Positions 1 through 43,342 of a DNA stretch of 43,342 nucleotides are shown piece after piece. A program made the translations under genes and the position numbers. Source of the stretch: Candidatus Omnitrophota bacterium (GTDB taxonomy: Bacteria > Omnitrophota > Gorgyraeia > Gorgyraeales > Gorgyraeaceae); NCBI GenBank assembly GCA_026387235.1, contig JAPLMD010000004.1, positions 1 to 43,342 on the forward strand, written 5' to 3'. Position 1 is the stretch's first letter; each line of letters begins with the position of its first letter. The notes below the pieces were generated by a model, which was not told the origin of the DNA, searched no databases, and saw only the letters and a list, made by a program, of their open reading frames with translations.

Positions 1-3000
1 AAACCGAAGGCCGGTATTTATCCACAGGTCACATCAAGCGGTTCCAAGCTTCTCTTTGGGACCTCTAATAACTACGCGGCTGGCATTACGAACACTGCAC
101 TTTTGATCGACCAAAACGGCAACGTCGGCATCGGGACGACGGCACCGGGCGAGAAATTGGAAGTAGTCGGGAATATTATTTCCAAAGGAACGTCCTGGAC
201 CATCCGCGTCTCTAATGCTGACAATGCTTGGTTGCGTTCCGTCACCTACGGCAACGGCTTGTTCGTAGCAGTGAGCGATAGCCCAGGCACCAGCGCCATG
301 ACTTCACCCGATGGTATTAATTGGACCGCTCGCACCACTCCTAATGGGGGCTGGTTCCACGTCACCTACGGCAACGGCATGTTTGTAGCCACAGGCTACA
401 ACAACAATAACATCATGAGTTCTCCCGACGGCATTAATTGGACCGCTCGCACCACATCCGTTGCCGGTTCGTGGCCTTCTGTCACCTACGGCAACGGCTT
501 GTTTGTGGCCGTGGGTAGAGATGCCACTACAAACGGCGTTATTACTTCTCCTGACGGTATTACCTGGACCGGCCGTACTAGTGCCGCAGCTATTGATTAT
601 GAAGACGTCACCTACGGCAACGGCCTGTTTGTGGCGGTGGCCATCACTGGCACTGGCAACCGGGTTATGACTTCTCCTGACGGCATTACCTGGACCAGCC
701 GTACTAGTGCCTCAGACAACAACTGGTGGTCCGTTACCTACGGCAATGGCCTGTTCGTAGCGGTGGCCTACAGTGGCACTGGCAACCGGGTTATGACTTC
801 TCCTGACGGTATTACCTGGACCAGCCGTACTAGTGCCGCAGACAACGACTGGCGGTGCGTTACCTACGGCGACGGCTTGTTCGTGGCTACGGCCGAAAGC
901 GGCACTGGCAACCGGGTAATGACTTCGCCGGATGGCATCAACTGGACCATTCGCACCTCTGCTGCTGATAATAATTGGCGCTCTGTCGTTTATGGTAATG
1001 GTATGTTTGTGGCAGTAGGTCACGGCAACGGCACCACTCACGTGATGACCTCTGGTAAAACAGAGATTACCACCTTTGCGCCCAACAATACCTATCAAGG
1101 CGGAATGAACATCTTCGGCAACGTCGGCATCGGGACGACAGCACCTGCTCAAAAATTGGATGTTGCAGGAAGCGTACTGCAGAAACAACTGGCACTGCCG
1201 CCTTTGGTGGGTTCCTATGATACTGCAGACACGCATAACGCTTTTTATTTCCAGGTTGTTGGCAAATATGCCTATATTGTTATGAGCGACGGCGGCATAG
1301 CTGCAAGCAAAAAGGATATGGTTATTCTGGATGTATCTAATCCTGCTTCGCCTATTTTAGTGGGCAGCCTGGATGACGATACTAATTTTTATCAGCCTAG
1401 CTGCATACAGGTGGTTGGTAAGTATGCATATGTGACAAACAGGCATGATAACACTGTGCCTGGCAAGAAGAATTTTATTGTCATTGATGTTTCTAACCCT
1501 GCAGCGCCTACTGTGGTAGGCGGCATTGATGATGATGTGAACCTTTATAATGCTTTTCCTTTTGCCATATCAGGCAAATACGCCTATGTGGGAAACTATC
1601 AATACGGCGCTAATAAAGTAGGCTTTACTGTTATTGATATCTCTAATCCTATTACGCCTGTTATAGTAGGCACTCTTTTAGATAATACAGACCTGTATGC
1701 GCCTATTCTTACCCTTAAGGTCGTAGGCAAATATGTCTATGTGGCAAATGATGCATGGGCCAGCGGCAACTCTAGCATAACCATTATTGATGTTTCCAAT
1801 CCTTCAGCGCCTTCCAAAGCCGGCAGGATTGGCGGCAATCAGGCTCTGACTCAGCCGCGATATTTTGAAATAGCAGGTAAATATCTCTACACAACTCTCG
1901 CTACCACAAGTGCAGCCAACAATAAACTTACTGTTCTTGATATCTCAAACCCTGCTTCGCCCTCTGTTGCAGCGGGTATTACAGACAATGTCAACCTGTA
2001 TAACGCCCGCGGCTTGGCTATGGCAGGCAAATATCTCTTTGTGGGTAGTAATACTAGGCAGGCAGGCACAGCGAACTTTACTGTTATTGATATTTCTAAT
2101 CCTCTTTCGCCAACAGTGGTGTGCGCCGCTCAAAATGACACTACTTATGGCAGGCCTCAACACATGCAGGTGGTGGGAAAATACCTTTATACAGCATTTG
2201 GCGATACTGGCGAGCCTGACTTCAGGATTTATGACATCTCAGGCCTTGATGCGCCTTCAGCTTCAATTGGCAATATTGCCACCAATGCCATCAATGTTGA
2301 GGGAGATGCCATTGTCAATAATAACCTTTATGTCAAGAGCGGCCTTAATGTCGGGCCATCTGGAGCCATGTTTAACGGCCCGATTTCTGTTCAAAGCACT
2401 ACGTCGCCTTCATTTTTTGCCGGCAACGTCGGCATCGGGACCACAGCGCCAACTACCAAGCTTTCCATCGTGCACAACAGTTCAAACCCTATAGACTTTT
2501 ACGATGGTAGCAGCGTGTTGGCAGGCAATATTTTCATGGCCGGCGGCACTTCCCGTCAGCTTGGATTCAACATGCCCGGCGCGACCGGAGCAAGTAGTAC
2601 TGGTGATAATTGGACATTGTTGCGTTATGGAGATGCGGCGAATAAGATATTTTTGGGAGATACTGGCAGCGTGTCGTGGATACAATCCAAACATAGTTTG
2701 TACTTTAAACCCGACAGTTCAAATGCTCCCAACTCCACTTTAATCCCGACGATGGTTATTACTAACGCCGGCACTGCCAACGGCAACGTCGGCATCGGGA
2801 CCACGGATCCGACTGCGAAACTCCACGTAGGAGGCACATCAGGCGTTGATGGCATAAGGTTTCCAGATGGTACATTGCAGACCACAGCAGGCGGCGGCGG
2901 AGGTGGCCAGTGGACCACTTCAGGAAATAATATCTATAATGCCAACTCCGGCAACGTCGGCATCGGCACCACAGCACCGGTGACGAAGTTGCAGGTTAAC

Positions 3001-6000
3001 AGTAAGGTTACTGATGATAATGCCTATTCCTATGACTCGAATTCCACATATCTGATTCATCAAACCGCAACTTCTACCACAGTACTAAATGACCCCAAGA
3101 CAGTTTTGTTGCTTGCTCGACAAGGTACGGGCGGACAAGCCTACGGAGCAGCAGCAGCATTTAATCTGTCCAGATATGAAAATAACGGCGTGAATTCAAG
3201 AACTCGTTTGGATATTTCATTGGCAAATGCGTCATTTGATGTTACCAGTAATAATGTAATGACATTGTTATCAAGCGGCTACGTCGGCATCGGGACTACG
3301 AATCCGCCAGACAAATTCAGCGTGCTGGGCGATGTGAATATATCGAGCTATGGCTACGCTGGAAACGGCAGGGCAACTTTATGGCTGGGAGCGCTTCCCA
3401 GCACTTGGGACAATTCTTTAGTTACTGATGACGCTACTGGCAGGCTGGATTTTATGAAGGATAATGGTAACGGCGTTGCCTCGATGACTATTTTGCAAAG
3501 CGGCAACGTCGGCATCGGGACGACAGCGCCTCTCGGACGGCTCCATGTCGCGGATTCCGCGTGGACAAATACCGTGCTTCTCGAGAGATCAGGGTTCACC
3601 ACTGACACATTTGCCACTGCCGTTAGGGTATTGGCAACAAAGACCTCAAACATGGGTGATGGATTCGGACCTGTAATTAATTTTACAATTCAAGACGACG
3701 CTGCAGCGATTAATACCATTGGCGATTTTGGCGTGATACGGGATGGCAACGATCAGTCGGGCGCCTTTGTTTGGAATACTCGCACGGTGGGCACAATCAA
3801 TGAACGTATGAGAATTACAAATACAGGCAACGTCGGCATCGGGACGACAGCGCCAACATCGCAGTTACATCTTTACAGGTCAGCTCTTAATACTAATACT
3901 TACATAAATACTGCTGATGGTGTAATTTCGGCAACAGAAGATGGAGCGGCCCGTCCTAACAACTTTATACATATGTATGATAATTGGGGCTCTGCGGACT
4001 TTGCTATTAAAAAATACGATGTTAATATCGTGGCTTTCTTTGCTGGTGCTGGAGATGATTTATATCTTGGAGCTAACGATACTCCCTATCTTAATATCAA
4101 AGCCGGTGGCAACGTCGGCATCGGGACGACGGCACCGGTGGGCGCTCTCGAAGTTAATAGCAATACCAATCCACAGGCTGTAATCCGGCAATATTTTGAT
4201 ACTGGTAGTGCAGACTTATGGTTGAAGGGTAGTCTCAATAGCGCGGGTTGGAAATTAGTCGCGCAAGGAGCTAATTATGCCACCAGTCCGAACGCGTTGT
4301 CATTTAGGTATAACGATAGCTCCAAAATACTGTTTGATTCCAGCGGCAACGTCGGCATCGGGACGACGGCACCCTTTCGCTTATTAGACCTTAATAATAC
4401 TACAGGGATATCACAGGCTCACATCACGAAAAATGGAACTGACGATGGGGGCTATATCACTTCTATTGGCGCATCTAACTTTTTCCTTTCTGGCGGGACT
4501 GCGTATGATGCCAGTGGCACTAATTGGACGGCCAAGAATGCAAGTGCGAGCATACTTGGAGCAAACGAGGGTGCAGTGAAGTTTTATACTGATACCGGAC
4601 TGACGCCCGGGGTTTCATACGCTCCAAGTTTGAGAATGACTATTGACAACGCAGGCAACGTCGGCATCGGAACGACGGCGCCCGGCAGGCAACTGGAAAT
4701 CTATAGCGCCAGCAACGCTAATATGCGTATTTATAGTAATACTGCAGGGTCAACCGGCGCAGGAATCTTCTTCCGCAACAACGGAAGTACCGCCGGTAGC
4801 AGGAACTTTTGGGTGGGAGTCGGGAACGATACGGCCTTAAGATTCAGACTGTATTCTGACAATGACGCGACTTTCTCTGATTTGATGTACTTGACCTCTA
4901 CCGGCAGCGTAGGCATCAATACTACTGCCCCGGAGGCAAAGCTTGAAGTAGCAGGCACGCTAAAGATTGCTGGCGCAGGGGACGCGAATATTGCTAATGA
5001 TTTATATTTTGAGAACATCACATCTTCGAATATAAAATCCTATGGCCCCTTGATGATCCAGTCAGGCAATTCAAATTCAAACTATGACCTGACCCTAAAA
5101 GGTACAGGCTCAGGGACAGTTTATGTGGATGGCCCATTAAGGCTTTCACAGATTTCAGCGCCGAGCCCTACCACAGATAAACTCTACAACGTAGCCGGGA
5201 GCTTATATTGGAACGGCACTGCTCTCGGCTCTGGCGGCTCAAGCCAGTGGACTGGCACAAATCCTATTTATTATACGGCCGGCAACGTCGGCATCGGGAC
5301 GACGGCGCCGATTGATAAACTTCATGTTACTGGAGGAGATGTGAGGATAGGCTCGCCTACTGTAAGTAATGCTTCTGGTTCCCCTGATTTATTTGTGCAG
5401 GGAAATCTTGAGGTTGATGCCACAGGTTATTTTGATACCAATCTTATTGTGGCGGGCAACGTCGGCATCGGTTCTACAAGCCCTCAAGCCACACTTGACT
5501 TAGGAACAGGCACAGGTCGTAGACTGTATATTTATAACAGCGGTACGGTAAGGGCAGGTTTTGGAATAGATTTAGTCAGCGGTCCGCGTGAACTTAGCAT
5601 ATTCCATCCTACTGCTGGAACGGATGGCTTTATCGCCTTCGGCTCTCAAACCGACGGGACTACTACTTTTACGGAACGGATGCGCTTAACTGGAGCCGGC
5701 TACGTCGGCATCGGCACTAACGCTCCGCTGTCTCCTCTCTATATATCAACAACCAATGATGCCTATACTAATCTGGCAAATGTTGCGAACTATTCCACAG
5801 TTTTTAAGCTACAGACAACATCTACAGGCGTAGGTCAAGGTATTGCCTGGTCAGCTGGAACAAACCCGAATGTTGGTGCTGCTATGGTTTTTAAGAGAAC
5901 TGATTTGTATAGCAAGGGACAACTTGAATTCTATACAAAACAATCTAATGTAGATGCGGTTGCGCCTTCGTTGGTTATGGTTCTGAGCGACGCCGGCAGC

Positions 6001-6708
6001 GTCGGCATTGGAGAAACGACAATTGCCACTGGCAAGCTGGCCGTAAGTGGCACCAATGGGTATGCTGAGTCTGGAATAAACTTAAAGGTTGTCGCTAGAT
6101 TCAGTGGGGACGCGAATAATGCGATTGTCCTGAATTCTACCTCGGCAAATAGCAGCGGTTACAACAGAGGTTTTGAATGGAGTTATACAGGTGATGATTT
6201 TGGCATCAGCCGATTCGCTTCTAATGGTACTGGATCTCGTATTAATGATTTTTTCATAAGTACCACCGGCAACGTAGGCATCGGGGCGACAAGTCCAGTC
6301 TATAAGTTGCAGGTCGCAGGCTCATTTGCAGCAACGTATAAGAACTTTGAAATCACTCATCCTCTGGATCCGAATAAGATCCTGACGCATAGTTCTATTG
6401 AAGGCCCTGAGCATGCAGTGTATTATAGGGGAGAGGCTCAGCTTGTGAATAGCGAAGCAGTAATAACTTTGCCGGATTATTTTGAGGCTCTTACAAGGAA
6501 GGAAAACAGGACTGTTCAACTTACGCCAATCAAAGGTTTTTCTCTGCTCTATGTATCTGAAGAGGTGATGGAGGGTAAATTTAAGGTTCGCGCCGCAGAT
6601 GGTGGCAACCCTTCGCAGAGGTTCTACTGGGAAGTGAAGGCTGTAAGAGCTGATATACCGGAGTTGGTGGCGGAGAAGGAAAAGCCAAAGAAAGAAAAGA
6701 ATAAGTAA
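1..6708 (+). CDS. Giant repetitive secreted/fibre-like protein, truncated at the 5' window edge: BNR/kelch-like propeller repeats, LVIVD repeats, then many GNVGIGTTAP repeats and a C-terminal 'HPLDPNKIL.H..IEGPEHAVYYRGEA' domain
   Basis: Frame 1 is open from base 1 (KPKAGIYPQVTSSGSKLLFGTSNNYAAGITNTALLIDQNGNVGIGTT...), so the listed start at 103 (TTG) is internal. Repeat motifs are visible in the translation; stop at 6706-6708. Confidence 0.9.
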   Translation, partial: KPKAGIYPQVTSSGSKLLFGTSNNYAAGITNTALLIDQNGNVGIGTTAPGEKLEVVGNIISKGTSWTIRVSNADNAWLRSVTYGNGLFVAVSDSPGTSAMTSPDGINWTARTTPNGGWFHVTYGNGMFVATGYNNNNIMSSPDGINWTARTTSVAGSWPSVTYGNGLFVAVGRDATTNGVITSPDGITWTGRTSAAAIDYEDVTYGNGLFVAVAITGTGNRVMTSPDGITWTSRTSASDNNWWSVTYGNGLFVAVAYSGTGNRVMTSPDGITWTSRTSAADNDWRCVTYGDGLFVATAESGTGNRVMTSPDGINWTIRTSAADNNWRSVVYGNGMFVAVGHGNGTTHVMTSGKTEITTFAPNNTYQGGMNIFGNVGIGTTAPAQKLDVAGSVLQKQLALPPLVGSYDTADTHNAFYFQVVGKYAYIVMSDGGIAASKKDMVILDVSNPASPILVGSLDDDTNFYQPSCIQVVGKYAYVTNRHDNTVPGKKNFIVIDVSNPAAPTVVGGIDDDVNLYNAFPFAISGKYAYVGNYQYGANKVGFTVIDISNPITPVIVGTLLDNTDLYAPILTLKVVGKYVYVANDAWASGNSSITIIDVSNPSAPSKAGRIGGNQALTQPRYFEIAGKYLYTTLATTSAANNKLTVLDISNPASPSVAAGITDNVNLYNARGLAMAGKYLFVGSNTRQAGTANFTVIDISNPLSPTVVCAAQNDTTYGRPQHMQVVGKYLYTAFGDTGEPDFRIYDISGLDAPSASIGNIATNAINVEGDAIVNNNLYVKSGLNVGPSGAMFNGPISVQSTTSPSFFAGNVGIGTTAPTTKLSIVHNSSNPIDFYDGSSVLAGNIFMAGGTSRQLGFNMPGATGASSTGDNWTLLRYGDAANKIFLGDTGSVSWIQSKHSLYFKPDSSNAPNSTLIPTMVITNAGTANGNVGIGTTDPTAKLHVGGTSGVDGIRFPDGTLQTTAGGGGGGQWTTSGNNIYNANSGNVGIGTTAPVTKLQVNSKVTDDNAYSYDSNSTYLIHQTATSTTVLNDPKTVLLLARQGTGGQAYGAAAAFNLSRYENNGVNSRTRLDISLANASFDVTSNNVMTLLSSGYVGIGTTNPPDKFSVLGDVNISSYGYAGNGRATLWLGALPSTWDNSLVTDDATGRLDFMKDNGNGVASMTILQSGNVGIGTTAPLGRLHVADSAWTNTVLLERSGFTTDTFATAVRVLATKTSNMGDGFGPVINFTIQDDAAAINTIGDFGVIRDGNDQSGAFVWNTRTVGTINERMRITNTGNVGIGTTAPTSQLHLYRSALNTNTYINTADGVISATEDGAARPNNFIHMYDNWGSADFAIKKYDVNIVAFFAGAGDDLYLGANDTPYLNIKAGGNVGIGTTAPVGALEVNSNTNPQAVIRQYFDTGSADLWLKGSLNSAGWKLVAQGANYATSPNALSFRYNDSSKILFDSSGNVGIGTTAPFRLLDLNNTTGISQAHITKNGTDDGGYITSIGASNFFLSGGTAYDASGTNWTAKNASASILGANEGAVKFYTDTGLTPGVSYAPSLRMTIDNAGNVGIGTTAPGRQLEIYSASNANMRIYSNTAGSTGAGIFFRNNGSTAGSRNFWVGVGNDTALRFRLYSDNDATFSDLMYLTSTGSVGINTTAPEAKLEVAGTLKIAGAGDANIANDLYFENITSSNIKSYGPLMIQSGNSNSNYDLTLKGTGSGTVYVDGPLRLSQISAPSPTTDKLYNVAGSLYWNGTALGSGGSSQWTGTNPIYYTAGNVGIGTTAPIDKLHVTGGDVRIGSPTVSNASGSPDLFVQGNLEVDATGYFDTNLIVAGNVGIGSTSPQATLDLGTGTGRRLYIYNSGTVRAGFGIDLVSGPRELSIFHPTAGTDGFIAFGSQTDGTTTFTERMRLTGAGYVGIGTNAPLSPLYISTTNDAYTNLANVANYSTVFKLQTTSTGVGQGIAWSAGTNPNVGAAMVFKRTDLYSKGQLEFYTKQSNVDAVAPSLVMVLSDAGSVGIGETTIATGKLAVSGTNGYAESGINLKVVARFSGDANNAIVLNSTSANSSGYNRGFEWSYTGDDFGISRFASNGTGSRINDFFISTTGNVGIGATSPVYKLQVAGSFAATYKNFEITHPLDPNKILTHSSIEGPEHAVYYRGEAQLVNSEAVITLPDYFEALTRKENRTVQLTPIKGFSLLYVSEEVMEGKFKVRAADGGNPSQRFYWEVKAVRADIPELVAEKEKPKKEKNK
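241..1050 (+). repeat. Seven ~120-126 bp tandem units encoding SVTYGNGLFVAV...VMTSPDGITWTSRTSA (BNR/kelch-like propeller blades)
   Basis: GT(C/T)(A/G)(C/T)(C/T)TA(C/T)GG(C/T) unit starts at 241, 361, 481, 607, 733, 859 and 985; the middle units are nearly identical at DNA level. Confidence 0.85.
1190..2260 (+). repeat. LVIVD-type repeats (VVGKYAYV....F.VIDVSNP..P..VG)
   Basis: Repeated 'VGKYAYV...IDVSNPAAPTVVGGIDDD' motif about every 40-44 aa, characteristic of the LVIVD beta-propeller family. Confidence 0.8.
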
Positions 6709-6743
6709 TTATAGACGTATGTTATTATGACAAAAAGGTAAAA

Positions 6744-6775
6744 GTCATTGCGAGGCCGTAGGCCGAAGCAATCTC
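6744..6775 (+). repeat. REP-like imperfect palindrome, left copy
   Basis: ATTGC/GCAAT outer arms and GGCC-GTA-GGCC inner hairpin. Confidence 0.75.
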
Positions 6776-6776
6776 T

Positions 6777-7067
6777 ATGTATAAACAATATTATGTATAC
6801 ATAATGACAAATAAAAACAATACAGTTCTTTATACGGGTGTGACAAATGATTTGGTGAGGAGAGTATATGAGCATAAAGAAAAGTTAGTGCCTGGATTTA
6901 CAAAGAAATATAATATTACGAAGTTAGTTTACTATGAGGCCTGTGAAAATGTAGAACAGGCAATATTAAGAGAAAAGAAAATTAAAGGCGGTTCCAGGGC
7001 TAAAAAGATGATATTGATAAATGGGATGAATAAAGAGCGGAAAGATTTGTACGAGGATATAATATGA
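6777..7067 (+). CDS. Single-domain GIY-YIG endonuclease (YhbQ/UPF0213-like)
   Basis: MYKQYYVYIMTNKNNTVLYTGVTNDLVRRVYEHK...EQAILREKKIKG: YVYI/YTG motif pair, conserved Arg and His, catalytic-type Glu. Confidence 0.9.
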   Translation: MYKQYYVYIMTNKNNTVLYTGVTNDLVRRVYEHKEKLVPGFTKKYNITKLVYYEACENVEQAILREKKIKGGSRAKKMILINGMNKERKDLYEDII

Positions 7068-7093
7068 GATTGCTTCGCTTCGCTCGCAATGAC
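7066..7093 (-). repeat. REP-like imperfect palindrome, right (inverted) copy
   Basis: Reverse complement GTCATTGCGAGCGAAGCGAAGCAATCTC matches the ends of the left copy. Confidence 0.75.
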
Positions 7094-7108
7094 ATGCTGG
7101 AGGGCTGT

Positions 7109-9728
7109 ATGAGGAACCCACAACCCACAACCCACAACCCGACCCACAACTCACAACGCATCCTCACAACTCATAGCAGAGCCATACTAATCTTGATACT
7201 CTTTACTATTATTTTCGCCATCAGCGTAGATAATGCCTTTGCTGCCTGGTACAATGCTAGCTGGAAATACCGCAAGAAAATTACCATTGACTACACCAAG
7301 GTCTCTGGCGGCGCTAACTTGAGCTATTTTCCAATGCTTTTTACCATGGCTGACTGGCAACTTAAAACTATTGCCAATGGCGGATATATGGGCAACTCCG
7401 GCGCTACAGATATTGTTTTTACCTCTTCTGACGAGGTTACCAAAATCCCGCACGAAATCGAGAAATTCACTGACTCTACTGGAGAGCTGAAAGCCTGGGT
7501 GAGAATCACCACGCTTTCGTGTAGCGCTGATACAATCATCTATATGTACTACGGCAATGCTGGCTGCGCTGACCAGCAGGATAAAACAGGGTTATGGAAT
7601 GACGGCGGATCAAGCTATTACAAAGGCGTGTGGCATTTTCCGAATGGCACAAGCCTGACTGCAAATGATTCTACAGGAAATGGAAACAATGGAACAGTTA
7701 GCGGAGCTAGTGCAACTACTGGACCGATTGATGGTGCGGCAAATTTCACGGGAACAACTAATTCTATTGTTACGCCTAGCACCTCTGCTTTAAACACTGA
7801 TATTCATACTATAAGTTTTTGGTTTAAACTTAATAGCACATCAGCTAACTGGACCAAGATTATGGGTTATCAAGCTGGGGGAACAGATAGGACTCCTGGT
7901 ATTTGGGTTTATCAGGCCGGGCAAAATATTCACTGGAAATATGATCCGGGTAATACTGGCACGAACGCTATCGGGCCTAATGGCGAAGGGACCAATTTTA
8001 TTCTAGGGCAGTGGTATTACATTGTGGGTGTAAAGAATGAAAAAGCTTTTTGGTTTTATGTTAATGGGGTTGAAAAATCTGGAGGTATAATAGTTGCTAA
8101 TCCAAAAACCTCTGGTAATGCTGCAATTGAATTTGGGTACGCTGGTTATGAGGCGCCATCTATGAATTTAGATGAAGCCCGCGTTGCTTCTACTGCTCGT
8201 TCCGCAGGCTGGATTGCCACCGAATACAATAACCAAAATTCTCCAGCTACTTTTTATAGCGTAGGAGACACAGCCGGCGTTACCTGGACCCAGGGCACTA
8301 ACCCATCTTGGAATAATAGAACCGGCTATGGATGTGTAGTTTATAACGATAAGATATGGATTATTGGCGGGTCGCTCAGCGGCACCGGTCGGAAAAACGA
8401 TGTCTGGTATTCAAGTGACGGAACTAACTGGACTCAGGCTACTGCAGCAGCGGGCTGGACAGCAAGGGATGGTCTGGGATGTGTAGTTTATGACAATAAG
8501 ATATGGGTTATGAGGGGAAATTGCTGTAAACCTGATGTTTGGTATTCAAGCGATGGCGTTAGCTGGACCCAGGCCACTGCAGACGCAGGTATGGGTGGAG
8601 GATATCTGTGGAAAAATGTTTTAGTTTTTCAAAATAAAATGTGGGTCATAGGTAAAACTAATTTCGTTAATTCAGTCTATTATTCAACCAATGGTGTTAA
8701 CTGGACGCTAGCCTCTGCGCCGTCCTGGCCAGGAAGGAATGGCCAGAATTGCTTAGTTTATGACAATAAGATGTGGCTTATAGGTGGAAGCCGCAATGCA
8801 ATAGCTCCCTGTCAAAGTTCTCAAACCGGAACTCTCAGCACTGACCAAGCTTACAATTATTCAATGGGGTATAAGTTTACTCCCACTATTGAAGGCAGGG
8901 TAACAGGATTCTACGGCTTTTTTAACGGCACAAAAACAGTAAGGCTTTATGATGCTAAGCATAGACCCAATAGCGTCTACTACAGTGACCGGCGTTGGAA
9001 CACAGTTTTTGACACAATTGGCAGTAGATAACATATTAGTTGTTTCAGGCGAAGTAAGGGTAGTTACTGCCATAGCATCAGATACATCTTTGACTGTTGA
9101 TACAGCATTTTCAGATAATCCCAATGATACTTCTCCGGATAAACATACTTTTAGGTGGTCATGGCCCTTTGTTAGTATTGATCCTCGGGTAAATGTAGAG
9201 CCTGGCTTAGTCTATTATGTGGTAGTTGAGGGAGCAGGAAGCGGTGGAGCAATTCGGAACTCTGCAACCATTCCTACAAGCTATGACTATGTTACAATAA
9301 ACGCCTCTGTTTATCAATCTCCCAGCGGTACATTTAATGCCAGCCCTACAGAAACGACTACTAGTATGTATGGCTTGGTAGATGTTCAGGTTGAAGATAG
9401 ATTAAGAGATGATGTCTGGTATTCGAGTGATGGCAGTAATTGGACGCAAGCTACGTCGAATGCTGCTTTTGGTTTAAGATCGAGCTATAGCTGCGAGGTT
9501 TTTGACAATAAGATGTGGGTTATTGGCGGAACTTTGCCTCAGTACTGCAGGCAGAAAGATGCCTGGTGGTCAACTGACGGCGCTAACTGGACGCGGGCTA
9601 CTTCAGCAGCCTGGGCAAACACCAGAGCTATGGATGCCAGTGTAGTTTTTAAAAATAGGCTATGGACATTTACCAGATGTGTTGGTGATAATGTACAGTA
9701 TACGAACAGCGACTACTGGAATCCGTAA
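7109..9728 (+). pseudogene. Frameshifted (or sequencing-error-split) secreted protein: DUF2341 + LamG-like + kelch-like repeats + DUF4082-like domain
   Basis: ORF 7064..9031 (WYNASWKYRKKITIDY..., DUF2341-like; VWYSSDGTNWTQAT repeats) ends inside a domain that continues in the +1 frame as 8949..9728 (TTVTGVGTQF...; VWYSSDGSNWTQAT repeats). The first ~15 codons of ORF 7064 are translated REP repeat, so an ATG at 7109 or later is the likelier start. Confidence 0.7.
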
Positions 9729-9742
9729 ATATAGGAGGAAAG

Positions 9743-10318
9743 ATGCGTTATAGGGTAAATATTGCAGGGATAATATATGTGGCTGTGATATTAGTTGTAT
9801 CGGAAAGTTGCATGGCTATAGATAATAAGCAGTCTAAGCAGGATATTGCGCAGACTGTGACGCAACCAGAGGTTCAGATGGCGCAAAAACTGCAGAAAGA
9901 GGGCAAGGCTAGTAAAGCGCTTCTGCACTGGGAGGCAGCGGCTAAATTACAGCCGGATAATATAGAGCTTACTAAACAGCTCGGCATGATGTATATTGTC
10001 GCTAAAAAATACGAGCCTGCAAAAAAGATTTTTGAAAGGATTATTTCATCCCAGGAACTGCTTATTGTTAAACAGGAAGCAATAGCCCAGCTTATCAAGA
10101 TAGCAAAAGAAGAAAAAAGCCTTGACAAGTTTATCTCTGATGCTGAAACAGGCATTGCCAAAGAACCTGAGAATGATGGAAACTACAGGAAACTTATAGA
10201 GGTTTATATTTCTACTGGAAAAACTCGCATGGCAGAGGATATGCTTAAAAAGGCAGTGAAAAAGTTTCCATCTAACCCTCAGTTTAAAGTGATGCTGGAG
10301 GGAGTTAAAAAACGCTGA
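9743..10318 (+). CDS. TPR-containing protein with N-terminal hydrophobic signal
   Basis: AGGAGG at 9733-9738 upstream; TPR-like HWEAAAKLQPDNIELTKQLGMMYIVAKKYEPAKKIFERII. Confidence 0.75.
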   Translation: MRYRVNIAGIIYVAVILVVSESCMAIDNKQSKQDIAQTVTQPEVQMAQKLQKEGKASKALLHWEAAAKLQPDNIELTKQLGMMYIVAKKYEPAKKIFERIISSQELLIVKQEAIAQLIKIAKEEKSLDKFISDAETGIAKEPENDGNYRKLIEVYISTGKTRMAEDMLKKAVKKFPSNPQFKVMLEGVKKR

Positions 10319-10357
10319 AACCACGCGGAACATGTGTGGTTATAGAGGGTAATAACT

Positions 10358-13300
10358 ATGCTCAATAAAAGGTCGTTCAAGGTCTTTCTGGTATTTTTGC
10401 TTCTTTACACATTACACGTTACACATTACACAAACATTGCGTCTTGCGCTGACAAAGGCAACCCTCCAGTCGCCCACTGGAGGGTTGACGAAGGCGGAGG
10501 ACCGACTGCATATGACGAGAGCGCGAATAACAATGACGGGACGCTTTATAACCATACAAAATTCGTGCCTGGCAAAATAGGCAAGGCATTGAGTTTTGAT
10601 GGAACAGATGATTATGTGGGTTTTTCAACTGTGCCTCTTACAGCCATTGATAATTGGACACTGGAAGCCTGGATAAATCCTTCTAATTTATCCCAGATGG
10701 GCATTGCTGTTTCTAATGGACCTGATAATGGCACCAGCACTTATAATGGTTATGCTTTTGGAGTTGGAAATGGGAGCGGGAGTCCAGGGAATAAGCTTCA
10801 GGGGCTTTTGCCTGGTGTAGCTTTTCTGGACAGCGGTTATACTTTTCCTTCTGCTAATCAGTGGTATCATGTTGTAATGCTGAGGGCTTCCGGGACTATA
10901 AAGTTTTATGTTAATGGTACTCAAACCTCTAACACATTTAATAACGTTCCGGTTACGCCAACAGCGTTTTATATAGGCTCTCAAACCGGAATCAGATATT
11001 TTAACGGCCTTATAGATGATGTCCGTGTTTATAACTACGCCCGCACAGCTGACCAGATACTCGTGGATTATAATAATGGCGCTGCCAGCCGCATAGGCGC
11101 AGGAACTGACCCGAATGAAGGCACTCTGCCTGTAGCTTATTGGCCGCTTAATGAAAACACTGGGACCACTGCGTATGACAGAAGTGGCAATGGGAATAAT
11201 GGAACGATTACTAATGCGGCTTGGGCTCCAGGTAAAGACAGCCCCGCGTTAAGCTTTGACGGTTCTGGCGATTATATAAACGCCGGCACAGGTGGTAACA
11301 TTATTACAGGCGCTCTTACTATAGAGGCATGGATTTATCCTACTGTTGTAGGGGGGAACTATAGAGCCATTGTTCAGAAAAGAGATGGTTCAGGTACTCA
11401 GTATGAATTCTATCTCTATACTTCAAATGGTGCTTTAAGTTATTATAATGGCACTCAATATATCTCTTCCTATATACCGCTGCTGAACAAATGGACTCAT
11501 GTGGCAGTTGTTAATAACAGTGATCTCAACAGCAACCTGAAACTTTATGCTGATGGAGTGGAAGTATATTCTAATGCTGGAGTAACAATACCTTCGTTTC
11601 CAACCGCTGCTTTATATATAGGAAGCATATATACCGGCGGAGAGACGTTTTCAGGTAAAATAGATGATGTAAAGATTTACGACTATGCCCGCACCCCAGC
11701 CCAGATAGCCTATGACTATAATAAAGGTAAGCCAGTGGCGCATTATAAGTTTGACGAAGGCGGAGGGAAAGTTGCGTATAATGAATTTGGCAATATTCAG
11801 CCAAATAATATTCCAAACCTGAAATTCTGGCTTAAGGCAGATGCTATCACCGGATTATCAGATGGAAGCTCAGTGAGTACATGGTCAGATTCTTCAGGTA
11901 ATGGTATTAATTTTACTCAGCCTACTGGGTCCAGACAGCCTGTTTATAAGGTGAATATTATTAATGGATGTCCTGTACTGAGGCTTGCAGCTGCTTCGCA
12001 GCAGACCATGACAAATTCAACAACTTTTACAAACCCTGTTACTGTAATTTACTTATCGCGTGAGACAGGCGGCACTAACGGAAGATTACTTACAGCCTTG
12101 AACAATAACTGGCTCATGGGTTACTGGGGTGGAGCCAGGCAGCAGGCTTATTTTGAGGGTTGGGTATCGAGTTCTGGAACTCCTGCGGCAGATACTAATT
12201 GGCACATCTATAGTTCAGTCCAGACAGGCTCATTGTCAACTTTATATGAGGATGGCGTGCAGATAGCAAGCAATGCGAATGGAGTTGCCGCCCCGAACGG
12301 CTTATGCCTGTCCGGCTATCTTGGATCAAGTGAATTTACAGACGGAGATATAGCGGAAGTGATAATGTATAATTCAGCGCTTTCAACTGACGACCGCATG
12401 TCTGTAGAAAATTACTTAAAGAATAAATATATGTCGGCAAATGCTTCCGGCTACGGTATATTGGTTGGCGATACGAAATTTGTGGATGGGAAGATTGGCA
12501 AAGCAGTGGATCTTGACGGAACAGATGATTATGTTGATGTTGCAGGTTTTACAATAGGTGGGATTCTAACAGTAGAAGCATGGGTCTATAATAGAAATGT
12601 GTATGCAAACTGGGCGAGGGTTATGGATTTTGGAAATGGAACGCCAAGCGATAATCTTTTAATAGCTAACTATGGAACCACCGGGAGGCTGGCAGCGGAT
12701 GGGTTTACTGGAACTAGCGAGGCGATGGTTATAACCGATGATGTATTTCCTCAAAATACCTGGGTGCATGTCGCTTGTATTTTTAATGGCGGTAACAGTA
12801 AAATATACTGGAACGGCCAGTTAAAAAAGACAGGGACTACCAGTACCCTGAACAATGTGTTGCGCACCAACTGTTTTATTGGCAGGAGTAATTGGGCAGC
12901 GGATCCGTATTTTAATGGCATGATGGATGATTTTAGGATTTATAATTATGAACGCACAGCCGATCAGGTAATGCAGGATTATAATGCAGGGTTTGTCAGC
13001 AGGATTGGCGCTCCAAGCGCTGGCACAGCTGACCCGTGGGGTGGAGCAATGCCAGTGGCGTGGTGGAAACTTGATGAAAATACAGGCGCATTGGCGCAGG
13101 ATACAAGCGGGAATGGAAATAATGGAACTCTGACCAATGGTCCTGTATGGGTACCTGGCAAAAATGGGCCTGCTTTAAGCTTTGATGGAAATGATGACAA
13201 GATTAATATTACAGATACGACTGGAAGTGTGTTAGATATAACAGGCAATTTAACAATAGAATGTCGGATTTATTCTACTTTAAATGACGGTACAAATTAC

Positions 13301-14314
13301 CGCCTATTTATTAACAAGGATAACCATCATGAATTAGGATTGACTCCTGCAGGAGTAGTTTTTTGGGCGATGAGTAATAATTGGAACTTTAACTTAACAG
13401 GATATACTTTGCCTTTGAGTCAGTGGGTGCATCTTGCTTTTGTTTATGATCAAAGCACAGTTAAACTTTATGCCAATGGTGTACAGGTGTATTCTGCTAA
13501 TCAGTCTGGCGCATTGACTCCGAATGATAATCCATTAGTTTTAGGTTGGAGGCTTTCTGGGGATAAGCCTTTAAGTGGCAAACTAGACGATGTCAAAATC
13601 TATAATTACGCCCGCACCCAGGCCCAGGTTGCCTGGGATTATAATGGCGCTAAGCCAGTCGGCCACTGGAGGTTTAATGAGGCTACAAGCGGCGCGGTTT
13701 CGACATCAGCCGGCGCAATAAAAGACGATTCAGGTAATTATAATGGCACAGCCTCAGCTACTACCTTCAGTTATGCAGCTGGCAAATATGGCGGAGCGCT
13801 TAATTTTGACGGGAATGATTATGTGTCGATCGGCAGTTTAGGTTCGTTTCCAACAACTGGTTCGTTAAGCTTCTGGGTCAATGCTACTGGAATGGCGAAT
13901 TACCGCAATCCCTTTACCACCAAGAGGGCAGGGGGGAATGCTGGGATAAGGTTTGAAGAAAATGCGAGCGGAAATTTTGGTGCTGTGATAGGCAATGATG
14001 GAGGCACATTTCTTAGTCATGCCTATATTTCCTCTGGTATGCAGACAAGTCGCTGGTATCATGTTACTTTAGTATGGGATACTTCAGCAAATAATGTCAA
14101 AGGATATTTGGATGGTATACAGGTTTTTAATGATAGTCATACCCTTTGGCCGACTACACTGCCGGATCTCGCTGTAGGTACAGGGTTCTCGAATGACGCT
14201 GAACGGCAATGGTATGGCTTAGTTGATGACGTCCGCATTTACAACTACGTCCGCACCGCTGACCAAATTCTGCAGGACTATAATAACGGCGCCTCATCCC
14301 GCCTCGGCGATTAA
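10358..14314 (+). CDS. Large secreted protein with at least five LamG/concanavalin A-like domains
   Basis: Repeated 'PVAHWRVDEGGGPTAYDESANNNDGTL...GKALSFDGTDDYV...LEAWINPS...GLIDDVRVYNYARTADQI' modules. Confidence 0.9.
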   Translation: MLNKRSFKVFLVFLLLYTLHVTHYTNIASCADKGNPPVAHWRVDEGGGPTAYDESANNNDGTLYNHTKFVPGKIGKALSFDGTDDYVGFSTVPLTAIDNWTLEAWINPSNLSQMGIAVSNGPDNGTSTYNGYAFGVGNGSGSPGNKLQGLLPGVAFLDSGYTFPSANQWYHVVMLRASGTIKFYVNGTQTSNTFNNVPVTPTAFYIGSQTGIRYFNGLIDDVRVYNYARTADQILVDYNNGAASRIGAGTDPNEGTLPVAYWPLNENTGTTAYDRSGNGNNGTITNAAWAPGKDSPALSFDGSGDYINAGTGGNIITGALTIEAWIYPTVVGGNYRAIVQKRDGSGTQYEFYLYTSNGALSYYNGTQYISSYIPLLNKWTHVAVVNNSDLNSNLKLYADGVEVYSNAGVTIPSFPTAALYIGSIYTGGETFSGKIDDVKIYDYARTPAQIAYDYNKGKPVAHYKFDEGGGKVAYNEFGNIQPNNIPNLKFWLKADAITGLSDGSSVSTWSDSSGNGINFTQPTGSRQPVYKVNIINGCPVLRLAAASQQTMTNSTTFTNPVTVIYLSRETGGTNGRLLTALNNNWLMGYWGGARQQAYFEGWVSSSGTPAADTNWHIYSSVQTGSLSTLYEDGVQIASNANGVAAPNGLCLSGYLGSSEFTDGDIAEVIMYNSALSTDDRMSVENYLKNKYMSANASGYGILVGDTKFVDGKIGKAVDLDGTDDYVDVAGFTIGGILTVEAWVYNRNVYANWARVMDFGNGTPSDNLLIANYGTTGRLAADGFTGTSEAMVITDDVFPQNTWVHVACIFNGGNSKIYWNGQLKKTGTTSTLNNVLRTNCFIGRSNWAADPYFNGMMDDFRIYNYERTADQVMQDYNAGFVSRIGAPSAGTADPWGGAMPVAWWKLDENTGALAQDTSGNGNNGTLTNGPVWVPGKNGPALSFDGNDDKINITDTTGSVLDITGNLTIECRIYSTLNDGTNYRLFINKDNHHELGLTPAGVVFWAMSNNWNFNLTGYTLPLSQWVHLAFVYDQSTVKLYANGVQVYSANQSGALTPNDNPLVLGWRLSGDKPLSGKLDDVKIYNYARTQAQVAWDYNGAKPVGHWRFNEATSGAVSTSAGAIKDDSGNYNGTASATTFSYAAGKYGGALNFDGNDYVSIGSLGSFPTTGSLSFWVNATGMANYRNPFTTKRAGGNAGIRFEENASGNFGAVIGNDGGTFLSHAYISSGMQTSRWYHVTLVWDTSANNVKGYLDGIQVFNDSHTLWPTTLPDLAVGTGFSNDAERQWYGLVDDVRIYNYVRTADQILQDYNNGASSRLGD

Positions 14315-14315
14315 G

Positions 14316-14340
14316 AATAAAAACAACCGCGGTTTTTATT
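14316..14340. terminator. Likely bidirectional terminator between convergent genes
   Basis: AATAAAAAC-aaccgcg-GTTTTTATT, 9-bp perfect stem between 10358..14314 (+) and 14336..14983 (-). Confidence 0.55.
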
Positions 14341-14983
14341 TTAAGGTGAACCTATTTAGGAAATTTGACGCGGTTTGTTCATCGTTTGTGGCGATTAAAA
14401 CAGTGCAGCCGTATTTTTGATTCAGATCTTTCAGGATATCTATTATCTTTTTAGCATTGGTATCATCCAGATTGGCAGTGGGTTCATCTGCCAGGATTAT
14501 AGATGGAAAATTCACCATGGCCCGCATGATAGCAACCCTTTGCTGTTCCCCAGAACTGAGTTCCTGAGGAAGGTGTTCAAGCCTTTCCTTAAGGCCTATT
14601 TTTTCAGCGAATTCTAAAACCCTTTCTATTTTTTTAGCGTTATCCCTGTCTAGAAGGACAGGTAATATTATATTGTCTTTTGCCTTGAGATTCGGCAAAA
14701 GATTAAAGGATTGAAAGATAAAGCCTATCTTTTGTTTTCTGAGATCAGCCAATCCATCGGATTCCAGGCCGGATATATCTATTCCGTCTATTGTGATTTT
14801 TCCTGAGGTAGGCTTGTCTATCGCCCCTATGATATTCATCAAGGTAGTTTTTCCGGCGCCTGACTGCCCGAAGATGACAAGCGCTTCCTGATCTTTTATA
14901 TCCAAGTTTATATTTTCAAGCACTCTGAGCTCTTTATTATTTGTTTTAAATACCTTAGTTATATTTTCTAATTTTATAGCCAT
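14336..14983 (-). CDS. ABC transporter ATP-binding protein, LolD/MacB-like
   Basis: Walker A GQSGAGKT, signature LSSGEQQRVAIMRA, Walker B IILADEPT. Confidence 0.92.
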   Translation of the reverse strand: MAIKLENITKVFKTNNKELRVLENINLDIKDQEALVIFGQSGAGKTTLMNIIGAIDKPTSGKITIDGIDISGLESDGLADLRKQKIGFIFQSFNLLPNLKAKDNIILPVLLDRDNAKKIERVLEFAEKIGLKERLEHLPQELSSGEQQRVAIMRAMVNFPSIILADEPTANLDDTNAKKIIDILKDLNQKYGCTVLIATNDEQTASNFLNRFTLK

Positions 14984-14986
14984 TTT

Positions 14987-16342
14987 TTATATTTTTTTTA
15001 TAGCGTCTGCCGGCGTAAGCTTTAAAATTTTTTGCAATCTGAGATATGCGGATATTGTTTGTATGACTACAGCAGCTGATATTGAATACAAAAAGATGTT
15101 TATGGAAAATGGAATCGAAACCCTGAGAACATTTTTTGCAAGATGCTGCGAACACGGAGGGTATGGATTTAGGTAGTAAGGCAATAGAGAAGGAAGGTTT
15201 ATTCTATGAATAAGGCTTGCCAGATAGCCCAATAATGCTCCTATCAATCCGCCTGTAATCGCAAGTATCATGTTTTCTGTAATTATGAGTTTTATTATAT
15301 TTTTGTCCATCCATCCGACAGCTTTTAATATTCCTATTTCGCCGGAACGTTCCAGCGTGGAGGCAAAGGCTGTTTTTATGATGAATAAAATAGAGATAGC
15401 CAGTGTTATGAAGAATATTGCCAGCATCAGGCTCTGGGTAATGTTTGAAAGCCCGGCAATGGCTTTGAGAAAATCACCGGAGGCAGTGACGGTCGCATTC
15501 TGGTCTATGGATTTTTTTATAGCGCTTTTATAAAAGTCAGGGTCTGCGCCCGGCTTTAATTTAACGAATACGATATCAACTATATTGCCGCGGCCTGTCA
15601 TTTCCACGGCTGTTTTTAAAGGTATGAACGCTTGAGCGCCTGCTATCTTCGCGTCTCGGCCTGAATCAATAATGCCTATAACGCTAAATACTCTTTGGCC
15701 TAAGTTAATGGCAGATCCTGGCTTTAAATAGCGCGTCCGCGCAAAGTCTTTATCTAAGATAGCGGCGTAAGCGTCGTCTTTTGAAAAAAATCTTCCTTCT
15801 ATGCTATTTATGTTGTTCGCGTTTATAGGGCCTATATCTTTTGCTTCAGGGCTTATTCCGGCAATAACCGTAGGGCTGAAATCAGGAGTATTTGGAGGCA
15901 TTCCTGATTCGCAGAAACTGCCAGGCGGGCCATAGTCACAAGGCTCACCCTCCAGCTTCCCATTTTTTATACCAGCCATTATCTCTTGCGCGCGTTGCTT
16001 AGAGGGAGGCGGAGGGGTTGAAAATGCCCATAATATAAGGGAGCCTTCAGCTGAGGCTACGAAATCAAGAGATTTTAATTTATCTACTGCTTCAATGGGA
16101 ATGGGAGTAAAGTTCTGCGGAAGTTTTACAATAGACCACGCGCAGGGTTCGCCCTGGAGCTGGACTATTATGTCCGAACCTGTTGCCTCAAGCGGTTTAG
16201 CGAATGACTTATGCGTGCTTTTTAATATAAGGAGTACAGAAACAATAAGCGCAATGCTTATGGATATGCCGGCAAGAGAGGTAAGCGTGTTTCTGCGCCT
16301 GGTAACAAGATTTTTTAAGGCTAACTTTATTAACATGCGCAT
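14987..16342 (-). CDS. ABC transporter permease, FtsX/MacB/LolC-like
   Basis: N-terminal KLALKNLVTRRRNTLTSLAGISISIALIV, MacB periplasmic-like domain, C-terminal FtsX-like TM segments; adjacent to the ATPase. Confidence 0.88.
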   Translation of the reverse strand: MRMLIKLALKNLVTRRRNTLTSLAGISISIALIVSVLLILKSTHKSFAKPLEATGSDIIVQLQGEPCAWSIVKLPQNFTPIPIEAVDKLKSLDFVASAEGSLILWAFSTPPPPSKQRAQEIMAGIKNGKLEGEPCDYGPPGSFCESGMPPNTPDFSPTVIAGISPEAKDIGPINANNINSIEGRFFSKDDAYAAILDKDFARTRYLKPGSAINLGQRVFSVIGIIDSGRDAKIAGAQAFIPLKTAVEMTGRGNIVDIVFVKLKPGADPDFYKSAIKKSIDQNATVTASGDFLKAIAGLSNITQSLMLAIFFITLAISILFIIKTAFASTLERSGEIGILKAVGWMDKNIIKLIITENMILAITGGLIGALLGYLASLIHRINLPSLLPYYLNPYPPCSQHLAKNVLRVSIPFSINIFLYSISAAVVIQTISAYLRLQKILKLTPADAIKKI

Positions 16343-16447
16343 ATTGTATCATCATGCGGGTAAAATATCAACCCTGCAAACGTATTATTTTTGAGCTAGA
16401 ACGCGAAAATACTTGACTTCTTCTAGGGCGATATTAAAATAGTCACA

Positions 16448-19363
16448 ATGCGAGGGGAGTGCATGAGAAGAGCGATTAAATATTTATTGATGCTTATGCT
16501 GTTTATTGTGCCGCTTATTTTCAGCAAGGCCACGACTGAAGTGTATGGCCTTGTTAAGATAACGATGATTGAGTTATGCAGCCTGGTATTGGCTGTCCTT
16601 TGGCTGATATACCGGGGATTTTCAGTTCGTTTTGCCCGCTCGAATATCCTTAGTTTCGCGGTTCTTTTCTTTGCAATAGGATGCGTATCGTTGATTAAAG
16701 CGGTTAATATGCAGCAAGGATTGCAGGCTTTATATTTACTAGCCGCAAACATTATTTTATTTTTGGTCATATTCGGCAATACCGAGACTATTGACGACGC
16801 TCGTAAATTAGGTATAACTGCGATTTTAGCAGGGGTTGTCGCCTCTATTTTTTGCGTATACCAGAATAAAGGTTTGAGCATGTCAATCTTGCGCCTTAAT
16901 TATACTTCGACTTTTGGGAACCCCATATTTTTCTCAGAATATATTTCAGCCATGGTTCCTTTAAGTTTTGGGATGAGCATGCAAAAAGGGAGCGCGCTTT
17001 GGAAAAGATTGACATATATCTTTGCGGGTATTTTTATGCTGGTAATGCTGATTTTTATCCGCTCGATAGGCGCGTATCTAAGCCTGTTTGCGGCCTTTCT
17101 GTATATAGGGATTAACTTTATGCCTGTTATTTTGAAAAAGAACAAGAAGATAATGTTCGGCGGTTTTATATTTTTAATCGTAGTTATATTGGCGCTAGGC
17201 GCGATTTTTTGGCCGAAGGCCCAGGCGTATTTAAAAAACAGGCAATTACAGAATCTTATGCGGGTCCATGTCTGGGCAGGGAGTTTGAATATAATCAAGG
17301 CCCATCCGGTGTCAGGAGTCGGCATAGGAAATTTTGAATACGCCTACCCTCTGTATCGCACAGAAAAAGAAAAAGAAGTGACGCCAAAGGGCATAAAGTA
17401 CACAAAGGCGCATAACGAGTTTTTACAGGTGTGGTCAGAAATGGGAATTCTCGGATTTCTTGCTTTTCTTGGGATTATATTTTTTATATTTTCCTTCCCC
17501 GCCGGAGGATCTGCATTTATTATAGGCATAAGGGCAGCGTTGATCGCGCTTTTAACGCAGGCGCTATTTAATCCCATGCTTACCGTACCGACGTCAGGGC
17601 TTTTATTCTGGTCTCTGCTAGGCATATTGGCGTTTTTAGGTAAGAACCAAAATAAAATAGCAGATAAAAAATTAAATGATAAAGGCGTAAACTTTTTTGA
17701 AAGGGCTGGGACAGGGGTTTTGTGCGCGGCGCTGCTTGGATTCGGCGGCCCGGCTGCAGTAAGGCCTTTTATAGGAGATTATTTTTTTGAAAAAGCGCAG
17801 ATTGCGGAGTCAAAAAGCGATACCACTGCCGCGGTATCCAATTTGAAGAATTCTTTGAAGGCGTATCCGCATAACTGGGAAGCATTGTTTCTGCTGGGAA
17901 ACATAGAGCAGAGGATGAGCGCGTATAATGAGGCTGTTGATAAATATGAAAAGGCGTTAAAATACCATCCTTATTCTGCGCTTATATGGAATAATTTAGG
18001 CACTGTGTATATGCGTATAGGCAAGGTTGATAAGACCATAGACGCTTTTAAGCGCATAATGGAAATAGACAGGCAGAATATAGGAGCTTATTATAACCTG
18101 GCGGTTGTCTATAGAAATAACGGGCAGGAAGAGCTTGCGAAAAAAGAGATGGATAGCCTTAGCGCTATAAATCCTACATTTTTCGGCAACATGTACGTAG
18201 AAAGCGGGATTTTTAACCAGGCTATGGTTGAATTTCATAAGGTCATAGGAAGAGATCCGGGTAATATAGAAGCTCATTTCATGCTGGGAGAGATATATAA
18301 AAAGCAGGGAGAAACAGACAAGGCTATTGAGATGTATAAGAGGACTGTGGAAATGTCTCCTGCTCATGTCGAAGCTAATATAGCGTTAGGAGAGATATAT
18401 AAGGACAGGGCTGAGATGGACAAGGCAATAATGTATTACGATCAAGCCTTAAACGTTATCCCTGAGTCAACTGACAGGCTCGCCAGGGATATATCGTTTT
18501 ACAGTGACCTGGGATTTTTCGGGCAAGTGCTGAAGGAATACGAAAAGGTAAAAAAACTCGAAGAGTCTAGGATAGATGTTTCTAAAAAACTAGGGGTTAT
18601 TTATAAATCCAAGGGCCAGCCGGAAAAGGCAATGGAGATTTATGAGGGCCTGAATAAAGTGCTGGCGTTGGATGTGACTATTTTAAAGGATCTGGCAGAG
18701 ATATACGAAGACTTGGGCATGTATAAGGACGCGGCAGATTTGTACGTTGAAATCAGCGGGATTGATTTCAGGCAGAAAGAGGCGTTACAGAAAAAGATTT
18801 TATTACTAAACAGGATAGCCGCGCATCATGCCATGGCGAAGATTTACGAAGACCAGAGCATGGAAGAAAAGGCTGTGGATGAGTATAAGAAGGTGCTGGA
18901 TTTTTATCCGAAGGATATATTTACATTAAGGCAGATGGGAAGAGCGTATGTAAATTCAGGCAGTTTTGAAAAGGCCGAAGATGTGTATAAAAATATTTTG
19001 GAAATAGCTCCTAATAACGCAGAGACCCGCGTGGTGTTCGGGGATGCGTTGTTCCAGGCAGGCCGCGCAGCTGATGCGGAACAGCAATATCTAAAAGCTA
19101 CTGAAATAGCGGCGAATGACATAAGGGCTTTTTTTGCTTTGGGAAGATTATACCGCAAGGAGAATAGATTGGGCGAAGCAGAATTAATTTATAAAAAGGC
19201 AATAGAATTCTCTCCGCAAAATGTGCAGCTGCATTTTGCTATCGCAAGCTTGAAGGAAGATGTTGGCGATTTTGAAGGCGCTGTTTCAGAATATGAGAGA
19301 GTACTTTCTATAGACCCGCAAAATAAAGAGGCGAAGATCAGGCTGGAGGTGTTGAAGAAGTAG
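16448..19363 (+). CDS. O-antigen ligase/polymerase-like membrane protein with C-terminal TPR array
   Basis: Multiple TM segments with 'HPVSGVGIGNFEYAYPLYR...AHNEFLQVWSEMGILGFLAFLGI' (Wzy_C/WaaL-like signature), followed by about 12 TPRs. An ATG at 16463 (MRRAIK) may be the true start. Confidence 0.88.
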   Translation: MRGECMRRAIKYLLMLMLFIVPLIFSKATTEVYGLVKITMIELCSLVLAVLWLIYRGFSVRFARSNILSFAVLFFAIGCVSLIKAVNMQQGLQALYLLAANIILFLVIFGNTETIDDARKLGITAILAGVVASIFCVYQNKGLSMSILRLNYTSTFGNPIFFSEYISAMVPLSFGMSMQKGSALWKRLTYIFAGIFMLVMLIFIRSIGAYLSLFAAFLYIGINFMPVILKKNKKIMFGGFIFLIVVILALGAIFWPKAQAYLKNRQLQNLMRVHVWAGSLNIIKAHPVSGVGIGNFEYAYPLYRTEKEKEVTPKGIKYTKAHNEFLQVWSEMGILGFLAFLGIIFFIFSFPAGGSAFIIGIRAALIALLTQALFNPMLTVPTSGLLFWSLLGILAFLGKNQNKIADKKLNDKGVNFFERAGTGVLCAALLGFGGPAAVRPFIGDYFFEKAQIAESKSDTTAAVSNLKNSLKAYPHNWEALFLLGNIEQRMSAYNEAVDKYEKALKYHPYSALIWNNLGTVYMRIGKVDKTIDAFKRIMEIDRQNIGAYYNLAVVYRNNGQEELAKKEMDSLSAINPTFFGNMYVESGIFNQAMVEFHKVIGRDPGNIEAHFMLGEIYKKQGETDKAIEMYKRTVEMSPAHVEANIALGEIYKDRAEMDKAIMYYDQALNVIPESTDRLARDISFYSDLGFFGQVLKEYEKVKKLEESRIDVSKKLGVIYKSKGQPEKAMEIYEGLNKVLALDVTILKDLAEIYEDLGMYKDAADLYVEISGIDFRQKEALQKKILLLNRIAAHHAMAKIYEDQSMEEKAVDEYKKVLDFYPKDIFTLRQMGRAYVNSGSFEKAEDVYKNILEIAPNNAETRVVFGDALFQAGRAADAEQQYLKATEIAANDIRAFFALGRLYRKENRLGEAELIYKKAIEFSPQNVQLHFAIASLKEDVGDFEGAVSEYERVLSIDPQNKEAKIRLEVLKK

Positions 19364-19375
19364 GCGCAAAAGTGC

Positions 19376-19404
19376 TTGACAGTTAATGTGTAAGCGTATA
19401 AAAT
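19376..19404 (+). promoter_or_regulatory. Putative sigma70-type promoter
   Basis: TTGACA-N17-TAAAAT upstream of 19442..20893. Confidence 0.5.
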
Positions 19405-19441
19405 TGAACAAAATAGCGCAAAATAAAAAAAAGGGGGGTGT

Positions 19442-20893
19442 ATGCGTAAGTGGATTTTAGTAATACTCGCAGTTATGATGATGGCGCCTATGTACGCTAC
19501 TGCTGATCAGAAACAGGACAAGCAGGCAATCATTGATGAATTAAGCGCGTTTTCAGATACTAATCCTAATGCGTTTGCGCAAGTAGTGTATTTATTGGGG
19601 GATAGTTATCACAGAGATAATAAGATAGATAAGGCTATTGCGCTGTATGAAAAAGCCGCAAACGTTATTACAGGCAATGAGGATATTTTAAACAGGCTAG
19701 GGAATCTTTATAATCAGAAACAGGATTATGCCAAGGCCGCGGATATATATCAGAAGTTAGCCGGGCTTAAACCTGACAATGCATGGTATGTTCAGATGCT
19801 TTCCGCTTCATATAAAAACGCGGGCCAGAAAGATAAGGCAGTTTTGGTCTGGGAAAATCTGACGAAGAATTCAAAGAATGCGGAAGTTTTTATGCAGGCG
19901 GCAAATTTTTATAATGACGAAAAAGATACAGAAAAGGCAATCGCTGCAATAAAGAAGGCGATCGAATTAGCGCCTGATAATGTAGGTTATTTACAGGTCC
20001 TTGAAGGATTTTATATGAGGGCTGAGAAATTCAGCGATGCAGAAACGGTCTGCAATAAGATTTTAAGCAGCGCAAAAGAGGCGTGGTTTAAGGAATGGGC
20101 AGATATGGAGCTTATAAATATTTACCAGAGGCAGAATAAATTAGCGGAGTTGGCTGTAAAGTTTGAGAATGATTTGAGCCAGTCGCCGAAAGATATTGCT
20201 AAATATAGAAAACTCGCAGAACTCTATCAGAGGAACAATGAATTAGATAAGGCGGTGGGGATATATGAGAAAGCTATAGCCGCAGGTTTGGACGACAGAG
20301 ATACAAATAACAGGTTGTTAGATTCATATGAACGCGCAAGCAAGTTTGATAAAGCCGAAGAGCAGCTCAGAAAAATTATCGGGATGGCGCCGGATGATAA
20401 TTATCTTTACGAGAGACTGGCTAATTTGTTAAGTAACGCTGGCAAAAAAGACGATGCTAAAAAGACATGGGGACAGCTTCTTTCGAAATTGCCCAATGAC
20501 GCAGGAGCGTATTCAAGGTACGGTGACAGGCTGATGGGATGGGGGGATGCGGACAGCGGTATAGCGCAATACAGAAAGGCGCAGTCTCTGGATCCAAAGA
20601 ATATGTGGTATACTATGCGCATTGCTGATATGCTTATAGGTAAGGAAAAATTTGACGCTGCGAAAAAAGAGCTTAATGATATAATTTCAAAAACAGAGGA
20701 CCAGTGGCTTAAGCAGGAGGCAGGCAGAAAAATCAAGGATATCGAAGCTAGAATAAGCATTGCAAAACCAGCTGTCCCTGCAGTAGCGGCGCAGCCTGTT
20801 CAGCCGGAAGTAAAAGCTCCGGCAGTTTCTGCTGTGGCGCCAGCACCAGCTAAAGCAGTAAAGCCTGCAGAAAAGAAAAAAGATCTATTGTAA
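19442..20893 (+). CDS. Secreted/periplasmic TPR-repeat protein
   Basis: Signal peptide MRKWILVILAVMMMAPMYATA followed by many TPRs; Ala/Pro-rich tail. Confidence 0.85.
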   Translation: MRKWILVILAVMMMAPMYATADQKQDKQAIIDELSAFSDTNPNAFAQVVYLLGDSYHRDNKIDKAIALYEKAANVITGNEDILNRLGNLYNQKQDYAKAADIYQKLAGLKPDNAWYVQMLSASYKNAGQKDKAVLVWENLTKNSKNAEVFMQAANFYNDEKDTEKAIAAIKKAIELAPDNVGYLQVLEGFYMRAEKFSDAETVCNKILSSAKEAWFKEWADMELINIYQRQNKLAELAVKFENDLSQSPKDIAKYRKLAELYQRNNELDKAVGIYEKAIAAGLDDRDTNNRLLDSYERASKFDKAEEQLRKIIGMAPDDNYLYERLANLLSNAGKKDDAKKTWGQLLSKLPNDAGAYSRYGDRLMGWGDADSGIAQYRKAQSLDPKNMWYTMRIADMLIGKEKFDAAKKELNDIISKTEDQWLKQEAGRKIKDIEARISIAKPAVPAVAAQPVQPEVKAPAVSAVAPAPAKAVKPAEKKKDLL

Positions 20894-20921
20894 CGATAAG
20901 TTAACACTTTAACAAGGAGGT

Positions 20922-21359
20922 GTGTCAGTGAGAAAGTTAATAGGTTTAGTAGCTATTATGGCTTTTGCGACAGGCATTGTGCTGGTTTCTGGCAGTGCGG
21001 TTATTGCAGCTCCGAAGGATAAGAAGGCAGAAGAAAAGCCTGCAGTAGTAGCGCCTGTATCATCAGCGCAGATGCCTGCTGGAAAGGTAGTATGTAAGTT
21101 CAAGGATAAGGAACAGATGGGGGAATTCGAACAGCTTTACATAGCGAAACAGGCTACATTTGGCAGGATGAGCGTATTGCAGGCATATTTTTCGCTGGAA
21201 CAGAATAATCTGCAGGAAATTGATAAACAGATGGAGTCAAAATTTAAATTCAAAATGGATCCAAGTAAGATGTATGATTTGAACAGGGATGCAATGGAGA
21301 TAAAAGAAGTAGGTGATGTTCCTCAGCAGCCAGCGCCAGCGCCGGCAGCGCAGCAATAA
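20922..21359 (+). CDS. Small secreted hypothetical protein
   Basis: GTG start after an AAGGAGG site; signal peptide; charged/Pro-Ala-rich composition. Confidence 0.7.
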   Translation: MSVRKLIGLVAIMAFATGIVLVSGSAVIAAPKDKKAEEKPAVVAPVSSAQMPAGKVVCKFKDKEQMGEFEQLYIAKQATFGRMSVLQAYFSLEQNNLQEIDKQMESKFKFKMDPSKMYDLNRDAMEIKEVGDVPQQPAPAPAAQQ

Positions 21360-21384
21360 ATAGTTGTAATATTGAGGTTGTTTG

Positions 21385-21425
21385 AGCAGCAGCCCGGTTT
21401 CAAACCCGGACTGCTGCTTTTTTGT
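21385..21425 (+). terminator. Rho-independent terminator
   Basis: AGCAGCAGCCCGGTTTCAAACCCGGACTGCTGCTTTTTTTG. Confidence 0.85.
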
Positions 21426-21501
21426 TATTCAGATTGCGGGTCATTATATTGTGCCTGAAACAAAATAGCTTACACATTGCTGATGTGTTATCATCAAAAA
21501 T

Positions 21502-22089
21502 ATGTTTGACGATACTCATAATCTGATAGAGCGCTGCATAAAGCGCGAGGAAAAGGCGTGGCTGGAGTTTATTAACAGATTCTCAGGGCTTGTCTATTAT
21601 TCAGCCGGGGCGAGATTGAAAAGGGATGGGTTTCATTTTAACGAACAGGATGTTCAGGACATTGTTCAGAATGTGTTTGTGGATATATGGGAAAAGTCAA
21701 AATTAGCTGAAGTCAGGGAGAGAAATAAGATACAGGCTTGGCTCAGCATAGTGGGCCAGACCAGGGCGTTGAATTTTATGCGGAAGAGAAAAGAAAGGCT
21801 TTTAAGGGAAGAGGAGTTATTTAAAGTCGAAAATTTAGTTTCAGATAAGGGAGGAGAAGAGTACAGGATAGAATTAGCGGAAGAGCTGGAAAATGCTGTT
21901 GAAAATTTTCCTCCGAGAGAAAAGATTATATTGAAATTAAATATAGTGCACGGCAAGGCGCATAAAGAGATAGCGGATTTCATGAATATACCTATAAATA
22001 CGGTCTCTACGATAATCGCGCGTCGAAAAGAGCTCTTAAGAAAAGTGCTAAGCAAAAAAACTTTACAAAATGACATTGTCACTTTGTAA
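21502..22089 (+). CDS. ECF-type RNA polymerase sigma factor
   Basis: Region 2 'DVQDIVQNVFVDIWEKS...RNKIQAWLSIVGQTRALNFMRKRKE' and region 4 'LPPREKIILKLNIVHGKAHKEIADFMNIPINTVSTIIARRKELLRK'-type sequence. Confidence 0.9.
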   Translation: MFDDTHNLIERCIKREEKAWLEFINRFSGLVYYSAGARLKRDGFHFNEQDVQDIVQNVFVDIWEKSKLAEVRERNKIQAWLSIVGQTRALNFMRKRKERLLREEELFKVENLVSDKGGEEYRIELAEELENAVENFPPREKIILKLNIVHGKAHKEIADFMNIPINTVSTIIARRKELLRKVLSKKTLQNDIVTL

Positions 22090-22097
22090 AGTTTTTT
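22055..22097 (+). terminator. Strong hairpin overlapping the sigma factor 3' end
   Basis: AAAAAACTTTACAAA-a-TGAC-att-GTCA-c-TTTGTAAAGTTTTTT: 15-bp plus 4-bp stem with one mismatch between them. Confidence 0.7.
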
Positions 22098-22108
22098 GGG
22101 GGTGAAAT

Positions 22109-22579
22109 ATGGTTATGGGATGTCTAGATGAGAAGATGCTTTCTTCGTATCTGGATGAAAGGCTTTCAGATACAGAGCGGAAAAAGATAGAGGAACATAT
22201 TGCGGATTGTAATATCTGCCTTGATATGCTTTTAGTGGCATACGAAAGCCGGGGCCGCAGCAAGAAGTGCCCCGCTATATTGAAGAATAGGATAAAAAAT
22301 AGGATGGGCTTGAAACAAACAAAGGAAAGGCCTGAATTAAAATGGTTTTTTCTGGCTTTGTCTTTCTTCGCGTTTTCTTTTATTGTCAGGCATTATTTTC
22401 TACAATTTCTCGCTATTTCTGTTGTTTTGGGATTTAAATGGGTGATGGAAGGTGAAGGCGCTAAAAGGGTTATAATGATTTTTAAAGGAATTCAGGAAAA
22501 AGAAAAAAAAGTTGAAAGAAAATCGCCTCCAGATGTGTCTAATATAACAGGAGGTGATAGATATGGTAAACCAGAGTAA
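22109..22579 (+). CDS. Zinc-finger anti-sigma factor (membrane-anchored)
   Basis: CLDEKMLSSYLDERLSDTERKKIEEHIADCNICLDMLL (H-x3-C-x2-C type anti-sigma) followed by a hydrophobic segment. Confidence 0.85.
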   Translation: MVMGCLDEKMLSSYLDERLSDTERKKIEEHIADCNICLDMLLVAYESRGRSKKCPAILKNRIKNRMGLKQTKERPELKWFFLALSFFAFSFIVRHYFLQFLAISVVLGFKWVMEGEGAKRVIMIFKGIQEKEKKVERKSPPDVSNITGGDRYGKPE

Positions 22580-22832
22580 TGGAGTTGAAGTGCTGAGGTT
22601 GCATAGACTCAGCGGAGATTCAAGCCTCAAGGCATTTGCAGATGTATCGTTTGCTGGTGTTTTTATAGTTAAAGGCTTGAAGGTTGTGGAAGGCAAAAAG
22701 GGTTTGTTTGTGGGCATGCCCAGCAGAGTAGGCAAAGATAACAAGTGGTATGAAATAGCCTATCCTCTGACAAAAGAATTCAGGGAATCCCTGAATGAAG
22801 TGGTGTTGGAGGCATACGAAGAGGAAAAGTAG
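22563..22832 (+). CDS. spoVG: SpoVG-family protein
   Basis: VEVLRLHRLSGDSSLKAFADVSFAGVFIVKGLKVVEGKKGLFVGMPSRVGKDNKWYEIAYPLTKEFRESLNEVVLEAY matches the SpoVG pattern (..FVVHDIRVI.G..GLFVAMPS...). Confidence 0.85.
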   Translation: MVNQSNGVEVLRLHRLSGDSSLKAFADVSFAGVFIVKGLKVVEGKKGLFVGMPSRVGKDNKWYEIAYPLTKEFRESLNEVVLEAYEEEK

Positions 22833-22840
22833 TTGGAAAA

Positions 22841-22881
22841 TTCAAACCCGCATTGCAATTTAGCCGCAATGCGGGTTTGAA
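22841..22881 (+). terminator. Long perfect hairpin after spoVG (terminator or processing site)
   Basis: TTCAAACCCGCATTGC - 9 nt - GCAATGCGGGTTTGAA, 16-bp perfect stem; no clean U tract follows. Confidence 0.55.
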
Positions 22882-22893
22882 CAATGTAAACCC

Positions 22894-22922
22894 TTGACAA
22901 TACGCTTCTTTAGGGATATACT
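22894..22922 (+). promoter_or_regulatory. Putative sigma70-type promoter
   Basis: TTGACA-N17-TATACT upstream of 22946. Confidence 0.7.
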
Positions 22923-22945
22923 TTGTGAAAAAGGAGTAAAGAATT

Positions 22946-23743
22946 ATGTCAAAGACCTTTAAAATAGTTCTTGTATTATTGATAGTTGCGAGCGTGGTTT
23001 TTGCGGCGATAGCAGTCATAGAATTTATGGGCAAAGAGAGAGAATACATGAAAAGGCTTATCGTAGAAGATAAGCTTGCGGTTACGTTAAAAGATAAAAG
23101 AAATCTTGAAAAAGAATTGGAAACAGCTAAATCCGCCAAGGATCAGGCTGAGGCTAAGATTATAAAGATGGAAGAGAAATTTAAAGAGTTTTCTTCCCAG
23201 TTCAATGATGCAAAACAAAAAAGTGAATATAGCGCCTCAGAACTTGAAGCAAAAAAAGCGGAACTTGCAAAAATTAAAATAGACCTGGATAATGAAAAAA
23301 AAGAAAAGTTAAATATATCAAAGAAACTAGACAGTCTACTGGCTGATTACGACAAGGCAAAAAAAGAGGCGTTAAGGCTTACCGACGAGAAGGCGGATCT
23401 GGAGAAAAGGATAGCGGACCTGCGGGAAAAACAGTCAGTTAATCTGGATAAAATAGTTGTGAATTCTAATGAGGATAGCGGCATTGGCCAGGCCCAGGCT
23501 CCTGAACAAGCCATGCAGGGGAAGGTTCTGGTTGTTAATAAAGAGTATAGTTTTATTGTTACTGATATAGGCCAGGATAAAAATGTCCAGAAAGGCGCAA
23601 AATTCGATGTGATGGACGGAGCCAAGTTTCTTGGGCAAGCGGAAATAGATAAGGTTTATGACACAATGTCTTCAGCTACAATTCTTCCTGGCGCTAAGAT
23701 AAACGACATGAAGAAAGGTAATGTGATTATTGAAAGCCGTTGA
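22946..23743 (+). CDS. Membrane-anchored coiled-coil protein
   Basis: N-terminal TM (FKIVLVLLIVASVVFAAIAVI), long heptad-rich region, C-terminal beta-type domain GKVLVVNKEYSFIVTDIG. Confidence 0.75.
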   Translation: MSKTFKIVLVLLIVASVVFAAIAVIEFMGKEREYMKRLIVEDKLAVTLKDKRNLEKELETAKSAKDQAEAKIIKMEEKFKEFSSQFNDAKQKSEYSASELEAKKAELAKIKIDLDNEKKEKLNISKKLDSLLADYDKAKKEALRLTDEKADLEKRIADLREKQSVNLDKIVVNSNEDSGIGQAQAPEQAMQGKVLVVNKEYSFIVTDIGQDKNVQKGAKFDVMDGAKFLGQAEIDKVYDTMSSATILPGAKINDMKKGNVIIESR

Positions 23744-25088
23744 AATAGCAATTCCTCCTGACAAATCGATATCTCACCGCGCTGTAATGCTCGCATCTAT
23801 TTCTGAAGGTGTAACACGCATAAAAAATCTATTAATGGCGGAGGATATAAAACGCACTATAAATGTATTCCGTGCTATGGGCGTAACAATAGAACCTTCT
23901 TCACCCCTGGGGTGCCACCCCTGGGGTGCCACCCCAGGGGTGGGGAGGGTTGATGTTGTAGTGCAAGGCGTTGGAATGCGCGGCTTGAAAAAACCCAGGA
24001 AGCCTTTATATCTAGGTAATTCCGGAACGACTATGCGGATATTACCCGGTATTTTAGCCGGACAGGATTTTGAAGCAGTATTGATCGGAGATAAATCATT
24101 ATCCGGCAGACCGATGAGGAGAGTTACAGAACCGCTGATTAATATGGGAGCTAAAATAGAGGGTAGAGGGCGCAGCAGGGGGCGCTTAAGTAGAAGCGAA
24201 CTGTATCCGCCGCTGACAATCCGTGGTAATCGATGTCTGAAGGCAATTAATTATAAATCAAGGGTTCCCAGCGCTCAAGTGAAATCCTGTATTTTGCTTG
24301 CCGGGCTTTACGCGAACGGCGTTACTAGTGTCAACGAGCCTGAAAAATCAAGAGACCATACGGAACGTATGCTCTCAACCTTTGGATGCAGGGTGAAGAG
24401 CGGCCGTAGAACCGTCAGCATTAAAGGGCCGGTGAAATTGAGGTCGCCCGGCGCGATTAAAATTCCGGGAGATATTTCAAGCGCGGCGTTTTTTATTGTC
24501 GCAGGGTGCATTTTACCGGGCATAAAGATTGTATTAAAAAATGTAGGATTAAATCCAACCAGGACCGGCGTATTGGATATATTAAAGCGCATGGGAGCGG
24601 ATATTGGCTTCTCGACTCGCGGAGTTTATCCCGAGCGAAGCCGAGTCGAGAACGCAGCATATTTTGAACCATACGGCGATATTGTTGTTAAGTCTAGCAA
24701 GTTAAGAGGGGTTACGATTTCACATGGAGAGGTTGTCAGGGCGATAGATGAAATACCTATAATAATGGTTGCCGCATGTTTTGCTAAAGGCAAGACAATA
24801 ATAAAAGGCATAGAGGAATTAAAGGTAAAAGAAACCGACCGTGTTTATTCGATGACCACTAATCTGCAGAAAATCGGAGCAGATGTTCAAGCCAAGAAAA
24901 AAATTATTATCATAAACGGTGGCAGGCCTTTGGCCGGGGCAAGGGTGTCCAGTTTTGGGGATCACAGGACCGCAATGAGCATGCTGGTGGCCGGACTTGG
25001 CGCAAAAGGCAAGGTTATTGTGACTGGCCTGGATTGCATAAATAAATCCTTTCTGAATTTCCCGAATTTACTGAACAAATTGAATTGA
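23730..25088 (+). CDS. aroA: 3-phosphoshikimate 1-carboxyvinyltransferase (EPSP synthase)
   Basis: PPDKSISHRAVMLA, LGNSGTTMRILPG, PSAQVKSCILLAGLYA, SRDHTERML, PGDISSAAFF, NPTRTGVLD, VKETDRV, FGDHRTAMS. Contains two palindromic insertions. Confidence 0.93.
   Translation: MKAVEIAIPPDKSISHRAVMLASISEGVTRIKNLLMAEDIKRTINVFRAMGVTIEPSSPLGCHPWGATPGVGRVDVVVQGVGMRGLKKPRKPLYLGNSGTTMRILPGILAGQDFEAVLIGDKSLSGRPMRRVTEPLINMGAKIEGRGRSRGRLSRSELYPPLTIRGNRCLKAINYKSRVPSAQVKSCILLAGLYANGVTSVNEPEKSRDHTERMLSTFGCRVKSGRRTVSIKGPVKLRSPGAIKIPGDISSAAFFIVAGCILPGIKIVLKNVGLNPTRTGVLDILKRMGADIGFSTRGVYPERSRVENAAYFEPYGDIVVKSSKLRGVTISHGEVVRAIDEIPIIMVAACFAKGKTIIKGIEELKVKETDRVYSMTTNLQKIGADVQAKKKIIIINGGRPLAGARVSSFGDHRTAMSMLVAGLGAKGKVIVTGLDCINKSFLNFPNLLNKLN
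23902..23944 (+). repeat. Palindromic/tandem element inside aroA
   Basis: CACCCCTGGGGTGC x2 (23902-23915, 23916-23929) followed by the inverted copy CACCCCAGGGGTGGGG; encodes SPLGCHPWGATPGVG. Confidence 0.8.
24609..24652 (+). repeat. Palindromic element inside aroA
   Basis: TTCTCGACTCG ... CGAGTCGAGAA (11-bp perfect arms); encodes FSTRGVYPERSRVEN. Confidence 0.8.
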
Positions 25089-25148
25089 CAAAGAAAACCA
25101 GCTTTGTTAGAATTAAGGAAATTAACCTGACAAAATTTGAGGTGAAGA

Positions 25149-26216
25149 ATGATTAAATTTTTTAGGCTGCTGAAGAAATATTTCGACAATATTTTAGGAT
25201 TGTTTTCAAATGACATGGGCATTGACCTTGGCACGGCAACCACGCTTGTTTATGTGAAAGGCCAGGGCATTGTGCTGTGCGAACCGTCAGTTGTGGCTAT
25301 TAACAAGAACAGCCGCAGCGTCCTGGCAGTCGGAGAAGAGGCTAAGAGGATGCTCGGACGTACCCCGGGCAGCATAGTTGCGATAAGGCCGATGAAAGAC
25401 GGAGTCATTGCTGATTTTGAAATAACCGAAGACATGCTCAGGTATTTTATAAAAAAGATCCATAATAGAAAAGTTTTCATAAGGCCCAGGATGGTTATCG
25501 CCATACCGTCAGGCATAACAGAAGTTGAGAAGCGCGCCGTAAAAGATTCTGCCGAACACGCAGGCGCGCGAGAGGTGTATCTTATAGAAGAGCCGATAGC
25601 GGCTGCTATAGGCGTAGGCCTGCCGATAGAGGAGCCTGCGGGCAACATGATTATTGATATAGGCGGCGGCACGACTGAAATAGCGGTTATATCTTTGGCG
25701 GGCATTGTGTTCTCGCGTTCTATAAGGATAGGCGGAGATGAGCTGGACGAGGCGATTATAGAGCATCTTAAAAAGACATACAATCTCATGGTAGGAGAAC
25801 GCACTGCGGAAGATATTAAAATAAAGGTAGGTTCTGCCTATCCGCTGGAGCAGGAATTGACAATGGAAGTTCGCGGCAGAGACTTGGTAGCCGGCCTTCC
25901 AAAAACAATCACGATATCTTCAGAGGAAATAAGAGAAGCTATAGCCGGGCCTGTTTCAGCGATACTTGAAGCAACCAGGATGACGCTTGAAAGAACTCCG
26001 CCAGAACTTTCCGCGGACTTGATTGAAAGAGGCATAGTTCTGGCAGGCGGAGGAGCCCAGTTGAGAGGCATTGATAAGCTGATAAGCGAAGAAACAGGGC
26101 TTCCTGTCCACGTCGCGGAGGATCCTACTACGGCAGTGGCTCTTGGCACAGGCAAAGTCCTCAGCGAAATAAAATATCTCAGAAAAGTTACAGTGCGTTC
26201 TAGGATGGAATTTTAA
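25149..26216 (+). CDS. mreB: Rod shape-determining protein MreB
   Basis: [70 protein letters not shown]. Confidence 0.97.
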
Positions 26217-26222
26217 AATTGC

Positions 26223-26999
26223 GTGATAAAACCAGAGAAAAACCTCCCTATAATAGCAGTCTTTATTTTTATAGCTGCTATAGTGGCGCTCTCCCAGATT
26301 TTCTCTTCTGACTTCCGAATAAAAACCCTGAATGTTTTCCGAATGCCTTTAAAGATAATATCGGGTTCTGCCTATGCCCTGCGGGACTTGGCAGGATTCA
26401 GGGAAACCCTCATGGAGAATAAACTTCTCAGGGAAAACATATCCAATCTTGAAAAAGAGTTATTAAATTTAAAAGAAGCAAGGCTGGAGAATGAAAGGCT
26501 TAAAAAGCTCCTTGATTTTAAAGAATCAGAGGGGCGTAAATTTGCGCCGGCGCTTGTCATAGCAAAAGACCCTTCCGGGCTGAACGATACCGTTATAATT
26601 GACAGGGGCAGGAAAGATAAGATTGAAAATGGCATGATTGTGATAAGCGGCTCCGGTATAGCTGGAAGGGTAATTGAAACCGGGTGGAGAATATCCAGAG
26701 TCCTTCTCGTCACGGATTACGATTCTGTTTTTAGCGGGGTTGTAGAGCGGACAAGAGATGAAGGCGCGGTCAGCGGCAATATGAGGGCCGGGCTTATCAT
26801 GAAATATCTGGATCTCGGTTGCGACATTAAAAAAGGCGACAAGGTTATTACGTCCGGGCTGTACGGCATTTTTGAAAAAGGCATATTAATAGGAGAAGTT
26901 ATTTCTGTTGAGGCTGATTACAGCGGGCTTTATATGAATGCGATTATAAAACCCGAAGTTGATATTAGGAAGCTGGAAGAAGTCCTGGTGGTCAGATGA
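26223..26999 (+). CDS. mreC: Rod shape-determining protein MreC
   Basis: Position after mreB; N-terminal TM, coiled coil, FAPALVIAKDPSGLNDTVIIDRGRKDKIENGMIVIS. Confidence 0.93.
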   Translation: MIKPEKNLPIIAVFIFIAAIVALSQIFSSDFRIKTLNVFRMPLKIISGSAYALRDLAGFRETLMENKLLRENISNLEKELLNLKEARLENERLKKLLDFKESEGRKFAPALVIAKDPSGLNDTVIIDRGRKDKIENGMIVISGSGIAGRVIETGWRISRVLLVTDYDSVFSGVVERTRDEGAVSGNMRAGLIMKYLDLGCDIKKGDKVITSGLYGIFEKGILIGEVISVEADYSGLYMNAIIKPEVDIRKLEEVLVVR

Positions 27000-27400
27000 T
27001 ATTATTTATCTGGATAATAATATTGGGCCTTTTGCAGAGCGCTGCGTCGCTCAACATTAATTTCCTGGCGCTTTTTGCTATTTTTGCCGGTCTTAGAAAA
27101 GGGCCTGTGCGGGGATTATTTATAGGCATGTTCATAGGAGTGTTCGCGGAAATACTATCGTCTTCGGTTTTAGGCTTAAATCTTATACTTTATAGCGGGA
27201 TCGGGTTACTCGCAGGGATAATTAAGCAAAGAATATATTATAAAGAAGGCGCTAGCATGGAATTTCTTTTTTCATTTTTCGGCATGCTGTTTTTTTATTT
27301 CACATATTTTGTGTTTACAAGGACAGTCCAGACAGGTGCGTTTTTTACAATCATTTTTTCAAGCCTCATCTCGCCTTTATTATTCAGGATGATTGATTAA
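26996..27400 (+). CDS. mreD: Rod shape-determining protein MreD
   Basis: Small hydrophobic protein between mreC and mrdA, overlapping mreC by 4 nt. Confidence 0.85.
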   Translation: MILFIWIIILGLLQSAASLNINFLALFAIFAGLRKGPVRGLFIGMFIGVFAEILSSSVLGLNLILYSGIGLLAGIIKQRIYYKEGASMEFLFSFFGMLFFYFTYFVFTRTVQTGAFFTIIFSSLISPLLFRMID

Positions 27401-27406
27401 TTTATT

Positions 27407-29107
27407 ATGAGAATAAGGATACTGCAGATTTTCTTTACAATTCTTTTTATCCTGGTAGGCATATGTCTTTATTACCTCCAGATTATCAAAGGCCCCTTTT
27501 ATGACGACCTTAGCGCCAGAAACAGCATCCGACTTTTGAATATAACTGCTCCGCGCGGCAATATCTACGACAGGCATGGAAAGCTCATAGCAGGCAACAC
27601 GCTTTCATTCGGGGTATTTATTGTCCCGCAGGAGACAGATGATATAGACGCTGATATGGAAGAGCTGTCCGGTATCCTTGGGGTTTCAAAAAGCCTTCTG
27701 GAGAGAAATTATAAGCGCAATAGATCCGCTTCGTTCGCGCCGTGCGAACTCATAAGAGGTATTTCAAAGAAGACGGCGATTTCAATAGAGGAATCCAGAT
27801 TTAATATGCCCGGAGTTCTCGTGAAAGAGGTGCCTTTTAGAAATTATTATTACGAGGGGGCTTTCAGCCACGTGATCGGATATATAGGCGAAATAGACCA
27901 GCTCGAGCTCGAACTTCTAAAACCTTACGGCTATAATATAAAAGATCTCATAGGCAAAGACGGCGTAGAGAGATTCTGCGACAGGATATTGAGAGGGAAA
28001 AACGGAGGCATGCAGATACAGGTTGACAACCGGGGCAGGCAGGTAAAGGTTATGAGTTATAGGAGGCCAAAAATCGGCAGAGATGTTTATCTTACTCTGG
28101 ATGCCGGGCTGCAAAAAGAAGTTTACAATCTCTTCGGCGGCCAAAGAGGCGCTGCTATTTTTATGGATCCGCGGAACGGAGAAATATTAAGCCTTGTAAG
28201 CAGCCCTTCTTATGATCCCAACAGCTCGCTAACGGATACAATGAGGGCGAAAGAATCCCCGCTTTTAAACAGGGTTATTATGGGGGTTTATCCGCCCGGG
28301 TCTATATTTAAAATTATTACAAGCGTGGCTGCTCTTGAATCAAAAAAAATCAGGCCTGATACGGGATTCGTGTGCGCCGGTAAAATCAAAATTGGCAAGT
28401 ATGAGCTTAACTGTTGGAATAGAGACGGACATGGCTACGTAGATTTTGAAAAGGCGATTGCGTGGTCCTGTAACGTTTATTTTTGTCATGCCGGGCTTTT
28501 GACAGGAGCTGATAAAATATCAGAATACGCGGGCTTATTCGGATTAGGAAAAAAAACAGGGATAGAGCTTTTTGGAGAATCCTCCGGGTTTGTGCCTTCG
28601 AGAGAATGGAAAAGGGTCGAGAAAAAAGAAGTATGGTATCCGGGCGATACTGCAAATCTTTCAATAGGTCAGGGCGATTTATTGGTAACGCCTTTACAGA
28701 TAGCGCGCATGGTTGCCGGCATTGCTAATGGCGGCAGCCTTGTCCAACCCCATATACTGAAGCGCATAGGAGACGCGGATATTACTAATTTTAAAACAGA
28801 GAACCTTAAGCTTGCAAAAGAAGATGTAGATGCGGTAAAGCGCGGAATGCGCCGGGTTACAGAGGATATTGACGGCACAGGAAACAGCGCGGCGAGCAAA
28901 ATAGTTTCTATTTCTGCTAAAACAGGAACTGTTCAGGTAGGCCGGGGCATCGTACCTCATGGCTGGTTCGCGGGATTTGCTCCTTCTGAAAATCCAAAGA
29001 TATGCTTTGCAGTTTTTTTAGAGAATGGAGGGTCAGGCGGAGACATGCCTGCCGGGATCGCGAAACTGGCTTTAGAATATTGGTTTAGAAAGCATAAAAA
29101 TGATTAA
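27407..29107 (+). CDS. mrdA: Penicillin-binding protein 2
   Basis: APRGNIYDRHGKLIAGN, GVYPPGSIFKI (SxxK), SCN motif (WSCNVYF), SAKTGTVQV (KTG). Confidence 0.95.
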   Translation: MRIRILQIFFTILFILVGICLYYLQIIKGPFYDDLSARNSIRLLNITAPRGNIYDRHGKLIAGNTLSFGVFIVPQETDDIDADMEELSGILGVSKSLLERNYKRNRSASFAPCELIRGISKKTAISIEESRFNMPGVLVKEVPFRNYYYEGAFSHVIGYIGEIDQLELELLKPYGYNIKDLIGKDGVERFCDRILRGKNGGMQIQVDNRGRQVKVMSYRRPKIGRDVYLTLDAGLQKEVYNLFGGQRGAAIFMDPRNGEILSLVSSPSYDPNSSLTDTMRAKESPLLNRVIMGVYPPGSIFKIITSVAALESKKIRPDTGFVCAGKIKIGKYELNCWNRDGHGYVDFEKAIAWSCNVYFCHAGLLTGADKISEYAGLFGLGKKTGIELFGESSGFVPSREWKRVEKKEVWYPGDTANLSIGQGDLLVTPLQIARMVAGIANGGSLVQPHILKRIGDADITNFKTENLKLAKEDVDAVKRGMRRVTEDIDGTGNSAASKIVSISAKTGTVQVGRGIVPHGWFAGFAPSENPKICFAVFLENGGSGGDMPAGIAKLALEYWFRKHKND

Positions 29108-30167
29108 AAAATATAAAGATTTTGACTGGGTTTTGCTGGGCGCGGCAGCAGCTATTTTTATAGCAGGGCTTTTATTTCTTTTCAGCGCCACGTATTCAAA
29201 AAATATAGATTTTGTAATAAGGCAGATAGTGTGGTTTTTAATAGGCGGCTTATTTTTTATAGTAATAATAAACATAAATTACAGAAAGATAATAAGCCTG
29301 GGATATGTGTTTTATTTTCTGGTGCTTGTTTTGTTACTGCTCGTATTTTTTTTCGGGTCTAAGAAAATGGGCGCGCAGAGATGGCTTGAATTGGGTTATT
29401 TTAATCTCCAGCCTTCTGAATTAGCTAAATTATTTATAACGATTGCCCTGATCCAATATCTCACGGAGCATAAGGTTGAAAAAGGAGCAGCGAATATCGT
29501 AACGGCTTTCTTTATCATGCTTGTGCCTTTTGTGCTTATACTCGGACAGCCTGATCTGGGCACAGCTCTCATGCTCGTGCCGGTGTTTTTTACGCTTTTA
29601 TATATCTGGGGCGCAAAGCTCAAACACCTATTTTTTATAATAGCGGGAGGAGTGGTTATGTCTCCGCTCAGCTGGTTTTTATTAAAGGATTATCAGAAGG
29701 AGCGGCTAATGGTATTCATGAATCCGGACATAGATCCTCTTGGCGCCGGATACACGGTTATTCAATCCAGGATAGCAGTCGGATCAGGCGGGGTATTGGG
29801 AAAAGGCTGGCTCAGCGGTACCCAGAATCAATTGAATTTCTTGACAGAACGGCATACGGATTTTATATTTTCAGTTGCAGGAGAAGAGTGGGGTTTTGTG
29901 GGAGGTATAGTTTTGCTGGTGCTGTATTATATTCTGGTAAGAAGGGCTTTTGAGATAGCCAGGAAGACAGACGATCCTTGCGGAGTTCTTGCCGCGTGCG
30001 GCATGGCAACGATAATAGGAATCCAGGTGATTGTGAATATCAGCATGACAATGGGTTTTATGCCGGTTGTCGGCTTACCTCTGCCGCTTGTAAGTTACGG
30101 CGGCTCGTCACTTTTAGTCACCATGATAACATTGGGATTGCTGGAAAGCATTGCAATCCACCGCTAA
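29100..30167 (+). CDS. rodA: Rod shape-determining protein RodA (SEDS glycosyltransferase)
   Basis: SEDS motifs: LGYFNLQPSELAKLF, ERHTDFIFSVAGEEWGFVGG, GLPLPLVSYGGSSLLVTM. Confidence 0.95.
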   Translation: MIKKYKDFDWVLLGAAAAIFIAGLLFLFSATYSKNIDFVIRQIVWFLIGGLFFIVIININYRKIISLGYVFYFLVLVLLLLVFFFGSKKMGAQRWLELGYFNLQPSELAKLFITIALIQYLTEHKVEKGAANIVTAFFIMLVPFVLILGQPDLGTALMLVPVFFTLLYIWGAKLKHLFFIIAGGVVMSPLSWFLLKDYQKERLMVFMNPDIDPLGAGYTVIQSRIAVGSGGVLGKGWLSGTQNQLNFLTERHTDFIFSVAGEEWGFVGGIVLLVLYYILVRRAFEIARKTDDPCGVLAACGMATIIGIQVIVNISMTMGFMPVVGLPLPLVSYGGSSLLVTMITLGLLESIAIHR

Positions 30168-30185
30168 TGTTACAAAACGATAGCT

Positions 30186-31772
30186 ATGAATGAGATGAAT
30201 GATATATTAAGACCGGGTAGATATGTGAATAATGAGTGGAACGCGGTCCATAAAGAATGGAAAGACGGCGTTTCGAAAATAGCGCTTTCGTTTCCGGACG
30301 TTTACGAGATAGGCATGAGCCATCTGGGCATGAAGATTCTTTATGGGATACTAAATAGAGAAGAAGGTATAATCTGTGAAAGATTTTTTGCTCCTTGGCC
30401 TGATATGGAAAAAAAATTAAGAGACAGGAAAGAAAAGCTCTCGTCGCTTGAATCGTCTCGCACCTTAAAAGAGTTTGACATTATAGGTTTTTCCCTTCAA
30501 TACGAGATGAATTATCTGGATATGCTGAATATGTTAGATCTGAGCGGCGTACCGCTGCATTGCAGGGAAAGAGGAGACGATGACCCTATTGTAATAGCCG
30601 GAGGGCCGTGTGCGTTTAATCCTGAACCGCTGGTTGAATTTATAGATGTTTTTGTGCTTGGAGAAGCAGAAGAAATAATTCTGGAAATCATAAGAATAGT
30701 TCAAGGGGCGAGCGGCAAAGGGCATAGAGTAAGGGGAGATGTTTTAAAAGAACTAGCGAAGATAGAGGGGGTTTATGTTCCCGGGCATAATATAGCGGTA
30801 AAAAAGCGCATAGTTCAGGATTTTGACAATTCTTATTTTCCGACAGACGTAATAGTCCCGTATATACAGATTGTGCATGACAGGATTGGCATAGAGATAA
30901 TGCGCGGCTGCCCGCACGCATGCAAGTTCTGCCAGGCATGCAAAATTTTCCATCCTTTAAGGATTAGATCCGTAAGTAGAATTATAGAAATAGCCGAAGA
31001 ATCCGTTAAAAATACAGGCTACGAAGAAATATCGTTATTATCTCTTTCATCCGGCGATTATCCGCATATTGAGGAGCTTGCGCGAAAACTTGAAGAGAAA
31101 TTTAAACCGCTTGGCGTAAAGATATCGCTTCCGTCTTTAAGGGTAGGCACTTTTGAAGAGCGTAACGGCATGAACACGCTGAGAAGAGCGGGGCTCACCT
31201 TTGCTCCTGAGGCAGGCAGCGAACGCCTGAGACACACCTTGAATAAACAAATAACAGATGCTGAAATCGTGGAGAAATCCAGGATTGCGTTAAGTTCCGG
31301 GTGGCGGAAAGTAAAACTTTATTTCATGGTAGGCCTTCCGGGCGAAACCTTCGAAGACCTGGATGCCATTATAGAGCTGTCTGGAAAAATAAAGAATGTG
31401 AATTTAAGCGTAAACCCTTTCATACCAAAACCGCATTCTGATTTCGAAAGAGAGGAAATGGAGAGCCTTGAAATTTTAAAAGAAAAGCAAAAACATTTAA
31501 GCTCTGCGCTCTATGCTATGCGCTCAAAGGTGAAGATAGATTTCCATAGTCCGGAAACCAGCAGGATTGAAGCGATATTGGCTAGAGGCGATAGACGCAT
31601 AGGGAAGGTTCTGTTGAAAGCGTGGGAGAAGGGTTTAAGGCTTCAGGCGTGGACGGAAAAATTTAATTATCATCTATGGAATCAGGCTTTTCAGGAAACA
31701 GGCATTGACCCGGAAGTTTATTTAAGGAAAAAAGAAAAAGAAGAAGCTCTGCCGTGGGATTTTATAAAATAA
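30186..31772 (+). CDS. B12-binding-domain radical SAM protein, TIGR03960-like
   Basis: RGCPHACKFCQAC radical SAM cluster; YEIGMSHLGMKILYGILN; GGPCAFNPEPLVEFID; FAPEAGSERLRHTLNK. Confidence 0.9.
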   Translation: MNEMNDILRPGRYVNNEWNAVHKEWKDGVSKIALSFPDVYEIGMSHLGMKILYGILNREEGIICERFFAPWPDMEKKLRDRKEKLSSLESSRTLKEFDIIGFSLQYEMNYLDMLNMLDLSGVPLHCRERGDDDPIVIAGGPCAFNPEPLVEFIDVFVLGEAEEIILEIIRIVQGASGKGHRVRGDVLKELAKIEGVYVPGHNIAVKKRIVQDFDNSYFPTDVIVPYIQIVHDRIGIEIMRGCPHACKFCQACKIFHPLRIRSVSRIIEIAEESVKNTGYEEISLLSLSSGDYPHIEELARKLEEKFKPLGVKISLPSLRVGTFEERNGMNTLRRAGLTFAPEAGSERLRHTLNKQITDAEIVEKSRIALSSGWRKVKLYFMVGLPGETFEDLDAIIELSGKIKNVNLSVNPFIPKPHSDFEREEMESLEILKEKQKHLSSALYAMRSKVKIDFHSPETSRIEAILARGDRRIGKVLLKAWEKGLRLQAWTEKFNYHLWNQAFQETGIDPEVYLRKKEKEEALPWDFIK

Positions 31773-31774
31773 TC

Positions 31775-31826
31775 TCCTGTCCACCTGTCAGGTGAGCCAA
31801 TTGGCTCACCTGACAGGTGGACAGGA
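31775..31826. repeat. 52-bp perfect palindrome with no spacer
   Basis: TCCTGTCCACCTGTCAGGTGAGCCAA|TTGGCTCACCTGACAGGTGGACAGGA: 26-bp arms, centre at 31800/31801. Confidence 0.95.
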
Positions 31827-31827
31827 C

Positions 31828-31856
31828 TTGAACTTATGCTGATTGTATTGTATACT
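31828..31856 (+). promoter_or_regulatory. Putative sigma70-type promoter
   Basis: TTGAAC-N17-TATACT, 2 nt after the 52-bp palindrome, upstream of 31880. Confidence 0.6.
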
Positions 31857-31879
31857 TTGAATTAAACGCGGAGGCGTAT

Positions 31880-33244
31880 ATGTTAAATTTATTAAAAGAC
31901 ATGTCAATGGTTCCAAAGGGCTTGAGATATAAAACCATGATAGCTTTTTCACTGATGTCGCTTATCCCGATATTGGTATGCGCCTGGCTAATAATAACTT
32001 ACATCTTCCCTAATACAGATTTATTTTCGGGCCTTACTTTAGGCAATATAAGTCTTATATTGTTTATGGCTATATTTATATCCATTCTAGGGCTTTATAT
32101 TACAAAAGAAATGATAGATCCTGTTATAAAGATAGCGGAAGATGCTAAGATAATAGCAGGAGGCGATATAACAAGGAGTATAAACATAAACAGGGAAGAT
32201 GAAGTCGGAGATCTAAGCAAATCCCTGAACATCATGACCCAGAAAATAAAAGAGAACATGGAAGAATTAAAGGCTTACGGGGAAAAAACGAAACTCATAA
32301 ATCGGGAAATAAATAAAAAGGTTCTTGCGCTTTCAGGACTCTTGCAGATAGGAAATCTTATCTCGTCTTCAAAAGAACTGAATAAAACGCTGAGTTTTAT
32401 AATACAGAGGGTTTCAGATGTAGAAAATGATTCCGCTTCATTATTGATGATTGCGGATGAAAGTTCAAAAGATTATGCTGTGGCAGCCAGCCATAACATT
32501 GAAGAAAACAAATTGCTTGGATTGAAATTGAAACAACACGAAATGACTTTGGATAACTTGGCGAAAAAATTAGGATTAAAAAATATAGTTAGCTTGCCCG
32601 TAACAGCTTTTGGAAAAATATGCGGGATGCTTATAGTCGGGAATAGTGAAAAAGATTTTATTTTTGCGGATGATGAAAAAGAGCTCCTGAAGGTATTTGC
32701 CAAGCAAATTTCAATAGCGGTTGAAAACGACACCCTTGTTAGAAAAACAAAAGAACTTTCCATAAGAGACGAAACAACGGGCTTATATAATTATAATTAT
32801 ATGAAAACCAGGCTTGCTGAAGAAATAAGGAGAGCTCTTGCATATCAGAGGCCGTGCGGTTATCTTTTGGTAGACGTGGATGATTTTAAAAATTTTTATA
32901 CAGCCAATGGCGAGGCAAAATCAGAGGCGCTTTTAAAAGAGGTCAGCAGTATACTGCAATGTTCTGTGACGGAAATTGACAGGGTATGTCGCCTGCGCGA
33001 TGACAAGTTTGTAGTAATATTGCCGGAGAAAAACAAGAGGCAATCTGCCCATGTTGCGGAGGAGATAAGAAAGAAGATAGAAGATGGGCTTGGAAAGTCA
33101 ATCAGGTCTGATAAAAAATTGACCGTTTCCATAGGAGTGAGCGAGAATCCAATCGACGGCTCCGCGGCAGAAGAACTTATGGAAAAGGCGGAGAGGCTTG
33201 TGTGTAACGCCAAGTCTCTTGGTAAAAATAGAGTGGCTGTCTAA
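31880..33244 (+). CDS. Membrane sensor: TM-HAMP-GAF-like with C-terminal degenerate GGDEF domain
   Basis: HAMP-like region after two TMs; ETTGLYNYNYM...LLVDVDDFKNFY...DRVCRLRDDKFVVILP...LTVSIGVSE; RDDKF replaces GGDEF. Confidence 0.88.
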   Translation: MLNLLKDMSMVPKGLRYKTMIAFSLMSLIPILVCAWLIITYIFPNTDLFSGLTLGNISLILFMAIFISILGLYITKEMIDPVIKIAEDAKIIAGGDITRSININREDEVGDLSKSLNIMTQKIKENMEELKAYGEKTKLINREINKKVLALSGLLQIGNLISSSKELNKTLSFIIQRVSDVENDSASLLMIADESSKDYAVAASHNIEENKLLGLKLKQHEMTLDNLAKKLGLKNIVSLPVTAFGKICGMLIVGNSEKDFIFADDEKELLKVFAKQISIAVENDTLVRKTKELSIRDETTGLYNYNYMKTRLAEEIRRALAYQRPCGYLLVDVDDFKNFYTANGEAKSEALLKEVSSILQCSVTEIDRVCRLRDDKFVVILPEKNKRQSAHVAEEIRKKIEDGLGKSIRSDKKLTVSIGVSENPIDGSAAEELMEKAERLVCNAKSLGKNRVAV

Positions 33245-33301
33245 TATTATAAAACAAGTCATGCTCGTTTTGTAACATTAGCGACACGAAAAGGAGTAAA
33301 A

Positions 33302-34369
33302 ATGGCAAGAGACTTGAGTCAATTATTAAGAGATGCTGTTCATGAAGGAGCTTCTGATTTACATCTGGGCGCAGGGACTGCGCCGCATATGAGGTTGGAC
33401 GGAGTCCTTATACCTGTATATAGCGAAATGCTGGACGGAACCAGCGTGAAGAGCCTTATATATTCTATTCTCACGGATGAGCAGAAAGCCAGATTCGAAA
33501 GGGATAAAGAATTGGATTTTGCGTTTACGATACAAGGTGTGAGCAGATTCAGGGTAAATGTATTTTTTCAAAGAGGATACGTGGGCGCAGCTATCAGGGC
33601 GCTTCCTTTTAAGATAATGAGTTTTGAGGAATGCGGCCTTCCTGTAAACGTAGTTCGGGATTTCTGCAATAGGCAAAAGGGCCTGGTGCTTATTACGGGC
33701 GCTACCGGAAGCGGAAAATCTACGAGTCTTGCCTCGATGATAGACTATATAAATATAAACAAAGGGCGCCATATCATAACAGTGGAAGATCCTATAGAAT
33801 ACGAGCATTCGAATAAAAAATCCATAATAGATCAGAGAGAGGTCGGGGTTGATACTCATTCGTTTTCGCAAGGGCTAAAGCATATACTGAGAGAAGACCC
33901 GGATGTTATTCTGATAGGGGAAATGAGAGATCTGGAGACAATAGAAGCCGCGCTTGTAATCGCAGAGACAGGTCATCTTGTTTTCGCGACGCTTCATACA
34001 TCAGACAGCGCCCAGACAATAAACCGCATTATAGATGTATTTCCTTCAAGGCAGCAGGCGCAAGTAAGGACTCAACTTTCTTTTGTGTTGACCGGGGTTC
34101 TTTCACAGCAGCTCTTGCCGCGCAAAAGCGGAAAAGGCAGGGTTCTCGCAGTAGAAGTTCTTGTAGCAAATAACGCAATAAAAAGTCTTGTAAGAGAATC
34201 AAAAATTCATCAAGCGTATTCTGTGATTCAGACAGGGCAGAAGGATAATATGCGGACCATGAATCAGGCGCTTTTCGAGCTTTGTAAAAAAGGTGATATT
34301 TCAGAAGAAGAGGCGCTGGCAAGCACCACAGAGGTGCAGGATCTAGAGAGGATGCTGCGTGGCAAATAG
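33302..34369 (+). CDS. pilT: Type IV pilus retraction ATPase PilT
   Basis: EGASDLHLGAGTAPHMRLDG, GATGSGKSTSLASMID, LREDPDVILIGEMRDLETIEAAL, GHLVFATLHTSDSAQTINRIIDVFP. Confidence 0.96.
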   Translation: MARDLSQLLRDAVHEGASDLHLGAGTAPHMRLDGVLIPVYSEMLDGTSVKSLIYSILTDEQKARFERDKELDFAFTIQGVSRFRVNVFFQRGYVGAAIRALPFKIMSFEECGLPVNVVRDFCNRQKGLVLITGATGSGKSTSLASMIDYININKGRHIITVEDPIEYEHSNKKSIIDQREVGVDTHSFSQGLKHILREDPDVILIGEMRDLETIEAALVIAETGHLVFATLHTSDSAQTINRIIDVFPSRQQAQVRTQLSFVLTGVLSQQLLPRKSGKGRVLAVEVLVANNAIKSLVRESKIHQAYSVIQTGQKDNMRTMNQALFELCKKGDISEEEALASTTEVQDLERMLRGK

Positions 34370-34796
34370 GATTAATTTAAAACAATTGGGCGAACTTTTA
34401 GCTGAGATGGGCCTTATAACCAAAGACCAGCTTAAGCATGCGCTGAAGGTTCAGGAAGATAAAGGCGGGCTGATAGGCCAGGTACTGGTTGATTTAAATT
34501 ATGTGAGCGAAGAGGCAATTGCCCAGGCCCTTACAGCTCAGTACGGATTTCCGTATTTGCCGCTGGAAAATTACGAAATCGATACTGAAATCGTAAGGAT
34601 AGTCCCTAAAAATGTTTCGATACAGTATTGCCTTATTCCCGTGGATAAGATAGGTCCTAATCTTACAATAGCGATGGCGAATCCTTTGAATAGCCAGGCA
34701 GTAGAAGACATAGCGCTTTTGTCGGGTTTATGCGTACAGCTTTTTGTAAGCACAGCGACTGATATCAAAAAAGCGATAGAGAAATATTACAAATAG
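34359..34796 (+). CDS. Stand-alone MshEN (GspE/PilB N-terminal) domain protein
   Basis: LKQLGELLAEMGLITKDQLKHALKVQ...IGQVLVDLNYVSEEAIAQALTAQYGFPYL; no ATPase domain. Confidence 0.88.
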   Translation: MANRINLKQLGELLAEMGLITKDQLKHALKVQEDKGGLIGQVLVDLNYVSEEAIAQALTAQYGFPYLPLENYEIDTEIVRIVPKNVSIQYCLIPVDKIGPNLTIAMANPLNSQAVEDIALLSGLCVQLFVSTATDIKKAIEKYYK

Positions 34797-34826
34797 ATGG
34801 AGCAGCGGAGCTCCTGATAAAATTAT

Positions 34827-36545
34827 ATGTATTCACTTAAAGAACGCCTGATAGAGTTATTGATAAACAATAAAGCCATATCAAAAGCTCATCTGGATAA
34901 GGCATTGAAGATCCAGAAAGAAAAGGGCGGTTCTCTCAAAAATATCCTCGTTCAATCAGATTTCATAACAGAAAAAGATCTGATGTCAGTTCTTAGCCAG
35001 GGCCTTGGTATTCCGACTATATCTCTATCGCGTTTTAAAATAGATCCGGAATTTTTAAAGCTTATTCCGCGCGACGTGGCAAATAAATATCAGATAATTC
35101 CTGTTTCAAGGGTTGGCAGCATGCTTACTGTTGCCATGTCGGATCCATTGAACATATTCGCGATAGATGACCTCAGGTCTCTCACGGGCCTTGATATAGG
35201 CATCATCATTACTTCTCAGAAAGAGATTCAGGATGCAATTGATCAATATTACGGAGAGAGCACTCACAAAGTAATAGAAGAATTGATGGAAGATTTAAAG
35301 ACGCAGGAAATGGAGATTATTCAGGTAGGAGAATCAGATGAAAAGGTAGATTCCGAGCGGCTCTTCAGGCTGGTGGAAGAAGCGCCGGTCGTGAAATTGA
35401 CAAACATGATTTTGGAGAACGGGATAAGAGCCAAGTCCAGCGATATACTTATAGAACCTATGGAAAATTCAGTGCGCATCAGATACAGGGTGGATGGGGC
35501 ATTAAAAGAGATGGAATCGCTTCCGAAAAGCATGCATGAATCCGTAGTTTCGAGAATAAAGGTTATGTCTGAGCTGAATATTGCTGAGCGCCGCCTTCCG
35601 CAGGACGGCAGGTTCCAGTTGCATATAAATAATAATAACGTAGATTTCAGGGTGAGCATCCTTCCTTCAAGTAAGGGCGAAAAAGTAGCGTTGAGAGTCC
35701 TGGATAAATCTCAGGGGATACTAGATATAGATAAATTAGGATTCAGCAGGCATGATTTGGATAAGCTGAAAAAATGCGTTTCCAGGCCTCATGGCATGAT
35801 ACTTGTCTGCGGCCCGACCGGAAGCGGAAAGACCACGACGCTCTATTCTTTGATGAAATACGTCCACACGCCTGAGAAAAATATTATAACCGTAGAAGAC
35901 CCTATTGAATATCAGATAGAAGGTATTAATCAGGTTACAGCCAGGGTAGAGGCAGGCCTTACGTTTGCGAGCGCTCTGAGGTCAATTCTTAGGCAGGATC
36001 CTGACGTGATAATGATAGGAGAGATAAGAGATTTTGATACAGTGGACATAGCGATAAAATCCGCTCTCACAGGCCATCTGGTATTAAGCACGCTTCACAC
36101 GACTACTGCTCCGGGCTCAGTGGTACGCCTTGTAAATATGGGCTGCGAACCTTTTTTAATAAGCGCGTCGCTTATCGCTATAGTTGCTCAAAGGCTCATA
36201 CGAAAATTGTGCCCTAAATGCAGGGATGCCTATAAACCCGGCGAGGTTTTATGCGCAAAGCTTGGGATTGATGTAAAAAAAATAAAAGATATTTCATTCT
36301 ATAGGGCAAAAGGATGCAGCGTTTGTTTAAATACAGGGTATTCCGGCAGGGTGGGCATATGCGAAGTGCTTCCGATCACGCCTGTCATAAGAGAGCTTGT
36401 TTTGAAACGCGCCAGAGAAAATGAAGTAAAGCAAGCTGCCCGCAATGAAGGAATGAGGACGTTGCGCGAAGACGGTGTTTTAAAGGTTTTAGCAGGCCTT
36501 ACCAGCCTTGAAGAAATATTGCGCCTAACAGTAGCGGATGAATAA
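34827..36545 (+). CDS. pilB: Type IV pilus assembly ATPase PilB/GspE family, copy 1
   Basis: MshEN domain, Walker A GPTGSGKTTTL, RSILRQDPDVIMIGEIRDFDT, CPKC...CSVC zinc motif. Confidence 0.94.
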   Translation: MYSLKERLIELLINNKAISKAHLDKALKIQKEKGGSLKNILVQSDFITEKDLMSVLSQGLGIPTISLSRFKIDPEFLKLIPRDVANKYQIIPVSRVGSMLTVAMSDPLNIFAIDDLRSLTGLDIGIIITSQKEIQDAIDQYYGESTHKVIEELMEDLKTQEMEIIQVGESDEKVDSERLFRLVEEAPVVKLTNMILENGIRAKSSDILIEPMENSVRIRYRVDGALKEMESLPKSMHESVVSRIKVMSELNIAERRLPQDGRFQLHINNNNVDFRVSILPSSKGEKVALRVLDKSQGILDIDKLGFSRHDLDKLKKCVSRPHGMILVCGPTGSGKTTTLYSLMKYVHTPEKNIITVEDPIEYQIEGINQVTARVEAGLTFASALRSILRQDPDVIMIGEIRDFDTVDIAIKSALTGHLVLSTLHTTTAPGSVVRLVNMGCEPFLISASLIAIVAQRLIRKLCPKCRDAYKPGEVLCAKLGIDVKKIKDISFYRAKGCSVCLNTGYSGRVGICEVLPITPVIRELVLKRARENEVKQAARNEGMRTLREDGVLKVLAGLTSLEEILRLTVADE

Positions 36546-36551
36546 AAATAT

Positions 36552-38183
36552 ATGGCTAAATCTTTAAAAGACAGATTAATGCAGGCGCTGGTTGACAGCA
36601 AGCTTATCACGCAAAAAGATCTTGAGAAAGCCAAGAATATTCAGATTAAAGACGGCGGCGGAAGTCTCGGCAGAATACTTGTCAAAGAAGGCTTATTGAG
36701 CGAAAAAGACCTGATGTCCGTGATGAGCAAGGAGCTCAGAATGCCAGCTATTGATCTTTCAAAGTATAAAGTGGATGAAGATTGCGTAAAGCTGATACCT
36801 GAATCGATGGCAAGGCAATGCAGGGTTATTGCCATATGTAAGTTTTCTACTTCTTTGGTAGTGGCCATGGTAGACCCATTGAACATATTTGCGATAGATG
36901 ACCTGAAGGCTCTTACAAAATTTAGCGTAGAGCCTGTCCTGAGCACTGAAACCGACATACTGGATGCCATAGACAGGTTATATAATTCAGAAGACAGGTC
37001 TCTGTCGGACGTTATTAAAAATACGGAAGATTCCAATCTCGAAGTCATAAGCTTGACAAAAGAGGAATTTGACATTAGCGAGGCTGTTCTGGAAGGGGAG
37101 ACGCCGCCTATTGTCAAGATAGTGAATTTGATAATCCAGGAGGCTTTAAGAAAAAGGGCTTCTGATATTCACATTGAATCCGAAGAAGATTATCTTCGCG
37201 TGAGATATAGGATTGACGGAAACCTTCAGGAGGCTTTAAAAATACCAAAGAAGAATCAGAATGCGGTGCTGGCGAGATTAAAGATCATGTCAGGTATGAA
37301 TATTACCGAGTCAAGGATGCCTCAGGACGGGAGATTTAAGATAAGGATGCAAAAGAAAGAAGTGGATTTCAGGGTATCCATGCTGCCGACAGCTTTTGGG
37401 GGCAAGGTGGTTTTAAGGGCGCTTGATAAAGCCAATCTTTCAATGGGCCTTGACGCGCTTGGTTTTTCCAGCGATACCCTCGCGAGGTTTAAAGAGGCAA
37501 TAGCAAAGCCTTTCGGCATGATACTTGTGACTGGCCCGACTGGAAGCGGGAAATCCACGACTCTTTATTCAGTGATAAATCAAATGAATACCCCTGAGAA
37601 AAATATTATAACCATTGAAGATCCGGTTGAATATCAGGTAGAAGGGATAACGCAGATACAGGCAAATTCCGACATAGGGCTGACCTTTGCAAACGGGCTG
37701 CGCTCGTTATTAAGGCAGAGCCCTGATATTATAATGATAGGAGAAATAAGGGATTCTGAAACTGCGGATATCGCGATAAAGGCGTCTCTTACAGGGCAAT
37801 TGGTGTTAAGCACGCTTCATACGAATGACGCGCCTACTGCTATTTCCAGGCTTATGGATATGGGCATAGAGCCTTTTTTGATAGCGAGTTCTCTGGTGCT
37901 TGTGGCTGCGCAGAGGCTGTGCAGGGTGATATGTAAAAGCTGCAATAACAAAGGCTGTAAGAAGTGCAATTCAACCGGTTATTTAGGAAGGATAGCTATA
38001 CTTGAGGCATTGGCAGTGGACGATAAAATCCGCGAGATGATAATAGAAAAAGTTTCCGTGGACGACATAAGAAATTATGCTGTTTCAAAGGGAATGAAGA
38101 CGCTGCGCGACGATGGCATGGAAAAACATAAGAACGGCGTGACTACTTTGGAAGAGGTTGCGCGCGTAACAATAGAGGAGTAG
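36552..38183 (+). CDS. pilB: Type IV pilus assembly ATPase PilB/GspE family, copy 2
   Basis: MshEN domain, Walker A GPTGSGKSTTL, RASDIHIE, RSLLRQSPDIIMIGEIRDSET, CKSC..CKKC zinc motif. Confidence 0.94.
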   Translation: MAKSLKDRLMQALVDSKLITQKDLEKAKNIQIKDGGGSLGRILVKEGLLSEKDLMSVMSKELRMPAIDLSKYKVDEDCVKLIPESMARQCRVIAICKFSTSLVVAMVDPLNIFAIDDLKALTKFSVEPVLSTETDILDAIDRLYNSEDRSLSDVIKNTEDSNLEVISLTKEEFDISEAVLEGETPPIVKIVNLIIQEALRKRASDIHIESEEDYLRVRYRIDGNLQEALKIPKKNQNAVLARLKIMSGMNITESRMPQDGRFKIRMQKKEVDFRVSMLPTAFGGKVVLRALDKANLSMGLDALGFSSDTLARFKEAIAKPFGMILVTGPTGSGKSTTLYSVINQMNTPEKNIITIEDPVEYQVEGITQIQANSDIGLTFANGLRSLLRQSPDIIMIGEIRDSETADIAIKASLTGQLVLSTLHTNDAPTAISRLMDMGIEPFLIASSLVLVAAQRLCRVICKSCNNKGCKKCNSTGYLGRIAILEALAVDDKIREMIIEKVSVDDIRNYAVSKGMKTLRDDGMEKHKNGVTTLEEVARVTIEE

Positions 38184-38206
38184 CGAAGCGAGCTTCGCGC
38201 AATATT

Positions 38207-39409
38207 ATGCCGACATTTAAATATATAGCAAAAGAAATTACCGGAAAAACAGTCATCGGGATTCTGGAATATTCAGACAAAGCCCTTCTGATAGATGCGC
38301 TTCGTAAAAAAGGGCTTGTGATAATTTCCATAGAAGAAACCGCAAAGAGAAGATCTGTATCTTTAGGGGGCAGTGTAAAGCTGGAAGAGATAGTTATATT
38401 TTCCAGACAGCTTGCCACCATGGTGGATAGCGGCATACCTCTGGTTCAGGCCCTGGATATTTTATGCGAACAGATAGAGAAGCCTGTTTTTAAAAATATC
38501 CTGGCAAAGATAAAAGATGACATAGAAACCGGTTCAAGCCTTTCGGATGCGCTCGCAAGGCACCCTGCGGTATTTTCAACTCTTTATGTAAATATGGTAA
38601 GGGCAGGCGAATCAAGCGGAGCGCTGGACGATATACTGGACAGGCTTGCGGCGTATCTTGAAAAATCAAGCATGCTGCAGAGAAAAGTAAAATCCAGCCT
38701 TGTTTACCCAACCGTCGTAATAATAATGGCAATGCTTATAACGCTCGTCATGCTTTTGAAGGTTATTCCGACTTTTAAAGGCATATTTGCGATGTTGGGC
38801 GGGACGCTGCCCTTGCCTACGAGAATCCTGATCCTTGTAAGCGATACCATAAGAGAGATGTTTTTATATGTGGTGGCAGTGATTATCGCCATTGTATTTG
38901 CGTTAAAAAAGTATATGAGGACTCCTCAGGGAAAGGAAAACTTTGACAAAATGCTTCTAGCTATGCCTGTTTTGGGCACTCTTTTTAGAAAGGTGGCTGT
39001 TGCAAAATTTTCAAGGACGTTTGCGACGCTTGTTAAAAGCGGCGTGCCGATACTCGTTTCATTGGAAATAGTGGGTAAAACCGCAGGGAATGCTGTTATA
39101 GAAAAGGCAGTGGAGTCTGTGCGAAACGGCATAAAAGAAGGCGAGAACATAGCAGACCCTCTGGCCAAGAGCGGCGCTTTTCCTCCGATGGTAGTCAGAA
39201 TGATCAAGGTAGGAGAGCAGACAGGCGAACTCGAAAAAATGCTCACTAAAATAGCTGATTTTTATGAAGACCAGGTAGACGCTGCTGTAAGCGGCCTCAC
39301 CAGCCTTATAGAACCTTTGATTATAGCTTTCCTCGGCGTAGTGATAGGCGGTATAGTAATTGCCATGTTCTTGCCCGTATTCAAGCTAACAGAAATTATC
39401 GCGCGTTAG
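38207..39409 (+). CDS. pilC: Type IV pilus inner-membrane platform protein PilC/GspF
   Basis: FSRQLATMVDSGIPLVQALDIL, ARHPAVFSTLYVNMVRAGESSGALDDILDRLA, GLTSLIEPLIIAFLGVVIGGIVIAMFLPVF. Confidence 0.96.
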   Translation: MPTFKYIAKEITGKTVIGILEYSDKALLIDALRKKGLVIISIEETAKRRSVSLGGSVKLEEIVIFSRQLATMVDSGIPLVQALDILCEQIEKPVFKNILAKIKDDIETGSSLSDALARHPAVFSTLYVNMVRAGESSGALDDILDRLAAYLEKSSMLQRKVKSSLVYPTVVIIMAMLITLVMLLKVIPTFKGIFAMLGGTLPLPTRILILVSDTIREMFLYVVAVIIAIVFALKKYMRTPQGKENFDKMLLAMPVLGTLFRKVAVAKFSRTFATLVKSGVPILVSLEIVGKTAGNAVIEKAVESVRNGIKEGENIADPLAKSGAFPPMVVRMIKVGEQTGELEKMLTKIADFYEDQVDAAVSGLTSLIEPLIIAFLGVVIGGIVIAMFLPVFKLTEIIAR

Positions 39410-39429
39410 TAAAATTTTTGGAGCATGAA

Positions 39430-39458
39430 TTGACATATGCTGCGGGATAATGTATACT
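39430..39458 (+). promoter_or_regulatory. Putative promoter P1 for the riboswitch transcript
   Basis: TTGACA-N17-TATACT. Confidence 0.75.
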
Positions 39459-39489
39459 TTTATATAGAGGGGAAATTAATATTTTTAGA

Positions 39490-39582
39490 AGTCCATTGAT
39501 AAGGGTAAACCATTCGAAAGAATGGGGCGCAAAGCTTTAGAGCCTAAAAGTCCGGAGGGACTTATGGTTGTCAGCTGCCAAA
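39490..39582 (+). ncRNA. Cyclic-di-GMP-I (GEMM-I) riboswitch aptamer
   Basis: AAGGGTAAACCATTCGAAAGAATGGGGCGCAAAGC...AGCCTAAAAGTCCGGAGGGACTTATGGTTGTCAGCTGCC: CCATTC-GAAA-GAATGG stem with tetraloop, conserved GCGCAAAGC and CCTAAA. Closely parallels the Vibrio Vc2 GEMM-I sequence. Confidence 0.9.
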
Positions 39583-39608
39583 AGGATAATATAAAAGGCT
39601 TTAAAGCA

Positions 39609-39642
39609 GCTCATTTTTCAATGGGAAAAGTGAGCCTTTTTT
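39609..39642 (+). terminator. Intrinsic terminator forming the riboswitch expression platform
   Basis: GCTCATTTTTC-aatggg-AAAAGTGAGC followed by CTTTTTTG. Confidence 0.75.
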
Positions 39643-39667
39643 GTATAGAAAGGGGGTGGTATCCTGC

Positions 39668-39695
39668 TTGACAAAAGTATTTTGTATGATATACT
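39668..39695 (+). promoter_or_regulatory. Second promoter P2 between the riboswitch terminator and pilA
   Basis: TTGACA-N16-TATACT. Confidence 0.65.
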
Positions 39696-39752
39696 CATAA
39701 ACAGTGAGTATGTGCAACGCCCTAATCTTAGGGAAGAAAGGAGGAGAGGGAA

Positions 39753-40202
39753 ATGTTGAAGCTAAGAGGAAAACATGGTTTTACGCTCGTAGAAATAATG
39801 ATAGTCGTCGCAATCATATCTCTATTAGCAGCAATAGCAATTCCAAACTTACTGCGAGCAAGACATAATGCCAATGAAGCAGCCGGGATAGCAGCTCTGA
39901 GGACAATAAGCACAGCGTGCGAAAGTTACCGCGCAGCTCAGACACCTACGACGTATCCGACAACAAATCTTTTATTGCTCAGCTCGGCAGTGCCGCCTTA
40001 TATTGATGTCAGCTTAGCAAGTGCTGTGGATGCAAACAACACGAAGCAGGGGTATTATTTTACATATGCATGGGTAAATGCTAATCAGTATACCTGTTTG
40101 GCAACTCCCGCTGTACCCGGCACGACAGGCACCCGTATTTTCTTCGTGGATGAAAGCGGAGTAATAAGGCTTAATAATGCATCGGGCGCGCCGATAGAAT
40201 AA
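39753..40202 (+). CDS. pilA: Type IV pilin / major prepilin
   Basis: GFTLVEIMIVVAIISLLAAIAIPNLLRARHNANEAAG prepilin signal, short globular domain; AGGAGG upstream. Confidence 0.95.
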   Translation: MLKLRGKHGFTLVEIMIVVAIISLLAAIAIPNLLRARHNANEAAGIAALRTISTACESYRAAQTPTTYPTTNLLLLSSAVPPYIDVSLASAVDANNTKQGYYFTYAWVNANQYTCLATPAVPGTTGTRIFFVDESGVIRLNNASGAPIE

Positions 40203-40222
40203 GATATTATTGGTATTATTTC

Positions 40223-40258
40223 AAAAAAGTGCCACGCATATGCGTGGCACTTTTTTTT
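40223..40258 (+). terminator. Rho-independent terminator after pilA
   Basis: AAAAAAGTGCCACGCATATGCGTGGCACTTTTTTTT, 17-bp arms. Confidence 0.85.
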
Positions 40259-40259
40259 G

Positions 40260-40416
40260 TCAAGCGAATTCGAAGAATTCGCTTGATCCTGAAGCTGCGA
40301 CGAGATACTTCGATTTCTCTTATTCATCGGAATCTCAGTATGAAATTTTCTATTGAAAATTTCAAAAGAAGCAGCTGAAGGATCTTTGGAGATTCCGCAA
40401 AAGCCTTTGCGGAATC
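40260..40416 (+). other. Multi-hairpin structured region between pilA and pilM (candidate leader RNA or nested palindromic elements)
   Basis: TCAAGCGAATTC-gaa-GAATTCGCTTGA; TGAAATTTTC-tatt-GAAAATTTCA; GATTCCGCAAA-agcc-TTTGCGGAATC; long-range CGGAATCTC/GAGATTCCG and GATCCTGAAGCTGC/GCAGCTGAAGGATC. Confidence 0.6.
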
Positions 40417-40568
40417 AAACAAAAATAAACGCCAGTTGGCATTTTTGCTTGACTTTTAAGCCATAATCGTATAATTTATTATAAATGAAATCAAAAATAC
40501 GAGTTACGTTAGTTGAGATAATTTTGTATATAGCGTATATAAGTATTTAATATAGGAGCTAGGTAATA

Positions 40569-41552
40569 ATGGTAAGGCCTGTTGGGATTGACATAGGAAC
40601 CAGCAGCATAAAGCTGATAGAGCTTCAGGATAAAAAGGGCAAGCTTGAACTTTTGAAATGCGCTGCTAACGCCATTTCAGGCGAAGATGTAAAAACAAGC
40701 TTGAAAGATTTGCTGGCCCTTTCAAAACTATCTTCGAAACGCGCTAATATATCCTTATCAGGGCTGTCTGTCATCGTGAGATATATTGAGATGCCTCCGA
40801 TGAAAAAAGAAGAGCTTAGAAGCGCGATAAAATTTGAAGGGGGGAAATACATACCGTTCGACATAAATGAGGCAATATTGGACTCGGCTGTGCTGGATAA
40901 AAGCCCTTCAGGCGCTGCTAATAGGGTGCTTCTAGTGGCTGCCAAGAAAGATAGGGTAAATGGCTGCATGGAGATGTTTAAAGAGATTGGATTGGAGATA
41001 GCTTCCATAGGTGTGGATACCATGGCAATGTTAAATTCGTTTCAGAGATTAGGCCTGGAGAACAAGCAGGAAAGTGTTTATGCCATGATAAATATCGGAG
41101 CCAGATTTTCAAACATGAATATAATCAGTAAGGGGTATCCATATTTTACGAGGGATATAATGTGGGGAGGAGCAGGTCTTACCAATAAGATCAAGGAACT
41201 GTCAGGGTTAAGCGCGGATGATGCGGAGTTATTAAAGTGTAGTCCCGGCGAAAGAAAAACAGAAATTGCAAACGCTTTAATGCCTGCGCTTGAAAAATTT
41301 ATATCAGAGATCCGTATGTCATTTGATTATTACGAAACGCAGTTTGGCAGAAATATAGAGAGGCTTTATATAAGCGGCGGCGCTTCGTATCTTTTTAATA
41401 TGCGGGATTTTTTAAAAGAAAATCTGGGTACGGAAATCGTTTCGTGGAATCCGTTTGAGGGCATTAAAATTTTGGACGAGTCGGTTGATAAAAGTCTCAT
41501 GAATTCTCCGGCTCAGTTTGCGGTAGCGCTTGGATTGGCGCTGAGGAAATAA
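40569..41552 (+). CDS. pilM: Type IV pilus assembly protein PilM
   Basis: VGIDIGTSSIKLIELQ, MKKEELRSAIKFEGGKYIPFDINEAILD, actin-like fold motifs. Confidence 0.94.
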   Translation: MVRPVGIDIGTSSIKLIELQDKKGKLELLKCAANAISGEDVKTSLKDLLALSKLSSKRANISLSGLSVIVRYIEMPPMKKEELRSAIKFEGGKYIPFDINEAILDSAVLDKSPSGAANRVLLVAAKKDRVNGCMEMFKEIGLEIASIGVDTMAMLNSFQRLGLENKQESVYAMINIGARFSNMNIISKGYPYFTRDIMWGGAGLTNKIKELSGLSADDAELLKCSPGERKTEIANALMPALEKFISEIRMSFDYYETQFGRNIERLYISGGASYLFNMRDFLKENLGTEIVSWNPFEGIKILDESVDKSLMNSPAQFAVALGLALRK

Positions 41553-42133
41553 TGATAGAAATAAATTTATTACCTGAAGAGCTGAGGAAGAAAAAATCAG
41601 AGCCTGCTTTCAATCTGAGCATAGAGGCGGAAAAACTGAAATTCCTGGCAATTGGCGGAACTATAGGAATTTTAATATTAATCGTAATAGCGCTGTCTTT
41701 GGGATCTTTTATCAGAAAAGCTCAGATAAACAGCTTGCTGGCAAGAGAAAAAATTTTTTCTGACAGGTTTTCCCGTGTAGATAGTATAAATAAAGAGATA
41801 GCTGTCCTGAAAGCTAAAATGGCTGTTTTGGATCAGCTTACAAAGAGAAAATTTTTGTGGACCGAGAAATTGAATCAGCTTTCAGATTTGATCTTGCCTG
41901 GTATATGGTTCACCCATGCATATACTGATTCCGAGAGCAGGCTGATAATAGAAGGCATCGTGATTTCAAAAAGCGAAGAGGCAATGGCTTTTGTAGGAAA
42001 ATTCATGAAAAATATAAAGGACGACCAGCAGTTTTTCAAGGACTTTAAGAATATAAGGCTGGAATCCGTCCAGAGAGAAAATAAAGAGGAAAGAGACGTG
42101 GTGAATTTTAAGATATCTCTTTATTTCCTATAA
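41552..42133 (+). CDS. pilN: Type IV pilus assembly protein PilN
   Basis: MIEINLLPEELRKKK start and a single TM; position after pilM. Confidence 0.92.
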   Translation: MIEINLLPEELRKKKSEPAFNLSIEAEKLKFLAIGGTIGILILIVIALSLGSFIRKAQINSLLAREKIFSDRFSRVDSINKEIAVLKAKMAVLDQLTKRKFLWTEKLNQLSDLILPGIWFTHAYTDSESRLIIEGIVISKSEEAMAFVGKFMKNIKDDQQFFKDFKNIRLESVQRENKEERDVVNFKISLYFL

Positions 42134-42134
42134 A

Positions 42135-42698
42135 ATGGCAGATCAAAAAGAAAAACAAAAAATATACGTACTGATTGTAATATTCGGCATCGCAGGGTTC
42201 GCGCTCTATTACAACCTTCTTTTAAAGCCCCTGTTTTCAAGTTTTATTGCAAAAAATAAAGAATACCGCATTGTGAGAGACAGGGTGAAGAGCGAAGAGA
42301 TAATGATTGCCAATGAAGATGCGATAAAAAGGCAGCATGAAAATTTTGAAAAACAAGGGGATAACCTTGAAAGAAGACTGCCTAGCCAGGATCAGATTTC
42401 AAGCCTTCTTGAGGATTTTTCAAATGTTGCGGAATCTTCTGGGGTTAAGATACTCAAGATAAAGCCGCTGGAAGCGTCTGTTGCCGCATCCAAGCAAAAA
42501 GTTACTAATAGCGCTTATTCTGAATTTCCGATTTTAATAGAAGCCAGGGCAGGATACCACCAGCTCGGAGATTTTGTAAATAAAATAGAGAACATGGACA
42601 GGTTTATAAAGGTTACGGACATGGATGTGGCAGGCATTGATAAAGACCCCCGCCATCACGATATAAAAATGAGGATAATCACCTATGTCTTGCAATAA
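42135..42698 (+). CDS. pilO: Type IV pilus assembly protein PilO
   Basis: TM plus coiled coil, LPSQDQISSLLEDFSNVAESSGVKILKIKP; position after pilN. Confidence 0.88.
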   Translation: MADQKEKQKIYVLIVIFGIAGFALYYNLLLKPLFSSFIAKNKEYRIVRDRVKSEEIMIANEDAIKRQHENFEKQGDNLERRLPSQDQISSLLEDFSNVAESSGVKILKIKPLEASVAASKQKVTNSAYSEFPILIEARAGYHQLGDFVNKIENMDRFIKVTDMDVAGIDKDPRHHDIKMRIITYVLQ

Positions 42699-43062
42699 AA
42701 ACCTTTCTTATTTGACAAAACGAGTTATACTCGTTTTGTCAATTAGCGGAATAACGCTTAGTCCGGTTTTTGCGGGAGAGGAATTTAAGTATAACGCGAA
42801 TTCCAGAAGAGATCCGTTTATTCCTCTTATTTCAGAGACAGGCGGGTACGCGTCTGATGCCTATGAGGCAAGCGCTATAGAAGATATACGGCTGGAAGGC
42901 ATTGTGTGGGATGACGTAAAGGGGTCCATAGCGATTATAAACGGAGAAATAGTGAAGGAAGGCGATTACCTGGGTTCTGTAAAGATTTTAAAAATAAATA
43001 AGGACAGCGTTGTTTTTGACGTTAACGGAGAAAGCTTGAAGATAGAGCTTAACGGGGATTAA
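42685..43062 (+). CDS. pilP: PilP-like protein
   Basis: Signal peptide; RRDPFIPL, IRLEGIVWDDVKGSIAIINGEIVKEGDYLGSVKILKI; position between pilO and pilQ. Confidence 0.75.
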   Translation: MSCNKNLSYLTKRVILVLSISGITLSPVFAGEEFKYNANSRRDPFIPLISETGGYASDAYEASAIEDIRLEGIVWDDVKGSIAIINGEIVKEGDYLGSVKILKINKDSVVFDVNGESLKIELNGD

Positions 43063-43151
43063 AGGTCCTTCGTCCCGAGCCGCTAGTAAGTAAAAATGAT
43101 GCGGCGAGGGACTCGGGATCAAATTTGCTTCGCAAATTTGGGAGGATTTAT

Positions 43152-43342
43152 ATGAAAATGTGGACAGTTTTTATTATTTTATTTTTTGCTTTTACGTGCG
43201 ATTCTTTTGGCCAGGAAGAGGCAGCGGATAGCGCGGTTAAGACCGAAGCCGGTCAGGTAACAGAAACAACCCCGGGTAATATAACAATGGATTTTAAAGA
43301 CGCGGATATAAACAATGTCCTGAGGATACTTTCTTACAAAAG
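43152..43342 (+). CDS. pilQ: PilQ/secretin N-terminus, truncated at the window end
   Basis: GGAGG at 43140-43145; MKMWTVFIILFFAFTCDSFGQ signal peptide, then NITMDFKDADINNVLRILSYK (STN/secretin N-domain motif). Not in the supplied ORF track. Confidence 0.75.
   Translation, partial: MKMWTVFIILFFAFTCDSFGQEEAADSAVKTEAGQVTETTPGNITMDFKDADINNVLRILSYK

Follow-up and report, generated by a model that had tools for sequence, protein, structure and literature searches.

The DNA analysed here as a whole, referred to below as the window, is a stretch of 43,342 nucleotides (positions 1-43,342 of contig JAPLMD010000004.1, assembly GCA_026387235.1) from Candidatus Omnitrophota bacterium. It contains a small gene for a GIY-YIG nuclease enclosed by two hairpin repeats in inverted orientation (Table 1). 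A single base separates the left repeat, which reads GTCATTGCGAG-GCCGTAGGCC-GAAGCAATCTC, from the ATG of the nuclease gene, and the stop codon TGA (7065-7067) overlaps the right repeat. The positions assigned to both repeats, the ORF and the overlap in an earlier note on this DNA proved right to the base, and two further ORFs that it had considered spurious products of the repeat (6932..7147 and 6966..7154) are indeed in part repeat translations. Elsewhere, the window holds an ORF of 2201 aa in which the motif GNVGIGTTAP recurs many times and whose C-terminal part has relatives in just a few of the related genomes, a c-di-GMP-I riboswitch, and a dispersed palindrome that has near copies elsewhere in the host genome, at least on C3, C4, C28, C29 and C57.

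Table 1. Position and strand of features in the window
Feature	Position	Strand	Basis or score
2201-aa ORF	103-6708
Left hairpin repeat, GTC-ATTGC-GA-GGCC-GTA-GGCC-GAA-GCAAT-CTC	6744..6775	+	sequence
GIY-YIG nuclease gene, 96 aa	6777..7067	+	PF01541, model, PDB neighbours, residues
Right hairpin repeat, inverted, GTC-ATTGC-GA-GC-GAA-GC-GAA-GCAAT-CTC	7066..7093	-	sequence
c-di-GMP-I riboswitch	39494-39582		73.5 bits
Dispersed palindrome, TCGTCCCGAGCCGC...GCGGCGAGGGACTC	43070-43114

The encoded protein consists of a GIY-YIG domain, recognised by PF01541 at 62.6 bits (E 4e-17; cut-off 22.6), and has all of the catalytic residues Y8, Y19, R29, H33 and E66, Y8 and Y19 being the GIY and YIG tyrosines; these five residues are kept in essentially all homologues. 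An AlphaFold2 model built from 46 relatives reached a pLDDT of 94.8, and its nearest folds in the PDB, UPF0213 protein BH0048, Slx1 and the N-terminal domain of UvrC, are all GIY-YIG proteins that share fold and catalytic motif with the window protein but are only about 18-30% identical to it. The dN/dS ratio ranges from 0.04 to 0.22 among close readable homologue pairs, and a few homologue copies contain internal stops. As judged from these comparisons, the catalytic residues of the nuclease are under purifying selection.

Three other assignments of the gene were considered and rejected. A RAYT-type Y1 HUH transposase (PF01797) is excluded by the match to PF01541. Homing endonucleases of the GIY-YIG type belong to the same superfamily and have a proposed selfish spread in common with the window gene, which differs in being a free-standing, intergenic ORF bounded by repeats and outside any group I intron or intein; the intron endonuclease model scored 17 bits against a cut-off of 56, and no Rfam intron was found in the window. 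A role in anti-phage defence was dismissed, with no PADLOC match and no homologue in the phage collection.

The host genome of 1.5 Mb holds three copies of the exact pattern TCATTGCGAG..GAAGCAATCT, two of them at the nuclease gene, and four copies of a looser pattern; the reversed-pattern control for TCATTGCGAG..GAAGCAATCT gave no occurrence in the whole host genome. With so few copies, there is no sign of amplification of the repeat in this host. Solo copies were found in related genomes, where a copy in G009 is identical to the left repeat over 35 bp and many copies are near-identical to the right repeat, so that solo repeats do match those flanking the nuclease, a point that the earlier note had raised for checking.

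Homologues across phyla and the repeat hairpin

Eighty homologues (61-79% identity) were taken from a genome collection by protein similarity alone, and their phyla include Chloroflexota, Nitrospirota, Planctomycetota, Thermodesulfobacteriota, Cyanobacteriota, Ignavibacteriota and Elusimicrobiota. The motif GTCATTGCGA, allowed up to one mismatch, was scored in the 77 homologues with enough flank and lies at most 150 nt away on both sides of the gene in 64 of them, compared with a background of 0.034 per 150 nt further out at the same loci. The left copy is forward and the right copy reversed in 55 of the 77, the motif is missing on one or both sides in 13, and it was not found inside the nuclease gene at any of these loci. 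In a motif-free test, left flanks were aligned with reverse-complemented right flanks and the score was compared with 60 shuffles; all shuffles were exceeded for 53 of 78 collection homologues and for 25 of 28 close homologues from related genomes, whereas control segments 200 nt further out matched that score in 8-14%.

Homologues of the nuclease are thus bounded by inverted copies of the repeat, a point that the earlier note had likewise put forward for checking, and an association at chance level, which would have counted against its proposed role for the enzyme, is contradicted by both the background and the shuffles. The same counts reject the explanation that an ordinary gene and a common repeat simply happen to be adjacent, to which we attach practically no weight: some genomes hold many members of the repeat family, but the host genome contains three to four copies, two of which are at the nuclease gene.

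The distance from repeat to gene ranges from 0 to about 100 nt among homologues. This variation speaks against a purely regulatory role, in which the flanking hairpins would control nuclease expression through a translation block or transcript stability and be kept for that alone, as might be supposed from a left hairpin one base before the ATG and a right hairpin over the stop. We regard such a role as very improbable, given that solo copies of the same repeats occur genome-wide and that it does not predict a repeat type that tracks the enzyme subfamily, as described below.

The ends of the repeat are constant (GTC-ATTGC-GA ... GAA-GCAAT-CTC), and its middle is nearly free in sequence, yet self-complementary. 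Inner-stem positions are paired in 73% of cases; permutation of the 3' arms between repeats lowers this to 46%, and none of 500 permutations gave a value as high as 73%. Tandem G-A pairs are also frequent. In the window, an outer stem of 5 bp is followed by an internal loop, a further 2-4 bp and a CTC tail. The left copy has a stable predicted single-strand DNA fold of -6.3 kcal/mol (z -2.25); the single-strand folds of the right window copy and of the C68 copy are not exceptional alone. The covarying hairpin favours single-stranded DNA folded in this way as the form that the enzyme would recognise.

Repeat types, enzyme subfamilies and Y1 transposases

Around more distant homologues the repeats are of other kinds, namely GTCATTTCGAG, GTCATTCTGAG...GAATCT, GTCATTCCCGC...GCGGGAATC and CGTCATCCTCGGG. 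Placed on a tree of 118 proteins, the five repeat types required nine changes; shuffled labels needed 28.1, and none of 200 shuffles came as low. The tree is built from only 96 columns, has few supported forks and carries labels assigned by inspecting the flanks, and related rows by themselves cluster labels. To judge from the flanking sequences, each enzyme subfamily carries its own repeat across phyla.

Among 99 relatives, TGCG repeats were found in all ten genomes with the TGCG-type nuclease versus 40 of 89 without it (p=0.001), and TCCC repeats in all eight genomes with the TCCC-type nuclease versus 21 of 91 without it (p=2.5e-5), kinship being ignored in both comparisons; mismatched nuclease/repeat pairs showed no association in the same set. 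In G091, all four GTCATTCTGAG repeats lie less than 500 bp from the nuclease gene, and the single repeat copy of G016 adjoins its nuclease gene. Relatives that hold TGCG repeats without the TGCG-type nuclease have up to 67 copies. Since 40 of the 89 genomes keep the repeat without the nuclease subtype, the nuclease is not needed for repeat persistence. The earlier proposal that GIY-YIG proteins are the mobilising or maintenance enzymes of the repeat is therefore upheld in part: the physical and evolutionary tie, seen in the flanks and on the tree, is strongly supported, and a mobilising or maintaining action, against which the persistence of the repeat without the subtype counts, stays a proposal. 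It should be noted that in G054 GTCATTCTGAG repeats stand right at many contig ends (positions about 56-100), where they probably break the assembly, so that repeat counts from draft genomes are lower bounds.

Because enzyme and repeat are paired version by version across many phyla, the GIY-YIG nuclease is very probably the missing partner of this widespread bacterial repeat family. Y1_Tnp genes, which are present in 52 of 59 relatives, provided a control. Not one of the 26 with usable flanks (L215-L240) is bounded on both sides by GTCAT repeats, whereas 18 of them have their own inverted repeats on either side. The Y1_Tnp genes of the relatives are independent RAYT/TIRYT-type units in the same lineage, and a RAYT partnership for the GTCAT repeats is rejected by this result.

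Presence and absence of the unit

Four lines of indirect evidence suggest that the unit moves, although movement itself was not seen. The same-genus homologue, 75% identical to the window protein, is as distant as homologues from other phyla (74-75%), a cross-phylum similarity that wrong binning of metagenome contigs can inflate, but homologues from isolate cyanobacteria are also 64-69% identical. Neighbouring genes change from locus to locus, and the match between the window gene with its flanks and G001 runs from the left repeat into the right repeat, where it stops. The remaining line is the presence or absence of the unit at related loci.

In Azospirillum lipoferum, the nuclease gene and its repeats lie between sufB and sufC, which are separated by a short repeat-free gap in A. 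oryzae, A. ramasamyi, strain B510 and others. The homologue of Shinella sp. PSBB067 is likewise located between sufB and sufC, and other Shinella plasmids differ by a repeat-nuclease-repeat block. In Planktothrix agardhii, strains that carry the nuclease gene inside a repeat array and strains that lack the gene have this array in common. Neither base-exact junctions nor a target duplication were seen in these presence/absence comparisons, and the flanks in Rhizobium CIAT894 and Neorhizobium gave no clean empty site. An empty site for the window locus was not found in the searched relatives, where genes related to the left-hand gene share about 40-55% identity with it and have neither the nuclease nor the right-hand gene beside them. 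Related loci that lack the unit were thus seen in Azospirillum, Shinella and Planktothrix but not for the window locus.

The Planktothrix gene, inside a pre-existing repeat array, would also suit a passenger, that is, a GIY-YIG gene trapped as cargo among repeats that are moved by a Y1 transposase, a phage integrase or homologous recombination. The presence of Y1_Tnp genes in most of the relatives and the persistence of repeats without the nuclease point the same way. We nevertheless consider the passenger role improbable, as the Y1_Tnp genes are not bounded by these repeats, and neither a repeat type that tracks the nuclease subfamily nor the same gene in so many phyla would be expected of cargo.

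Relation to known systems and proposed mechanism

Chenal et al. are said to have described in 2025 a site-specific single-strand GIY-YIG nuclease of Neisseria, Ssn, with its NTS/dRS3 repeats, and the same study reportedly found thousands of homologues with sequences of their own. The homologue from Neisseria gonorrhoeae, 48% identical over 99% of the query and located within a dRS3-type repeat array, is presumably Ssn. In view of that study, the window locus would represent a new member of that enzyme family, and the idea of a GIY-YIG enzyme with a cognate repeat is less new than the earlier note had supposed. What is new here is the anatomy of the repeat-bounded unit, its connection with the CGTC REP superfamily, the Y1 transposase control and a two-part hairpin that covaries. 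Like Ssn, the window protein is small and free-standing, has the catalytic residues and belongs with a many-copy cognate repeat, and by analogy it may cleave single strands. The two systems differ in the repeat, which in the window forms a hairpin of two parts, with ATTGC/GCAAT as outer stem, GA/GAA as internal loop and an inner stem that varies, and in Neisseria follows the dRS3 pattern ATTCCC-N8-GGGAAT (PMC3898611), and in the host genome studied here, which has only three to four copies.

The homology to a Neisseria protein in a dRS3 array, the conserved active site and the dispersal of the repeats through genomes would be consistent with a nuclease of genome dynamics, which, as is reported for Neisseria Ssn, would cut incoming or exposed single-stranded DNA at repeats and tune uptake and recombination nearby, the repeats beside its gene being merely the nearest targets and nothing being mobilised. 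On its own this is an unlikely explanation, because it accounts neither for tight inverted bounding in many phyla nor for the presence or absence of whole blocks; such a role is compatible with a mobile repeat-nuclease unit as a side effect.

CGTC repeats occur in several phyla, and according to a 2013 survey they lack an enzyme of their own, perhaps because it has died out (PMC3733652). The CGTC REP superfamily takes in dRS3 and RPE-4/RPE-6, and both Sinorhizobium meliloti and A. lipoferum are among the hosts in that survey (PMC3733652). We found the homologues of S. meliloti, Shinella, Neorhizobium, Rhizobium and Azospirillum to be bounded by CGTC-type repeats. The window repeat shares with the CGTC class the GTC tag, a stem that starts with AT and head-to-head dimers (PMC3733652): against a class tag of CGTC, TGTC or CCTC, its right copy reads TGTCAT and its left copy AGTCAT, neither being the GTAG tetranucleotide, and alphaproteobacterial relatives have CGTCAT. 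It departs from the class stem of 8-9 bp, loop of 4-5 nt and CCA-like tail in that its stem is longer, variable and interrupted by an internal loop and its tail is CTC, and the repeats of the alphaproteobacterial relatives fit these dimensions better. A literature search by repeat sequence returned nothing relevant. Two records labelled as plasmids, NZ_CP119140.1 and CP090106.1 (2.2 and 3.7 Mb), resemble the N. gonorrhoeae and S. meliloti chromosomes, respectively.

Similar to REPtrons, the locus has one nuclease gene between inverted palindromic repeats that are also dispersed as solo copies (PMC8266576, PMC3733652), as well as a repeat-specific enzyme. The enzyme is GIY-YIG here and Y1 HUH in REPtrons, and the tag is GTC (CGTC/TGTC class) here and GTAG there. 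RAYT genes are said to show no mobility (PMC8266576), unlike the window-type nuclease gene with its presence/absence pattern. We read the locus, with a probability of roughly 0.7, as a unit similar to a REPtron in which a free-standing, Ssn-like GIY-YIG nuclease takes the place of the Y1 HUH transposase.

We infer that the nuclease mobilises the repeat. The enzyme would bind the constant hairpin ends (GTCATTGCGA...GAAGCAATC) when replication or DNA uptake exposes the repeat as a single strand, and nick the hairpin. Repair or recombination at nicked repeats could then generate copies of the unit, and sometimes of solo repeats, at other sites, which would let the unit pass between species. Enzyme and repeat would thereby travel as a co-adapted pair, and solo repeats would outlast lost nucleases. 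The single-strand cleavage is proposed by analogy with the enzyme reported from Neisseria, and the copying is likewise hypothetical. A wider generalisation, which we hold tentatively and at slightly less than even odds, is that free-standing GIY-YIG nucleases serve the entire superfamily of (C)GTCAT-type palindromic repeats as its dedicated enzymes and form a second, phylum-crossing REPtron class that nicks single-stranded hairpins and moves itself and its repeats independently of HUH transposases.

The partner of the CGTC repeats is identified here by position, by co-variation and by a specific negative control. As each locus is a ready enzyme/substrate pair, the origin and spread of the repeats become testable, and the loci provide many candidate single-strand-specific nucleases with predicted target sequences.

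Other GIY-YIG genes were observed beside different repeats. The host genome has a second one (L002, C21:11414-11644), 30% identical and flanked by another inverted repeat, GAGTCCCGAGC; the exact 14-nt motif at this locus is present only at its two flanks. In a distant GIY-YIG subfamily (<50% identity; L030, L033, L122-L174), 23 of 61 genes are bounded by short inverted repeats (ACCCCGTTAGAGAT, ACCCCGCACCTTCT, GCCCCCACACCAATTT, ACCCAGCCCCTCC), many of which are not palindromic in themselves, and this subfamily is perhaps a second nuclease/repeat system.
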